Shown: piece after piece, positions 1 through 64,000 of the stretch
How positions within the stretch are numbered: the first letter of the stretch is position 1
Layout of the letters: each line of letters opens with the position of its first letter
Assembly: GCA_041861885.1 (NCBI GenBank)
Contig: JBGVUE010000001.1
Location: 732,001-796,000 of the forward strand
DNA length: 64,000 nucleotides
Direction of reading: 5' to 3'
From: Haloimpatiens sp. FM7315
Lineage (GTDB): Bacteria > Bacillota > Clostridia > Clostridiales > Clostridiaceae
The notes under the pieces: model-generated
What the model was told of the DNA's origin: nothing
What the model saw: only the letters and a program-made list of their open reading frames with translations
Database searches by the model: none
Made by a program: the position numbers and the translations under genes

Positions 1-124
1 GTCCTGCTAATAAAATAAATATACTTGCTCCTAAAGGATTGTTCTCGTAAGTCATGATTATTGATAAAACTCCACATACTAAGTTACCAAAAGTAAAAAT
101 GTTGGGTATAGCTGTTTTAGCCAT
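1..124 (-). CDS. pssA: CDP-diacylglycerol-serine O-phosphatidyltransferase, N-terminal part
   Basis: Only the first 41 codons lie in the window, read on the minus strand from an ATG at 122-124 with an AGGAGTG Shine-Dalgarno at 133-139. The peptide begins MAKTAIPNIFTFGNLVCGVL and runs into a hydrophobic segment. The N-I-F-T-x-G-N-x-x-C-G pattern before the first membrane helix is typical of PssA-type CDP-alcohol phosphatidyltransferases, which make phosphatidylserine at the membrane. The catalytic CDP-alcohol motif would lie beyond the window edge, so the call rests on the N-terminus. Another family member such as PgsA is less likely. Confidence 0.7.
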   Translation of the reverse strand, partial: MAKTAIPNIFTFGNLVCGVLSIIMTYENNPLGASIFILLAG

Positions 125-361
125 TAAAATATCACTCCTAAAAATTACCTATGTAAAATATAATAATTCTATTATACATCATATTACATATAAAATTAAT
201 AGATTATTAAATATTTAATAAAAAATTTATAATTATTTTAACTTGCATAAAATAATTATAAATATAAAATGAATTAGTTATTAAATATTGCCAAGTATAA
301 ATGTGAAGAAAAAACAAAGAATAATATACAAAGAATAATTTATTTATGGAGGTGCTTTGCT

Positions 362-790
362 ATGAAAATAAGAGAAGTAATGACTGGTGAAATAGCTAGT
401 GTAAATTATGAGGATACAGTAGAAAGAGCAGCTCAATTAATGAAAAGGTACAATATAGGTTCAGTTCCAATTTGCGATGGTGAAAAGGTAATTGGTATAG
501 TTACTGACAGGGACATAGCTCTAAGATCAGTTGCTGATGGTCAAAACGTCATGAGACAATGTGTAAGAGAGGTAATGTCAACAAATCCTGTTACCATATC
601 TCCTGATATGGATGTACACGAGGCTGCTAGGGTAATGAGTGAAAGACAAATAAGAAGATTACTAGTTGTGGAAGAAGGAAATTTAATTGGAATGATATCC
701 ATTGGAGATTTAGCAGTAGAGCCAAAGCTTTCGGATAATGCAGGAGAGGCTTTAAGCAGTATTTCTGAACCAGCATCACATAACATTTAG
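362..790 (+). CDS. Two-CBS-domain protein
   Basis: A 142-residue soluble protein made almost entirely of two CBS repeats, at about residues 1-60 and 70-125. Each has the usual pattern: MTGEIASVN or MSTNPVTIS, then the A-A-x-x-M helix, then GSVPICD or RRLLVVEE, then the G-(I/M)-(V/I)-(T/S)-I-x-D ending. Stand-alone CBS pairs bind adenine nucleotides and act as small energy-sensing regulators; the ligand here is unknown. The ATG at 362 follows GGAGGTG at 347-353. It is monocistronic, with a strong terminator 24 bp after the stop. The short acidic tail has no recognised motif. Confidence 0.88.
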   Translation: MKIREVMTGEIASVNYEDTVERAAQLMKRYNIGSVPICDGEKVIGIVTDRDIALRSVADGQNVMRQCVREVMSTNPVTISPDMDVHEAARVMSERQIRRLLVVEEGNLIGMISIGDLAVEPKLSDNAGEALSSISEPASHNI

Positions 791-813
791 AAATAAAATA
801 TAATTATTGTTTT

Positions 814-847
814 AATCCATAAGAATATACTTCTTATGGATTTTTTT
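814..847 (+). terminator. Intrinsic terminator of the CBS gene
   Basis: A perfect 12-bp stem (AATCCATAAGAA with TTCTTATGGATT) with a 4-nt loop is followed by a T run, 24 bp after the stop codon. Confidence 0.9.
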
Positions 848-976
848 CTAAATAGTATATTATTAATTATAAAATACGTATATAATATACAGGAGTAGAT
901 GTTAAAGTCTTAATTTTAGTTAAGACATAATATTAATATTGCTTATTAAAAATTTTTTTATTGGGAGAGAATAAGA

Positions 977-1867
977 ATGCAAAGGGTAAAATTTATATAC
1001 AATCCATATTCTGGAGAAAACACAATTGTTTCAGATATAGACAAAGTTATAAAAATACATCAAAAATATGGATATTCTGTTATACCTTATAGGATAAGTT
1101 TAGAGCATGAGGTAGAAGAAGCTTTTGAAGATTCAAATGAAAAATATGATTATATATTAGTAGCTGGTGGTGATGGAACTGTAGATAAGGTAGTAAATTG
1201 TATGAAGGAAAAAGACATTGATGTCCCTGTTGCAATACTACCTGTAGGAACTGCTAATGATTTTGCTAAATTAATAGATATGCCTTTGGATGTGGAAGAG
1301 GCCTGTGAGAAAATATTAAACAGTAAAGTTGATAATGTAGACCTTGGCAAGGTCAATGATAAGTACTTTTTAAATGTTGCTAGTACAGGTTTATTTACGG
1401 ATATATCACAAAAAACTGATTCAAATCTAAAAAATGCTATTGGCAAATTAGCATATTATGTAAAAGGACTAGAACAACTTCCTAAATTTAGAAAATTGGG
1501 AATTAAAGTTCAATCAAAAGAAATGAATTTTGATGGTGATATGTTTTTAATGCTGGTGTTTAATGGAAAAACTGCTGGAAATCTAAATTTAGCTTATAAA
1601 GCAGAGATAGATGACGGTCTTTTAGATGTAATTATAATAAAAGCAGGTATGATAAAAGATATGATACCTCTATTTATTAAAATAATGAAAGGGGAACATT
1701 TAGAAAGTGTAAATGGACTAATATATTTTAAAACTGAAAAATTACATATAGAATGCTTTGAGGACATAGTGACAGATATTGATGGAGAAAGAGGACCTGA
1801 TTTTCCTTTAGATGTTGAATGTGTTAGAAATGGATTGAAAATCCTAGGAATTAATAATAAGGAATAA
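977..1867 (+). CDS. Diacylglycerol kinase-family lipid kinase (YegS/DgkB type)
   Basis: A 296-residue protein of the DAGK catalytic family. It starts with the K-F-I-Y-N-P-x-S-G element (residues 4-13). The nucleotide-binding G-G-D-G-T-V is at about residues 64-69, followed by a P-V-G-T-A-N-D-F-A motif near 88-96. Late in the protein, DDGLLDVIII and DIDGERGP match the C-terminal beta domain. Family members phosphorylate diacylglycerol or related lipids and recycle them into phospholipid synthesis. The length is normal. The ATG at 977 has GGGAGAG at 963-969. The substrate cannot be read from sequence. A minus-strand pssA and a plsC elsewhere in the window are also phospholipid genes but are not in an operon with it. 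Confidence 0.88.
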   Translation: MQRVKFIYNPYSGENTIVSDIDKVIKIHQKYGYSVIPYRISLEHEVEEAFEDSNEKYDYILVAGGDGTVDKVVNCMKEKDIDVPVAILPVGTANDFAKLIDMPLDVEEACEKILNSKVDNVDLGKVNDKYFLNVASTGLFTDISQKTDSNLKNAIGKLAYYVKGLEQLPKFRKLGIKVQSKEMNFDGDMFLMLVFNGKTAGNLNLAYKAEIDDGLLDVIIIKAGMIKDMIPLFIKIMKGEHLESVNGLIYFKTEKLHIECFEDIVTDIDGERGPDFPLDVECVRNGLKILGINNKE

Positions 1868-1920
1868 AAATTTATAAAAATAAATATATATAGAATATAA
1901 TAATTTTAAAGGTGAGTTAT

Positions 1921-2550
1921 TTGAGATTTTCATATTTATTATTATTAATATTGATGTTTTATATAATTTTTAAGGGGTTTATTGTAAATAAAAATTCTCC
2001 AGTGAAAATAAAGACCCTAATTACATTTATATTTTTAGGGATGCTTTTAAAAAATATAGTTTTATTTATATTATTTATTTCAGATAATATTAGGTATTTA
2101 TATTTACTAAAATTTTACGCTAATTTAAATCTTGTATGTATACCAGTACTATTTTTAGTGATTATTGCGGTACTTTCTAGAGATAATAGAATTAGGTTTT
2201 CATATTTTTTCATTACTTTTGGTTTTTTTCTAGTTTTATATATTTTGCTTAATATAAAATATCCTTTAACTATACTTTTAAGTGATAATCTCGGTTATAT
2301 TCTAGTATTTAATAATAAAACTTTGGTTTATAGTATTCAATTAGTATTAAATTCTATTTATTTTATTTGTACAATACTTTTATTAAAGTACAAAAAGCGT
2401 GCTAGAAAGTTAATGTTTTTTTCTTGTATTATAGCTGCAATTGGGCTTTTTGAAGTTTTAATTGGATTTAATTGTGAAATATTAATTTCAAATATCTTTA
2501 TAACAGATTTTTGTGGCTTATACTTGGAGATTATATTTTGTTTAAATTAA
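1921..2550 (+). CDS. Integral membrane protein of unknown function
   Basis: A protein of about 209 residues with six or more hydrophobic segments spread along its whole length, split by short basic loops such as NKNSPVKIK and KYKKRARK. I do not recognise the family. I prefer the TTG at 1921, because AAAGGTGA (1908-1915) sits correctly upstream of it, whereas the in-frame GTG at 1912 falls inside that Shine-Dalgarno. The last codons overlap the 3' end of the convergent ygiQ reading frame. A terminator hairpin follows directly. No catalytic motif is visible, so a function would be a guess. Confidence 0.6.
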
Positions 2551-4484
2551 GAAACAGAGCTGAAATTTAAAATTTAGCTCTGTTTTTTGATTTGCTTTTG
2601 AAATGTTTTTTTGAATGTTTTTATTTGTATTTAAATCTCCACTTTTGATTTCTTTTTTTGCCTTTTTCTTTTTGTGATTTCTAGTAGGATAAGGTGGTAT
2701 AAGGCAGCTGTCTTTTGAACCAATTAAATCTTCCCTATGAGCTTTAATCAAAGCTTCTTTTACTAAATTATAATTTTCAGGCTTTCTATATTGTAAAAGT
2801 GCTCTTTGCATATTTTTTTCATGTTGATTTTTTGGAACATATACAGTTTCATTAGTAATAGGGTTAATACCTGTATAATAAATTGTAGTTGATAAACTTC
2901 CAGGTGTTGGGTAGAAATCCTGAACTTGTTCAGGTATATAACCAAAATCTTTTATGTATAATGCAAGTTCAATGGCAGCATTAAGATCACTTCCAGGATG
3001 ACTTGACATCAAGTAAGGAACTAAATACTGTTCCTTTTTTACTTTTTTATTTATATCAAAGAATTTCTTTACAAATTTGTCGTAAACTTCTCTTGTAGGT
3101 TTGCCCATTTGTTTTAAAACTTTATCTGAAACATGTTCTGGAGCCACCTTTAATTGTCCGCTTACATGAAATTTACATAATTCTTCAAAAATGAGGTGTC
3201 TTTATCATGGATTAAGTAATCATATCTTATTCCAGAACGAATGAAAACTTTTTTAACACCAGGAATTTTTCTCATTTTTCTTAATAGATCTAAGTATTCT
3301 TTGTGGTCAATTATAAGGTTTTTACAGGGAGAGGGGAATAGGCAAAGTTTATTTTTACAAGTTCCAAGAGTTTCTTGCTTTTTACATGCTTTGTGTCTGA
3401 AATTTGCAGTAGGTCCCCCTACATCGTGTATATATCCTTTAAAATCATCAAAAGTTGTTAGGAGTTTTGCTTCATCTAAAATTGATTCTTGACTTCTATT
3501 TTGTATTACTCTGCCTTGATGAAAGGTAAGTGCACAAAAGGAACAAGAGCCAAAACATCCTCTTTGGCTTGTTATTGAAAATTTAACTTCCTTTATAGCA
3601 GGTATTCCTCCGTCTTTTTCATATACAGGGTGATAACTTCTTGCATAAGGTAGGTTGTAAACTACATCCATTTCCTTCTGTGTAAGTGGAACTTGAGGAG
3701 GATTTTGAACTATATATCTATTTCCATGCTTTTGAACTAAAGTTTTTCCGTTTATAGAGTCTTGTTCAAAATATTGGATTTTAAAACTTTTAGCATAGGC
3801 TATTTTATCCTCAGAAACTTCTTCAAAAGAGGGAGTTTCTATATAATTCTCCAAATTTTCTATGGAATTTGTGGAGTAAACAGAACCTCTTACAGTGGTC
3901 ATATTGCTTATTTCCATACCGTATTTAAGCAAGTTAGCAACTTCTACAACGGTTTTTTCTCCCATGCCATAAAGTAGTAAATCAGCCTTAGAGTCTAATA
4001 ATATACTCCTTCTAACTTTATCTTGCCAGTAATCATAGTGAGCAAATCTTCTTAAACTAGCTTCGATGCCACCTATTATAACAGTAGTGTTTTTATACGC
4101 TTCTCTAATTTTATTGGCGTATACAATAACGGCCCTATCAGGTCTGTAACCAGATTTTCCACCTGGTGAATAGAGATCATCGTGTCTTTTCTTTTTAGCT
4201 GCGGTGTAGTGATTTACCATTGAATCTATATTACCAGAGTTCACTAAAAACCCGTATTTTGGTTTTCCTAATTTTGTAAAGTCATCTGTTGTATTCCAAT
4301 CAGGCTGTGCTATAATTCCTAATGAAAAACCTTCACTTTCTAAAATTCTGCTTATAATTGCAGTACCAAAAGAAGGATGATCTACATATGCATCCCCTGT
4401 AACTATTATAAAATCAAGTTGATTTATTCCTCGTTCCTTCATGTCCTCTTTACTTATAGGTAAGAATTTTTTATTTATATTCAT
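2542..4484 (-). CDS. ygiQ: YgiQ-family radical SAM protein, frameshifted in this sequence
   Basis: Two adjacent minus-strand frames together give the roughly 645-residue UPF0313/YgiQ protein. The N-terminal part (from ATG 4484, with GGAGG just upstream) begins [19 protein letters not shown]. It carries the radical-SAM cluster motif G-C-F-G-S-C-S-F-C at about residues 315-323. The reading stops at 3162. It resumes one frame over with [10 protein letters not shown], as expected for this family. Adding one base to the A5 run at 3187-3191 (T5 on the coding strand) restores [20 protein letters not shown]. The last residues read through the terminator region, so the true C-terminus may differ. The substrate is unknown for the family. 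The shift is more likely a base-calling error than a real pseudogene. Confidence 0.85.
2553..2588 (+). terminator. Intrinsic terminator between convergent genes
   Basis: AACAGAGCT (2553-2561) pairs with AGCTCTGTT (2576-2584), with an AAATTT/AAATT extension inside, followed by six T. It ends the plus-strand membrane gene and lies in the 3' end of minus-strand ygiQ. Confidence 0.85.
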
Positions 4485-4688
4485 AAATTTCCTCCAAATA
4501 TAAAGCTAATAATAAAAGTATACAATTATTAATATTAACACAAGTACATCTTAATATTAAGCAAAAATAAAATGTTTTTTAAAAAAATATTCTTTTATTT
4601 TAATACTTACTAAATAAATTCTAAAAATAAGGTTGCATTTTATAAAATTTATAATATAATTATAATGTAAGAGATAATTTAATATCTA

Positions 4689-4871
4689 ATTTGTTAGGTG
4701 AGGCTCCTATATAGATACACGCTACTGCCCGGAAACATCGAGAGATGCCAATGGGTCAACAGGTACTACCGAGATCAAGGTTTTACTTAATGTAGCTGGA
4801 TTTTGATAATCTAAAGCTATATAGTGCTAAAGCTCGTACAGAGGTTATATTTGCATGAGAAGAGCCTAAGT
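4689..4871 (+). promoter_or_regulatory. M-box (ykoK) Mg2+ riboswitch
   Basis: The leader contains the conserved M-box blocks in order: GTTAGGTGAGGCTCCT at the 5' end, GCTACTGCCCGGAAACATCG, GATGCCAATGGGTCAACAGG, GCTGGATTTTGATAATC, and near the 3' end TGCATGAGAAGAGCCTAA. The closing helix pairs TTAGG near the 5' end with CCTAA at 4865-4869. In this class, Mg2+ binding compacts the RNA and favours termination. It precedes the MgtE_N/CBS gene. Confidence 0.93.
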
Positions 4872-4882
4872 GCTCTTTTTTT
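4859..4882 (+). terminator. Expression-platform terminator of the M-box
   Basis: AAGAGC (4860-4865) pairs with GCTCTT (4872-4877), followed by a T run. The left arm overlaps the 3' strand of the aptamer closing region, so the two structures compete. Confidence 0.8.
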
Positions 4883-4929
4883 ATTTATTTAAAAATATAA
4901 ATATATTCAAAAAGGTGGTGAGTTTACAA

Positions 4930-5085
4930 ATGGAGGGTGAGCCTCAATTGCCGGCGGCTATTTATAAGAAATTAAAAAATAATATAATAGAAACATTTGT
5001 GGAAACCCATAGGATGCTTTTTCGTAAGAAAATAATTAATTTATGTGAATTAATGAATTTTCTTAGGCAAAAACATCCTATGTGA
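4930..5085 (+). CDS. Possible 51-residue leader peptide between M-box and the MgtE_N gene
   Basis: An ATG at 4930 (or an in-frame GTG at 4918) follows AAGGTGGTGAG and opens a 51-codon frame starting MEGEPQLPAAIYKKLKN. The peptide is basic, with no signal sequence and no family I recognise. Its second half is encoded by the long inverted repeat at 5008-5082, which argues that the DNA or RNA structure is what is conserved, not the peptide. A small real gene remains possible because the Shine-Dalgarno is good. Confidence 0.25.
   Translation: MEGEPQLPAAIYKKLKNNIIETFVETHRMLFRKKIINLCELMNFLRQKHPM
5008..5082. repeat. Long imperfect inverted repeat in the MgtE_N leader
   Basis: CATAGGATG (5008-5016) pairs with CATCCTATG (5074-5082). 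Further pairing blocks inside are TTTTT/AAAAA, TAAGAAAAT/ATTTTCTTA and ATTAATT/AATTAAT, around a short central loop. There is no T run after it. Confidence 0.7.
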
Positions 5086-5097
5086 AAAGGTAAATAA

Positions 5098-5136
5098 CTA
5101 AACTTTAAATAGAATTAATTCTGTTTAGCTTTTTTA
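5098..5136 (+). terminator. Second terminator-like hairpin upstream of the MgtE_N gene
   Basis: CTAAAC (5098-5103) pairs with GTTTAG (5123-5128), with an AGAAT/ATTCT inner stem and a bulge on the left arm, followed by C and six T. It would end M-box read-through before the coding region. Confidence 0.6.
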
Positions 5137-5202
5137 GCTATAGAATTTATTAAAGGTTTACTATTTTTCATAAATGTTTCTTTAAATGCGGGAGGGATAT
5201 TT

Positions 5203-6464
5203 ATGGAAAAAGTAGTTAAATTATATCTAAGCGATATATTAAACAAAAAGATAGTAGATGAGTTTGGTGATGTAGTCGGAAGACTTAAAGATGTTTATGT
5301 CACTACAGAGCAAGGATATCCCAGGGTTATTGGTTATAAAGTAAAAGTAAACAGAGAAATTTTCAATTATGAATTTAGGAAAATTGATTATATGAAGGAC
5401 TCAGGAAAGATAATTATAAAAGTACAAGGAGTTATGGAGATAATACCAAGAAAATATTCCTATTTGCTTTCGGAAAATCTTCTAAATAAAAAAATAGTGG
5501 ACATAAACGGAAAAAAAGTTATAAAAGTATATGATTTGACTTTATTTCAAACTTTTGCGGAAACAAAGGTAATTGCAGTAACCTCTGGTGTATTGTCTTT
5601 AGCTAGGAGAATCAAAATTCAATCCTTCGTAAAAGGGATTTATAAACTTTTTAAATGCAACCCTATAGAGGATATTGTTCTTTGGGAAAGTGTTGAATCT
5701 CTAGAGATGATAGACAATAATTTAAAGCTTTCAGTTCCTTATGAGAAATTATCAAAACTGCATCCTGCAGATATAGCGGATATATTAGAAGATCTTGATA
5801 CTGATGATAGAAAGAAAGTATTTGAAAATCTAGAAAAAGATTTAGCTGCAGACACACTAGAAGAAGTAGAGCATGATGTTCAGGTAGATATTTTAAAAAA
5901 TATGAATAATTTTAAAATAAGAGAAGTACTAGATAATATGCCAAATGACGAGATAGCAGATATGCTTTTGGATATGCAAGAAGAAGATAAAGAAAAGGTG
6001 CTTTTGAATTTACCTAAAGAAGATGAAGAAGAAGTAAGGGATTTAATGAAGTATGAAGAGGAAACTGTTGGAAGTATAATGAATAAAGATTTTATAGCAT
6101 TTAATGTAAATATAACAACAGAGGAAACAATAGAATTACTGAGGGAAACTAAACCAGAGGAAGAAAGTATATATAATATCTATTTAATAGATGAACTAGA
6201 AAAACTTCAAGGAATAGTGTCATTAGTAGATTTGGTTACCAGTTCACCAAAAAAAGACTTGAAGATATAATGAATTCAGATGTTGTGAAGATAATAGATA
6301 CTGATAGTATAGATAAGGCAGTTGAGTATGCTATAAAATATGATTTGTTATCTATACCTGTAGTGGATGATAAAGAAAAATTATGTGGTACAGTTGTTAT
6401 AAATGATATTCTTGATGAAGTTGCAGAAGGAAAATTCAAGAGAAAATTAAAAAAAGTAGTGTAA
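5203..6464 (+). CDS. PRC-barrel/MgtE N-domain/CBS protein without transporter domain, frameshifted
   Basis: A reassembled soluble protein of about 420 residues. Residues 1-75 and roughly 85-140 look like two PRC-barrel repeats (LSDILNKKIVDEFGDVVG and LSENLLNKKIVDINGKKV). Residues 190-290 are an MgtE N-terminal superhelical domain (KLHPADIADILEDL). A CBS pair follows. The membrane part of MgtE is absent. The first frame stops at 6270. Adding one A to the A7 run at 6249-6255 joins it to the second CBS half as SSPKKRLEDIMNSDVV. MgtE_N and CBS domains sense Mg2+ in MgtE, and the upstream M-box fits a Mg2+ role. Such proteins often sit beside a metal transporter, but here sleB follows. ATG at 5203 has GGGAGGG upstream. 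Confidence 0.85.
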
Positions 6465-6473
6465 AATATTAAG

Positions 6474-6545
6474 CCCTTGTGTTTAATTTTAAGTGTTATT
6501 TTAAGTTTATTTAGCATTTAATATTGAATACAGGGGATTTTTTTT
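6474..6545 (+). terminator. Terminator after the MgtE_N gene
   Basis: CCCTTGT (6474-6480) pairs with ACAGGGG (6530-6536), and TTTAAT with ATTGAA inside, across a long AT-rich loop. Eight T follow at 6538-6545. Confidence 0.6.
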
Positions 6546-6614
6546 CAATTATGTATTATTTTCAATTATAAGCACAAAATAAAATCACTAGAAATTTTAA
6601 AGGGGTGCTTAAAA

Positions 6615-7313
6615 TTGAGAAAAGAATTTAAAAATAGAATGATAGTCTGTTTAATTAGTATTTTTCTCACATATTCATACACTTATGCTATTGTAGGAGA
6701 ATATAGTGGCATAGTGAAAACAGAAGCTTACTATTATGGGTCGAGAGCAGATATAATATATAAGGTTCAATATAATTTAAAGAAATGGGGATATTTTAAA
6801 GGAGAAATTGATGGTATATATGGCTATCAAACCTACACTGCGGTTAAATCTTTTCAAAGCAAAAATGGATTGAAGGCAGATGGGATAATAGGGGATAGAA
6901 CCTTAGCGGCTTTAGGATTAGCAACTAAAGCTGTATCCTCTTCAAGTAGTAATAATACAAATAACCAAAATGTAGATCTTTTAGCAAGGCTTATAAATGG
7001 AGAGGCAAGAGGTGAACCCTATGAAGGTCAAGTTGCAGTAGGAGCAGTGGTTTTAAATAGAGTTAGAAATCCAGAATTTCCATCTACTGTTGCAGGGGTT
7101 ATATATCAGCCAGGAGCATTTACAGCAATTGTAGATGGGCAAATAAATGCCAAAATAGAGCCCAATTCTATAAAAGCCGCAAGAGATGCTTTAAATGGCT
7201 GGGATCCTTCTGGTGGGGCTATATACTATTATAATCCCGCTAAAACAACAAACAAATGGATATGGTCAAGGCCTCTTATAAAAATTATTGGAAAGCATAG
7301 ATTTTGTAGGTAG
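6615..7313 (+). CDS. sleB: Spore cortex-lytic enzyme SleB
   Basis: A 232-residue exported cortex-lytic enzyme. The hydrophobic N-terminus (about residues 9-26, MIVCLISIFLTYSYTYA) is a signal peptide or anchor. Residues 45-105 form a peptidoglycan-binding domain (VQYNLKKWGYFKGEIDGIYG). Residues about 122-232 are the cell wall hydrolase 2 catalytic domain, with LINGEARGEPYEGQVAVGAV carrying the expected catalytic Glu. SleB is a muramic-delta-lactam-specific lytic transglycosylase that degrades cortex during germination. It marks the organism as a spore former. The TTG at 6615 is set by AGGGGTG at 6600-6606. In other species ypeB often follows, but here cysE does, so the protein stands alone. 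Confidence 0.93.
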   Translation: MRKEFKNRMIVCLISIFLTYSYTYAIVGEYSGIVKTEAYYYGSRADIIYKVQYNLKKWGYFKGEIDGIYGYQTYTAVKSFQSKNGLKADGIIGDRTLAALGLATKAVSSSSSNNTNNQNVDLLARLINGEARGEPYEGQVAVGAVVLNRVRNPEFPSTVAGVIYQPGAFTAIVDGQINAKIEPNSIKAARDALNGWDPSGGAIYYYNPAKTTNKWIWSRPLIKIIGKHRFCR

Positions 7314-7335
7314 TTAAATGGAAAATATAAGTATG

Positions 7336-7364
7336 TTGACAATATTAGCGTATGCTAATATAAT
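7336..7364 (+). promoter_or_regulatory. Consensus sigma-A promoter for cysE
   Basis: TTGACA at 7336-7341, a 17-bp spacer, then TATAAT at 7359-7364: a perfect housekeeping promoter. Transcription would start near 7371 and leave a leader of about 170 nt before cysE. Confidence 0.85.
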
Positions 7365-7410
7365 CTTAATATAATTCATAGTAAAACAATCGGATATAAA
7401 ATTATAATTG

Positions 7411-7496
7411 CTTAAGGTTATGTCAAAAAACATAAATGTGAATACTATATATTATATATTATTCATATTTATGTTTGATGAATATATAACCTTAAG
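7411..7496 (+). promoter_or_regulatory. Large leader hairpin upstream of cysE
   Basis: CTTAAGGTTAT (7411-7421) and ATAACCTTAAG (7486-7496) are perfect 11-bp arms. Inside, AAACATAAAT (7428-7437) pairs with ATTTATGTTT (7467-7476), and GAATA with TATTC. TTTTATATAT follows the right arm, so it could be a weak terminator or attenuator. No T-box or S-box motif is visible. Confidence 0.6.
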
Positions 7497-7543
7497 TTTT
7501 ATATATCTTTTGGACAAGCATTTTATTTTGGAGGAGGTCTAAA

Positions 7544-8055
7544 TTGTTTAGATATTTAGCATACGAATTAGATAACGTTATGAAAAATGATCCAGCAGCT
7601 AGAAACAGATTAGAAGTTTTTTTATTATATCCTTGTGTTCACGCAATAATTAATCATAGAATAGCACATTTTTTTATAGATTTAAATTTTATTTTATATC
7701 CAGATTAATTTCACAGATATCAAGGTTTTTTACAGGCATAGAAATTCATCCAGGGGCAAAAATAGGAAAAGGCTTATTTATAGATCACGGCATGGGTGTT
7801 GTCATAGGGGAAACTGCGGAAGTTGGAGATAATGTGGTTTTGTATCATGGAGTGACCTTAGGGGGCACTGGAAAAGATAAAGGTAAAAGGCACCCAACTG
7901 TTGGAAATAATGTAATTATAGGAAGTGGTGCAAAAGTTTTGGGACCTATAAATGTTGGTGATAATGTAAAGATAGGCGCTAATGCAGTAGTACTAAGAGA
8001 CATTCCAAATGATACTACAGCAGTTGGAATACCAGCAAGAATAATATATAAATAG
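7544..8055 (+). CDS. cysE: Serine O-acetyltransferase, frameshifted in this sequence
   Basis: Serine acetyltransferase makes O-acetylserine for cysteine synthesis. The TTG at 7544 has GGAGGAGG at 7530-7537 and opens [20 protein letters not shown], a CysE/EpsC N-terminus. The frame breaks at the T7 run 7669-7675. Adding one T restores [19 protein letters not shown], then [12 protein letters not shown]. The left-handed beta-helix follows, with [26 protein letters not shown] and GKRHPTVG. The total is about 170 residues, the short Firmicute form. In other clostridia it often precedes cysS or cysK, but here a plsC-like gene follows. The strong promoter and structured leader suggest leader control. 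Confidence 0.9.
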
Positions 8056-8236
8056 AATGATAGACCGTAAAAACCTTTTATAATAGACTTTTACTGACTT
8101 TCCACTTATAATATATTTGTAGGGTAATGTATAAATATATTTTAAAGCTTTTAAAACAGGGGGCTTTAGAAATGCTAGTTCTACCAAAAGGCTAGATGTA
8201 TTAGTAGTTAGAACAATTTAAAGGAAGGTGGAAAGT

Positions 8237-8947
8237 TTGATATCCCAGTTTATGATGAAATTAATAAATGTTTTACCAGATAGTTTAATTGCATATTTGT
8301 CTAAAAAAATTCTACGCAGTTATATTGATAAATATGCTGATATAAATGTACAGGGAATGGAAAAATTAAGCGGAATTAGTGGACCTGTATTATTTGTAAG
8401 TAATCATTTAAGTAATTCTGATGGATTAGTTTTAAATAAAGTATTAAAGGATAAAGATGTGATTTTTGTTGCAGGTATAAAATTAGGTAAAAATAAACTC
8501 ACAAAACTAGGAATGCACGCAGTGAAAAACATACCCATAAAACCAAATTCAGCAGATAAGGAAGCTATTTCAACAGTAGTAAAGACATTAAAGAGCGGAA
8601 AAAATATTTTGATATTTCCTGAAGGAACTAGAAGTAGAACAGCCTCAATGATAGAGGGGAAAAGCGGAACGTATCTCATTGCAAAAATGGCAAAAGTTCC
8701 AATAATTCCTATAGGTTTATGGGGCACCGAGAAGTTATTACCTATAAGCACAAAAGATATGGCCATGGAAAAATTTCAGTATGCCAAAGTTAATGTAAAT
8801 ATAGGGAACGCTATATCTATTCCCAAAATTAATGAGGGTGAAGATAAGAAAGAGTACAGAAAAAGAGCTATGGATCATATTATGATTAGCATAGCAAAGC
8901 TAATTCCTAAGAATTACAGAGGAGAATTTGAAGATAAGATTAAATAA
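8237..8947 (+). CDS. 1-acyl-sn-glycerol-3-phosphate acyltransferase (PlsC family)
   Basis: A protein of about 236 residues with the acyltransferase signatures. Block I is N-H-L-S-N-S-D near residue 56, an H-x4-D catalytic pair. Block III is F-P-E-G-T-R-S-R near residue 130. V-P-I-I-P-I-G-L follows as block IV. The family acylates lysophosphatidate at the membrane to give phosphatidate. I choose TTG 8237, with GGAAGGTGG at 8223-8231, over the GTG at 8228 that lies within the ribosome-binding site. It follows cysE by about 180 bp that contain no gene I can support, and it ends in its own terminator. Substrate preference cannot be read. Confidence 0.88.
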   Translation: MISQFMMKLINVLPDSLIAYLSKKILRSYIDKYADINVQGMEKLSGISGPVLFVSNHLSNSDGLVLNKVLKDKDVIFVAGIKLGKNKLTKLGMHAVKNIPIKPNSADKEAISTVVKTLKSGKNILIFPEGTRSRTASMIEGKSGTYLIAKMAKVPIIPIGLWGTEKLLPISTKDMAMEKFQYAKVNVNIGNAISIPKINEGEDKKEYRKRAMDHIMISIAKLIPKNYRGEFEDKIK

Positions 8948-8957
8948 AGTTGATTTA

Positions 8958-9009
8958 AAAATACCCTATAGAATAGACACTATAATAAAGTCTATTATGT
9001 AGGGTATTT
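8958..9009 (+). terminator. Hairpin after plsC-like gene
   Basis: AAATACCCTA (8958-8967) pairs with TAGGGTATTT (9000-9009), and AATAGAC with GTCTATT inside. The T tract is short, so termination may be partial. Confidence 0.7.
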
Positions 9010-9113
9010 CAAATATTGAAAGATATTTTAAAAGAAAATATATGATATAAACTAATATAAAATAGGAGTTGTTTTATTATTAATTAAATATTAGTTTTAA
9101 GAGGGGAGAAGCT

Positions 9114-9751
9114 ATGGATAAAGATAATATTTGTAAGGTTTTAGATATTTTAAGTAGAACTTATAACGGGGCAAAATGTGCTTTGAATTTTAAATCTCCA
9201 TATCAACTTTTGATTTCAACCATATTATCAGCACAGTGTACAGATGAAAGAGTTAATAAAGTTACGGAAGAATTGTATAAAAATTATGACACTCCAAAAA
9301 AATGGCTATTTTAAGTGAGGAAGAACTTGGTGAAAAGATAAAGTCTTGCGGGCTTTATAAAAATAAAAGTAAAAATATATTAAAGGCTACAAAAGATATA
9401 ATAGACAAATTTCATGGAGAGGTTCCAAGTACTATGGAAGAACTTATAACCCTAAAAGGGGTAGGTAGGAAAACTGCTAATGTTGTTCTAAGTAATGCTT
9501 TTGGCATACCTGCAATAGCTGTAGATACTCACGTTTTTAGGGTGTCAAATAGAATTGGCATAGCAAAAGGAAGTAATGTAGATGTAGTTGAAAAGGAGCT
9601 TATGAAAAACATTCCTAAGGAAATGTGGAGCGATAGTCATCATTATTTAATATGGCATGGCCGTAAAATTTGTAAAGCAAGAAACCCAAAATGTGAGGAG
9701 TGTCCTATTAACTTTTTATGTGAATTTTATAGCATAAATTCAAAATGTTAA
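9114..9751 (+). CDS. nth: Endonuclease III, frameshifted in this sequence
   Basis: A bifunctional DNA glycosylase/AP lyase that removes oxidised pyrimidines. The first frame (ATG 9114, GAGGGG upstream) reads to LISTILSAQCTDERVN and stops at 9314. The second has LKGVGRKTANVVLSNAFG, the helix-hairpin-helix with catalytic Lys, then AVDTHVFRVSNR with the catalytic Asp. The four Cys of a [4Fe-4S] cluster follow as C-x6-C-x2-C-x5-C (CKARNPKCEECPINFLC). Adding one A to the A7 run at 9296-9302 joins them as TPKKMAILSEEELG, for about 212 residues. That is the normal length, so an intact gene with a base-calling error is likely. Confidence 0.92.
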
Positions 9752-9896
9752 AAAAACTTTAATCCAAGCCTCTAATTTAAGGAAATAGGTGTTATAGTCC
9801 TTATAAAAGCCAGCATACTAAAATTCAAGTCTTGAATTATTTCTTGCAAATGTTAGAATAGTTTTAGAATACTAATTCATTTTGGGAGGAATTATT

Positions 9897-11069
9897 ATGA
9901 ATAAACAGGAAGAAGCTATTAAGGTACACAAAGAATTAAAAGGAAAACTAGAAATAAAAAGTAAAATGCCATTAAAAACTATGGATGATTTATCTGTGGC
10001 ATATACACCTGGAGTTGCTGCACCATGTGTAGAAATATCTAAAGACAAAGAAAAAGTATATGATTATACAATAAAAGGCAATACAGTAGCTGTTGTAACT
10101 AATGGTACTGCTGTATTAGGTCTTGGAAACATAGGACCAGAAGCAGGACTTCCAGTAATGGAAGGAAAATCTCTTTTGTTTAAAGAATTTGGTGGAGTAA
10201 ATGCAATTCCAATATGTTTAGATACTAAAGATCCAGATGAGGTTATAAAGGCAGTTAAATTAATTGCACCTACTTTTGGCGGTATAAATCTTGAGGATAT
10301 AAAAGCTCCAGAATGTTTTTATATAGAAAACACTTTAAAGAAAGAGTTAGACATACCTGTATTTCATGATGATCAACATGGAACCGCAGTAGTAGTTCTT
10401 GCAGGTCTTTATAATGCATTAAAAATTGTAAATAAAAAAATTGAAGATATTTCTGTTGTCATAAATGGATCAGGTGCAGCAGGAATTGCTATATGTAAGC
10501 TTCTTATGAAAGCTGGAGTTAAAGATGTTGTAATGTGTGATACTAAAGGAGCTATAGTAGAAGGGGATCCAAGATTAAATGACTCTAAAAAAGAAATTGC
10601 TAAAATGACAAATAGAAATCTTGAAAAGGGTACTTTGAAGGATGTAGTAAAAAATAAGGATGTTTTTGTTGGAGTTTCAGCTCCAGGAGTTTTAACAAAA
10701 GAAATGGTAAAAACTATGAATAAGGATTCCATGATATTTGCTATGGCAAATCCTACTCCTGAAATTATGCCAGAAGAAGCTAGAGAGGCAGGCGCTAGAG
10801 TCATAGCAACTGGAAGATCAGATTTTCCAAACCAGATAAACAATGTGCTTGTATTTCCAGGAATATTCAAAGGTGCTTTGGAAGTTAGAGCAAGAGAGAT
10901 AAATGATGAAATGAAATTAGCAGCAGCTAGAGCTATAGCAAGTCTTGTTGAGGAAGATAGATTAAATGAAGAGTATATAATACCAGATGCATTTAATAAA
11001 AATGTATCTGAATCTGTATCAAATGAAGTAAAGAGAATAGCTAGAGAAATGGGAGTTGCAAGAATTTAA
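9897..11069 (+). CDS. NAD-dependent malic enzyme
   Basis: A 390-residue short bacterial malic enzyme, decarboxylating malate to pyruvate. SVAYTPGVAAPC holds the conserved Tyr region. The metal and substrate motif is GGINLEDIKAPECF with FHDDQHGTAVVVLAGL. The NAD fold has INGSGAAGIAICKLL, and AMANPTPEIMPEEA is also diagnostic. ATG 9897 with GGGAGGA is preferred over the TTG at 9882, which lies before the Shine-Dalgarno. It is monocistronic with a very strong terminator. In clostridia such enzymes are mostly NAD-linked, but the cofactor is not proven by the sequence. Confidence 0.93.
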   Translation: MNKQEEAIKVHKELKGKLEIKSKMPLKTMDDLSVAYTPGVAAPCVEISKDKEKVYDYTIKGNTVAVVTNGTAVLGLGNIGPEAGLPVMEGKSLLFKEFGGVNAIPICLDTKDPDEVIKAVKLIAPTFGGINLEDIKAPECFYIENTLKKELDIPVFHDDQHGTAVVVLAGLYNALKIVNKKIEDISVVINGSGAAGIAICKLLMKAGVKDVVMCDTKGAIVEGDPRLNDSKKEIAKMTNRNLEKGTLKDVVKNKDVFVGVSAPGVLTKEMVKTMNKDSMIFAMANPTPEIMPEEAREAGARVIATGRSDFPNQINNVLVFPGIFKGALEVRAREINDEMKLAAARAIASLVEEDRLNEEYIIPDAFNKNVSESVSNEVKRIAREMGVARI

Positions 11070-11077
11070 CATAAATA

Positions 11078-11130
11078 AAAAAAGCCCAGTTGGAAATTTT
11101 TATATTTTCAACTGGGCTTTTTTCTTTTTT
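11078..11130 (+). terminator. Strong terminator of the malic enzyme gene
   Basis: AAAAAAGCCCAGTTG pairs with CAACTGGGCTTTTTT around an AAATTTTTATATTT loop. The flanking A and T tracts make it bidirectional. Confidence 0.95.
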
Positions 11131-11323
11131 AGTATTGAGTTTGATTTTAGAGTTATAGTAGAAAATAGTTTTATATAAAGGAATTATTCGCAAATATAAA
11201 ATGCTTACTTTTGACTTTATTTAAATTTACTTGAATAAATTGTATTTATTTGGATATTAATATAATAAGAGATTAAATACAAATGAATTCAAAGTTTTTT
11301 TATTAAAAGTCGGGGGTAAGTAA

Positions 11324-11769
11324 ATGAGATACAAAAATAAGAAAAATAAAAGAAGAAAATTAATTAAAAGGATTTTTACATTTAGAAGAATTTTAATGGT
11401 GATTTTAGTTTTTGCTGCTAGTTTATTTAGTTATTATACCAGCAACAATTTAAAAGACTCTAAACAAATTATAATATATTTAAATGAAATGGGACAAAAG
11501 AAAGAAAATAGTTATAGTAGTAGATTAAATAATTTTTGTGGTTTGAAAGTGGACAAACTTATGATTACAGAGGTTACTGTGAAATAACAACTACTGTAAA
11601 GGATATAGATAAATTTAAAAATAATATTTATAAGGAAAAAAGATTGTATCTAGAAAAAACAGGACTTATAGAGTTTTCTGTAACGGTTCCTAAAAAAGCA
11701 GCATATGCTTGTGAAGGAGAAAAATTACAATATAAACTAAGTAGAATCTTTTATAATAAACAAAAATAA
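11324..11769 (+). CDS. Small membrane-anchored protein of unknown function, frameshifted
   Basis: ATG 11324 after GGGGGTAAG begins a very basic N-terminus (MRYKNKKNKRRKLIKRIFTF), one hydrophobic helix at about residues 24-42, and an external part. The frame stops at 11587. An overlapping frame continues as WFESGQTYDYRGYCEITTTV. Adding one T to the T5 run at 11533-11537 fuses them into about 149 residues: a positive-inside single-span protein with a small extracellular domain. I do not recognise the family. A real break is possible but fits the window-wide homopolymer pattern less well. Confidence 0.5.
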
Positions 11770-12013
11770 AACTTTGATTAGTAATAATTATATTATTACT
11801 AGAGTATTAATAGTATTAATGTAAATTTGAAAAATAATTTAAGCCAGTTAAACTTTTAAATTAAAAGTAGGAATATATAAATACAATTTGACTTTTAAAA
11901 ATTAAAATTTAATTTATTGTGTTAATATGAAAAAATATAAAAATGAGTATTTTTATATTTTTTTATGTATTATAATAGTAATATGAAATAGTTAATATTT
12001 TGGGAGGAAAGCT

Positions 12014-12589
12014 ATGAATAAATCATTGAAAAAATTATTAATTGTTTTGGCTGTTATATTAATCATAATACTGCCTTTAGTAACTACTTATAATAAATTA
12101 GTTACTTTAGAGCAAAATGTAGAACAGACACAAAGCGAAATAGACAAACAACTTCAAAGAAGAATGGATTTAATCCCCAATATTGTGGAGACAGTAAAAG
12201 GCTATGCCACACAAGAAAAAGAAATATATACAAATATAGCGGAAGCTAGAGCAAAATTATCAGGAGCTAATACAATTACAGAAAAAGCAAATGCTGACAA
12301 TCAATTATCCTCAGCACTGTCAAGGCTTTTAGTGGTTGTAGAAAATTATCCTCAATTAAAATCTGATGCGAATTTTAGAGATTTAACAGTTTCTCTTGAA
12401 GGCACTGAAAACAGGATAACAATAGCAAGAGGGGACTATAATGAGGCAGTAAAAAGTTACAATGTAGCTATAAGAAGATTTCCAAGTTCTATAGTTGCAG
12501 GAGTATTTGGTTTTGATAAAAAAGATTATTATAAAGCAGAAAATGGTGCAAAAGAAGTGCCAAAAGTTGATTTTTCAAATTTAAAATAA
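12014..12589 (+). CDS. LemA family protein
   Basis: A 191-residue LemA-fold protein. An N-terminal membrane helix (about residues 7-24) is followed by YNKLVTLEQNVEQTQSEIDK. The family hallmark, QLQRRMDLIPNIVETVKGYA, is at about 46-65, with long helices and FPSSIVAGVFGF near the C-terminus. LemA proteins are membrane-anchored helical bundles of unclear role. The ATG at 12014 has GGGAGG at 12001-12006. The next gene, with a TPM domain, starts 19 bp downstream; LemA-TPM pairs are a recurrent arrangement and the two are probably one operon. Confidence 0.92.
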   Translation: MNKSLKKLLIVLAVILIIILPLVTTYNKLVTLEQNVEQTQSEIDKQLQRRMDLIPNIVETVKGYATQEKEIYTNIAEARAKLSGANTITEKANADNQLSSALSRLLVVVENYPQLKSDANFRDLTVSLEGTENRITIARGDYNEAVKSYNVAIRRFPSSIVAGVFGFDKKDYYKAENGAKEVPKVDFSNLK

Positions 12590-12608
12590 TATTAAATAGG
12601 TGAAAAAT

Positions 12609-13409
12609 ATGAAAAAATTTAAAAATTTGAATAAAGTTTTTACCTTAAAAATCTTAACCATAGTGATGCTGTGCTTTTGCTTTTTTATGACAAGGCAATA
12701 TGCTATGGCTAAAGGTCAGTATCCTAATCCTACTGAATTAAAATATGTTAATGATTACGCTGATATGATAGATGAGAATACTAAGGAGAATTTAGTATCT
12801 ACAGGAAAAGAGCTTGAAGATAAAACCGGAGCTCAATTAGTTGTGGTTACCATAAAATCCTTAGGTGATGAGAACATTGAAGATTACGCAAATAAGCTAT
12901 TTAGGAAATGGGGTATTGGAGAAAAAAATAAAGATAATGGTCTTCTGATTTTAATATCAAAAGAAGATAGAAAATGGAAGGTTGAAGTTGGAACTGGGTT
13001 AGAAGGAGCAATAACGGATATATATTCAAGTAGAGTTATGAATGATGAATATGTAAAAGAAGCCAGAAAAGAAAATTATTCTGAAGGAATAAAACGCTGT
13101 TATGGTATCTTTACTCAAAGCATTGCTAAGGAATATTCGGTTAAAATTGAATCTTCTAATAAGGTAGATTTGGAACCTAAAACTGAGCCCGTAAAAAATA
13201 AACCAAAACTAGTGGCTTCTGGTTTCATTATGCTATTGATTTTAATTGATATATTTTTTAATAAAGGTAGAATGTTAAAACTTTTCTTTTATAGTTCACT
13301 GTTTAATAGAGGCAGAGGACCTTTTGATGATGATCATTTTGGTGGAGGAAGTTCTGGTGGCTTTGGCGGAGGAAGTTCTTCTGGAGGAGGATCTTCTGGT
13401 AGCTGGTAA
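12609..13409 (+). CDS. TPM-domain membrane protein with Gly/Ser-rich tail
   Basis: About 266 residues. A signal peptide (to about residue 30, ending YAMAKG) is followed by a TPM domain from YVNDYADMIDENTKENLVST through VEVGTGLEGAITD. A transmembrane helix lies near 200-218, then a cytoplasmic stretch ending in a GGGSSGGFGGGSSSGGG-type tail. This is the standard layout of TPM (YgcG-like) proteins found with LemA. ATG 12609 with AGGTG upstream is preferred over the GTG at 12600, which overlaps that site. Some TPM domains have phosphatase activity, but the substrate here is unknown. Confidence 0.9.
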   Translation: MKKFKNLNKVFTLKILTIVMLCFCFFMTRQYAMAKGQYPNPTELKYVNDYADMIDENTKENLVSTGKELEDKTGAQLVVVTIKSLGDENIEDYANKLFRKWGIGEKNKDNGLLILISKEDRKWKVEVGTGLEGAITDIYSSRVMNDEYVKEARKENYSEGIKRCYGIFTQSIAKEYSVKIESSNKVDLEPKTEPVKNKPKLVASGFIMLLILIDIFFNKGRMLKLFFYSSLFNRGRGPFDDDHFGGGSSGGFGGGSSSGGGSSGSW

Positions 13410-13445
13410 TGTAAATAGGTAACCTAAAATGGGTGGTGAAATGGG

Positions 13446-14189
13446 ATGAATATGGAAAATCTAAAAAACATTAAATGGAATAATCAAACTTTTAATGAAT
13501 TTAGAGAAATGCTATATTCTTTAAAAGATGAGGAGTATAAAAGCTTTAATGAAAAGATAATTCCTAATATAGGAAAAAACATTGGGATCAGAACTCCTGT
13601 TTTAAAAGAAATAGGAAAAAAATTAAAGCAAAGTGATCAGGTTTTAAAAATGTACAATTTCTTAGATGAAGAAGATATATACGAAGAAAAAGTTCTGCAA
13701 GGCTATCTTCTTCCTAATTTAAGATATTCAGACACTAAGGAACTTTTTAATAATATAGATTTATATATTTTGAGAATTGATAATTGGGCCTTATGTGATG
13801 GTTTTGTTGTTAATCTAAAAGAAGCTGTTAATAGTAATAAAGAAAGTTTTTTTGTAAGAGTTAAAAAATATATAAGAAGTAATAATCCTTGGGAAATAAG
13901 ATTTGGTTTAGTTTTATTAAACAATTATTTTGTAGATGAAAAACATATTGAGGATATTTTTTTACTTGTTAAGTATATAAATAATAATGACTATTATGTA
14001 AGCATGGCTATAGCTTGGCTTATGAGTACTTGTTATTTTTTCAATAAGTTTTTAACTTTAGAGTTTGTAACTAGCGAAAAATTAAATAAAGAATGCATAG
14101 TAAAGACACTACAAAAAATACTTGAATCTAAGAAGATTACTGATAAAGATTCGGCACAGTTAAAAAATTTAAAGAAGAAATATATTTAA
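13446..14189 (+). CDS. AlkD-like DNA alkylation repair protein
   Basis: A 247-residue all-helical HEAT-like repeat protein of the DNA alkylation repair family. KNIGIRTPVLKEIGKKL (about 45-61), RIDNWALCDGFVVNL near 115 and SNNPWEIRFGLVLLNNYFV near 150 match the family. They include the D-N-W-x-x-x-D element that corresponds to the AlkD active-site region. AlkD excises cationic N3/N7-alkylated purines without base flipping. Here the position after Trp is Ala, so activity needs testing. GGTGG before ATG 13446 serves as ribosome-binding site, 36 bp after the TPM gene, so co-transcription is possible. A terminator follows. Confidence 0.85.
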   Translation: MNMENLKNIKWNNQTFNEFREMLYSLKDEEYKSFNEKIIPNIGKNIGIRTPVLKEIGKKLKQSDQVLKMYNFLDEEDIYEEKVLQGYLLPNLRYSDTKELFNNIDLYILRIDNWALCDGFVVNLKEAVNSNKESFFVRVKKYIRSNNPWEIRFGLVLLNNYFVDEKHIEDIFLLVKYINNNDYYVSMAIAWLMSTCYFFNKFLTLEFVTSEKLNKECIVKTLQKILESKKITDKDSAQLKNLKKKYI

Positions 14190-14195
14190 TAGTAA

Positions 14196-14246
14196 GGGCT
14201 ATTTTGCCATATACATGGTTACAGGCAATAGCTCTTTTATTTTTCT
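14196..14246 (+). terminator. Terminator after alkD-like gene
   Basis: GGGCTATTTTGCC pairs imperfectly with GGCAATAGCTC around an 18-nt loop, followed by TTTTATTTTT. Confidence 0.75.
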
Positions 14247-14424
14247 GCCTAAAATATTTTTTATATAATAGTAAAACCTAGTATTTTTGAGAAAAACACA
14301 GTTTTTTAAATTAAAAGTAATATAATAATAATTTCATAATATATTTTATATAGTAACAAATATATGGACTAAAAGTTTTTTTGTAGTATAATATCTAAAG
14401 GTGTTACAAAAGGAGAGATTTACT

Positions 14425-15960
14425 ATGTCAAAAAACAAGAAAAATAGTAAAAAAATATCATTAATTGTAATAGCAGTTATAGTGTTTTTTTTAGGACTAA
14501 TTACTTATTTATATTCTGATATAACAAGTTATAAAAATTTAATTTTTAAAGGAGTTACTGTAGGAGGGGTAGACCTATCTGGAAAGACCAAAAATGAGGC
14601 TTTAGATTTATTAAAAAAAGGCCATGATAATGCAATAAAAAATAATAAAATTACTATAAAAGTAAAGGCTAAATCATATAATATTCGATATTCAGATTTA
14701 CAACCTAGATGTAACTACGATGAATTGTTGGACAAGGTGTATGCTTATGGTAGAGAAGAAAATTTTATTAAAAAATTGTATACAATTAAGTTTGGAAAAA
14801 ATAAAGAATTTGAATTTAATTTTGATTATGATGATGAGCCTATAAAAAAATTAATAAGCGAGATTGAAAAAGAAATAAATAAAGAACCAGAAGATGCAGC
14901 TATTAAGAATTTGAAATCAGGAGATTTATCTATAATACCTGAAAAAAATGGTGAAAAGTTATTGTCTGCAAAATTAAGCAATCAGATTAGAGAAAATATA
15001 AAAAAAGAAAATTTAAAAAGTTTTAAATTAGAAGCACCTGTAGAAGTTAGAAAGCCAAAGATTACCAAAGAAAAATTAAAAAATATAGATTCATTAATTA
15101 CCTCATTTAGTACAAGTTATGGAACATCTTCTTATGAGAGAGCAACTAATATAAAAATAGCTACAGCAAGTATTAATGGATATGTGTTAATGCCAGGAGA
15201 GGTTTTTAGTTTTAATGAAGTAGTTGGCAAGAGAACAGCTGAAAAAGGTTATGAAAGCGCTGGAGTCATAATTGGCAACAAGTTAGAATCAGGTTTAGGT
15301 GGTGGAGTGTGCCAAGTATCTTCTACTCTTTACAATGCTGTATTAAATGCTGGTTTGAATTCTGTTGAGAGAGTTCATCATACTTTCCCTTCAAGTTATG
15401 TAAAGATGGGAAGAGATGCTACAGTTGATTATGGAAATATAGATTATAAGTTTAAGAATTCATTCAATCATCCAATATATATAGAGGGGCATGCAGGTGG
15501 TGGAGTTATAAACTTTAATATTTATGGAAGTAAAGATCTAAAAAGTCAGACCTATACTATAGAAAGTGAAGTATATAAAACCATAGAAGTAACTACTGAT
15601 TTTAAAGATGACCCTAATTTGGAGGTTGGCAAAACTGAACAAGTTCAAAAACCACATAAAGGATTCAAAGTAAAAGTATATAGAAGTAAATATGTTAATG
15701 GGGAATTTATAAGTAAAGAAGTTATTTCAGATGATTATTATAAACCGGTAAATGAGGTAGTTAAAAGAGGAACTAAAAAAATAGAAGAAACGGATTTAGA
15801 TAATAAAGAAAAAAGTGATAAAGAAAAATTGGATGAAAAGAATAAGACAGATAAAACTGATGAAAATATGAAAAAAGAGGAAAATAAAGATAAGGCTGAG
15901 GAAGAAAACAAAAAAACAGATGATGTAGAATATAATTCAAATAAAACTAAAAAAGAATAA
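14425..15960 (+). CDS. VanW-family cell-wall-associated protein
   Basis: About 511 residues. A basic N-terminus and one membrane helix (about residues 10-32) are followed by GVTVGGVDLSGKTKNEALDLL, the start of a YoaR-type peptidoglycan-binding-like domain. The VanW domain runs from about residue 225 (FSTSYGTSSYERATNIKIA) through MPGEVFSFNEVVGKR, GGVCQVSSTLYNAVL and RVHHTFPSSYV. A G5-like segment precedes a long Lys/Glu/Asp-rich tail. VanW domains occur in vancomycin clusters and spore or wall proteins; their activity is unclear. ATG 14425 has AAAGGAGAG upstream, so the GTG at 14401 is rejected. A strong terminator ends it. Confidence 0.9.
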   Translation: MSKNKKNSKKISLIVIAVIVFFLGLITYLYSDITSYKNLIFKGVTVGGVDLSGKTKNEALDLLKKGHDNAIKNNKITIKVKAKSYNIRYSDLQPRCNYDELLDKVYAYGREENFIKKLYTIKFGKNKEFEFNFDYDDEPIKKLISEIEKEINKEPEDAAIKNLKSGDLSIIPEKNGEKLLSAKLSNQIRENIKKENLKSFKLEAPVEVRKPKITKEKLKNIDSLITSFSTSYGTSSYERATNIKIATASINGYVLMPGEVFSFNEVVGKRTAEKGYESAGVIIGNKLESGLGGGVCQVSSTLYNAVLNAGLNSVERVHHTFPSSYVKMGRDATVDYGNIDYKFKNSFNHPIYIEGHAGGGVINFNIYGSKDLKSQTYTIESEVYKTIEVTTDFKDDPNLEVGKTEQVQKPHKGFKVKVYRSKYVNGEFISKEVISDDYYKPVNEVVKRGTKKIEETDLDNKEKSDKEKLDEKNKTDKTDENMKKEENKDKAEEENKKTDDVEYNSNKTKKE

Positions 15961-16002
15961 TAAAACAATTTAATAAAGATTTGAAGTTATGACTGTTAAA
16001 TG

Positions 16003-16049
16003 AGCTGCTAAGTTAGAATGAAAATTTACTAATTTAGCAGCTTGTTTTA
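16003..16049 (+). terminator. Terminator after VanW-family gene
   Basis: AGCTGCTAA (16003-16011) pairs perfectly with TTAGCAGCT (16034-16042), followed by TGTTTTATT. Confidence 0.8.
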
Positions 16050-16158
16050 TTAAACATAAGATAAATTTCCTTATATATAAAATTATAGCAAAAAATCGGT
16101 AAATGTTATATAATATATAAAAATAATGAATTTTGAAAAAATAAGGGGGCGGCACTAA

Positions 16159-17118
16159 GTGAATGATGATTTAGAACTAATTAATAAAATTATAATTAAT
16201 ATGGAGAAAGTTATAATAGGTAAAACTTTAGAAATTAGAAATATAATGAAAGGAATAATTTCAAATGGGCACATACTTATCGAAGATGTCCCAGGTGTTG
16301 GTAAAACCATGCTAGTTAAATCCTTAGCAAAATCCTTGAAATTGTCCTACAGTAGAATACAATTTACTCCGGATTTATTGCCTTCGGATATTACAGGGGT
16401 GTCAATATATAATCCTAAGAACATGGATTTTGAATTTAAAAAAGGACCAGTGTTTTCAAATATTATATTAGCAGATGAAATTAATAGAACTTCTCCTAAA
16501 ACTCAGGCAGCACTTCTTGAAGTTATGGAGGAACGACAAGTTTCAGAGGGGAATCAGGTTTATAAATTGAATAAACCATTTATAGTACTGGCTACTCAAA
16601 ATCCTATAGAGTGTGAAGGAACTTATGTCTTGCCTGAAGCTCAATTAGACAGATTTATGATTAAGGTAAAAATAGGTTATCCAGATGATAATTCAGAACT
16701 TAAAATACTTGATATATATAAAGAGAATGAACCTTTAGAGGATTTGAAAGCTATTTCAGATATAGATGATATATTGTTATTGCAACAAAAAGTTAGAGAA
16801 ATATATGTAAGTCAGAATATAAAAAAATATATAATCAACATAGTAAATGCAACTAGAAACAATAAGGGCTTAATTTTAGGAGCAAGCACTAGAGCAACAT
16901 TATCACTTCTTAGAATTTCACAGGCTAATGCATTGATTAATGGAAGAAAATTTGTTATTCCAGAAGATGTAAAAGAGAATGCTATACCTGTTTTGAGTCA
17001 CAGACTTATATTATCACCATCTGCTAAAATTAATAACTACACTACTCAGAATATAGTAGAGGAAATATTAAGTACTATATTAATTCCAAGGGACGATAAT
17101 TATGATAAGAATAAATAA
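16159..17118 (+). CDS. MoxR-family AAA+ ATPase
   Basis: A 319-residue AAA+ ATPase of the MoxR branch. Walker A is E-D-V-P-G-V-G-K-T at about residues 40-48. IRIQFTPDLLPSDITG is a MoxR signature. Walker B is I-I-L-A-D-E-I-N-R-T near 105, followed by the sensor region VLATQNPIECEGTY and an arginine-finger region LPEAQLDRFM. MoxR proteins act as chaperone-like partners for neighbouring DUF58 and von Willebrand-type proteins. GTG 16159 has GGGGGCGG upstream. The 3' end overlaps the DUF58 gene by 17 bp, which is strong evidence for one operon with it and the transglutaminase gene. Confidence 0.95.
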   Translation: MNDDLELINKIIINMEKVIIGKTLEIRNIMKGIISNGHILIEDVPGVGKTMLVKSLAKSLKLSYSRIQFTPDLLPSDITGVSIYNPKNMDFEFKKGPVFSNIILADEINRTSPKTQAALLEVMEERQVSEGNQVYKLNKPFIVLATQNPIECEGTYVLPEAQLDRFMIKVKIGYPDDNSELKILDIYKENEPLEDLKAISDIDDILLLQQKVREIYVSQNIKKYIINIVNATRNNKGLILGASTRATLSLLRISQANALINGRKFVIPEDVKENAIPVLSHRLILSPSAKINNYTTQNIVEEILSTILIPRDDNYDKNK

Positions 17119-18255
17119 AGGGTTTATAATTTGCACTGCACTTGCGTTTGTTTTTGCTTTTTTGTTTGGAGGGAATCTTCCATATACTATATTCTATGTC
17201 TTAATAGTTTCCTTAATGATACAGTGTATATATATACAGAAAATATCCAAAGATATTTATTTAGGTATAGATAGATTAAATGAAAGGTATAGTGTGGGAG
17301 ATAAATGCACTTTAAATATTTTGGTTAAGAATTACAGTCTCCCTTACGTATATGTAGAAAATACAGTTTTAAAGAAATTTAGTAATAATTATAATGGACA
17401 TTGCCTATTTTTAGATTCTAGTGGAAGTGAACTCATAAAAATAGATGTAGAGTTTAAGAATAGAGGAATTTACGATTTAGGAAAGTTTCATCTTTGTATA
17501 TATGATATATTTAATTTCTTTTATATGAAAAAGGACAAGCATGTAGAGGATGCCTTTATTAAGATTTACCCGAAAATTCATACAATTAATAAGAAAATTC
17601 TTTTGGGAGGTGGGAGCCTAAAGGCAATAAGCATAAATAAAAATTGCAAGGATAATTATAGCTGCATAAAAGATGTAAGAAAATATGTAACTGGTGATAG
17701 TTTGAAAAAAATACACTGGAAGCTTAGTGCAAAGCATAGAGAGTTATATGTAAAAAATTATGAAGATGAATATGGTGAGAGATGCTGTGTGTTTTTAGAT
17801 GTAAATAAAAAAATTTACAGGATAAAGACTATGATTTGATTGAGGAAACTTGTGTTGAAGTATTAGTTTCTTTGGTTAATTTTATAATAGGTAATGGGGT
17901 TAAATTAAATATATTTGTTAACAACAAGGATTATGAGCAAATGGAGGTATATAATAAAAGTTCTTTTGAGGAATTTATGGAAGTTTTAATTAGAGAAAAG
18001 GTAAATGGTTATGTAGGTGTTGATAAATTATTAAGCACTCAATTAAAAAAAATAGGAAAGGGTGAAATTATATATTTAATTATTTCTGGAATTACAAAAG
18101 AGATATATGAAACAGCATATGAATTATATAAAAAGAACTATAAATTGATAATAATTTATAATTTCTATGACAACAATACTAAAAAATATGGGAATAAATT
18201 AAATGAAATTGGTGTAAAATGTGCCTTCGGAAAAGACTTTATAAAGGATAATTAA
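17102..18255 (+). CDS. DUF58 domain protein, frameshifted in this sequence
   Basis: A membrane-tethered protein of about 385 residues. Two close N-terminal helices (about residues 8-45) precede an external beta domain. The DUF58 signature CIKDVRKYVTGDSLKKIHWK and SAKHRELYVKNYEDEYGER follows near residue 200. The first frame stops at 17839. Adding one A to the A7 run at 17807-17813 continues it as NKKNLQDKDYDLIEETCVEV into the C-terminal half, which resembles a von Willebrand-like fold. DUF58 proteins pair with MoxR ATPases and transglutaminase-like partners, as here. Function remains unassigned in the family. The start overlaps moxR. Confidence 0.9.
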
Positions 18256-18319
18256 AATTTATTTTACCTTTAGAAAGTATAATTTATCAATTTCGTTTTT
18301 TTTAAAGGGGAGAGCATCT

Positions 18320-20625
18320 ATGGGGTGGATAAAAAAGAATAGTTTGCTTATATTATGTGTTTTTATTAATGGATTTTATGTTTTAGATTTAATGAAACGT
18401 TCATTACTAATAAAAAAATATATTACGGGGATATATTATTCTGGTATATAGTTGCAGTATTAGTTTATTGGTTTATTGGATATTTGTTAAAGAAAAAGAG
18501 AAGAATGCATGTATTCTTACTTATTGTAATAGCGATAACTGTATTTGGTTTTTATTTTAATTCATCTCAAATACACAGTTTTATAAAAAAAGAGTTTGTT
18601 GATAGTGCTTTAAGAACATTTTATTTAATAAATGCAGAGAAGGAGATTGAATTTAGGCTATTTAAATACATTTTTATTTTGTGTTCTATTATAGTAATTC
18701 CTTTGATTTTATGGATATCTTCAAAATTTATGGTGATATTAGTATTTATTAATTTTTCTTTGGTAAATCTCATGTGGTTTTTAGGATATACAAAGGAAGT
18801 TAAATATAATTTAAATATGTATCTATTTGTAACTTTATTTTCACTTTCAGTTTCTATTTATTCTAAAAGAGTAGACAAATTAAAGCAAAATAATGTAGAT
18901 GTTAGAATGAAAAAACATAAAATAGCTATTTATGCATGTATTTTCTCAATTATTATATCTACAGTTACTGTATGCTTGCCACAAAAATTTTTAGGAAAGC
19001 TATCATTAAAATACGGCAGTAAATTGACAAATGAATTCTCTAAATATAATGCAAATGCAAAAATTGATGGCATAAGTGATAAAGCTTATAATTTTAAGTC
19101 TTCAGGATACTCAGGGGAAGATAAGAAATTAGGTGGGAAAATTAATATAAACAATAAAGTGGCATTTTCTATTTTAGGAGATAGAGTTAAGTATTTAAAA
19201 GGCTCTATAAAGGATACTTACACAGGTGATATGTGGAAAATAAGTAAAGAAATAAAGTATATTAAAGGGTATAATGGGAAAAAAATAATTGCAAATTACA
19301 AATTTAGAAATTATGATGAGAATAAAGTTCAAATTACTGTAAAACCTGAAGAGATAAAAACTACCTCTTTATTTGTTCCTTCTTATACTTACAAAATTGT
19401 AGGTATATATGGAGATATGTATTATGATAGAACTCCAACATTTTTAACTCAGAGAATAAATAATAAAGAATATAGTGTGAGTTATTACCGAAATAGTTTT
19501 GAAACTGTTGAAGAATTCAAAAAAATCTTCTCAATAAAAATAAAGTATATACTGAGTATTTTATTGGGAATATGATATATTCCAAGAAAGAAGATAAAGA
19601 GTTTCAGACCTTTAGTGAGGATGAAATTATAGATGAATCTAAAAATACAGATATAATGGATATTGATACAGTAAAAAGTAACTATAATAATTACCTTAAG
19701 GTTCCAAAATCTGTGCCTAAAAGAGTGTATGAATTAGTTAACAAAATAACAAGTGGAGCTTCTAACAATACTGAGAAAATTCAAAAAATCAAGAGCTATT
19801 TGAGCAAAAACTATAAATACACTACTGATACTTTTGATTTACCAAAAGGTAAGGATTTTGTAGACTATTTTTTGTTTGAATATAAAAAGGGGTATTGTAC
19901 TTATTTTTCAAGTGCTATGTGTATAATGAGTAGAATAGCTGGAATGCCATCAAGGTATGTTGAAGGATATAAGACAAATAAAAAAATGAATATTCAGCTT
20001 TTACTAGTATTACCAATGAGGAGGCTCACGCATGGTGTGAAGTTTTAGTTGATCCATATTGTGATTTGTGGGTAGTTGCAGATCCATCTCCAACAATCTT
20101 GGAGTACAAGACAGAAAAAAGAAAAAGAAATCAACATTTGATTATAATAATATTAAAATAAATAAAAACAAAAATAATATAAAAAGTGTAAATGGAGAAG
20201 CATCAAAATCAGAAAGCAAAAATTTATCGGTAAAAAGAAATAATAAGGGAGTTATTTTAACTATAGTTATATTTGCAGGTTTTATATTTATAAATATAAT
20301 GATGATTAAAATAAAGAAAAGAAAGATTATTTGTAGTAAAAGTGTGGTTCCCTTATATAAATATACATTAAAAAGATTAGAGAGCATAGATATATATAGA
20401 CATAATAAAGGAGATTTGGAGTTCGCAAGAGCTATAAAAGATGAAAAACTAAAAGAAAAAATGATAGAGCTTGTGGAGGTTTATTATAAACAGTATTATG
20501 GAAATGTAGTAGATGATACTTTTAATAAAAAAGTTTTCTATTCATATATTGAAAGTTATATTAAAGATAATAAGAGAAAATTAAATTATTATGCTAATTT
20601 TATTGCAATAAACTGGATTATATAA
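18320..20625 (+). CDS. Transglutaminase-like membrane protein (TgpA type), several frameshifts
   Basis: Four consecutive frames rebuild one protein of about 769 residues. ATG 18320 (AAAGGGGAGAG upstream) opens a multi-span N-terminal membrane domain. An external region leads to the transglutaminase core: KKGYCTYFSSAMCIMSRIAG holds the Cys, NEEAHAWCEVLVDP the His and ADPSPT the Asp. A late membrane helix (VILTIVIFAGFIFINIMMI) and a helical DUF4129-like tail end it. Frames join after adding one base at about 18394 (A2, least certain), A7 19519-19525, A7 19980-19986 and A6 20115-20120. It completes the MoxR-DUF58-TgpA operon. Substrate unknown; cell-envelope remodelling is an inference. Confidence 0.85.
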
Positions 20626-20746
20626 AATGTTTTATGCTATTTTTTATGTAATTGTTAATAATTAGAATCTATTACTTTACTAAAAAGTTTAATTGGGGTA
20701 ATATAAAATTAGTTTACTTTGCAATAAAACTAGGAGGTATATAAAA

Positions 20747-21223
20747 TTGGACTCAAATTTATTAAACATAGCTTTATTTCAACCAGAAATTCCACAAAAT
20801 ACTGGTAATATAGGAAGGACTTCTGTATTAACTAATTCTAAACTTCATTTGATAAAACCTTTGGGATTTAGTATAGATGATAAACAGATAAAGAGATGTG
20901 GGCTTGATTATTGGCCTCATGTAAACTTAGAATTACATGAATCCTATGAAGATATGAGAGAAAAATATAAAGATTCTACTTTCTATTTTATAACTACTCA
21001 TGGTGAGAATAATTATGCTGAGGTTGAATTTAAACCTGGTGATTTCGTAATATTTGGAAGAGAATCCTGTGGACTTCCAGATTATATAAGAGAAAGTGAT
21101 AAAGAAAGATGTATAAGAGTACCTATGATAGATACTACTACTAGATCTTTAAATTTATCTAATACAGTTGCTATAGTTGCTTATGAAGCATTAAGACAAA
21201 TGGGCTTTCCACACATGAAATAG
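20747..21223 (+). CDS. trmL: tRNA (cytidine(34)-2'-O)-methyltransferase, SPOUT family
   Basis: A 158-residue SPOUT methyltransferase that modifies the wobble position of tRNA-Leu in the best-studied members. LFQPEIPQNTGNIGRTSVLT is the opening signature and KRCGLDYWPHV follows at about residue 45. The knot has VIFGRESCGLPDYI and IPM-type IRVPMIDTTTRSLNLSNTVA. The length is typical of TrmL/YibK. TTG 20747 follows AGGAGG at 20732-20737. The degV gene starts 17 bp after the stop, suggesting joint transcription. Confidence 0.92.
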   Translation: MDSNLLNIALFQPEIPQNTGNIGRTSVLTNSKLHLIKPLGFSIDDKQIKRCGLDYWPHVNLELHESYEDMREKYKDSTFYFITTHGENNYAEVEFKPGDFVIFGRESCGLPDYIRESDKERCIRVPMIDTTTRSLNLSNTVAIVAYEALRQMGFPHMK

Positions 21224-21240
21224 GAAGGAGAAACACTTTT

Positions 21241-22113
21241 ATGAACAAAATAAAAATAATAACAGATAGTACTTCGGATTTACCACTGGATATAGTAAAA
21301 AAATATGATATTGAGGTTTTACCCTTAATTGTGAATATAGATGGAGAGTCATATAAAGATGGAGTGGATATTAGTACTAAAGAATATCTAAGAAAAATGG
21401 AAGCTTCAGAACAATTTCCAGTTACAACTCAAATAAATCCTCAAAGATTTTATGATTGTTATAAATACTATTTTGAAAAGGGCTATAAGATAGTATCTAT
21501 TCACTTATCTTCTAAGATGAGTGGAACTTATCAATCATCTAAAATAGCTGCAGAGCTTCTACAAGGTGATGGAATAATTGATAATATTGAAGATAATATA
21601 AAAAATATAGATGCACTTAATGTTACATCTGGTTTAGGTATACTTGTTATTAAAGCTGCAGAGCTTAGAGATCAAGGCAAAAGTATTTCTGAGATAAAAA
21701 CTGAAATTGAAGCTATGATCCCTCATGTAAAAAGTTGTTTAGCTTTTGGAAGCCTTGATAATCTAGTTAAGGGTGGAAGATTATCAAAAACTGCTGGATT
21801 TATAGGCAATATGATGGGGATAAAATTAATACTTGAAGTTAATAAGGGTGAAATGGCAGTAATGGATAAAGTAAGGGGCTCTAAAAAAGCTATAAAGAAG
21901 ATGCTGGGCTATATAGATGAGAAAGGCATTAAAGAAAATACCCCTACAGTGCTTTTAAATATAGAAAATGAAGATATTTTAGAAGAATTAAGATTGAAAT
22001 TCAAAGATATAAAAAGCGACTACATAGAAGCAGAGGTTGGATGTGTTGTTGGAACTCATTCAGGTACTGGTGCTTGCGGAATATTTTTGTTGAAAACTAT
22101 TGAAATATACTGA
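21241..22113 (+). CDS. DegV family fatty acid-binding protein
   Basis: A 290-residue DegV protein. IITDSTSDLPLDIVKKYDIE opens it, and ISTKEYLRKM, FPVTTQINPQRF, IHLSSKMSGTYQS and SLDNLVKGGRLSKTAGFIG are all family signatures. VGTHSGTGACGIF is near the C-terminus. DegV proteins (FakB in staphylococci) bind a fatty acid and present it to a kinase (FakA) so that exogenous acids enter phospholipids. No kinase gene is adjacent. ATG 21241 is preceded by AGGAAGGAG. The glycine riboswitch begins 128 bp downstream. Confidence 0.92.
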   Translation: MNKIKIITDSTSDLPLDIVKKYDIEVLPLIVNIDGESYKDGVDISTKEYLRKMEASEQFPVTTQINPQRFYDCYKYYFEKGYKIVSIHLSSKMSGTYQSSKIAAELLQGDGIIDNIEDNIKNIDALNVTSGLGILVIKAAELRDQGKSISEIKTEIEAMIPHVKSCLAFGSLDNLVKGGRLSKTAGFIGNMMGIKLILEVNKGEMAVMDKVRGSKKAIKKMLGYIDEKGIKENTPTVLLNIENEDILEELRLKFKDIKSDYIEAEVGCVVGTHSGTGACGIFLLKTIEIY

Positions 22114-22240
22114 ATTTATAAACAACTATCAAATAATCAAATAGCAATTATAAGAAAATGCAATTAGCATAATTGAAATTTTTGTAGAAAAATTATCAAT
22201 ATTGTTGTATAATTAACTTGTAAAAAGAAATAAAGTTAAT

Positions 22241-22414
22241 GGATGAGGTTTACGGGAGATGATCTTAAGTGAAATACTTAAGATAGCCGAAGGAGTAAAT
22301 ATCACTTGCCGAAGTGACACGAATCTCTCAGGCAAAAAGGACCGAAAACTGACATGACTCTGGAAAGTCTTAGGACACCGACGGAGCAAAACTCTCAGGT
22401 TATTAGACAGAGGA
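22241..22414 (+). promoter_or_regulatory. Tandem glycine riboswitch
   Basis: Aptamer 1 spans GGATGAGG (22241) to about 22345, with the core GCCGAAGGAGTAAAT and TCTCTCAGGCAAAAAGGACC. Aptamer 2 runs from CTCTG (22358-22362) to CAGAG (22408-22412) with ACACCGACGGAGCAAA and ACTCTCAGGT. The short linker is typical of the paired class. Glycine binding should stabilise the CAGAG arm and free the downstream genes, fitting control of glycine reductase. Confidence 0.95.
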
Positions 22415-22454
22415 TAGAAGGCGAAGAAATAGTCTTTTATTCCTCTGTTTTTTT
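22408..22454 (+). terminator. Riboswitch-controlled terminator
   Basis: CAGAGGA (22408-22414) pairs with TCCTCTG (22441-22447), followed by seven T. The left arm is the 3' strand of P1 in aptamer 2, so glycine binding and termination exclude each other, making an ON switch. Confidence 0.9.
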
Positions 22455-22476
22455 ATATAGAAAAGGAGAATTTGCA

Positions 22477-22863
22477 GTGGTAGATAAAATGATAATAATA
22501 ACAAACAACCCATTAGCTAAGGAAAAGCTAAAGGAAGAAGAAAACGTTATAATGGTAGAATTTATAAATGGAAACGTTTTAGAAGTGTTTTCAAAAGTTA
22601 GGGATTATGTTCATTTAGGGTATGAACTTATGACTCATCCTTTAATGAGCAGTGTTAAACCCAATGAAACGCCCTATAGAACAGTTGGGGTATCTACTAA
22701 GAAACAAGATAAACTAAATATGCAGTCTTTAATGATAATTGAAGGAGCAATAGAAACTACAGAAAAATTTTTAAAGATAGGCAAGAATCCTAAATGGACA
22801 GATCAAATTTTAAAAGATTTTCAAGTCATAGACTATGATCTAATATATCATGTATTAAATTAA
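22477..22863 (+). CDS. grdX: GrdX protein of the glycine reductase operon
   Basis: A 128-residue soluble protein that is the usual first gene of glycine reductase operons; its function is unknown. MIIITNNPLAKEKL at the start and VRDYVHLGYELMTHPLMSSV near the middle match GrdX. I place the start at GTG 22477, 8 nt after AAAAGGAG (22461-22468). The longer in-frame ATG at 22354 lies inside the riboswitch aptamer and would require translating the terminator, so it is rejected. The ATG at 22489 is too far from the Shine-Dalgarno. trxB follows after 13 bp. Confidence 0.88.
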   Translation: MVDKMIIITNNPLAKEKLKEEENVIMVEFINGNVLEVFSKVRDYVHLGYELMTHPLMSSVKPNETPYRTVGVSTKKQDKLNMQSLMIIEGAIETTEKFLKIGKNPKWTDQILKDFQVIDYDLIYHVLN

Positions 22864-22876
22864 GGAGGATGAAATT

Positions 22877-23809
22877 ATGGAACATATTTACGATACTATA
22901 ATAATCGGTGGAGGTCCAGCAGGACTATCAGCAGGACTTTACGCTGCAAGATCAAGAATGGATACTCTTTTACTTGAAAGAGCTAAATATGGTGGACAGG
23001 CAACTACTACTGATGAACTAGAAAACTATCCAGGATCTATTGAAGAGTGTACAGGTACAACTTTAACAGAAAGAATGAGAAAACAAGCTGAAGATTTTGG
23101 CGTAAATTTTGTTAAAGATGAAGTATCAGATGTTTGCTTAGCTGAAAAAATTAAATCAATAAAAACTAAAAGTGGTAAAGAATATAAAGCAAAAAGTATA
23201 ATAATAGCAACAGGCGCTTATCCAAGACTTGGCGGATTTAAAAAGGAATTAGAGCTAAGGGGTAGAGGAGTTTCATACTGTGCAACTTGCGATGCTGATT
23301 TCTTTACAGATCTAGATGTTGCAGTTATAGGTGGTGGAGATTCCGCTATAACAGAAGCAATATACTTAACTAAATTTGCTGAAAGCGTTACAGTAATACA
23401 CAGAAGAGCAGAATTAAGAGCAGCAAAATCACTTCAAGAAAAAGCTTTTAAAAATCCAAAAATCAAATTTATATGGAATTCAACTGTTGAAGAAGCTAAA
23501 GGCGATGAAATACTAGAAGCATTAGTTGTTAAAAACAAAGAAACAGGAGAGCTTAGTGAAGTTGAAGTTAACGGAGTATTCGTTTTTGTTGGATATCTTC
23601 CAATATCTGAAGTATTCAAAGGAAAGGTTAAGATGAATGACAGAGGAGATATAATAACTGACGAAGAAATGAGAACTGACGTTGATGGAGTATTTGCAGC
23701 AGGAGATATAAGAGAAAAATCTTTAAGACAGGTTATTACAGCAGCTGCAGATGGTGCAATAGCAGCTACAAATGCTGAGCACTATATAGAAAATAATTTT
23801 GCAGAATAA
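22877..23809 (+). CDS. trxB: Thioredoxin reductase of the glycine reductase operon
   Basis: A 310-residue FAD/NAD(P)H thioredoxin reductase. The FAD-binding GGGPAGLSAGLYAARSR is at the N-terminus. The redox motif C-A-T-C-D in RGVSYCATCDADFF is near residue 137. The pyridine nucleotide motif VIGGGDSAITEAIYL and HRRAELRA follow. FAAGDIREKSLRQVITAAADG ends the FAD domain. It passes electrons to the adjacent thioredoxin, which re-reduces the selenoprotein centres of glycine reductase. AGGAGG precedes ATG 22877. HRRAEL lacks the full HRRxxxR Arg spacing of NADPH enzymes only slightly, so cofactor preference is open. Confidence 0.95.
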   Translation: MEHIYDTIIIGGGPAGLSAGLYAARSRMDTLLLERAKYGGQATTTDELENYPGSIEECTGTTLTERMRKQAEDFGVNFVKDEVSDVCLAEKIKSIKTKSGKEYKAKSIIIATGAYPRLGGFKKELELRGRGVSYCATCDADFFTDLDVAVIGGGDSAITEAIYLTKFAESVTVIHRRAELRAAKSLQEKAFKNPKIKFIWNSTVEEAKGDEILEALVVKNKETGELSEVEVNGVFVFVGYLPISEVFKGKVKMNDRGDIITDEEMRTDVDGVFAAGDIREKSLRQVITAAADGAIAATNAEHYIENNFAE

Positions 23810-23891
23810 AAATTTTGCAAATATTAATAATAATATAATAAAGTTAAATATGTTAAAAATAACATTAAATATAAAGTAGGAGGGATTTGTA

Positions 23892-24224
23892 ATGATAGAA
23901 TTAGATAAAAATAACTTTGCTTCAGAAGTAACTGACTACAAAGAAAAACCAGTATTTGTTGATTTCTGGGGAGATAAATGTGAAATATGCAAACAGTTAA
24001 TGCCAGGTGTTCATGGATTAGAAGAGAAATATGCTGATAAAATAAAATTCTCTAGCTTAAACATAGGCGGAGCAAGAAGAGTTGCAATAGGACAAAAAGT
24101 TTTAGGATTGCCTACAATGAAAATATACAAAGATGGAGAATGTGTAAAAACAATAACTCCTGATAAAGTAAGTTCACTAGAAGATATAGATAATTTTATA
24201 AAAGAATATTATGAAACTCTATAG
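23892..24224 (+). CDS. trxA: Atypical thioredoxin of the glycine reductase operon
   Basis: A 110-residue thioredoxin. VFVDFWGDKCEICKQLMPGV holds the active site, here C-E-I-C in place of the canonical W-C-G-P-C. LGLPTMKIYKDGE keeps the cis-Pro loop. Glycine reductase operons of amino acid-fermenting clostridia are known to carry thioredoxins with unusual active sites paired to their own reductase, so this is expected to be specific to the trxB product upstream and to the Grd selenoproteins. AGGAGGG precedes ATG 23892. A hairpin lies between it and grdE. Confidence 0.93.
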   Translation: MIELDKNNFASEVTDYKEKPVFVDFWGDKCEICKQLMPGVHGLEEKYADKIKFSSLNIGGARRVAIGQKVLGLPTMKIYKDGECVKTITPDKVSSLEDIDNFIKEYYETL

Positions 24225-24283
24225 TTATAACGAATTATTTTAAAGAAATAGCTTGTTATATAATTAACAAATTTAAGTTTTTT

Positions 24284-24320
24284 AAGACTATCAAGGGCTA
24301 AAGCCTTTGAGGTCTTTTAA
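24284..24320 (+). terminator. Hairpin between trxA and grdE
   Basis: AAGAC-CAAGGGC pairs with GCCTTTG-GTCTT around a TAAA loop (24284-24316), followed by TT. The T tract is weak, so it may be a processing site or partial attenuator setting the trx to grd ratio. Confidence 0.6.
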
Positions 24321-24366
24321 ATAAAATATTAATCAAATGTTCAAATTTTTTAGGGAGGTGAACATC

Positions 24367-25653
24367 TTGCGTCTTGAGTTAGGAAAAATATTTATAAAGG
24401 ACATGCAATTTGGTAATGAAACAAAGGTTGAAAATGGTGTTCTTTATATAAACAAAGAGGAACTATTAAGTGAAGTAAGCGGAGACGAAAGAATTTCTAG
24501 CATTGATTTTGACATTGTAAGACCAGGTGAAGAAGTCAGAATAATTCCAGTTAAAGACGTAATTGAACCAAGAGTTAAAGTTGAAGGAAAAGGCGGTATA
24601 TTCCCAGGATTCATAAGCAAGGTTGATGTAGTTGGATCTGGAAGAACTAATGTTCTTAAAGGAGCAGCAGTAGTAACTACAGGTAAAATCGTTGGATTCC
24701 AGGAAGGTATCATCGATATGTCTGGAGAAGGTGCAAAATACACTCCATTCTCTAAAACTTGTAACTTAGTTGTTGTTTGTGAACCAAAAGAGGGAATCAA
24801 TCAACATCAGCACGAAGAAGCTATTAGAATGATTGGATACAAATCAGCAATATACCTTGGAAAAGCTGGTAAGGATTTAGAACCAGATGAAGTAAAAACA
24901 TTTGAAACTCTACCAATACTTGAACAAGTTAAACAGTATCCAGAATTACCAAAAGTAATTTATGTATACATGTTACAAAGCCAAGGATTATTACATGATA
25001 CTTATGTATATGGCGTAGATGCTAAGAAAATAGTTCCAACATTTATATATCCAACAGAGGTATTTGATGGAGCAATAGTTAGTGGTAACTGCGTATCTGC
25101 ATGTGATAAGAACCCATCATATGTTCATATGAATCATCCAATAATTGAAGAATTATATGATAGACATGGAAAAGATATAAACTTCTTAGGTTGCGTTATA
25201 ACTAATGAAAATGTATATCTTGCAGATAAAGAAAGATCTTCAAACTGGACAGCTAAATTAGTTGAATTCTTAGGAGCAGATGCAGTTATAATATCAGAAG
25301 AAGGCTTTGGTAATCCAGATGCTGACTTAGTTATGAATTGTAACAAAATAACTGATAAAGGTATAAAGACTGTTCTTGTTACTGATGAGTATGCAGGACA
25401 AGATGGTGCATCTCAATCTTTAGCAGATTCAACTCCAAAAGGCGATGCAGTTGTAACTGGCGGTAACGCAAATGGTGTTGTTATATTACCTCCAATGAAA
25501 AAGGTAATAGGACATCCAGAAGCTGCAAACACAATTGCCGGTGGACACGTAGGAAGCTTAAGAGAAGATGGATCAATTGAAGCTGAAATTCAGGTTATTA
25601 CAGGAGCTACAAGTGAAGTAGGATTCAACTACTTAACAGCTAGAGGATATTAA
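24367..25653 (+). CDS. grdE: Glycine reductase complex component B, proprotein GrdE
   Basis: A 428-residue proprotein of the glycine-specific component B. In this family, self-cleavage at a Cys yields two subunits, the larger-numbered one with an N-terminal pyruvoyl group that forms a Schiff base with glycine. SGNCVSACDKNPSYVHMNHP contains the expected Asn-Cys site; the Cys codon is at 25090-25092, residue 242 from the TTG start. TTG 24367 follows GGGAGGTG; the ATG at 24337 precedes that site and is rejected. It acts with GrdB to transfer the carboxymethyl group to the selenocysteine of GrdA. Codon use is cleaner and more biased than in neighbouring genes, as expected for high expression. Confidence 0.95.
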   Translation: MRLELGKIFIKDMQFGNETKVENGVLYINKEELLSEVSGDERISSIDFDIVRPGEEVRIIPVKDVIEPRVKVEGKGGIFPGFISKVDVVGSGRTNVLKGAAVVTTGKIVGFQEGIIDMSGEGAKYTPFSKTCNLVVVCEPKEGINQHQHEEAIRMIGYKSAIYLGKAGKDLEPDEVKTFETLPILEQVKQYPELPKVIYVYMLQSQGLLHDTYVYGVDAKKIVPTFIYPTEVFDGAIVSGNCVSACDKNPSYVHMNHPIIEELYDRHGKDINFLGCVITNENVYLADKERSSNWTAKLVEFLGADAVIISEEGFGNPDADLVMNCNKITDKGIKTVLVTDEYAGQDGASQSLADSTPKGDAVVTGGNANGVVILPPMKKVIGHPEAANTIAGGHVGSLREDGSIEAEIQVITGATSEVGFNYLTARGY

Positions 25654-25714
25654 ATTTTAGGATAAACACTATAAATTCCAACAGAAAACATTGAAAACAG
25701 AAAGGATGATAACA

Positions 25715-26185
25715 ATGTTAAAAGGTAAAAAAGTTATCGCTATAGGCGATAGAGATGGAATACCAGGCCCAGCAATACAAGCTTGTGTTGAAAGTGCTGG
25801 TGCAGAAGTAATATTTGCATCTACAGAATGCTTTGTTTGAACAGCCGCAGGAGCTATGGATCTGGAGATCCAACAAAGAGTAAAGGACTTAACTGAAAAG
25901 CACGGTCCTGAAAATGTAGTAGTTGTTTTAGGTGGAGCTGAAGGTGAAGCTTCAGGACTTTCTGCTGAGACAGTTGCTAATGGAGACCCAACATTTGCAG
26001 GCCCTCTTGCAGGTGTAGCATTAGGACTTGGAGTATATCACGTTGTAGAACCAGAAGTTAAAGATGAATGTGATAGTGCAGTTTATGATGAACAATGTGG
26101 GATGATGGAAATGGTTCTAGATGTTGATGACATAATAAATGAAGTTAAATCAGTAAGAGAAGATTTTTCAAAGTATAATAAATAA
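25715..26185 (+). CDS. grdA: Glycine reductase selenoprotein A (UGA = selenocysteine)
   Basis: A 156-residue selenoprotein, read through the in-frame TGA at 25838-25840 as Sec42. [19 protein letters not shown] begins it, and the redox site is T-E-C-F-V-U with Cys39 and Sec42. Downstream, [20 protein letters not shown] and [13 protein letters not shown]-like sequence match GrdA. The protein accepts the carboxymethyl group as Se-carboxymethyl-selenocysteine and passes it to component C, giving acetyl phosphate. ATG 25715 has AAAGGATG upstream. A short hairpin begins 17 nt after the UGA. Standard gene callers would split or truncate this gene. Confidence 0.96.
25858..25871 (+). promoter_or_regulatory. 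SECIS hairpin in grdA
   Basis: GGATC and GATCC form a perfect stem around a TGGA loop, beginning 17 nt after the TGA codon. Position, and G in the apical loop, fit a bacterial SECIS read by SelB. Confidence 0.75.
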
Positions 26186-26221
26186 GAACCCAGTTAGTTA
26201 GCCTAGAAAGGGGGAGGAAAA

Positions 26222-27529
26222 GTGATTAAAGTAGTTCACTATATAAATCAATTCTACGCTGGAATAGGCGGAGAAGATAAAGCTGATTATAAACCAGAAG
26301 TAAGGGAAGGTTATGTTGGTCCAGGTATGGGACTTAACGGATTATTAAAAAAAGATGGTGTTGAAATTGTTGCAACAATAATATGTGGTGATTCATATTT
26401 CAACGAAAACATGGATGAAGCAAAAGCTGAAATCATTGAAATGATTAAGAAATATAGCCCAGATTTATTCATAGCAGGTCCAGCATTTAATGCAGGAAGA
26501 TATGGTGTTGCATGCGGTGCTATAGCTAAAGAAGTTAAGGAAAAACTTAACATACCAGTTTTAAGTGCAATGTATATTGAAAATCCAGGTGCAGATATGT
26601 ACAAGAAGGATTTATATATTGTTTCAACAAGAAACAGTGCAGTAGGTATGAGACAAGCGCTTCCTGCAATAGCTAAATTAGCTATAAAACTTGCTAAAAA
26701 TGAAGAAGTAGGTTCTCCTAAAGAAGAAGGATACATTGAAAGAGGAATAAGAAAGAACTGCTTTGCTGAAGAAAGAGGAGCTAAAAGAGCAGTTGATATG
26801 CTTGTTAAAAAGATAAAAGGTGAAGAATTTGTAACAGAATTCCCAATGCCTAGTTTTGATAGAGTAGATCCAAACCCAGCAGTTAAAGATATAACAAAAT
26901 CTAAAATTGCTATTGTTACATCTGGTGGTATTGTTCCTAAGGGAAACCCAGATCATATTGAATCTTCAAATGCATCTCACTATGGAAAATACGACATCGA
27001 AGGTGTTATGGATTTAAATGAAGAAACTTATGAAACAGCACATGGTGGATATGATCCAACTTATGCAAATGAAGACTCAGATAGAGTTATACCAGTTGAT
27101 GTATTGAGAGAAATGGAAAAAGAAGGAAAAATAGGTTCTCTTCATAGATATTACTACTCAACAGTTGGTAATGGAACTGCTGTTGCTTCAACTAAGAAAT
27201 TTGGTGAAGAAATAGTTGCTGAATTAAAAGCTGACGGTGTAGATGCAGTTATATTAACTTCTACATGAGGAACTTGTACTCGTTGCGGTGCAACGTTAGT
27301 TAAAGAAATTGAAAGAGGCGGAATTCCAGTAGTTCATATGTGTACTGTAGTTCCAATATCATTAACAGTTGGTGCTAACAGAATAGTTCCAACAATAGCT
27401 ATACCACATCCATTAGGAAATCCTTCTTTATCTAAAGAAGATGAATACGAATTAAGAAAGAAATTAGTTGTAAAAGCATTGAAAGCTCTTGAAACTGAAG
27501 TTGACGGACAGACTGTTTTTGAAGACTAA
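26222..27529 (+). CDS. grdB: Glycine reductase component B selenoprotein GrdB (UGA = selenocysteine)
   Basis: A 435-residue selenoprotein read through TGA at 27266-27268, Sec349, within T-S-T-U-G-T-C-T-R-C-G-A. The N-terminus VIKVVHYINQFYAGIGGEDKA and the block YGVACGAIAKEVKEKLNIPV match the glycine/sarcosine/betaine reductase component B family. Together with the GrdE subunits it forms the glycine-specific component B, activating glycine via the pyruvoyl Schiff base. GTG 26222 has GGGGGAGG upstream. The SECIS-like hairpin lies at 27281-27295. The trailing GLSVTVPIS-type C-terminal part, MCTVVPISLTVGANRIVPT, confirms read-through, and the total length is normal. Confidence 0.96.
27281..27295 (+). 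promoter_or_regulatory. SECIS hairpin in grdB
   Basis: CGTTGC and GCAACG form a perfect 6-bp stem with a GGT loop, beginning 13 nt after the TGA codon. Confidence 0.75.
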
Positions 27530-27548
27530 TTACTACTAAATTTTTCAT

Positions 27549-27587
27549 AAAAGTGTTTGGGAACTTTAAGTTCCCGACACTTTTTAT
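27549..27587 (+). terminator. Hairpin between grdB and grdC
   Basis: AAAGTGTTTGGGAACTT pairs with AAGTTCCCGACACTTT and a T tract follows. A roughly 200-bp AT-rich gap then precedes grdC, so grdC/grdD may depend on read-through or a separate promoter in that gap. Confidence 0.85.
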
Positions 27588-27785
27588 AAAATATTAACCT
27601 ATTTTATAAAAATAAAAATTTAGTAATCAATTTATTAAAAAAATGAACACTAAAACACACAACACTAAAAACACACATTATTTTGCTTAATTAAAACACA
27701 CACTATTAAAACATTAAAAAAATATCTTTGTTTATTAAATTTTTATTTTTAATTATCAATTACCGAAATTAAGGGAGGTATTATA

Positions 27786-29330
27786 ATGAGTTTTCCAGTA
27801 CTAAAAAAAGCAGCTTATGTGTTAGTTGACACACCAGATATGGTAATACATAATGGTACTACACAAATGTTAGAAAGAGAACAAAATTCAGATTCAGAAT
27901 ATTTAAAATCTATAAGAAATAGTTTAAGAAGTTATGATGAAGTTGTAGGTTATGCACCTAATCAGACTTATATAGGAAATATGACACCAGATGAGTTATC
28001 AAAAACTCCAAGACCTTGGTATGACAAAAAAGTTGAGAATGCTAAGAGATATGGTCAATTTGGTGAGATAATGCCACAAGATGAATTCTACGGATTAATG
28101 AAAGTTGTAGACGTATTTGATCTTGTACTTTTAGAGAAATCTTTTTCTGAAAATGTAAAAACAAAATTTGAAGCACATGAAATTTTAAAAGATAAAGTTT
28201 CTGCACTAGGTGAGGGAGTAGAGATAGCCGATATAGAAAAAGCTGTAAATGAAAACAAAGCAGAAGGATTATATGAAAATGATAAGCTAGTTGGATGCGT
28301 TAAAAGAGCACATGAATTTGACGAAAATCTTTCAGCTGAATTTATGCTTGAAAACTTAGCAGTTAAAGCATCAGGAGTACTTGCTGCTATGTATATAGCT
28401 AAAGACTTAGATTTACCTGTTGAAGAAGTTGGATATATTATTGAGTGTTCAGAAGAAGCAGTTGGAGATATGAACCAAAGAGGAGGCGGAAATTTAGCTA
28501 AGTCTGTTGGTGAAATAGCAGGATTTAAAGGAGCTACAGGAATTGATATGAGAGGTTTCTGTGCCGGTCCATCACATTCTTTAATAAATGCAGCTTCACT
28601 TGTTAAATCTGGAATGTTTAAACATGTACTAGTAGTAGGTGGAGGATGTACAGCTAAACTTGGTATGAACGGAAAATCTCATGTAGGTAAAAATTTACCA
28701 ATACTAGAAGATTGCCTAGGTGGTTTTGCAGTATTAATATCTGAAAATGATGGAGTGAGCCCAGTAATTAGAACTGATGTAGTAGGTAAGCATACAATTG
28801 CAAGTGGAGCTTCACCACAAGCTGTTTTAGATGCTCTAGTATTAAAACCATTATCAGACAATGGCATGACAATACCTCAAATAGATAAATTCTCACCAGA
28901 GATGCAAATACCTGAAATAACAGAACCTGCAGGAGCTGGAGATGTACCAACACAGAACTACAAAATGATTGGTGCTCTAGCTGTTAAAAAAGGTCAATTA
29001 GATAGAAAAGAATTACCTGCATTTGTAAAAGAACACGGATATCCAGGATTTGCTCCAACTCAAGGACATATTCCTTCAGGAGTACCTATAGTTGGACATG
29101 GTATTAATTTAATTAAATCTGGAGAATTAAATAATTTCATGATAATCGGAAAAGGAAGTTTGTTCTTAGGAAGAATGACAAACCTATTTGATGGAATATC
29201 TATATTAGTTGAAAAGAATAACGGAAATGTAGAAGAAGAAAATGGAATAAGCAAAGAAGAAGTAAAAGGAATGGTTGCAGATGCAATGAAAGATTTTGCA
29301 ACATATTTAGCATCAAAGGTTGAGGAGTAA
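27786..29330 (+). CDS. grdC: Glycine reductase complex component C subunit beta
   Basis: A 514-residue protein with a thiolase/ketoacyl synthase-like fold. It begins MSFPVLKKAAYVLVDTPDMV; GFCAGPSHSLINAASLVKSG and VVGGGCTAKLGMNGKSHVGK contain the conserved Cys and His regions, and TQGHIPSGVPIVGHG is a later signature. Component C releases the acetyl group from GrdA as an enzyme thioester that phosphate converts to acetyl phosphate, which yields ATP through acetate kinase. ATG 27786 has GGGAGG at 27774-27779. It lies after a terminator-like hairpin but keeps the standard grdB-grdC-grdD order. Confidence 0.95.
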   Translation: MSFPVLKKAAYVLVDTPDMVIHNGTTQMLEREQNSDSEYLKSIRNSLRSYDEVVGYAPNQTYIGNMTPDELSKTPRPWYDKKVENAKRYGQFGEIMPQDEFYGLMKVVDVFDLVLLEKSFSENVKTKFEAHEILKDKVSALGEGVEIADIEKAVNENKAEGLYENDKLVGCVKRAHEFDENLSAEFMLENLAVKASGVLAAMYIAKDLDLPVEEVGYIIECSEEAVGDMNQRGGGNLAKSVGEIAGFKGATGIDMRGFCAGPSHSLINAASLVKSGMFKHVLVVGGGCTAKLGMNGKSHVGKNLPILEDCLGGFAVLISENDGVSPVIRTDVVGKHTIASGASPQAVLDALVLKPLSDNGMTIPQIDKFSPEMQIPEITEPAGAGDVPTQNYKMIGALAVKKGQLDRKELPAFVKEHGYPGFAPTQGHIPSGVPIVGHGINLIKSGELNNFMIIGKGSLFLGRMTNLFDGISILVEKNNGNVEEENGISKEEVKGMVADAMKDFATYLASKVEE

Positions 29331-29365
29331 TATAACTGATACATTGGAGAAAGGGGTGCTTTAAG

Positions 29366-30526
29366 TTGGCAAGTAACGCTACAAAAGCTATGATAGCTGA
29401 TGTGTTCAATGAAATAGCAGAAGGCATTAAAAGTGGAAGCTTTAAAAAGAAAGTAAGAATAGGCCTTACTATTTTAGGCTCTGAACACGGTGTTGAAGAA
29501 ATGGTAAACGCAGCTAAACTAGCTAAAAATAAATATGGTGATTTTGATATAGTTTTAATAGGAACAAAAACAACAGATGAGTTTGAAACTGTAGAAGTTG
29601 AAAGTCCTGAAGAAGGTCACAAAAAAATGGTTGAACTTCTTGAAAAAGGAGAAATTGATGGTTGTGTTACACAGCATTTTGATTTTCCAATAGGTGTATC
29701 TACTGTAGGTAGAGTAATTACTCCAGGAAAAGGTAGAGAAATGGTATTGGCCACAACTACAGGAACTACATCTACTAATAGAGTTGAAGGTATGGTTATA
29801 AATGCAATATCCGGAATATCTGCTGCTAAAGCAATAGGAATACAAAATCCTAAGGTTGGAATTTTGAATGTTGATGGCGCAAGACAGGTAGAGAGAATAT
29901 TGACAGAAGTTAAAAATAAAGGATATGAGTTTGATTTTGCTGAATCATTAAGAGCAGATGGTGGTGCTGTTATGAGAGGAAACGATCTTCTTGCAGGAAC
30001 TCCAGATGTTATGGTATGTGATTCATTAACAGGAAATTTACTTATAAAAATATTTGCTTCTTTTACAACTGGTGGAAATTATGAGACAGTAGGATATGGC
30101 TACGGACCAGGAATTGGTGATAACTACGATAAATTAGTTAATATAGTATCAAGAGCTTCAGGGGCACCACTTATATGTGAAGCCTTAAGATACTGTGCAA
30201 CTTGTGCACAAAATAAAGTATTATCAATAGCTTCTTCCGAATTTAAGAATGCTAAAAAAGCAGGACTTCAAGAGGAAATTGATAAGGTTACTAAAAAGGC
30301 TGCTCCAGCAGATGCTGAAGAAGTAAAGATGCCACCTAAAAAAGTAGTAACTTTTGCTATTCCAGGAATAGATATACTTGAACTTGAAGATGCTTGTAAA
30401 GTACTTTGGAAAGAAGGAGTATATTCAGAAAGCGGAATGGGTTGTACCGGACCTGTTATTCTTGTAGCTGAAGATGAAAATGAAAAAGCTTTAGAATTGC
30501 TTAAAAAAGCTGGATATGTTCAGTAG
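29366..30526 (+). CDS. grdD: Glycine reductase complex component C subunit alpha
   Basis: A 386-residue partner of GrdC with a PlsX/phosphotransacetylase-like fold. KKKVRIGLTILGSEHGVEEM is near residue 30, then CVTQHFDFPIGVSTVGRVIT and SLTGNLLIKIFASFTTGGNY. Late, YSESGMGCTGPVILVAEDEN carries a conserved Cys. It completes the acetyl phosphate-forming component. TTG 29366 is set by AAGGGGTG. The gap to grdC is 35 bp, so the two are translated from one message. A strong terminator closes the operon. Confidence 0.95.
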   Translation: MASNATKAMIADVFNEIAEGIKSGSFKKKVRIGLTILGSEHGVEEMVNAAKLAKNKYGDFDIVLIGTKTTDEFETVEVESPEEGHKKMVELLEKGEIDGCVTQHFDFPIGVSTVGRVITPGKGREMVLATTTGTTSTNRVEGMVINAISGISAAKAIGIQNPKVGILNVDGARQVERILTEVKNKGYEFDFAESLRADGGAVMRGNDLLAGTPDVMVCDSLTGNLLIKIFASFTTGGNYETVGYGYGPGIGDNYDKLVNIVSRASGAPLICEALRYCATCAQNKVLSIASSEFKNAKKAGLQEEIDKVTKKAAPADAEEVKMPPKKVVTFAIPGIDILELEDACKVLWKEGVYSESGMGCTGPVILVAEDENEKALELLKKAGYVQ

Positions 30527-30553
30527 TTATAAATAATTGTATGAAAACTAAAA

Positions 30554-30585
30554 AATAAGAGCAGATTTTTTGCTCTTATTTTTTT
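30554..30585 (+). terminator. Terminator of the grd operon
   Basis: AATAAGAGC (30554-30562) pairs with GCTCTTATT (30572-30580), followed by TTTTT. Confidence 0.92.
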
Positions 30586-30717
30586 ATTTAAATTAAAAAA
30601 TTAGGAAATAATATTAGTGTAATGTTAAAATAGTTTTAATTTTATTATTTAGTAAAAAAAGTGAATAAATTTTTAATATTACTTAAAATTTTGAATTTTT
30701 ATTAATTTAAAAATATG

Positions 30718-30747
30718 TTGAAAAAGATTTTAAAAAAATGATATAAT
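30718..30747 (+). promoter_or_regulatory. Probable promoter of the nucleoside transporter operon
   Basis: TTGAAA at 30718-30723 and TATAAT at 30742-30747 with an 18-bp spacer. The rest of the 320-bp gap after grdD holds only the grd terminator and AT-rich DNA; I see no purine riboswitch. Confidence 0.6.
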
Positions 30748-30846
30748 ACATATGAGTTTATGTGAATTTATGGTGTATTTAATTATTTGTTTTCAATGCA
30801 GATGTTAAATATAAAAACATTTTTTAAAAAAAGAGGAGGAAATCAA

Positions 30847-31941
30847 ATGAGTAAAAGAAGATTTGTTGCACTATTTGCAGCAGCAGCAATGGCTACAACT
30901 TTATTTGTAGGTTGTGGTAGTGGGGCAAAAGATGAAAACGCTACCAAACAAGAAGAATCAACAAAACAAGAGCAAAAAGGCAAGGATATAAAAATAGGTC
31001 TATCTACAGATGAAGGTGGATTAAATGATAAGTCATTTAACCAATCAGCTGACAAGGGCATAAAAGATGCTCAAAAAGAATTAGGAGTTCAATACTTCCC
31101 AATCGAATCTCAAAAGAAAGAAGATTATGAGCAAAATCTTCAAACTTTAGCTTTGGACCAAGATTGTAATTTAACTTTCGCAATAGGATTCCAAATGCAA
31201 AAAGCAGCAGAAAACATAGCAAAAGCAAATGCAGATAAGAAATTTGCTATAGTAGATGCAGTTGTAGAACAACCAAATGTACAGTCGTTAATGTTTAAAG
31301 AAGAAGAAGGATCATTTTTAGTAGGTGTAATTGCTGCTAAAACTACAAAAACAAATAAAATAGGTTTTATTGGTGGAAAAGATTTCCCAAGCATAAACAA
31401 GTTTGCAGCAGGATACATGGCAGGAGCAAGAGCTATAAATCCTGATATTAAAGTAGTTGTTAAATATGCTGATAGTTTTGCAGATACAAATAAAGGATAT
31501 GAGTTTGGTAAAGCTGAATACAACGAAGGTTGTGACATAGTTTACCATGCAGCTGGTGGAGTTGGAATTGGATTATTTAAAGTTGCAGATGAACTTAAAA
31601 AAGCTGGTAAAGAAGTTTGGGCAATTGGAGTTGACCAAGACCAAGCTGTAACTGTTTCTGATTACAAAGATATAATTTTAACTAGTATGATAAAAAGAGT
31701 TGATATAGCTACTAATCAAGCTGTAAAAGATGTAGTAAATGATCAATTTAAAGGTGGAAAAACAACTACATTTGGTCTTAAAGAAGACGGTGTTGGTATA
31801 GCAGATACTTCTAAAAATCATGTTTCAGCAGAAATATTAGACTTAGTAAAAAAATATGAAGACGCTATAAAAGCAGGAAAAATCAAAGTTCCAGAAACAA
31901 AGGAAAATGCTGCAAAATTTACAACTGATGCAGTTAAATAG
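30847..31941 (+). CDS. BMP-family ABC transporter substrate-binding lipoprotein
   Basis: A 364-residue lipoprotein. The signal peptide MSKRRFVALFAAAAMATTLF is followed by a lipobox V-G-C at about residue 23. The BMP domain (Med/TmpC type) has IGLSTDEGGLNDKSFNQSA, then IGFIGGKDFPSINKFAAGYM and VYHAAGGVGIGLF, all conserved. The family binds purine nucleosides for import. GAGGAGG precedes ATG 30847; the ATG at 30799 is upstream of that site and rejected. A hairpin separates it from the ATPase gene, a common way to make more binding protein than transporter. Confidence 0.93.
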   Translation: MSKRRFVALFAAAAMATTLFVGCGSGAKDENATKQEESTKQEQKGKDIKIGLSTDEGGLNDKSFNQSADKGIKDAQKELGVQYFPIESQKKEDYEQNLQTLALDQDCNLTFAIGFQMQKAAENIAKANADKKFAIVDAVVEQPNVQSLMFKEEEGSFLVGVIAAKTTKTNKIGFIGGKDFPSINKFAAGYMAGARAINPDIKVVVKYADSFADTNKGYEFGKAEYNEGCDIVYHAAGGVGIGLFKVADELKKAGKEVWAIGVDQDQAVTVSDYKDIILTSMIKRVDIATNQAVKDVVNDQFKGGKTTTFGLKEDGVGIADTSKNHVSAEILDLVKKYEDAIKAGKIKVPETKENAAKFTTDAVK

Positions 31942-32004
31942 TAATAAGACATTTTTATATAAAATAATAATGTTTATATAACATTTGAATTAAATTAATT
32001 GAAT

Positions 32005-32032
32005 AAAGCTAGATGTATTGCATCTAGCTTTT
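32005..32032 (+). terminator. Partial terminator between binding protein and ATPase genes
   Basis: AAAGCTAGATG (32005-32015) pairs with CATCTAGCTTTT (32021-32032) around TATTG. The perfect stem and short T tract suggest partial read-through. Confidence 0.8.
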
Positions 32033-32073
32033 AAAATTTAAAACTATTCCTTAAAAGAATAGGAGGTAAAATA

Positions 32074-33606
32074 ATGGAAAAAGTAGTGGAAATGAAAGGC
32101 ATAACAAAGATATTTCCTGGTACCGTAGCCAATGACAATGTGAATTTTGATCTTTTGAAAGGGGAGACTCACGTACTTTTAGGTGAGAACGGGGCGGGAA
32201 AAACTACGTTAATGAATATACTATATGGACTTTATCAGCCAGAAAAAGGTGAAATTTTAATTAACGGAATTAAAACAAATATAATGACTCCTAATGACGC
32301 AATTAAATTAGGAATTGGTATGGTTCACCAGCATTTTATGCTTGTGCATAATTTTACAGTAGCTGAGAATATAGTTTTGGGCGTAGAGCCAAAAAAAGGA
32401 TTAAAAATTGATATAAATAAAGCAGTAAATGATGTACAAAAAATTGCAGATAAATATGGATTTCAGATAAATCCAAATGCTGTAATTGAAGATATTTCAG
32501 TTGGACAGCAGCAGAAAGTTGAAATAATAAAAGCTCTTTATAGAGGTGCAGAAATATTAATACTAGATGAACCAACAGCGGTATTAACGCCTCAAGAAAT
32601 AGATGAATTAGGTGAGATAATAAACAACTTAAAAAAAGAAGGAAAGTCAGTTATACTTATAACTCATAAATTAAAAGAAGTTATGAAAATGAGTGATAGA
32701 GTTACTATAATTAGACGTGGAAAGATTACAGGAAGCGTTAACACAATAGATACAAGTATAGATGAACTTGCAGAACTTATGGTAGGAAGAAAAGTACAAC
32801 TTGTAGTTGATAAGAAAGAAGCAAAAATTGGATATGAAATCCTTAAAGTTCAAGATTTACATGTTAAAGACCATAGAGGAATTGAGGCTGTAAATGGTGT
32901 AAATTTAACTGTTAAAGCTGGAGAAATAGTTGGTATTGCTGGAGTAGATGGCAATGGACAAACAGAGTTTATTGAAGCTATAACAGGACTAAAAAAACCT
33001 GAGAAAGGTTCTATTACTTTAAGTGGAAAAGATATATATGGTAAAAGTCCAAGAGAAATAGGAGATTTAGGACTTGGACATATTCCAGAGGATAGACATA
33101 AAAGAGGCCTTATACTTAAGTATTCATTATATGAAAATTCTATTCTTGGAATTCATCACAAAGAACCCTTTAGTAAAAGAAAAATAATGAACTACGAAGA
33201 AATTAGAAAACATAGTGCTAAAATCATAAAAGAATTTGACGTTAGAACTCCTAATGATGAAGTAGAGGCTTCAGCTTTATCAGGTGGTAATCAGCAGAAG
33301 TTAATTGTAGCTAGGGAAATATCTAAAAATCCGGATTTACTAATAGCATCTCAGCCTACAAGAGGAGTGGATGTTGGAGCTATAGAATTTATTCATAAAA
33401 GGCTTGTTGGTGAAAGGGATTCTGGAAAAGCTGTTTTACTAGTATCATTGGAGTTAGATGAAGTGTTAGCGCTATCAGATAGAATTGCTGTTATGTATGA
33501 TGGCAGAATAGTAGATATACTAGATAGAAAAGATGCCAATGAGCAAAAACTTGGAATTCTCATGGCAGGTGGAAGTATAGATAAAGAGGTGAATAAAAAT
33601 GAGTAA
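32074..33606 (+). CDS. Nucleoside ABC importer ATP-binding protein, tandem domains
   Basis: A 510-residue protein with two ABC domains. Domain 1 has Walker A LLGENGAGKTTLMNILYG, signature DISVGQQQKVEIIKALYRGA and Walker B ILILDEPTAVLTPQE. Domain 2 has the degenerate Walker A GIAGVDGNGQTEFIEAITG, the typical second-site form in this family, and signature ALSGGNQQKLIVAREISKN. It powers the RbsA-like importer class that works with BMP-family binding proteins (NupO in Bacillus). ATG 32074 has AGGAGG upstream. It overlaps the first permease gene by 8 bp. Confidence 0.94.
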   Translation: MEKVVEMKGITKIFPGTVANDNVNFDLLKGETHVLLGENGAGKTTLMNILYGLYQPEKGEILINGIKTNIMTPNDAIKLGIGMVHQHFMLVHNFTVAENIVLGVEPKKGLKIDINKAVNDVQKIADKYGFQINPNAVIEDISVGQQQKVEIIKALYRGAEILILDEPTAVLTPQEIDELGEIINNLKKEGKSVILITHKLKEVMKMSDRVTIIRRGKITGSVNTIDTSIDELAELMVGRKVQLVVDKKEAKIGYEILKVQDLHVKDHRGIEAVNGVNLTVKAGEIVGIAGVDGNGQTEFIEAITGLKKPEKGSITLSGKDIYGKSPREIGDLGLGHIPEDRHKRGLILKYSLYENSILGIHHKEPFSKRKIMNYEEIRKHSAKIIKEFDVRTPNDEVEASALSGGNQQKLIVAREISKNPDLLIASQPTRGVDVGAIEFIHKRLVGERDSGKAVLLVSLELDEVLALSDRIAVMYDGRIVDILDRKDANEQKLGILMAGGSIDKEVNKNE

Positions 33607-34689
33607 TAAAAGTACCTCAATTGCAATCAAAAAATCATTAAAAAGTTTAATTTTCCCTTTGGTTGCTATAATACTATCAATATTTGTTGCGGTTTTCTTT
33701 GTTATGTGGGCAAAAGGGTATTCTATATTACAGTACTTTTCAGCTTTAGCTAAATTGTTTGAATTAATATGGAAAGGTAGTTTTGCAACAAAGAGAAATG
33801 CCTTAAATACATTAGTTTATGTAACACCTCTTATATTTACAGGTGTAGCTAATGCAATAGCATTTAGATGTGGTCTTTTTAATATAGGTGTTGAAGGACA
33901 ATTTATAGTAGGTATGGGAGCTGCTGCTGTAGTAGGTCTAATTCCTGGCTTAAGTCCAGCTTTGCATATTCCACTTGTAATAATATCAGGTATAATTGCC
34001 GGAGGAATATGGGGTGGAATACCTGGATACCTTAAAGCTAAGTTTGGAACAAACGAAGTTATAAATACTATAATGATGAACTTTATTGGAATGTACCTTG
34101 TTAATTTTATAATACTAAGGACAAAATTTGGAGTTAAAGCTAGTGCAAGTACTCCAATAATACAAAAAAGCGCAAAGATTTTTAGATTTAGTAACATAAG
34201 TAATGCCAATCTTAGTTTGATTATTGCTATAGTTGTAGCAATCTTTATATACTGGCTACTTTGGAAGACTACAGTTGGATATGAAATAAGAGCTGTAGGT
34301 ATAAATCCATATGGTTCTGAATATGGTGGAATCAATATTTCAAAAATATTATTCTTGCTATGCTTCTTTCAGGAGCTATAGCAGGTATTGGTGGAGCTAC
34401 TCATGTAGCAGGAGTTTTATATCAAGTTCAAGACATGATGGTATTTCCTAACTTTGGATTTGATGGCATTGCAGTTGCACTTCTTGCAAAAAGCAATCCT
34501 ATAGGATGTATACCAGCTGCTATATTATTTGGAGCTTTAAATAGTAGTTCAAGGGTACTTCAGTTAAATGGAATACCTAAAGAAATAGTAGCCTTAATTC
34601 AATCAGTAATAATAATATTTGTAGCTACAGACTACATTGTAAAATACTTTGAGGATAGGAAGAAGAAGGGAGCAATGATAAATGAATAG
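33599..34689 (+). CDS. Nucleoside ABC importer permease 1, frameshifted in this sequence
   Basis: A membrane protein of about 363 residues and eight or more helices. GVANAIAFRCGLFNIGVEGQ and FGTNEVINTIMMNFIGMYLVN are signatures of the RbsC/YufP-type permease. The first frame ends at 34381. Adding one A to the A5 run at 34342-34346 restores ISKNIILAMLLSGAIAGIGG, continuing to the end at 34689. It overlaps the ATPase gene at its start and the second permease gene at its end by 8 bp, so the operon is tightly coupled. Confidence 0.92.
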
Positions 34690-35608
34690 TCAAATTGTTT
34701 CTATTATAGACTCTACTCTTAGAATTGCAGCTCCTTTAATATTTGCAGGACTTGGAGGAGTTTTCTGTGAGAGATCTGGTGTTGTTAATATAGGTCTTGA
34801 AGGTATGATGATAATAGGTGCATTTTTCGCAGTATTAGGATCTTATTTAACAGGAAGCCCTGCAATTGGAATTATTTTCGCAGTAGTTGCTGGAGCTGTT
34901 TTAGCAGCTGTCCATGCGTTTTTAAGTATAAACTTAAGAGCAGATCAGATTATATCAGGTACTGCAATTAATTTGTTTGCGGCTGCCTTATCAAGTTTCC
35001 TAATTATGAAAGTTTTTCATAAGGGTGGTCAAACTGATATTGTTAAAGGACTATACTATGGAGTACCTAAATCAATTAAAAGTATTCCGATTTTAGGTCA
35101 GTTTTTAGGTGGACTAAATTGGTTTGTAATACTTTCGATAATTTTAGTAGTAGTTAGTCATTTTGTATTATTTAAAACTCCTTTGGGACTTAGAATAAGA
35201 GCTGTAGGAGAACATCCAGCAGCAGCAGATACTTTAGGAATTAACGTATATAAAATGAGATATTTATGCGTTATACTTTCAGGAGCTTTAGCAGGACTTG
35301 GAGGAGCAGCTCTTTCTATAGGAACTACTCCAGTATATAGAGAAGGAATGGTGGCTGGTCGTGGATTTATAGCTTTGGCTGCCATGATATTTGGTAATTG
35401 GAATCCTGTTGGCACAATGCTAGCATGCATGTTATTTGCCTTTGGAAGCGCATTTCAGATGGTTGCTCAAAGCTTTAGTTGGAATTTACCAACAGAAGTT
35501 TATTCAGCAATACCATACGTACTAACAATGCTTGCACTTGCAGGTTTTGTAGGAAAAACAACAGCTCCTAGGGCAGATGGAAAACCATATGTAAAAGGAG
35601 AAAGATAG
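34682..35608 (+). CDS. Nucleoside ABC importer permease 2
   Basis: A 308-residue membrane protein with about eight helices. APLIFAGLGGVFCERSGVVN then IGLEGMMIIGAFFA is the signature of the second permease in BMP/NupQ-type systems. LRADQIISGTAINLFAAAL and ALAGLGGAALSIG repeat motifs of the partner permease, reflecting ancient duplication. The start ATG 34682 overlaps the end of the first permease gene. It is the last gene of the operon and is followed by a perfect hairpin. Confidence 0.94.
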   Translation: MNSQIVSIIDSTLRIAAPLIFAGLGGVFCERSGVVNIGLEGMMIIGAFFAVLGSYLTGSPAIGIIFAVVAGAVLAAVHAFLSINLRADQIISGTAINLFAAALSSFLIMKVFHKGGQTDIVKGLYYGVPKSIKSIPILGQFLGGLNWFVILSIILVVVSHFVLFKTPLGLRIRAVGEHPAAADTLGINVYKMRYLCVILSGALAGLGGAALSIGTTPVYREGMVAGRGFIALAAMIFGNWNPVGTMLACMLFAFGSAFQMVAQSFSWNLPTEVYSAIPYVLTMLALAGFVGKTTAPRADGKPYVKGER

Positions 35609-35613
35609 TTTTA

Positions 35614-35645
35614 TAAACTCTGGCTTAATGCCAGAGTTTATATTT
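35614..35645 (+). terminator. Terminator of the nucleoside importer operon
   Basis: TAAACTCTGGC (35614-35624) pairs perfectly with GCCAGAGTTTA (35630-35640), followed by TATTTAT. Confidence 0.85.
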
Positions 35646-35647
35646 AT

Positions 35648-35733
35648 GTGCGCCCAGCATGGGCGTAATCTATAGGGTGAAAGTCCCGAGCGCCGAAGGT
35701 GATATAGGCGTTAGCCAATGACAAGGGTGTCCA
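35648..35733 (+). mobile_element. Group II intron 5' end, truncated remnant
   Basis: The segment begins GTGCGCCCAGCATGGGCG and continues with TCTATAGGGTGAAAGTCCCG, AGCGCCGAAGGTGATA, GGCGTTAGCC and ACAAGGGTGTCC. This is the recognised 5' end and start of domain I of bacterial group II introns. After about 86 bp the match stops. No reverse transcriptase frame and no domain V hairpin are present before rpoN. It is a decayed or 3'-truncated copy just behind the importer terminator. Confidence 0.85.
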
Positions 35734-35858
35734 TTATTTTGTGTAATTAGAATAAAATTAAATCTTATGTTTTATAATAAATGTTAAGACTATGTATTCC
35801 TTCTAAATGTGAAATGATATAATGTTGTTAAAAGTAAATTAGATTGAGTGGTGAGATT

Positions 35859-37231
35859 ATGAATTTAAATTTCGATTTAAGATTAACTCAAGAACAAAAA
35901 CTAATAATGACTCAGAAGATGCAGCTATCCATAAAAATGCTACAGATGTCTGGTTTTGAATTGCAACAGTACATAGATAAAGAACTTCAAGAAAATCCTG
36001 TACTAGAGGCGAATTACAATAAAGAAGAAAGTAGTACTGAGAAAAATGAAATTGATTACAAAAAAGTTTTAGAATATTTGAAATTTGATGATTACGGTCA
36101 CAAAGATTATGTGAATAACAATGAAGATGAGGTTTCGCCTTTTAATTTTATAAGTTCAGAAAAATCCTTAAAAGATTTTTTAGAAGAGCAAATTCTTGAA
36201 CTTCAAGAAAACCAGTATATAAAAGAAATTTGCAGATATATAGTTGAAAATTTAGATTATAGGGGATATTTAGACAGTTCTACAGAAAACATATCAAGAG
36301 AAATAAAATCCAGCATTGAAGATACAGAATATTCATTAAAGATAATACAATCTCTAGAACCTAATGGAATAGGATGCAGAGATTTAAAAGAGTGTTTAAA
36401 GATACAACTAAATAAAAGAGGAGTAGAGGATAAGGTTTTATTTAGTATAATAGATAATTACTTAGAATTAATAGCCCAAAATAAAATCAATGTCATATCA
36501 AAAGAAATTGGCATATCTAAGGAAAGAGTACAGGAGTACATAGATTTAATTAAAACTTTAGAACCTAAACCATCTAGGGGATTTTATACTGGGGAAAATG
36601 TGAAGTATATAGTTCCAGATGCCTTTATAAGAAAGATAAATGAGGAGTATCATATTATCATGAATGACAATTTGCTTCCTAAGCTTAACGTGAATTCTCT
36701 CTATAAAAGCATAATATTAAAGGATGAAAAAAGTGATAAAACTTCTGAGTACGTAAAAGATAAAATAAATAGTGCAATGTTTTTAATTAAAAGTATAGAA
36801 CATAGAAAAAGTACTATGCATAGGGTTCTAGAAGAGATAATAAAGCGTCAGAGACCTTTTTTGATAAGGGAAAAGAATATTTAAAGCCAATGACTTTAAA
36901 AGAAGTAGCAGATAATATTGGAGTACATGAATCTACTGTAAGTAGGGCAATAAGGGAAAAGTACGTTTATACAAATATGGGAACATTAAGAATAAGGGAT
37001 TTATTTACTACTGCAATTGTATCAAAGGATTTTGGTGAGGATATTTCTGTAGTTAAAATAAAAAATAAATTAGAAGAGTATGTAAGAGAAGAAGATAAGA
37101 AAAAACCACTATCCGACCAAAAACTCTCGGAAATGCTTAAGGAAAACGGTATGAATATTTCAAGAAGAACTGTGGCAAAATACAGAGAGGAACTAGGCAT
37201 TAAGTCATCCAGTAAGAGAAAAAGATTTTAG
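35859..37231 (+). CDS. rpoN: RNA polymerase sigma-54 factor, frameshifted in this sequence
   Basis: Sigma-54, about 457 residues after repair. Region I has LTQEQKLIMTQKMQLSIKML and a Gln-rich start. LQENPVLEANYN ends it, the core-binding domain follows, and the HTH region LKEVADNIGVHESTVSRAIR leads to the RpoN box S-R-R-T-V-A-K-Y-R-E near the end. The first frame stops at 36884. Adding one T to the T6 run at 36857-36862 restores RPFFDKGKEYLKPMTLKEVA. ATG 35859 with GTGGTGAG is used; the ATG at 35844 would lie before it. No sigma-54 activator gene is in the window. It directly precedes cggR. Confidence 0.93.
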
Positions 37232-37298
37232 AATATAATTGTTAACACTTTGTTCATATTTTTTTAAAATTATAGTTTAAAAATTCTAATATATATTT

Positions 37299-37346
37299 TA
37301 TAATGGTGTTGGGACATAAAATTGATATATGGGACGTTAAACGACC
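37299..37346 (+). promoter_or_regulatory. cggR promoter -10 and CggR operator
   Basis: TATAAT at 37299-37304 is followed by two direct half-sites: TGGGAC with N6 and TTGA at 37310-37325, then TGGGAC with N6 and CGAC at 37330-37345. The 20-bp repeat distance and the GGGAC-N6-(TGTC-like) layout match the described CggR operator between promoter and cggR, predicting autoregulation relieved by fructose-1,6-bisphosphate. Confidence 0.8.
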
Positions 37347-37361
37347 AAAGAGGTGTTAATT

Positions 37362-38394
37362 TTGCATGAGTTAATTAAGTTAGAAAAAAATAGTTCCCGA
37401 ATTGGTTGAGTTAATTGAGAAAAGGTACAGTATTCTCAGAAATATTTATTACAATGAACCTATCGGAAGAAGAATTCTAGCCAATAAGCTAGGCATTGGT
37501 GAGAGAATTGTAAGGACAGAGATTAACTTCTTAAAAAATGAAAACTTGATAGAAGTAAATACTCCAGGTATGAGCGTTACTGAAGAAGGTAAACAAGTAT
37601 TAGAAAAACTAAAAGATTTTATTTATCAGATAAAAGGTTTAGATGATATAGAAGAAACTTTGAAAAAACAGTTACAATTAGGAAAAGTAATTATAGTTCC
37701 AGGTGATGTTGAGGAAGAAAACATAATAATTAACGAACTTGGAAAGGCAGCAGCTAATTTCATAAAAGATAATATAGAACATAATAATATAATATCTTTA
37801 ACTGGAGGAACTACTGTTAAATCTGTAATTGACAACATGCCTAAGATAAATAAGATTAATAATCTTACGGTACTACCAGCAAGAGGAGGAATGGGGAGAA
37901 ATGTTTCAATCCAATCTAATACTTTGGTTTCAAGGCTTGCTGAAAAAATAAACGCAAATTATCGTTTACTGCATGTACCTGATGATTTAAGTGATGTAGC
38001 CTTAAATGCAGTTTTAAATGAAAAAAGTGTAAAAGATATAACCGATAAGATACAGAGTTCTGATATGCTGATTTTTGGCATAGGAAAAGCAGAAGAAATG
38101 GCACTTAAAAGGGGTATGAATGAAAAGGAAATTCAAGATTTATTACTTAAAGGTGCTGAAGCTGAAGCCTTTGGATACTATTTTAGTCAAAAAGGGGAAG
38201 CAGTTCATTGTAATCCCACCATTGGAATTAAAATAGAAGATTTGGAAAAAATCAAATTTGGTGTAGCTGTTGCCGCAGGAAAAAGTAAAGCTAGAGCAAT
38301 ATTAGCCGCAGAAATGAACTTACATTCTAAGGTTCTAGTAACAGATGAAGGTGCAGCAAGAGAAATTTTGAAATTAATCCAACAAGATTTGTAA
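37362..38394 (+). CDS. cggR: Central glycolytic genes regulator CggR, frameshifted near its start
   Basis: A SorC/DeoR-type repressor of about 344 residues. TTG 37362 after AGAGGTG opens MHELIKLEKK. The frame is broken at the A7 run 37384-37390. Two added A restore KKIVPELVELIEKR, while removing one A would give a shorter but also open form. The HTH region is IGRRILANKLGIGERIVRTE (about 35-55). The C-terminal effector domain has IISLTGGTTVKSVIDNMP, LPARGGMGRNVSIQSNT and a late VAAGKSKARAILAAEMN. CggR represses the gap operon and is released by fructose-1,6-bisphosphate. It heads the glycolytic operon here, as in bacilli. Confidence 0.93.
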
Positions 38395-38477
38395 TATTAA
38401 TTTGCTTATAATTTTTTTATATAAATAAAAATAATAAAAAAATACAAAATATATAGGAAACATAAATTAGGAGGTAA

Positions 38478-39491
<1,014 letters not shown>

Positions 39492-39535
39492 TTTTAAAAT
39501 TAAATTAAGGTTAAAAGACTTCTTTAAATAAATAT

Positions 39536-39574
39536 AGAGTGAAGGGCTATACATTTATGTATGCTTTTCACTCT
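39536..39574 (+). repeat. Hairpin between gapA and pgk (first)
   Basis: AGAGTGAA (39536-39543) pairs with TTCACTCT (39567-39574), with GC and ATACAT/ATGTAT pairs inside. There is no T run, so it is more likely an mRNA processing or stability element than a terminator. Confidence 0.6.
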
Positions 39575-39589
39575 TAAACTTAAAATACA

Positions 39590-39651
39590 TTTTAATTGCA
39601 AATTGATAATTTTTATATTATTATAAAAGAATTATGAATTTGCAATTAAAA
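39590..39651 (+). repeat. Hairpin between gapA and pgk (second)
   Basis: A perfect 15-bp inverted repeat, TTTTAATTGCAAATT (39590-39604) and AATTTGCAATTAAAA (39637-39651), flanks an AT-rich 32-nt loop. The right arm runs into the leader of pgk. Confidence 0.75.
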
Positions 39652-39695
39652 AAGAGGACTATATATTTTATATAGATTTGAAGGGAGAAGGAACT

Positions 39696-40892
39696 ATGAA
39701 ATTTAATAAAAAAACCATCGAAGATATACAGGTAAAAGGAAAAAAAGTATTAGTAAGATGTGATTTTAATGTTCCACTAAAAGACGGAGTTATAACTGAT
39801 GAAAATAGATTAGTAGGTGCTTTGCCTACAATAAAATATTTGATGGAAAAAGGAGCTAAGATTATCCTTTGTTCACATCTTGGAAAACCTAAGGGAGAGC
39901 CAAAGCCTGAGCTATCTTTGCTTCCTGTAGCTAAAAGACTTTCAGAAATGTTAGGAAAGGAAGTTGTTTTTGCAAAGGACGACAATGTAGTTGGAGATAA
40001 TGCAAAAAAAGCTATAGCAGAAATGAAAGATGGAGGTCTTGTTTTATTAGAGAACACAAGATATAGAAAAGAAGAAACTAAAAACATTGAGGATTTTTCA
40101 AAGGAGCTAGCTTCTCTTTGCGATGTATTTGTAAATGATGCTTTTGGAACTGCTCATAGAGCACACTGTTCTACTGTTGGAGTTACTAAGTTTGTTGATA
40201 CATCAGTATGTGGATACTTAATTCAAAAAGAGTTAAAATTCCTAGGTGATGCAGTTGAAAATCCAGTTAGACCATTTGTTGCTATATTAGGTGGCGCTAA
40301 GGTTTCAGATAAGATAAATGTAATAAATAATTTATTAGAGAAAGTTGACACATTAATAATAGGTGGAGGAATGGCTTATACTTTCCTAAAAGCTCAGGGC
40401 TATTCAGTAGGAACATCTTTATTAGAAGCAGATAAAGTTGAGTATGCAAAAGAAATGATGAAAAAGGCAGAAGAAAAAGGTGTTAAATTCCTTCTTCCAC
40501 TTGATATAGTAGTTGCAGATAAATTTTCTCCAGATGCAACACCAATTGTAACTGAGGATCAAAATGTAAAAGATGATTATATGGGATTAGATATGGGACC
40601 TAGAACTACAGAGTTATTTGCAAAAGCAATTAAAGATGCAAAGACAGTTATATGGAACGGACCTATGGGTGTATTTGAATTTGAAAACTTTGCAAAAGGA
40701 ACTTTTAAAGTTGCAGAGGCTATGGCAGATAGCGATGCTACTACAATAATTGGTGGCGGAGATAGTGCAGCTGCTGTTAATCAATTAGGATTTGGCGAGA
40801 AGATGACTCATATATCAACAGGTGGAGGAGCTTCACTTGAATTTTTAGAAGGTAAAGAATTACCAGGAATAGTGGCACTTAACGATAAATAA
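39696..40892 (+). CDS. pgk: Phosphoglycerate kinase
   Basis: A 398-residue enzyme that makes ATP from 1,3-bisphosphoglycerate. [16 protein letters not shown] and [19 protein letters not shown] form the substrate side. [27 protein letters not shown] and [12 protein letters not shown] follow. [16 protein letters not shown] and [16 protein letters not shown] are nucleotide-side signatures, ending with [17 protein letters not shown] 39696 with GGGAGAAGGA is used; the TTG at 39678 overlaps that site. tpiA follows after 38 bp. Confidence 0.97.
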
Positions 40893-40930
40893 ACTAAAGT
40901 TTATAAAATTTACTAAAAGGGGTGTACTAA

Positions 40931-41677
40931 ATGAGAAAATCAGTAATAGCTGGAAATTGGAAAATGAATAAAACAGTAAAGGAAGCTGTTGAGCTTGTAA
41001 ATGAATTAAAGCCATTAGTTAAAGATGCAAAATGCGAAGTAGTTGTATGTCCAACATTTGTTTGTTTACAGTCAGTTTTAGAAGCTGCAAAGGGAAGCAA
41101 TATAAAGGTTGGAGCTCAAAATATGTACTTTGAAGAAAGTGGAGCATTTACAGGAGAGGTTGCACCTTCTATGCTTGAAGAAATGGGAGTAGATTACGTT
41201 ATAATCGGACATAGTGAAAGAAGACAGTATTTTAATGAAACAGATGAAACAGTAAATAAAAAACTAAAAAAAGCTTTTGAGCACAATATAATTCCAATAC
41301 TATGCTGTGGAGAAAGTCTTTGTCAAAGAGAAGCTGGTATAACTAATGAAGTTCTTGCAACACAAATTAAACTAGATCTTGCTGGTTTAAAAGAAGAGCA
41401 AGTTTCTAATTTAATAGTTGCTTATGAACCAATATGGGCTATAGGCACTGGTAAAACAGCAACTTCAGATGAAGCAAATGAAACTATAGGATTTATAAGA
41501 AATACTATAAAAGAATTATTTGGTGAGGAACCAGCAGAAAAGGTTAGAATTCAGTATGGTGGTTCTGTTAAGCCTAACACAATAAAAGAACAAATGGGAA
41601 AATCAGATATAGATGGTGCTTTAGTTGGTGGAGCAAGTTTAAAAGCTGAGGACTTCTCTAAAATAGTAAACTTTTAG
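40931..41677 (+). CDS. tpiA: Triosephosphate isomerase
   Basis: A 248-residue TIM-barrel enzyme interconverting dihydroxyacetone phosphate and glyceraldehyde-3-phosphate. [20 protein letters not shown] carries Asn11 and Lys13. [12 protein letters not shown] holds the catalytic His. The catalytic Glu is in [20 protein letters not shown] near residue 165. [14 protein letters not shown] and [14 protein letters not shown] complete the phosphate site. AGGGGTG precedes ATG 40931. A hairpin separates it from gpmI, so downstream expression may be lower. Confidence 0.97.
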
Positions 41678-41720
41678 TAAAATTAAAAATTTAAAATACT
41701 TATAATGGGTTGTTATAGGG

Positions 41721-41767
41721 TGCTAGATGACAGGTAAGATTTTAACTCCTGGCACCTAGCATTTTAT
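41721..41767 (+). terminator. Hairpin between tpiA and gpmI
   Basis: TGCTAG-TG-CAGG (from 41721) pairs with CCTG-CA-CTAGCA (to 41761), followed by TTTTATA. Probably a partial terminator within the operon. Confidence 0.7.
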
Positions 41768-41800
41768 AATTTAATACCTAAAACAGAAGGGCGTGTTTAC

Positions 41801-43333
41801 ATGAGTAAAAAACCAGTAATGCTTATGATATTAGATGGATTTGGAATTTCAGATAAGGAAGAAGGCAATGCAGTTAGGCTTTCTAAAAAACCTAATTTTG
41901 ATGCTTTATTAAGTAAATATCCTCATACTAAATTAGCTGCAAGTGGATTAAGTGTAGGACTTCCTGAAGGACAAATGGGAAATTCAGAAGTTGGACACCT
42001 AAATATCGGTGCAGGAAGAATTGTATATCAAGAATTAACTAGGATAACTAAGGAAGCTAAGGAAGGAAAATTTAAAGATAATGCTGCTCTTAATTGGGCT
42101 ATAGAAAATAGTGTACAAAAGGACTCTAGTCTTCATCTTATGGGACTTTTATCTGATGGAGGAGTACACTCTCATATAGAACATTTAAAGGCATTGATAG
42201 CTTTAGCAAAAGAGAAAGGTGTAAAAAAACTATATGTTCATGGTTTTTTAGATGGTCGTGATGTTCCACCCTCTTCAGCTAAAGAGTACATAAGTGATAT
42301 AGAGAAATATATGAAAGAAGTAGGACTTGGTAAAATAGCTACAGTATCTGGTAGATACTATGCAATGGATAGGGATAACAGATGGGAAAGGGTGTTACTT
42401 TCTTATAATGCCTTAGTTTTAGGAAAAGGTGAAACTGCAAGTAGTGCATTAGAAGCAGTTGAAAAGTCCTATCATGATAACAAAACAGATGAATTTGTAT
42501 TGCCTACAGTAATTTTAGAAGATGAAAAACCAGTAGATACTATTAAAGACGGAGATTCTGTAATATTCTTTAATTTTAGACCGGATAGAGCTAGAGAAAT
42601 CACAAGAGCTATAAATGATAAAACTTTTAGTGGATTTGAAAGAAAAGCACTAGATCTACATTATGTTTGTATGACACAATATGATAAAACTATTACGAAT
42701 GTTCAAGTAGCTTATAAACCACAAACCCTTAATAATACCTTAGGTGAATATGTAAGTAGCTTAGGCAAGACTCAGTTAAGAATAGCTGAAACAGAAAAAT
42801 ATGCACATGTAACATTTTTCTTTAATGGTGGAGTAGAAGAGCCAAATCAAAATGAAGATAGAGCACTTATACCATCTCCTAAAGTTGCAACATATGATTT
42901 AAAACCAGAAATGAGTGCTTTTGAAGTTACAGAAGAACTTTTAAAAAGACTAAATGAAGATAAATATGATCTTATCATATTAAACTATGCAAACCCTGAT
43001 ATGGTTGGACATACAGGTGTTCTAGAGGCTGCTGAAAAAGCTATAGAGGCAGTAGATGAGTGTCTTTTGAAAGTTGTGAATAAGGTTTTAGAGAAGGACG
43101 GAACTGTTTTTATAACAGCAGATCATGGAAACTCAGAGCAAATGATAGATTATTCAACTGGAAAACCAATGACAGCTCATACAACAAGTCCAGTTCCCTT
43201 TGTATATGTTAATAAAAATCCAAGGTGCACTAATTTAAAAGAAAATGGTAAGTTAGCAGATATAGCACCAACAATTCTTGATGAAATGGGCCTAGATAAA
43301 CCTTCAGAAATGGAAGGCGAAACTTTAATTTAA
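41801..43333 (+). CDS. gpmI: 2,3-bisphosphoglycerate-independent phosphoglycerate mutase
   Basis: A 510-residue Mn2+-dependent phosphatase/transferase-type mutase that interconverts 3- and 2-phosphoglycerate. [20 protein letters not shown] gives the first metal site. [20 protein letters not shown] holds the catalytic Ser. [18 protein letters not shown] and [14 protein letters not shown] form the substrate site. [17 protein letters not shown] and [14 protein letters not shown] complete the metal ligands. Clostridia use this form and its Mn2+/pH dependence in sporulation contexts. AGAAGGG lies upstream of ATG 41801. Confidence 0.97.
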
Positions 43334-43451
43334 GCTTTTTAGGCTTATAATGGTCATGCTAGTTTTATTTTTCATAAAAAACTCCATGTGGAATTCATAA
43401 TAATCTATTAATATGTGAATAATAAATAAGTAAGTGTATGTGTATGTTTTT

Positions 43452-44881
<1,430 letters not shown>

Positions 44882-44997
44882 AAACTTGAATATTAAATAG
44901 AATTTCCAATAATTTAGATAAATACTGGATAAATCATTAATTAAATATTATTGAATAAATGTTTGAATATATGATATAATCTACTAAAGGATAGTAT

Positions 44998-45025
44998 AAT
45001 GAAGGGGACACTAGTGCCCCTTCAT
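44998..45025 (+). terminator. Terminator-like hairpin after eno
   Basis: AATGAAGGGG pairs perfectly with CCCCTTCATT around ACACTAGTG. Only TTT follows, so termination may be partial. Confidence 0.7.
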
Positions 45026-45098
45026 TTACATCATTACAATATTATGTTTATTATACTATTAATGTAAACATTTTATTTTGAATAAGGAGGTGTAATAC

Positions 45099-45329
45099 AT
45101 GCAAAAGACATTAGTTGCATTTCAGGTAATTGTCTCAATAATGCTTATAGCTTCAATAATGATGCAGCCAAGTAAAGCAGACGGATTTAATAATTTTGCT
45201 GCTCCTAGTCAAGATACTTTCTATGCTAAAAATAATGTGAGAACTTCTGAAAAAGTATTTGCTAGAATAACAGTATTTACAAGTTTATTATTTGCTATCA
45301 TAACAATAGCAATTAATATAATAAAGTAA
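45099..45329 (+). CDS. secG: Preprotein translocase subunit SecG
   Basis: A 76-residue protein with two membrane helices (about residues 4-24 and 55-75) and a Gly/Asn-rich loop, GFNNFAAPSQDTFYAKN. This matches SecG, the accessory subunit of SecYEG. Its place between eno and rnr-smpB-ssrA is the common clostridial order, although hppA and an ABC transporter are inserted here. AAGGAGGTG precedes ATG 45099. The overall sequence is divergent, so the call rests on topology and context as well as similarity. Confidence 0.85.
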   Translation: MQKTLVAFQVIVSIMLIASIMMQPSKADGFNNFAAPSQDTFYAKNNVRTSEKVFARITVFTSLLFAIITIAINIIK

Positions 45330-45346
45330 TACAGGAGGGCTGAAAA

Positions 45347-47377
45347 GTGAATAATTATATTTACACAGCTATTGCTGGCATTTTAGCATTAGCATTCGCA
45401 TTTATTCTAGGTAGCGCTATATCAAAAGAGGATTCCGGAAATGACAGGATGAAGGAAATATCAGGTTATATTCACGAAGGAGCTATGGCTTTTTTAGGTA
45501 GGGAGTACAAGGCATTATCAATATTTATAGTAGTTGTATTTTTACTTATAGGCTTTGCTATAAACTGGTCTACAGCTATATGTTTCGTGATAGGTGCAAT
45601 ATTTTCAATACTAGCAGGTTATTTTGGAATGATAGTGGCTACAAAGGCAAATGTAAGAACTGCTAATGCAGCAAGAAATGGTCAATCTAAAGCACTTAAA
45701 ATTGCATTCTCAGGTGGAGCTGTTATGGGAATGGCAGTAGTTGGTCTTGGTATACTAGGACTAAGTGTGCTTTACATGGTTTTTGGAGGAAAAATTGAAT
45801 TTTTAACAGGTTTTGGACTAGGTGCTAGTTCAATTGCTTTGTTTGCCCGTGTTGGTGGTGGAATATACACTAAGGCAGCAGACGTAGGCGCAGATTTAGT
45901 TGGTAAGGTAGAAGCTGGCATACCAGAGGATGATCCAAGAAATCCTGCAGTTATTGCAGATAACGTTGGTGACAATGTTGGTGATGTTGCTGGTATGGGT
46001 GCAGATTTATTTGAATCTTATGTTGGTTCTTTAATATCTGCATTAACATTAGGTGCTTTATTTACTGGTACTGTTAATATTGAAAAGGGTGCAATTGTAT
46101 TCCCATTCTTATTGTCAGCTGCAGGAATTATAGCATCTATAATAGGAATTTTAATTGCAAGAAAAAGTAAATCTTCAAATCCACAAAAAGCTTTAAATTC
46201 AGGTACAACTATAAGTGGTATTTTAGTTATAATTGTAGCTTTTATATTAAGTAAGTTTGTATTTGGCGATTTAAGAGCTTTTGCAGCTATAACTGCTGGT
46301 TTGGTAGTTGGGATGCTAATAGGAAAGATTACAGAAATTTATACTTCAGATGCATATAATTCAGTTAAGAAAATAGGTAAACAGTCAGAAACAGGAGCTG
46401 CTACAACTATAATTTCTGGATTAGCAGTTGGAATGTATTCAACAGTAGCACCTATAATTCTTATAGGAATTGGAGTATTAGTTTCATTCTTTATCATGGG
46501 TGGAGGAACTGAAGTTTCTCATGGATTATATGGTATTGCTCTAGCAGCAGTAGGTATGCTCTCAACAACAGGTATAACAGTTGCAGTTGATGCATACGGA
46601 CCAATAGCAGATAATGCTGGTGGAATAGCTGAAATGGCAGGATTACCACATGATGTAAGAGAAATAACAGATAAATTAGATTCAGTAGGAAATACTACAG
46701 CAGCTATAGGTAAAGGGTTTGCTATAGGTTCTGCAGCACTTACTGCTCTTGGTTTATTTGCTTCTTATGCTCAAGCAGTAAATTTAAAATCAATTGATTT
46801 ACTAAATCCAGTAACTTTAACAGGATTGCTAATTGGAGCTATGCTTCCCTTCTTGTTTGGTGCTTTGACAATGGAATCTGTTGGTAAAGCAGCTAACGAA
46901 ATGATAGAAGAGGTTAGAAGACAATTTAAGTCTATTCCAGGAATAATGGAAGGAAAAGGCAAACCTGATTATAAAAAATGCGTAGATATTTCAACAGGTG
47001 CAGCATTAAGAGAGATGTTGTTACCAGGAATTCTAGCTATATTAGTACCTTTAATAGTCGGTATATTATTAGGACCTGAAGCTCTAGGTGGACTTATAGG
47101 GGGAGCCGTTGCTACAGGAGTTCTAGTAGCTATTTTAATGGCTAATGCCGGTGGCGCTTGGGATAACGCTAAAAAATATATTGAAGGTGGAGCACATGGC
47201 GGAAAAGGCAGTGATGCTCATAAAGCAGCAGTAGTTGGTGATACAGTAGGAGATCCATTTAAGGATACATCAGGACCTGCAATGAACATACTAATAAAAC
47301 TTATGACTATAGTTTCATTGGTATTTGCACCAGTAATACTTAAATTTGGTGGCATATTATTAAATTTGTTTAAATAG
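45347..47377 (+). CDS. hppA: Membrane-bound ion-pumping pyrophosphatase
   Basis: A 676-residue protein of about 16 membrane helices that couples pyrophosphate hydrolysis to cation export. The site has [40 protein letters not shown] and, late, [29 protein letters not shown] is the form of the motif seen in K+-dependent enzymes (K+-independent ones have Lys in place of the second Ala), a subgroup that includes Na+ pumps. Pumped ion is therefore inferred, not proven. GTG 45347 follows AGGAGGG. It starts 17 bp after secG and ends in a clear terminator. Confidence 0.96.
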
Positions 47378-47385
47378 TTATACGG

Positions 47386-47420
47386 CACTAGTAGTAAATA
47401 TAAACTACTAGTGTTATTTT
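47386..47420 (+). terminator. Terminator of hppA
   Basis: CACTAGTAGT (47386-47395) pairs perfectly with ACTACTAGTG (47404-47413), followed by TTATTTTTAT. Confidence 0.9.
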
Positions 47421-47441
47421 TATGTGAGAAAATAGCATAAA

Positions 47442-47478
47442 AATTCCTAGAGAACTATTTCTAGATACCCTAGGAATT
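47442..47478 (-). terminator. Terminator of the minus-strand peptide transporter operon
   Basis: AATTCCTAG and CTAGGAATT form the stem. On the minus strand TTTTTATGC follows it directly. Confidence 0.8.
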
Positions 47479-47484
47479 ATGTGT

Positions 47485-48326
47485 TTAGTTATTAATTTTT
47501 GGTTCTAGTGCTATTCTTAAGGTATCGCCTAGAACATTAAAACTTAATACTGTAAATAAAATAAATAACCCGGGAAATAATGCCATATGAGGTTTATCAG
47601 AAATAAATCCCTGAGCGTTTTGAAGCATGCTTCCCCAAGAAGCCATAGGCTGCTGAACTCCAAGCCCTAAAAAGCTAAGGGCAGATTCCGTAAGAATTGC
47701 ACCTGCTATATTTAGAGTAGACATTACTATTACAGAAGATATAACATTTGGAAGAATATGTTTTAGAATTATATGAAGATTACTAGCTCCTAGAGATTTT
47801 GAACAAAGTACATATTCTCTTTCTCTATATGAAAGGGTTTCACCTCGTACAACTCTAGCTATTCCCATCCAACCAAATAATCCTATTATAAAAATTATAT
47901 TGTTTATACTTGCCTCTAAGTAAGCGTTGGCAATTAAAATAAGAAAAAAGTTGGAATACACATAAGTATATCTATTAATCGCATAATAGCACTATCTACA
48001 ATTCCTCCTAAATAACCGCTAGTAACACCTATTATGGTTCCAAGGGATATGGATACAAGCATTGAGAGAAATCCTACTTTAAGAGAAATCCTGCCCCCAT
48101 ATAAAGCTCTTGTAAAATAGTCTCTACCTAGTTCGTCAGTTCCAAATATATGTAAAATGCTAGGACCTGCTAACTTGTTTGATACGTTAATTTTATTAGG
48201 ATCGTAAGGAGATAAAAATGCGAATATTGAGCTTAATATTATAATAGTTAAAATTATTAAGGATATTAAAGCAAACTTATTTTTTCCAAAATGAATTTTT
48301 AAATTAATTAAAAGTCGTTCCTTCAT
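47485..48326 (-). CDS. Peptide/nickel-type ABC transporter permease (DppC/OppC-like), frameshifted
   Basis: An inner-membrane permease of about 281 residues. The N-terminal frame has LLINLKIHFGKNKFALISLI, a membrane helix, and HIFGTDELGRDYFTRALYGG, the OppC N-terminal signature, then stops at 47934. The second frame continues from ILIANAYLEASINNIIFIIG with the permease EAA-type loop AKSLG-like SKSLGASNLHIILKHILPNV and LSFLGLGVQQPMASWG. Adding one base to the A6 run at 47944-47949 restores MCIPTFFLILIANAYLE. It overlaps the upstream permease by 3 bp. It is the last gene of the operon; no ATPase genes follow. Confidence 0.9.
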
Positions 48327-49279
48327 TATTTATCCACCACCCTAATTCTTGGATCTACAATTCCATATAAAATATCCGAAATTAAATTACCTAAAATAAG
48401 TAACATAGAAGATATCATTGTTATTGTCATAATCACAGGATAGTCCCTATTGAATATAGCTTCTATGCCAAATCTTCCCATACCTGGCCATCCAAAAATT
48501 GTTTCAGTAATAAAGGCACCAGAGATTAATTCTGGTAGACTCATTCCCAATATGGTTATTAAAGGTAAAATTGAGTTTTTTAAAATATGATTGTGTAAAA
48601 GCTGCCTTTTAGATAAACCTTTACTTAAAGCTGTTAGTACATAGTCTTCGCTTAATTGAGTTAAGGCGCTGGAACGAATATATCTAGTAAGAACCGCTAT
48701 ATTTGGAAAACACAGCACAGCACAGGGCATAATGCTATGTTTTATTAAATCAGAAGTTGTGTGAACTCCGATAGTTCTCATGCCAGAGGTTGGAAGCAGT
48801 TTTAATTTACTTGAGAATAGTATTACTATTAACATAGCAAACCAAAAGCTAGGAATAGATATACCTATATAAGATATAGAGGTTAGTATATTATCTAAAT
48901 GCGAATTTTTCTTTAAGGCGGATATTAATCCTAAAGGTATAGATATTAAAACTGAAATTATCATTGTAACTCCCATAAGACTTATAGTTGTTGGAAGTCT
49001 TTGCTCTATTTCTTTTAGAACTGGTTCGTGAGTTATATAAGAATAGCCAAAATTTCCTCTTACGCAGTTATTAAGCCATTTTACGTACCTTGTGTATACT
49101 GGGTCATTTAATCCTAAACTTTCTTTTATTTTTGCAATTTGAATGGCACTCATTTTAGGATTAATAAAAGCATGAGCTGGATTTCCAGGTGCTAAGTTTA
49201 TAAGTGCAAAGGAAATTATAGATATAAAAAATAACATTGGAATGGCTTGTAAAAATCTTTTAATTAAATATTTTTTCAT
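48326..49279 (-). CDS. Peptide/nickel-type ABC transporter permease (DppB/OppB-like)
   Basis: A 317-residue permease with six helices. LIKRFLQAIPMLFFISIISF then INLAPGNPAHAFINPKMS is the OppB/DppB N-terminal signature. RTIGVHTTSD precedes the central helices, and LSKGLSKRQLLHNHILKNSI is the EAA-type loop contacting the ATPases. LISGAFITETIFGWPGMGRF is also conserved. The stop codon overlaps the next gene's start. The ATG at 49279 follows a weak GGTGAATT. Substrates could be peptides, nickel or other small solutes. Confidence 0.92.
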   Translation of the reverse strand: MKKYLIKRFLQAIPMLFFISIISFALINLAPGNPAHAFINPKMSAIQIAKIKESLGLNDPVYTRYVKWLNNCVRGNFGYSYITHEPVLKEIEQRLPTTISLMGVTMIISVLISIPLGLISALKKNSHLDNILTSISYIGISIPSFWFAMLIVILFSSKLKLLPTSGMRTIGVHTTSDLIKHSIMPCAVLCFPNIAVLTRYIRSSALTQLSEDYVLTALSKGLSKRQLLHNHILKNSILPLITILGMSLPELISGAFITETIFGWPGMGRFGIEAIFNRDYPVIMTITMISSMLLILGNLISDILYGIVDPRIRVVDK

Positions 49280-49430
49280 AATTCACCAACTTTCAAATTT
49301 ATAAAATGATAATTAAAACAATAAATACTTTTTGAATATAGTATATATAAGATTTACTAATATATAAAGAGGACATGAATGATGTATAACCAAACATGTC
49401 CCTGAGGTAAGTAATCTTACTTACAAATGA

Positions 49431-51037
49431 TTATTCTTGTACATAATATAATTTTGATAAATCTTCAAACATGTATATAGGAACTGTTTTAGCTTCTTCT
49501 ACTCCACCAATATTTCCGCTAACACCAATCATTGAAGTTGCATAATCAATGTTGTATTGAACAGCATCTTCTGCTAATTTCTTTTGTATAGTTTCATACA
49601 TTTCTTTTCTCTTAGCTTCATCGGTTTCTATAGCAGCGGTTTTCCAAATTCTGTCTAATTCTGGATTTGAATAATTAGCCCAGTTCATAGTTCCCTTGGT
49701 TACAAAAAGACCAGAATAAGAATCAGGATCAGTTCCACAAACATAAGCATTAAGAGTCATGTCAAAAGTTTTTGGAGTTTCTCCAAATACTTGAGAGAAA
49801 AATGCTTGTTGTTCAAGAGGTACAGGTTTAACATTTATACCAATAGCTTTTAAGTTTTCTTTGATAACGTTAAATTGATTTATATCACTTTCACTTCCTG
49901 CTATGTAACCAAATTTTAGAGTTATATCTTTTTCATTAGCTTTTTTCATAAGCTCTTTTGCTTTATCTAAGTTAAAATCGTAATGTTCAACTTTATCTGT
50001 ATAGTATAAAGTGCTTGGCGGGAATACAGAATTTGCAGGTTTAGAATTTTCTACATTTTCAAAAATACTTTTTAATAAATCTTGTTTGTTAATAGCGTAA
50101 CAAATAGCTTGTCTAACTTCTTTTTTGCTAAATATCTATTTTTGAAGTCAAATATTGTGTAATTTGGCATTGATTCATCGTATTTGTAAGTCTTGAATTT
50201 AGAGTTTTTTGAATAAGTGTTAAATTTCTTTTCTGATAAATAAGTTGCATTTATTTCACCATTTTCAAAAGCAATTGAACTGCTATTTTTATCTCCAGCT
50301 ACTTTGTATACTACTTGTTCTATATGAGGTTTTCCAGCAAAGTAATCATTAAATCTTTCAAGAGTTAAATGATCGCCTTTTTTCCATTCTTTAAATTTAT
50401 ATGGACCAGAACCTACTGGATTATTATTTTTTTCAGATTTTGCTAGATCCTTTTCTCCTTCAAATACATGTTTTGGTATTGGACGTAATCCACCTAAAGC
50501 ACCTTTAAAAGGCATATAAACTTGTGGCAATTTTATTTGAAGTGTTAGATCATCTATTTTTTTCATTTCAAATTTCTTTCCGCCTATTAAATAGACTTCT
50601 CTATCACTTATGTTTTGTTTTTCATCCCAAATAGTGTTTATTGAAAATATTATGTCATCAACAGTTATTTTCTTACCGTCATGCCATTTTAAATTATCTT
50701 TCAATTTAAGGGTATAAGTTAGTTTATCTTTTGATTCTTCTATCTTATCTGCTAGATAATATCTAGTTTCATTTGAATCCATTAGGTATAAAGGACTAAA
50801 CAAAGCGTTGTTTACAGTAAAAGTTACTCTGTTTTCTTGATAATAAGGATTCAATTTAGTTGGATCACTTCCAAAAGCAAAAACCATAGTGCCGCCGTCT
50901 TTAATTTTGTCTTTTTTAACTGTAGAGGTAGCAGAAGTTTTTGATGATGCGTCTTTTGCAGTAGAACTTCCACAAGCCACAAGACCCAAGCTACAAGTAA
51001 CTGCAAGTAAAAGACTTAGAATTCTTTTATTTTTCAT
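49431..51037 (-). CDS. ABC transporter substrate-binding lipoprotein (SBP family 5), frameshifted
   Basis: A lipoprotein of about 535 residues. A signal peptide MKNKRILSLLLAVTCSLGL leads into lipobox V-A-C. The SBP_bac_5 fold has GGTMVFAFGSDPTKLNPYYQ and YTLKLKDNLKWHDGKKITVD, then NPVGSGPYKFKEWKKGDHL. The frame stops at 50072. Adding one base to the T6 run at 50121-50126 restores LAKKEVRQAICYAINKQDLL, which joins LMKKANEKDITLKFGYIAGS to the end. AAAGGGGG precedes ATG 51037. It heads the minus-strand operon with two permeases. The binding specificity is not evident. Confidence 0.92.
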
Positions 51038-51569
51038 GTTTATCCCCCTTTAGAATAAATATATTTATCTTTCTAATCAAAACATATTATATGTTATATA
51101 AGAATACATATCAAGAAATAAAATACATTATTGGATTTTTATATATTAAAATCCAAATCTATAGAAAGTATGAATATAAATCTTCAAAAATTTTAATTAT
51201 TGAATGTAAAAATTCAAAATCAACATTATAATACGTAAATTTTGAAAATTAGAAATAATGTGTACTTTAATATTTGTGTTATTAGAAAGAATATAAGTAT
51301 AATTATTTGTGTTATTAGAAAGAATATAAGTATAATTATTTGCTGTTTTAATAATAATAATAATATCTATTTATTATGTGCAAATAATGGTATTATATAA
51401 ATGTAGTGGAATGAGTAGATTCTCTAATTAATAACAAAGTTATATTAGTATATTTTAGATTTAAAAAGATATTTACATAAGTAAAGGATATAAAATATAA
51501 ATTTGTAAACATATAAAACTAGAGATTAAAAAATGAGAGGAGTTGAAGGCCGTTATTTTCGGCGATTTT
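51038..51569. other. Divergent intergenic region between the peptide transporter and rnr
   Basis: This 530-bp, very AT-rich stretch separates two divergent genes and must hold both promoters. I see no further gene. Its one clear structure is a 33-bp tandem duplication at 51271-51336. Confidence 0.6.
51271..51336. repeat. Perfect 33-bp tandem duplication
   Basis: Units 51271-51303 and 51304-51336 are identical, each starting TATTTGTGTTATTAGAAAGA. A partial third copy (TATTTG) follows. Confidence 0.95.
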
Positions 51570-53777
51570 ATGAATATAAGAGAAGTAATACTTGCTTTTA
51601 TGAGAGAACAAGCGTATAAGCCTATGGACATAAATGAACTTTCTAGAATTTTTGGAATAGGAAAGAAAGATTTAAAAAGTTTTAAAAACACTTTAAAATC
51701 TATGGAGAAAGATGGGCAAATAGTAAAGACTAGAACAGATCATTATGGTGTTCCAGATAGGATGGGTTTATTGCCTGGAAAACTTCAGTGCCATTCAAGA
51801 GGCTATGGATTTGTTATAACAGATGAAGAGGGACCTGATATTTTTGTATCTAGTTCTAATATGAATGGTGCCATGAATGGTGACAGAGTAATAGTTAAAG
51901 TTACTAAGGAGAAAATTAAAGATAAAAAGTGTGAAGGTGAAATAATAAGAATATTAGAAAGAGCTAATTGTAATGTAATAGGAATTTATGAAGATAGTAG
52001 AAATTTTGGATTTGTGGTTCCTAATGACAAGAGAATAGGACAGGATATTTTTATACCTAAAGCCGAAAAGAGCAGTGCTAAAGGTGGAGATATAGTAATT
52101 GTGGAGATAACAAAGTGGCCTGAACCAAGGAGAAATCCCGAAGGTAGGGTAGTTGAAGTCTTAGGCAAAAAGGGAGAAAAAGGTATAGACATACTATCAA
52201 TTATTAAACAATATGGTTTACCAGAAGAGTTCCCTAAAAAAGTTATAGATTTTACAGAAGATATAGATACGGCTATTGAAGAGTCAGAATATAAAAGAAG
52301 AAAAGATTTAAGAAATGTTTTGATGGTTACTATAGATGGAGAAGATGCTAAGGATTTAGACGATGCGGTGTCAGTAGAAAAACTGGAAAATGGCAATTTT
52401 CTTTTAGGGGTACATATTGCAGATGTATCTACTTATGTTACTGAAAATAGCCCTTTAGATAAAGAAGCATTAAAAAGAGCTACGTCAGTTTACTTAATTG
52501 ACAGGGTAATTCCAATGCTACCTAAAAAATTATCTAATGGCATATGCAGTTTAAATCCTAAAGAAGATAGGCTTACCTTAAGTTGTTTAATGGAGATAAA
52601 TCATGAGGGAAAAGTTTTAAATCATGAAATAGTTGAAAGCATAATCAAAACTAATGAAAGAATGACATATACTGATGTAACTAAGATACTTAGGGATAAG
52701 GACCTAGAGCTTATAAATAAATACGATTATTTAGTAGATACATTTAAAGACATGGAAAGTTTAAGCAACATTTTATATAAAAAGAGAACAAGACGAGGAG
52801 CTATAGACTTCGATTTTGATGAATGTAAGATTATATTAAATGAACAAGGAAAACCTATAGATATTAAGCCTTATGAAAGAGCTATAGCCAATAGAATGAT
52901 AGAGGAATTTATGCTTGTATGTAATGAAACTATAGCAGAGCATATGTTCTGGGCAAAGACACCTTTTGTTTATAGAGTTCACGAAGACCCAGATGAAGAA
53001 AAATTAATGCATTTTAATGAATTTGCTCATAATTTGGGCATAGCTATAAAATGGAGCAATGAAATACATCCTAAAATGCTTCAAGAAGTAATCGAAAAGG
53101 TAAAAGGCAAGGATGAGGAAGTTGTTATAAACACATTACTACTTCGTTCATTAAAACAAGCAAGATATGCACCGGAGTGTGTAGGACACTTTGGTTTAGC
53201 TGCAAGATATTATTGCCACTTTACATCCCCAATTAGAAGGTATCCAGATTTAATAATTCACAGGATTATTAAAAGATATATAAATGGAAAATTAGATGAT
53301 AAGAATGTTAGAAAATTAGAAAAAGCAGTAGATTATGCATCTTTACAATCATCACAAATGGAAAGGCTTGCAGATGAGGCAGAGAGAGAAGTAGATGATT
53401 TGAAAAAAGCTGAGTATATGAGTGAAAAAATAGGAGAAGAATATGAAGGTATAATTTCTTCTGTAACAAATTTTGGTATGTTTGTAGAACTTCCAAATAC
53501 CATAGAAGGCTTAATTCATATAAGTAAGTTAGATGATGATTACTATATATATGACGAACAGCATCTTTGTTTGATGGGGGAAAGAACCAAGAAGGCATAC
53601 AAGTTAGGTAACAAAGTAAAAGTTATAGTAGAAGCTGTTAACTTAGACTCCTATGAAATAGATTTTAAACTTCTTAAGGATCAGGAAACAAAAGAAAATG
53701 AAAAAATTCCACTTGAACCAATTAAGAATTATGAAATAATTTCTTTGGATGATTTTGAAGAAGAGGATGAAGATTAA
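51570..53777 (+). CDS. rnr: Ribonuclease R
   Basis: A 735-residue 3'-5' exoribonuclease. An N-terminal winged-helix segment and cold-shock domains precede the RNB core. VTIDGEDAKDLDDAVSVEKL and GVHIADVSTYVTENSPLDKE give the catalytic Asp cluster. RMIEEFMLVCNETIAEHMFW and YYCHFTSPIRRYPDLIIHR are RNB signatures. A C-terminal S1 domain (YEGIISSVTNFGMFVELPNT) and acidic tail end it. The start is uncertain: ATG 51570 matches the family start but its GAGAGGAG is 28 nt upstream, with a small GCCG/CGGC hairpin between, while TTG 51543 is too close to that site. It works with tmRNA-SmpB downstream. Confidence 0.95.
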   Translation: MNIREVILAFMREQAYKPMDINELSRIFGIGKKDLKSFKNTLKSMEKDGQIVKTRTDHYGVPDRMGLLPGKLQCHSRGYGFVITDEEGPDIFVSSSNMNGAMNGDRVIVKVTKEKIKDKKCEGEIIRILERANCNVIGIYEDSRNFGFVVPNDKRIGQDIFIPKAEKSSAKGGDIVIVEITKWPEPRRNPEGRVVEVLGKKGEKGIDILSIIKQYGLPEEFPKKVIDFTEDIDTAIEESEYKRRKDLRNVLMVTIDGEDAKDLDDAVSVEKLENGNFLLGVHIADVSTYVTENSPLDKEALKRATSVYLIDRVIPMLPKKLSNGICSLNPKEDRLTLSCLMEINHEGKVLNHEIVESIIKTNERMTYTDVTKILRDKDLELINKYDYLVDTFKDMESLSNILYKKRTRRGAIDFDFDECKIILNEQGKPIDIKPYERAIANRMIEEFMLVCNETIAEHMFWAKTPFVYRVHEDPDEEKLMHFNEFAHNLGIAIKWSNEIHPKMLQEVIEKVKGKDEEVVINTLLLRSLKQARYAPECVGHFGLAARYYCHFTSPIRRYPDLIIHRIIKRYINGKLDDKNVRKLEKAVDYASLQSSQMERLADEAEREVDDLKKAEYMSEKIGEEYEGIISSVTNFGMFVELPNTIEGLIHISKLDDDYYIYDEQHLCLMGERTKKAYKLGNKVKVIVEAVNLDSYEIDFKLLKDQETKENEKIPLEPIKNYEIISLDDFEEEDED

Positions 53778-53911
53778 ATCTTCATCCTTTAATTGAAAAA
53801 TTAAGTTCAAGATGATATACTAAGTCTAATGTTATAAGCTTTAAATTAAGGTGATTACAATAGATTTAAAGCTTAGCTTACGAAATGTTTTAAGGTAGAA
53901 GGGGGGATAGG

Positions 53912-54382
53912 ATGCCTAAAGTTCAAGGAAATAAGACTTTAGTTGAAAATAGAAAAGCTAGACATGATTATTTTATTGAAGAAAGTTTTGAATCTGGCAT
54001 AGAATTAGTAGGAACAGAGGTTAAATCTATAAGAGCTGGTAAAGCAAATTTAAAAGATAGTTATGCAGAAATAAGAAATGGAGAAGTATTTGTTAGGAAT
54101 ATGCACGTAAGTCCTTATGAGCAGGGTAATATTTTTAATAGAGATCCTCTAAGAGATAGAAAATTATTACTTCACAAAAATGAGATTTTGAAATTAATTT
54201 CTTATACATCCCAAAAAGGATATACCTTAATTCCAACTTCACTTTACTTAAAAAGTGGATTAGTTAAGGTTTGTCTGTCAGTAGCTAAGGGAAAGAAAAA
54301 TTACGATAAAAGAGATGCTATGATTGAAAAGGCTGCAAAAAGGGATATAGATAGACAAATGAAAGAGAAGATGAGGTACTAA
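53912..54382 (+). CDS. smpB: SsrA-binding protein SmpB
   Basis: A 156-residue RNA-binding protein. Early it has [20 protein letters not shown], then [40 protein letters not shown] and [13 protein letters not shown] follow, and the C-terminal tail [20 protein letters not shown] is the segment that enters the ribosomal A site. SmpB delivers alanyl-tmRNA to stalled ribosomes. AGGGGGG is upstream of ATG 53912. Its partner RNA ssrA starts 236 bp downstream, and rnr, whose product degrades the rescued message, is upstream. Confidence 0.97.
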
Positions 54383-54618
54383 ATTAAATTTGTTTTCTTT
54401 TAATTTGAGAAATAAATGCAAGTTTTACAACTGAACTCAGTGATTTACAAGTATTTTTACTTGATATATTTCTATAAATATTGTATTATGGTATATAGCA
54501 AGTTTTTAATAATTAAATATCGGTGGCGTTCCTATGAATTAAGGTTTATATTAATAGGTTATTATCTAAAACATTTATGATTTTAGTATGATTTTAATTC
54601 TAATATAAATTATAACAT

Positions 54619-54972
54619 GGGGGCGTAATGGTTTCGACGGGGGTGTGCTGCTCCTGGGAAGCGAGTCGAGGGCTCCATGGACCCGCGTTAAAAAACTGTG
54701 GATTTAAATATAAACGCAAACGATAATTTAGCATTAGCAGCTTAGTATAGCCGCTCGTCAGCCTAAGAGTCCCACGACTTAGGGCCTGGCGTCGACAGTG
54801 GGGAACCGAGCTCTACAAAGCTTTGAGTAGAGAACGGAATTTATGAAGCTACTAAAACCAAAAGCCTGTCCTTAGGCGTTTGGTAGAGGGAATGTTAAAA
54901 TGAGGAATGCACTCGGAGATGCCCAGGGGTAGGCGCTTTCGGACAGGGGTTCGATTCCCCTCGCCTCCACCA
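54619..54972 (+). ncRNA. ssrA: tmRNA
   Basis: The 5' end GGGGGCGTAATGGTTTCGAC and the 3' end TTCGATTCCCCTCGCCTCCA then CCA pair as a tRNA-like acceptor (GGGGGCG with CGCCTCC). The CCA is encoded at 54970-54972. The tag frame runs from GCA at 54716 to the stop TAG at 54743-54745 and encodes ANDNLALAA, ending in the usual degradation signal. The length of 354 nt is normal for a one-piece tmRNA, and the gene looks intact. tmRNA genes are frequent insertion sites for mobile elements, and the genes after it here are accessory. Confidence 0.98.
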
Positions 54973-55001
54973 TACATAAACAATAATATTGATACAATAG
55001 A

Positions 55002-55026
55002 AAGTCCTTGATTTCAAGGGCTTTTT
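55002..55026 (+). terminator. Terminator of ssrA
   Basis: AAGTCCTTGA and TCAAGGGCTT form a short stem with TT loop, followed by TTTTT. Confidence 0.85.
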
Positions 55027-55100
55027 GTGTTTTTGGAGAAAATCAAGTAAGATTTTTAAGGTGTTTAATATAAAAATTTGGATCTGTATATTTTAGATGA

Positions 55101-55143
55101 ACCCCCTGTTGTTTGATTTTTCTTACAGGGGGTGTTTTAGGTG
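55101..55143. terminator. GC-rich hairpin in the ssrA-sigma gap
   Basis: ACCCCCTGT (55101-55109) pairs perfectly with ACAGGGGGT (55135-55143) around a 25-nt T-rich loop, then GTTTT. It may be a second terminator. It is unusually GC-rich for this region. Confidence 0.6.
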
Positions 55144-55221
55144 GGGAATTTTTAGAATATTTTATTAATAGGCATGTACTATAATAAATATGAAAATAAA
55201 ATCTAGTTGAAATAATTTATG

Positions 55222-55294
55222 ATAATTTTGGCTGGCTTTTTAATTTGTAAAATAGAATAATTTATTTAATAAATTGAAAAAAGCCCAAATTATT
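55222..55294. repeat. Long hairpin upstream of the sigma factor gene
   Basis: ATAATTTTGGC and CTTTTT on the left pair with AAAAAAGCCCAAATTAT on the right, across an AT-rich loop. It is the last structure before the 55403 gene; the 430-bp gap otherwise holds only the two hairpins above. Confidence 0.5.
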
Positions 55295-55402
55295 GTAAAC
55301 TTATTTCAAGAAATAAGATGCTTTTTTACATAATGAATAGTTCAAATTTTTTATAAATATATAGAATATCATAAGGTTTTTATGTATTTAAAGGGGTATA
55401 TT

Positions 55403-56392
55403 ATGAATAAAGAATACGTTTTAAATAAAATCAATCCTTATTTAAACAGTGAAGGAAAATTAGGTGAAAATAATTTTAGTAAATTATTTTCAGTACTCAC
55501 TAGGCAACAACAGTATGAAATAATTAATATTTTAATAGAAGCAGATATTGAAATAGACTATGATAATTTTAATAATCAGAAACAGAAATTAAAAACAAAA
55601 AATACTGATCCACATATAGAAAAATTAAACAAGCTTTCAAATGAGCAACTATGTGTAATTTACCAGCAAGGAAATAATCGAGCTATAGATGCACTTGTAA
55701 ATAATAATCTTAAGCTTGTATGGAGTAGAGTAAAAAAATATAGCAATAGGTATAAGCATAAGCTGGATGATGAAGATTTGTTGCAATATGGAATTATAGG
55801 ATTAATGAAAGCAGCAGACAAATTTGACTTAAAAAAAGAAGCTAAATTCACAACTTATTGTACATGGTGGATAGATCAACAGATACTTAGAAGCATAGCT
55901 GATTATGGATTTACTATAAGAATACCAGTTCATTATTTCGATCAAATAAATTGTTTATTAAGAATATTAGGACAAAATCCGAATTGTTCAAAACAGCAAA
56001 TATTTGAAGTGGCAAAAGAGAAGGGAATAGATAAAGAGAAATTTGAAGAAATACTTATGATAATTCAAAATATAATATCGCCAGCTTCACTAAATGCTTT
56101 TGTTGGAGATGAAGAAGAGAGTGAATTAGGTGATTTTAAGGTTGATGATATAACACCTACGGTAGAGGAGCAAGTTGAATATAATCAACTCAAAGAAACT
56201 ATTGATATGATTTTAAATACCTTAACAAATAAGGAAAAAGATATTTTAGAATTAAGATTTGGACTAAAAGATGGTATAGATAGAACATTAGAACAAGTTG
56301 GTGTTAAATATAAAGTTACAAGAGAAAGAATAAGACAAATAGAGGCAAAAGCTCTAAGAAAATTAAGACATTCATCCAGATCAAAAAGTTAA
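55403..56392 (+). CDS. RpoD-like sigma-70 family factor in accessory region
   Basis: A 329-residue sigma factor. The N-terminal 75 residues resemble region 1.1. Regions 2.1-2.4 run from ALVNNNLKLVWSRVKKYSNR through YGIIGLMKAADKFDLKKEAK and TYCTWWIDQQILRSIADYGF to TIRIPVHYFDQI (about 88-175). Region 4 ends with RTLEQVGVKYKVTRERIRQI then EAKALRKLRHSSRSK, almost identical in pattern to housekeeping RpoD. It should bind core RNA polymerase and recognise promoters close to the vegetative class. ATG 55403 with AAAGGGG is used. The helicase gene starts 25 bp after its stop, so the two are co-transcribed. A sigma factor paired with a helicase in an accessory block is unusual. Confidence 0.92.
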   Translation: MNKEYVLNKINPYLNSEGKLGENNFSKLFSVLTRQQQYEIINILIEADIEIDYDNFNNQKQKLKTKNTDPHIEKLNKLSNEQLCVIYQQGNNRAIDALVNNNLKLVWSRVKKYSNRYKHKLDDEDLLQYGIIGLMKAADKFDLKKEAKFTTYCTWWIDQQILRSIADYGFTIRIPVHYFDQINCLLRILGQNPNCSKQQIFEVAKEKGIDKEKFEEILMIIQNIISPASLNAFVGDEEESELGDFKVDDITPTVEEQVEYNQLKETIDMILNTLTNKEKDILELRFGLKDGIDRTLEQVGVKYKVTRERIRQIEAKALRKLRHSSRSKS

Positions 56393-56417
56393 AAGATTTT
56401 ATAATGAGGTGAAATTT

Positions 56418-59400
56418 ATGATAGATATACAAGGATATATAAAAAATAAGATAGAACATTATTTAGATGCCTCAGGAACTATTATTGTTTTAAAGGGCAT
56501 AGATATTAAATTAATTGAAAATAATCTTTCTATTGATATTGAAGAAATGTTAGACAATAAATTAAACTATTTTTTAAAATTAGCTCAATCAGGTAGAAAA
56601 GTAATCATTTATGATGAATATTTAGCACTTTATGATTTGGTTCTTATGCAGTATAAAAAAATAATAATATTAGAAAACAATATATTTATCAATTATTATC
56701 CTCTTCAGGTTGAACTAAGGGGGAAAGACTAAATGCTTTACTTAATCATTTTGATGAGGAAAAAGAAGGAGATAAATATGAAATTGGAAATATAGCTGAA
56801 TTAACAGCTATATACGGAAATATTAAGATTATTAATGATAGGTATTATGTAACTTATAATAATATAATTTCAGATGAAAAAGAGCAAATATTTTTAATTT
56901 TTCCTAAAGACTTTACAGCTATTGAAAAAGAGGAAACAGAGTATACTAGTTTATATTATGAAATATTAGATGAAGAAGATTATGTATTAATGATTGATAG
57001 TATTTTAAAGGAAGATAGAAAGACCATACATATAATAGAGAAAAATACAAGCTTGAGCCAAATGCTAATTAAAGATAAGTTAATGGTGTTAAAGTATATT
57101 TTACAGGGTAGCATAGAAATTAAAATTGTACAATTAAGAGAAAAGAGAAAAGAATCTACTGAAAGAGAAGAATTTTTAGATATTCTAAAAAAGCATTGGG
57201 GTCATAATAGCTTTAGAAAAATTAAGGTTTATAATATGAATAAACTAAACAATAAAGAAAAATTAGTTGAAGAAATATCACAAAGTGATATTATAACAGA
57301 TATTGTTGAAGAAGCGGAAAAATGTATTGAAAAGAAGGACTATAGAGATCTATTTGTAACAGCACCAACAGGAGCCGGAAAATCAGCAATGTTCCAAATA
57401 CCTGCTATTTATCTTGCTAATAAGTATGAACTCTTTACGATAGTTATTTCACCACTTATTGGGTTAATGAAGGATCAAGTTATAAATTTAGAACTGCATA
57501 ACTATAATTATGCACGCACCATAAACTCGGATATCTCCCCTATTCAGAAACAGCAAATAATTAACGATATTGCAGATAAAAAATGCCATATATTATATCT
57601 TTCACCTGAATCACTACTAAGTAAAAGTGATTTAGAACAGATAATAGGAACAAGAACATTAGGCTTATTAGTAATCGATGAGGCGCACATTGTTACAACT
57701 TGGGGTAAACAATTTAGACCAGATTACTGGTATCTAGGAGATCACTTAAATAAAATGAAGAAATCTCAATTGAAGAAAAAGAAAATGGGATTTGTAATAG
57801 CTACCTTTACAGCAACTGCTATATATGGCGGTATAGAAAATATGTATGAGGAAACAATTGAAAGTCTTAAAATGGTAGATCCAATAACATATCTTGGTTA
57901 TGTAAAGAGAGAGGATATAAATATTAATATCCAGAAAACAGAGCTAATAACGGGAAAAACTGAGTACGAATTAAATAAATTTGATCAATTAATAGAAAAG
58001 ATAGATTATGCACTGATGGTAGATAAAAAAATGCTAATATATTTTCCTACTGTAGCATTAATTAATAGGTTCTGGGACTATTGTATAATTAAAAACTTTG
58101 GTAAGTATATTTCGAGATATCATGGAAAACTGTCAGGATACGAAAAGGAAGAAAACTACCTGAAATTCTTAAAAAAGAAACACATATAATGCTTGCAACT
58201 AAAGCCTTTGGTATGGGAATAGATATAGACGATATAGAAATAGTAGCACATTTTTCTCCAACAGGTAATGTGTGTGATTATGTACAGGAAATAGGCAGAG
58301 CAGCAAGAAGACCGGGGCTTGATGGTGAAGCTTACTACAAATTTATGCAAAATGATTTTAAACATATAAATAGGCTACATGGTCTTTCTGTTGTAAAGGA
58401 ATACCAGCTAATAGAAGTTATTCGCAAGGTATATGAATTACATCAGGAGAATATAAAGAACAATGGAGAAAAAAGAATAACTAAAAAACGTAATGAAATG
58501 CTTATAGATGCAGAAAGCTTTGCACATATTTTTGAAAACCCTTTTTTTAATGAAGATGATGGAATAAATAAGGTTAAAACGGCAATGCTTTTAATTCAAA
58601 AGGATTTCGAGAGAACATTCTCCTTTTCTCCTTTCCATGTAAGACCTATACCATTATTTGAAATTGGATTTTTTGCAATAGATCCATACACTCAAAAAAG
58701 TATAAAAGGGAAATATGGTTCAGTATTGCAGGAAATTGATAACTCAATGCATATATGTTCTGTAAACTTAAAGGAAATATGGGAACATAGCTTTAATAGT
58801 AGATATTCCTTCCCAAAATTTAAGTATATGCTTTACATTAAAGATGATGAACTGACATTTGAATATAAAACAAATATAAGGCCAGCACTAAGCATTAATA
58901 TAGAGTTTCAGAGTAATTACTTACAAAACTATGAAACATATATAAATGCTATAAAGACAATTGTTAATAGATCAATAAGAGAAGAAAAGTTCTATAATAT
59001 AGATGGTGATGAAGGGTTAATAAGTGAATTAATGAAATTACTTTCTGTAAACATATATAAAGCAAGGAGTATTATAGAGACTATAATATCAGCCATGTCT
59101 GTATATCAAAGAGACTACAGTAAGAGTATGCATGGAAAAACATATATGGCAAAGCCCTTAAAATCTGGAGAAGTTAAATATAAATTTATGAATGGATCAA
59201 CTGGATTCTTTAGATGGATTGAAAATGGATTTAATAATATACTTAAAAATATAAAAGATGGGACTTTTTATCTAATAGATGAATCAGGAAATGAAGGCTT
59301 TAAAGAAAAACTACTAATATTAGGGATACTTGAAACTCTTGATATATTAGTGTTTAAAGCACTAGGTGGTAGCAACAGCCAAATATATATTTATGTCAAC

Positions 59401-59639
59401 CAGACAAAGACCATGAAAGAAATAATAGAAAAACCTTGGAGATATAAGAATAGGTTGTTAGAGCTTGTAAGTGAAAGACATGAAATTTCAGTACAAATGC
59501 TCACATATCTATTTGAAGGTGAATTTAGTAATGAAGAAATATGGGAGTTTATCGAAGATTATTTTTGGGGATAATTCCTGAGAAAGTAGTAAGAAATTAT
59601 GAAAAAAAGACAGGTAAGAAATTGGATTTGAATTCATAG
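56418..59639 (+). CDS. Large RecQ-like DEAH helicase with novel flanking domains, frameshifted
   Basis: About 1,074 residues after three repairs: one G in the G5 run 56719-56723, one A in the A6 run 58171-58176, one T in the T5 run 59562-59566. Residues 1-300 match nothing I know. The helicase core has Walker A A-P-T-G-A-G-K-S (about 315-322), ISPLIGLMKDQVINLE, ILYLSPESLLS, V-I-D-E-A-H (about 419-424), TFTATAIYGG, LIYFPTVALINRFWDY, ATKAFGMGIDIDDIE and DYVQEIGRAARRPG. No RQC or HRDC domain is evident in the 450 residues after it. ATG 56418 has GAGGTG. It sits between a sigma factor and a KAP NTPase. DNA unwinding is inferred; the biological role is unknown. Confidence 0.88.
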
Positions 59640-59694
59640 TTATAATTGCAATAAATAGATTTGTTATTTGTATAAATTTATGATGGAGGCAAAA

Positions 59695-62100
59695 ATGATA
59701 AAAAAATTAATTATATATTTTAGAAGTGAATTTTATTATTTTATTTTAGGCTTAATATTTAGTGTAACAATTTCAATTATTGATAAAAATAATAATTTGA
59801 AAAATCTAATAAGTAAAAATATCTATCTGTTTATATGGATATTAATTTTATTATTTTTAGCTTTCTCATTAAAATATAAACTGACTAAAAATTATAATTT
59901 TATAGAAAAAGTAAGTGGAAAAATAATAGATTTTGGATGTTTTTTATTAGCATTTTTATTACCTATAGATAGGCTATGTATTAATATAAATAAAAGGTTC
60001 AATGAAAGCTATAAAAGTTTTATTGCTATTTTCATTGTTATAATAATATTTGTGATTATAAAGTTTACAATAAAAAAGAGATGTAAAACAAAGAACATAA
60101 ATAATGATGAAAAACTATTATATAAAAAAAGACAATGCGATTTAAAAAAAGTAAAAGAAGAAATGAAAATATTTAAAACATTAGGGATAAATTCACAATG
60201 GGGAGTTGGAAAAACTTTTTTTATTAATAAACTTTTTGAGGAATTAATAAACGATAATAACGAAATAATAAAAGTTAATGTTTTAAGTTATAAGGATAGA
60301 GATGAACTAAGAAGTTTTTTACTAGATCAAATACAACGTATTTTAAAGAAAAATAGGATAGTTCCTATAAATGTTGAATATGTAACTAAATACTTGAATT
60401 TCATTAAAGGTACTTTAAAGATTGATTTAAGTAGTATATTTAGTGTTAAATCAAAAGATAATTTTAATGAACTTCAAAGCCAATATAGTAATGAAATACT
60501 AGAATTGGATAAAAATATAATTATAATTTTAGATGATATAGACAGAATATCAGATTCAGAAAAAATAAAAAGTATTTTTGGATTTTTATATGATATTATT
60601 CAATTTGAAAATGAAAAAATAAAAATAATTTTTTTATATGATCAATTTAATTTTGATAAAGTAAATATTTCTGAAGAATACTTAGACAAGTTTATTGAAA
60701 CAAAAATTTCATTAAGTAAATTACAATTTAATGAGATTATAATAGAAGAATGTGAGGGAAAAGACTATTTAGATAAATTTAATTCTTTAATGTGTATTTT
60801 AGATGATATTAAAATTTATGATTATTTATCAAAACAATTAGGAAAAGACTTAAAGAATAAAGAATTTAATACATATGATTGTAGCAAATGGGTAAAAGAA
60901 TATATTTTAAAAAATGAATCATTTGGAAATCCTAGAAAAGTTAATAAGTTTATAAATAAGGCAATATATCGTATAAACTCAAATTTATATATAGAGATAG
61001 ACGAATATTTAATTATTGCATTTACCTTTATTGAAATATTTAAGGCTGAAATATTCAATAAATTCCAAGCAAATTCTTTAAATGAGAATATGCTTGATGA
61101 ATATTTTAATGATATAGAGCGGAATGACAAGTTATTTTATGAACTTAATATTGAAACATTATTTTTAAGACTTTTATTAAATTATAAATACAATTTTAGT
61201 GATGATGATAAAGTAAAAGAGGAAAAAAATAAGATTCAAAAAAGTATCTATAAAATGCTGAATTTAAATGAACATAATATTACAGATATAGAAGATTTCT
61301 GTAAAAGAATAGAAGATCTATTTTTAAAAGAATTAAACATTGAAGAAAAATATAAAAAATTAAGTAGTCAATTAAGTTTATGTCCTGGCGGTGCTTTTTA
61401 TATTGGAGAAAAGAACTTTTTACTATTAGAAGGAATTTATATACATTAGAAAAAGACAATGAATATGAAAAATTATTCCAAGTATATGTTGAATTAATTT
61501 TTTGCATATAAAATAGGTGATATAACACTCCATGATTTATTTGTATATTTAAATTTTGATAGAATACTTAATAGTAAAGAATTATTTTATAAAGTTATAA
61601 AAAGTATAATAAATTTAAATAAAATAGAAAAAGTTGAAGATAGTACGTTTAAAAGTTTAATAGATAAACTTTTAAACTACTGGTGTAAATTTGGGATTCT
61701 TTGGAATAATAGTTGGACTATAGATTTATTACTAACAGATTATTTGAAAAACAAAAGTATAAGAATAAATATTATGGATTTTGATAAAAATAAAGTTTTA
61801 GATGAAACATTTGAGAAAATAAAGAAAGAAGTAGAACTATTTAATACTTTTTTAGAGAAAATAGAAAATATATATGATAGTAAAAAATTATCTAGAGATA
61901 CAACACAACCTAGAATAGAAATAAAAACAAAGATTGTTAAAAGCAAAGAATATGAGAATTTAGTAAAGAAAATTAACCAAATCAGTAATGAAAATAAAGG
62001 GTTAATAAAAAAGGAAATATTGTCAATAGGATCAATAAGGGAAGAAATGGAATTGGGAGAACTTTATAAAAAAAGATTAGAAAAGCTAGGAGATAATTAA
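59695..62100 (+). CDS. Membrane-anchored KAP/YobI-type P-loop NTPase, frameshifted
   Basis: About 802 residues after two repairs: one T in the T5 run 61417-61421 (less certain) and one T in the T6 run 61498-61503. Four hydrophobic helices fill roughly residues 10-125, then a basic linker. Walker A is S-Q-W-G-V-G-K-T at about 167-174 and Walker B I-I-L-D-D-I-D-R near 277-284. ESFGNPRKVNKFINKAIYRI is typical of the KAP helical lid. The C-terminus is long, charged and probably coiled-coil. KAP NTPases are named from Kidins220 and PifA, the F-plasmid phage exclusion protein. GGAGG precedes ATG 59695, 55 bp after the helicase gene. Confidence 0.82.
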
Positions 62101-62213
62101 ACTTGTTTTATTTAGGTATAGACAGAATAATTATTAATTGCTTTTTATCTCAAAAAATTCAAATACGAAACAGTAAATGCGTAATGGTAAGAAAAATCAA
62201 AAAATATTAAAGC

Positions 62214-62255
62214 AATACCCATTAAAAACCGTTAAGGTCAGAATGGGTATTTTTT
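62214..62255 (+). terminator. Terminator after the KAP NTPase gene
   Basis: AATACCCATT (62214-62223) pairs perfectly with AATGGGTATT (62242-62251), then more T. It closes the sigma-helicase-NTPase block and abuts the stop codon of the convergent gene. Confidence 0.85.
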
Positions 62256-63189
62256 CATTTATCCTTTTTTCTTCTTTTATTTCTAGCTGATTTTCTAGCG
62301 TTTCTTATATTTTGGCAAGCTTGAGAAGAACAGTATTTTTGCCTATTACCATTTTTCACACCTATTTTTCCACAAGCTTCACATATAAAGAGTGTTTTTT
62401 TAGTGTCTGTATCATCCATATTAGGGGCATTGGTTGCTATCCATCTTATTAAGGCATAGGTTGCAATATCAAATACTGAGTCGAGTTTTGGTTCAAGGTA
62501 AAAAGAATTTTTCTTCTCATCAAATTTTACTGAGAGTTTAACATCTGGAATACTTTTGGCAAACTTCTTTAGTGCATCTTTTGAAATTTTATTATCTCTT
62601 AAAATCTTTTCAGCAAGTTTATTCCACTGACTTGTATATTCTAATACAGTTTTAAGATTTTCAATTATTTTAGAATCACCATCTTTAAAACAAAAAATAC
62701 CATAATAAGTTTTGGTTAATTCATAAAGGTTTCTAAGGTCTTTTAAAAAATCAAATAGATTAATTTGTGCAAGTTCTAAAGCTTCTTTTGCTTTTTCTTC
62801 ATACCAACTTCTAGGGGATATGCAGGGATCTTTTATTTCTTTATAATAATCGTCAATATTAGGTATAGAATCATAAATTTTATTGATGTTATAGGGATGT
62901 ATATGTTTGCTACACCATTCTATAACTTTTTTTGATGCCATCACTTCATCATCTTCAATGGGGATAATTTCAAGTGAAAGATTATAAAGATTTATTAATA
63001 TATCTTGAGCGGACAAGTAATATTTTTCTATGGTTTTAGGACTATCATCTATACTAAATTCAGGTGTTAATATAGGTGAAAAGCCTTTATTAAAATCAAC
63101 GTAATAAGTATAAAAACGTGTGGCAGGAATAGAAGGTTCTCCTAATCCACCTATATCACAAATAGAAAGCCAATCACTTAATAGCAAAA
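62255..63189 (-). CDS. CGNR-like zinc-finger protein of a mobile element
   Basis: About 310 residues, minus strand. The N-terminal 260 residues are mostly helical and unrecognised. The C-terminus has a treble-clef-like zinc site, F-I-C-E-A-C-G-K then Q-K-Y-C-S-S-Q-A-C-Q-N-I-R-N-A-R-K, resembling the CGNR zinc finger, and a highly basic end (SARNKRRKKDK). DNA binding is therefore likely. I use TTG 63189 with AAAGGAAG about 10 nt upstream; the GTG at 63196 is too close to that site. It is convergent with the KAP gene and divergent from the HTH gene, which fits a regulator of the element. Confidence 0.65.
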
Positions 63190-63307
63190 AACTCACTTCC
63201 TTTATTTTAAATGAAACTGATTACCGTATGGGTTACCGTTAGAAAATATCTTATGGTGATATATTACAGTAAAATTAAGACAAATACAAGAGAAAGGAGA
63301 ACAAATT

Positions 63308-63505
63308 ATGGAAAATAAAGAATTTAAAGTGGCTTTTAATTTGAAACAAGCTTCAGAGTATATAGGAATCAGTTCACCTACTCTGCTTAATATTATTCGC
63401 TCGGGTGAAATTCCATCAAGAAAAATAGGAAAACGTAGATGGCTTATTTCAAAAGAAGCTATAGATGATTGGATTAAAGGTAGTCACACTAAAAAAGAGT
63501 CTTAA
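63308..63505 (+). CDS. Excisionase-type helix-turn-helix protein
   Basis: A 65-residue DNA-binding protein of the HTH_17/excisionase family. FNLKQASEYIGISSPTLLNI is the MerR-like helix-turn-helix, R-S-G-E-I-P-S-R-K-I-G-K-R-R-W the wing, and ISKEAIDDWIKG the final helix. Such proteins act in excision or in control of integrative elements. AGAAAGGAG precedes ATG 63308. The preceding gap of about 110 bp to the divergent zinc-finger gene holds both promoters. Confidence 0.88.
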   Translation: MENKEFKVAFNLKQASEYIGISSPTLLNIIRSGEIPSRKIGKRRWLISKEAIDDWIKGSHTKKES

Positions 63506-63632
63506 AAAATTTTAAGACTAATAATTAAATAGCACAAGTTTAAGGTGAGTCAGCATTATACTTGAAACCTGATCAGAAGAAATCTGGTGAAGCTGGCATT
63601 AGTGCAAAAATAATTTTCAAGGAGATGAAAAC

Positions 63633-63833
63633 ATGTCTGGAAATGCAAGTAGAAGGTATAAACAGTACAAGCTTATGAAAGAGAGACAAAAATTATTTGG
63701 TGGTATTTCACCAAGAGACGAATTTGGAAGATTAGATCTTATAACTTTTGCAGCATCACAAGGAAAAATTATTACAAGTAGTTCAAAATTAAGTTTAGGC
63801 AAAATGTTAGAAAAAAAGAATAGTAGATATTAA
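63633..63833 (+). CDS. Small conserved-looking protein of the mobile element
   Basis: A 66-residue basic protein, MSGNASRRYKQYKLMKERQK then SPRDEFGRLDLITFAASQGK. There is no signal or membrane segment. The family is not recognised. AAGGAGATG precedes ATG 63633. It sits between the HTH gene and the Prim-Pol gene and ends in a terminator-like hairpin. A role in element replication or control is only positional inference. Confidence 0.6.
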   Translation: MSGNASRRYKQYKLMKERQKLFGGISPRDEFGRLDLITFAASQGKIITSSSKLSLGKMLEKKNSRY

Positions 63834-63867
63834 AAAGTACTTTATTAAAGGTGCTTTTTTATTTTTT
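63833..63867 (+). terminator. Terminator-like hairpin before the Prim-Pol gene
   Basis: AAAAGTACTTTA pairs with TAAAGGTGCTTTT with G-T wobbles, followed by TTATTTTTT. Confidence 0.6.
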
Positions 63868-63896
63868 CAAAAATTAATTTGAAAGGATGTGAGAAA

Positions 63897-64000
63897 GTGG
63901 ATGAAAGGGCTAAATTAGCAGTTAGATATGCAAAGAAAGGTTTTAAAATAGTTATGCTTCATGGAATAAATAAAGATGGAAATTGTACCTGTAGCAAAGG
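63897..64000 (+). CDS. Prim-Pol domain replication protein, N-terminal part
   Basis: Only 34 codons are in view, from GTG 63897 with GAAAGGATGTGAG upstream. A-V-R-Y-A-K-K-G-F-K-I-V-M-L-H-G-I followed by D-G-N-C-T-C-S-K-G matches the opening of bifunctional DNA primase/polymerase (Prim-Pol) domains, which begin with an A-x-x-Y-A-x-x-G-(W/F)-x-V-x-P-L stretch and a Cys-containing loop. Such proteins, often fused to D5-like helicases, replicate plasmids, phages and integrative elements. The call is limited by the short visible part. Confidence 0.7.
   Translation, partial: MDERAKLAVRYAKKGFKIVMLHGINKDGNCTCSK

What the first reader, a model, noticed from the sequence alone, without database searches (positions are those of the whole stretch)
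55403..62100. Sigma factor + RecQ-like helicase + KAP NTPase: candidate undescribed (defence?) system
Three plus-strand genes with gaps of 25 and 55 bp form one block closed by a perfect terminator at 62214-62255. They encode an RpoD-like sigma factor, a ~1,074-residue RecQ-like helicase with unknown flanking domains, and a four-helix membrane-anchored KAP/YobI NTPase. The block lies between ssrA, a common integration site, and mobile-element genes. KAP NTPases include the phage exclusion protein PifA, and helicase + NTPase combinations are frequent in defence systems. I know of no named system with a primary-type sigma factor. The anti-phage role is inference; an element-encoded transcription or replication module is the alternative.
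Basis: partly seen in the sequence, partly recalled or inferred. Interest (0 to 1): 0.85.

Follow-up and report, generated by a model that had tools for sequence, protein, structure and literature searches.

The report
Sigma factor and helicase gene pair

Summary
The block is real, but its conserved unit is two genes, not three. In a tree of 85 related helicases, 33 form one clade (SH-aLRT 100) and all 33 have an RpoD-like sigma gene next door; 0 of the 52 others do, though 16 of these 52 have under 1.5 kb of flank on one side. Distances of the two proteins correlate (Mantel r 0.85, 0 of 9999 permutations), and close pairs occur in far hosts, so they move as a unit. phmmer with the window's KAP protein found no relative in 90 loci: the KAP gene is a local neighbour. 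Close neighbours of the pair match restriction-system models more than proteins of fixed-place control windows do. The sigma keeps the housekeeping -35 reading residues in 31 of 31 readable rows, while the whole protein diverges faster than the helicase in 6 of 6 chosen pairs. I read the pair as a probable anti-mobile-element module in which the sigma brings a RecQ-like helicase to promoters. Defence is inferred, the mechanism more so.

The parts
55403..56392 (+). RpoD-like sigma factor (329 aa): short N-terminal domain that may be region 1.1, then regions 2, 3 and 4; ribosome-site-like AAAGGGG at 55390-55396
   Evidence: model of the L050 homologue
56418..59639 (+). RecQ-like helicase gene, in pieces in this assembly (ORFs 56409-56732, 56990-58189, 58189-59574, and a tail to 59639 read by eye); nearest intact relatives 1073-1074 aa
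59695..61449 (+). KAP-family NTPase with hydrophobic N-terminal stretches (seen by eye); a neighbour, not part of the conserved unit
61744..62100 (+). ORF after the frame breaks, perhaps the end of the KAP gene
   Evidence: inference
62214..62251 (+). intrinsic-terminator-like hairpin, followed by a U-run
54619..54972 (+). ssrA (tmRNA), upstream neighbour

Best explanation
The functional unit is a two-gene, horizontally moving module: a sigma factor of RpoD type plus a RecQ-like SF2 helicase with its own N- and C-terminal parts. I think it protects the cell from mobile DNA. Shown by computation: the two genes are linked by clade, by position and by co-divergence; the sigma has kept the region 4.2 residues that read the ordinary -35 element; the helicase has kept its RecQ-like motor; the neighbourhoods hold restriction genes more often than the control. 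Inferred: the sigma, alone or as RNA polymerase holoenzyme, marks housekeeping-type promoters, which phages and plasmids need early; the helicase is bound to or recruited by that complex and unwinds or strips DNA there, stopping expression or replication of the invader or feeding it to other nucleases. What tells self from non-self is not known; the fast-changing remainder of the sigma is a candidate sensor surface. My odds: functional pair 0.95; defence in the wide sense 0.6; promoter-directed helicase, given defence, 0.55.
For: Clade of 33 helicases, all with an adjacent sigma gene, 0 of 52 outside (the sigma of L006 is the ORF printed). Of 28 genome-contig loci 27 have the sigma upstream on the same strand, 25 of these with a gap of -71 to +20 bp between mechanically called ORFs; L068, and L006 on a plasmid, are divergent. 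Mantel r 0.85 over 30 loci, 0 of 9999 permutations, best permuted r 0.35. Near pairs from far hosts: G042 (the window's family) with Liquorilactobacillus; Lachnospiraceae with an Erysipelotrichaceae genome. In a separate draw of 199 genomes of the window's phylum 5 have a close helicase, and 4 of these 5 have a sigma gene adjacent, one of them (G346) with a helicase nearest to a sigma-less one and the sigma downstream. R584, E585, R586, R588, Q589 identical to RpoD in 31 of 31 rows with letters, 1 gap, with differing codons in 12 loci printed. dN/dS 0.09-0.20 in the five comparisons with dS of 0.8-1.5 (from; the other eight had dS above 2.8 or not defined). Helicase core is RecQ-like (BLM Z 37.9, RECQL5 Z 34.1). 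Neighbours: type I methyltransferase models match up to 5, type I restriction enzyme 4, type IV restriction 3 of 140 proteins; none of these names is among the 25 families shown, of 36, for 125 control proteins. MzaA is a precedent for an RpoD-like sigma in a defence system.
Against: No phage experiment. Several loci lie in ordinary chromosomal surroundings (for example thioredoxin-reductase-like neighbours in 5 of 28, named by eye). The control windows come from other genomes than the test loci and from one fixed place each, and they too gave defence hits (Cas3 and Cas5 models). No nuclease domain was recognised in the helicase; its N- and C-terminal parts are untested for fold. Region 2.2 and -10 residues vary (E407 in 12 of 32, T440 in 11 of 32), so the sigma may read another -10. 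In the sigma tree the sigmas of the pair are not one clade: two RpoD-like paralogues (L144, L154), whose neighbours were not examined, fall among them, and two changes are needed. Viral contigs gave 12 loci with a helicase relative, none with a sigma within the flanks of up to 6 kb held. Of 11 plasmid records hit, I looked at 5: three have the sigma (for L006), one shows none, and one carries no annotation and was not scanned for a sigma.
Confidence: 0.4

Rival explanations
1. Decoy (guard) model: the sigma is a bait for phage proteins that bind or modify the host sigma factor; when one binds it, the helicase is released and harms the cell or the phage DNA. Region 4 stays like that of RpoD because it must look like the real target.
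For: The sigma is the faster partner in 6 of 6 pairs that I chose (for example 57.6% against 82.7% identity, L043/L125) while region 4.2 is frozen. That phages target region 4 of sigma factors (AsiA, Gp67) is recalled, from no call.
Against: The frozen residues are the DNA-contact ones; R596, recalled as a protein-contact site, varies (R in 19 of 32). This fits DNA reading better than mimicry.
Confidence: 0.15
2. The sigma is only the dedicated transcription factor of the helicase (or of a mobile element), and the helicase does the work in defence or DNA upkeep.
For: Divergent pairs (L006, L068) with a shared intergenic region fit a regulator. A sigma gene is a simple way for a transferred gene to be read in a new host (inference).
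Against: A -35 helix identical to that of RpoD gives no private -35 signal; ORFs abut or overlap in 25 of 28 loci, and Mantel r 0.85 suits partners, though it also suits simple linkage.
Confidence: 0.25
3. Mobile-element transcription or replication module: the pair serves an integrative element or plasmid itself, not the host.
For: Pair found on plasmids (L006, L007, L008); in the window it lies beside a primase-like gene and two large serine recombinases, named by eye.
Against: Among ORFs of the 28 genome-contig loci only the helicase (28) and the sigma (27 in the cluster) recur in more than 6 loci, so no shared element backbone is seen; few relatives in viral contigs.
Confidence: 0.15
4. 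The reader's three-gene system with the KAP NTPase as effector.
For: 55-bp gap and one terminator in the window; KAP profile match.
Against: phmmer with the window KAP found no match up to E 10 in ORFs of 60 aa or more of 90 loci; of 194 family genomes 2 match at E 1e-20, the window's own and one weak relative; none among plasmids at E 1e-5. A single-sequence search can miss distant KAP proteins.
Confidence: 0.03

Closest known systems
MZA (mzaABCDE), MzaA sigma factor
   Same: An RpoD-like sigma factor inside a defence operon; regions 2-4 match MzaA (233 bits, E 1e-68)
   Different: The MzaA model has 726 positions and the match is far under its cut-off of 800; no MzaB-E hit among the six block ORFs scanned; MzaA over cut-off in 0 of 199 genomes of the phylum
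PADLOC family C3a193, 'poss. alt. Cas3'
   Same: The helicase matches it over its whole length (L041 1.4e-128, model positions 8-981 of 983)
   Different: A label, not a described system; it also matches helicases without a sigma partner (L080 and L088, the two tested)
RecQ helicases (BLM, RECQL5, bacterial RecQ)
   Same: Motor core fold, Z up to 37.9; profile match to TIGR01389
   Different: Below RecQ cut-offs (193 against 640, 178 against 219.8); no RQC or HRDC hit in Pfam at E 0.1 for the three helicases scanned; large N- and C-terminal parts of untested fold
DpdF (Dpd system) and PsyrT
   Same: RecQ-like helicases of defence systems; local matches
   Different: NCBIfam DpdF 122 bits against cut-off 550; the partner proteins of these systems were not searched for in the loci
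KAP NTPases, PifA
   Same: The third gene has a KAP domain
   Different: Not part of the conserved unit; best PifA stretch is 37 aa, E 8e-8

Membership tests
MZA system | MzaA equivalog over curated cut-off | tested here: not met
   232.9 bits, cut-off 800
MZA system | MzaB-E proteins in the operon | tested here: not met
   none among the six block ORFs at E up to 1; for relatives only the 25 commonest families of their neighbours were shown
Primary sigma factor (RpoD group 1) | RpoD C-terminal equivalog TIGR02393 over cut-off 354 | tested here: not met
   228.7 bits; the genome's own RpoD is elsewhere, C1:2147899, 414 bits
Primary sigma factor (RpoD group 1) | Regions 2 and 4 present | tested here: met
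   PF04542 52.4 and PF04545 59.6 bits, over cut-offs; region 3 below its cut-off (19.9 against 25.3) in the window
Primary sigma factor (RpoD group 1) | Region 1.1 | tested here: inconclusive
   hhalign 25% probability, E 7.7e-4, 12 against 15 sequences; helix-strand-helix-helix-strand in the model
RecQ family | recQ / recQ_fam profiles over cut-off | tested here: not met
   193.2 against 640.2; 178.4 against 219.8 (L041)
RecQ family | RecQ-like motor fold | tested here: met
   BLM 7aud Z 37.9, 398 residues, rmsd 2.4 (model of L050)
DpdF | NF041063 over cut-off 550 | tested here: not met
   122.5 bits (L041)
C3a193 (PADLOC) | full-length profile match | tested here: met
   window pieces 9e-80 and 6.8e-47; L041 1.4e-128
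KAP NTPase | PF07693 over cut-off | tested here: met
   61.2 bits, cut-off 20
Anti-phage defence system | protects against a phage | not testable with these tools
   needs plaque assays

The most novel reading that the evidence does not exclude
A promoter-directed immune system: the cell's own rule for finding genes, the -35 element, is used as the targeting signal. A dedicated sigma factor takes a RecQ-like helicase to promoters of incoming DNA, as HsdS or a crRNA does for other systems, or acts as bait for phage attack on RNA polymerase.
Probability: 0.3. Interest if true: 0.87.

Novelty: new variant of a known kind. Interest (0 to 1): 0.62.

Why it matters
Sigma factors are known as parts of transcription. 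A second defence-type module built round one, after MZA, would suggest that promoter recognition or RNA polymerase itself is a checkpoint against mobile DNA. The pair is compact (about 4.3 kb) and intact in named isolates such as Paenibacillus and Liquorilactobacillus species, so the question can be tested directly.

Tried and rejected
Three-gene system with KAP: rejected. Integration at ssrA: no second tmRNA 3' end in this genome; in same-genus G068 a 39-bp copy and a recombinase-like ORF show that ssrA is used as a site in the genus, but nothing ties this block to it. Membership of MZA, RecQ proper, DpdF: not met. Fold of the helicase's N- and C-terminal parts: the lists are filled by the motor core, so no statement is possible; phmmer of the C-terminal part in the PDB found nothing. 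The N-terminal 700 aa of the fused sigma of L092 looked to me like HsdR N-terminal repeats; Pfam and PDB phmmer gave no support. Loss of core binding in the sigma: considered from the variable region 2.2 residues, dropped because, as I recall, sporulation sigmas vary there too. A fit of the sigmas to one clade: not met (two paralogues fall inside).

Papers: the listings (2 of 2 papers; 20 of 906; 10 of 3,233; 12 of 101; 10 of 120; 5 of 5) showed, in titles and abstract starts, no defence pair of a sigma and a RecQ-like helicase; most of the papers counted were not listed. Passages of PMC9523054, PMC12839542 and PMC12458937 were seen, no paper was read whole; the paper that I recall as describing MZA is not held.

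Limits of counts. Of the 52 sigma-less rows 16 have under 1.5 kb on one side; 36 of 36 with longer flanks have no adjacent sigma, one of them (L081) has two sigma-like ORFs on the other strand from 448 bp on. L127, L128 and L129 (score under 300) were left out of the tree. L056 and L121 were left out of the sigma tree, and L006, L056 and L121 out of the Mantel test. L294-L298 were assigned by best BLAST match, not by tree. The PADLOC neighbour set used 140 of 157 proteins; those of L007, L008 and L067 (17) were dropped for the size cap. That tool shows only the 25 commonest families (of 165 and 36), so the number of neighbour proteins with any hit is not known.
Full report
What is in the sequence. 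Downstream of smpB and ssrA (tmRNA 54619-54972) lie, all on the plus strand, a sigma factor (55403-56392), a helicase (ATG 56418, end near 59639) and a KAP NTPase (ATG 59695, ORFs to 61449 and 61744-62100), then a hairpin with a U-run (62214-62251; -15.1 kcal/mol, z -4.8) and a converging ORF without a Pfam family. The helicase is read in several ORFs, while its two nearest relatives are single ORFs of 1073 and 1074 aa; the KAP gene seems interrupted as well. The interruptions, as I read them by eye against the relatives, lie in or near runs of one base, and peptide-transporter ORFs of the host in the same window (47485-51037) look interrupted too, so sequencing error is a real possibility; decay is the other.

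The unit is sigma + helicase. A tblastn search of plasmids with the last helicase piece found 11 records, of which I looked at five: in an Enterococcus faecium and a Lactiplantibacillus plantarum plasmid the gene directly upstream is annotated as a sigma factor, in an Exiguobacterium plasmid a divergent sigma ORF is cut by the record end, a Levilactobacillus plasmid shows none and the fifth record has no annotation. In 194 genomes of the family five relatives stand well above the RecQ background: G106 (77% identity), G181 (66%) and G042 (35%), with sigma genes directly upstream, and G031 and G127 without. A scan of genome contigs with the helicase alignment kept the best 80 of 561 relatives. 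A sigma profile scan of their ORFs found a sigma gene adjacent to the helicase in 28. A tree of 85 helicases (77 of these 80 loci and 8 others) puts the 32 labelled rows and L006 in one clade of 33 with SH-aLRT 100; as L006 also has a sigma, the count is 33 of 33 inside and 0 of 52 outside, the latter checked again, where 36 of the 52 have at least 1.5 kb on both sides. L081 has two sigma-like ORFs on the other strand from 448 bp on. Helicases of the clade are 978-1130 aa, apart from the fragment L121. Gaps are -71 to +20 bp in 25 of 28 loci; L068 is divergent, and L061 and L121 have gaps of 146 and 275 bp (ORF starts are mechanical). A separate draw of 199 genomes of the window's phylum held 5 close helicases: three nearest to members of the clade with a sigma upstream, one nearest to a sigma-less helicase and without a sigma, and one (G346, helicase with an inner stop) also nearest to a sigma-less helicase, with an RpoD-like sigma 12 bp downstream. 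That last one may be a second, independent pairing; it is a single case.

Inheritance. Distances between sigmas and between helicases of 30 loci correlate at r 0.85; none of 9999 permutations reached this, the best 0.35; the nearest neighbour is the same in 18 of 30. Close pairs occur in far hosts, such as G042 of the window's family with Liquorilactobacillus, and Lachnospiraceae with an Erysipelotrichaceae genome, which speaks for transfer of the pair as a unit.

The KAP gene. phmmer with the window's KAP protein against ORFs of 60 aa or more in 90 loci gave nothing up to E 10. At E 1e-20 two of 194 family genomes match, of which one is the window's own and the other 30% identical; plasmids have none at E 1e-5. 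I therefore leave it out of the unit.

The sigma. It matches RpoD profiles (up to 258 bits) below their cut-offs and MzaA (233 bits, cut-off 800) in regions 2-4. The genome's true RpoD is elsewhere (C1:2147899). In 32 sigmas of the pair, the window's included, R584, E585, R586, R588 and Q589 (E. coli numbering; their role at the -35 element is recalled) are identical to RpoD in all 31 rows with letters; Q437 and W434 are kept in 31 of 32, T440 in 11, W433 in 13, E407 in 12 and N409 in 5. Codons at the frozen positions differ between the 12 loci printed. So reading of the common -35 element seems to be under strong selection, and the -10 side much less. In all 6 pairs that I compared the sigma is less conserved than its helicase, for example 57.6% against 82.7%, although housekeeping RpoD has short branches. 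Against a simple picture, the sigmas of the pair are not one clade in that tree: two RpoD-like paralogues, L154 of this genome and L144 of G068, fall among them. An N-terminal domain of about 55 residues is modelled as helix-strand-helix-helix-strand (L050, mean pLDDT 84.1, pTM 0.49) and may be region 1.1; the profile comparison is only suggestive, and the top structural match is a full-length SigA model.

The helicase. AlphaFold2 on 52 relatives gave mean pLDDT 85.8 for L050. The motor core is RecQ-like: BLM Z 37.9, RECQL5 Z 34.1, and RECQL5 bound to RNA polymerase II Z 29.1. The last is a fold match and shows no function, but it is a case of a RecQ helicase on a polymerase. PADLOC calls the family C3a193, 'poss. 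alt. Cas3' (1.4e-128 over the whole length for L041). No nuclease family was reported by Pfam for three helicases; the fold of the N- and C-terminal parts is untested.

Surroundings. Of neighbour proteins within three genes on each side, 140 of 157 were scanned: type I methyltransferase models match up to 5, type I restriction enzyme 4, type IV restriction 3, specificity subunit 3, GajB-like 3, type II methyltransferase 3 (E 1e-20; 165 families, 25 shown). For 125 proteins of 20 windows taken at fixed places of other genomes of the phylum, 36 families matched, and the 25 shown are mostly Cas3 and Cas5 models with one member each. The control is rough, but the difference is clear. Some loci lie in plain chromosomal contexts. 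In the window's genome the block is followed by a helix-turn-helix gene, a primase-like gene and two large serine recombinases (named by eye), so it may be cargo of an element.

How it may work. The best reading is a defence module in which the sigma gives the address (ordinary promoters) and the helicase the action. Steps shown: pairing, co-inheritance, conserved -35 residues, conserved motor, restriction-rich neighbours. Steps inferred: physical contact of sigma, polymerase and helicase; action on invading DNA; the choice of self and non-self. Rivals are a decoy for phage anti-sigma proteins, a dedicated transcription factor for the helicase, and a service module of mobile elements; each has a direct test.

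Novelty. A primary-type sigma in a defence operon is known from MZA, and RecQ-like helicases are known from several systems. The pair as a unit was in none of the paper listings that I obtained (titles and abstract starts of the rows listed only) and is not a named system in the profiles scanned. I rate it a new variant of a known kind, with a chance of being something quite new.

Noticed in passing
L092:6849-9710: Peptoniphilus genitalis has the sigma regions fused behind about 700 further residues (953 aa in all); by eye they look like two repeats, perhaps HsdR-like, but no profile supports it.
   Followed up: partly
L298:4582-5472: In G346 a helicase nearest to sigma-less ones, with an inner stop, has an RpoD-like sigma paralogue 12 bp downstream: possibly an independent sigma-helicase pairing.
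   Followed up: partly
L271 (G068): In a genome of the same genus a recombinase-like ORF of 322 aa follows ssrA and a 39-bp copy of the ssrA 3' end lies about 2.8 kb on: ssrA is an integration site in this genus.
   Followed up: partly
window 47485-51037: Peptide-transporter ORFs look interrupted in frame, which suggests indel errors in this assembly or decay (by eye).
   Followed up: partly
G000:C1:795879-803233: Primase-like gene (901 aa) and two adjacent large serine recombinases, starting at the end of the window: an integrative element next to the block (named by eye).
   Followed up: no
L154 and L144: This genome and G068 carry another short RpoD-like sigma paralogue (295 and 292 aa); it falls among the sigmas of the pair in the tree; its neighbours were not examined.
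   Followed up: no
window 62255-63196 minus: Converging ORF of 313 aa with a cysteine-rich, CGNR-like end (by eye); no Pfam family over cut-off and no relative in the 90 loci.
   Followed up: no
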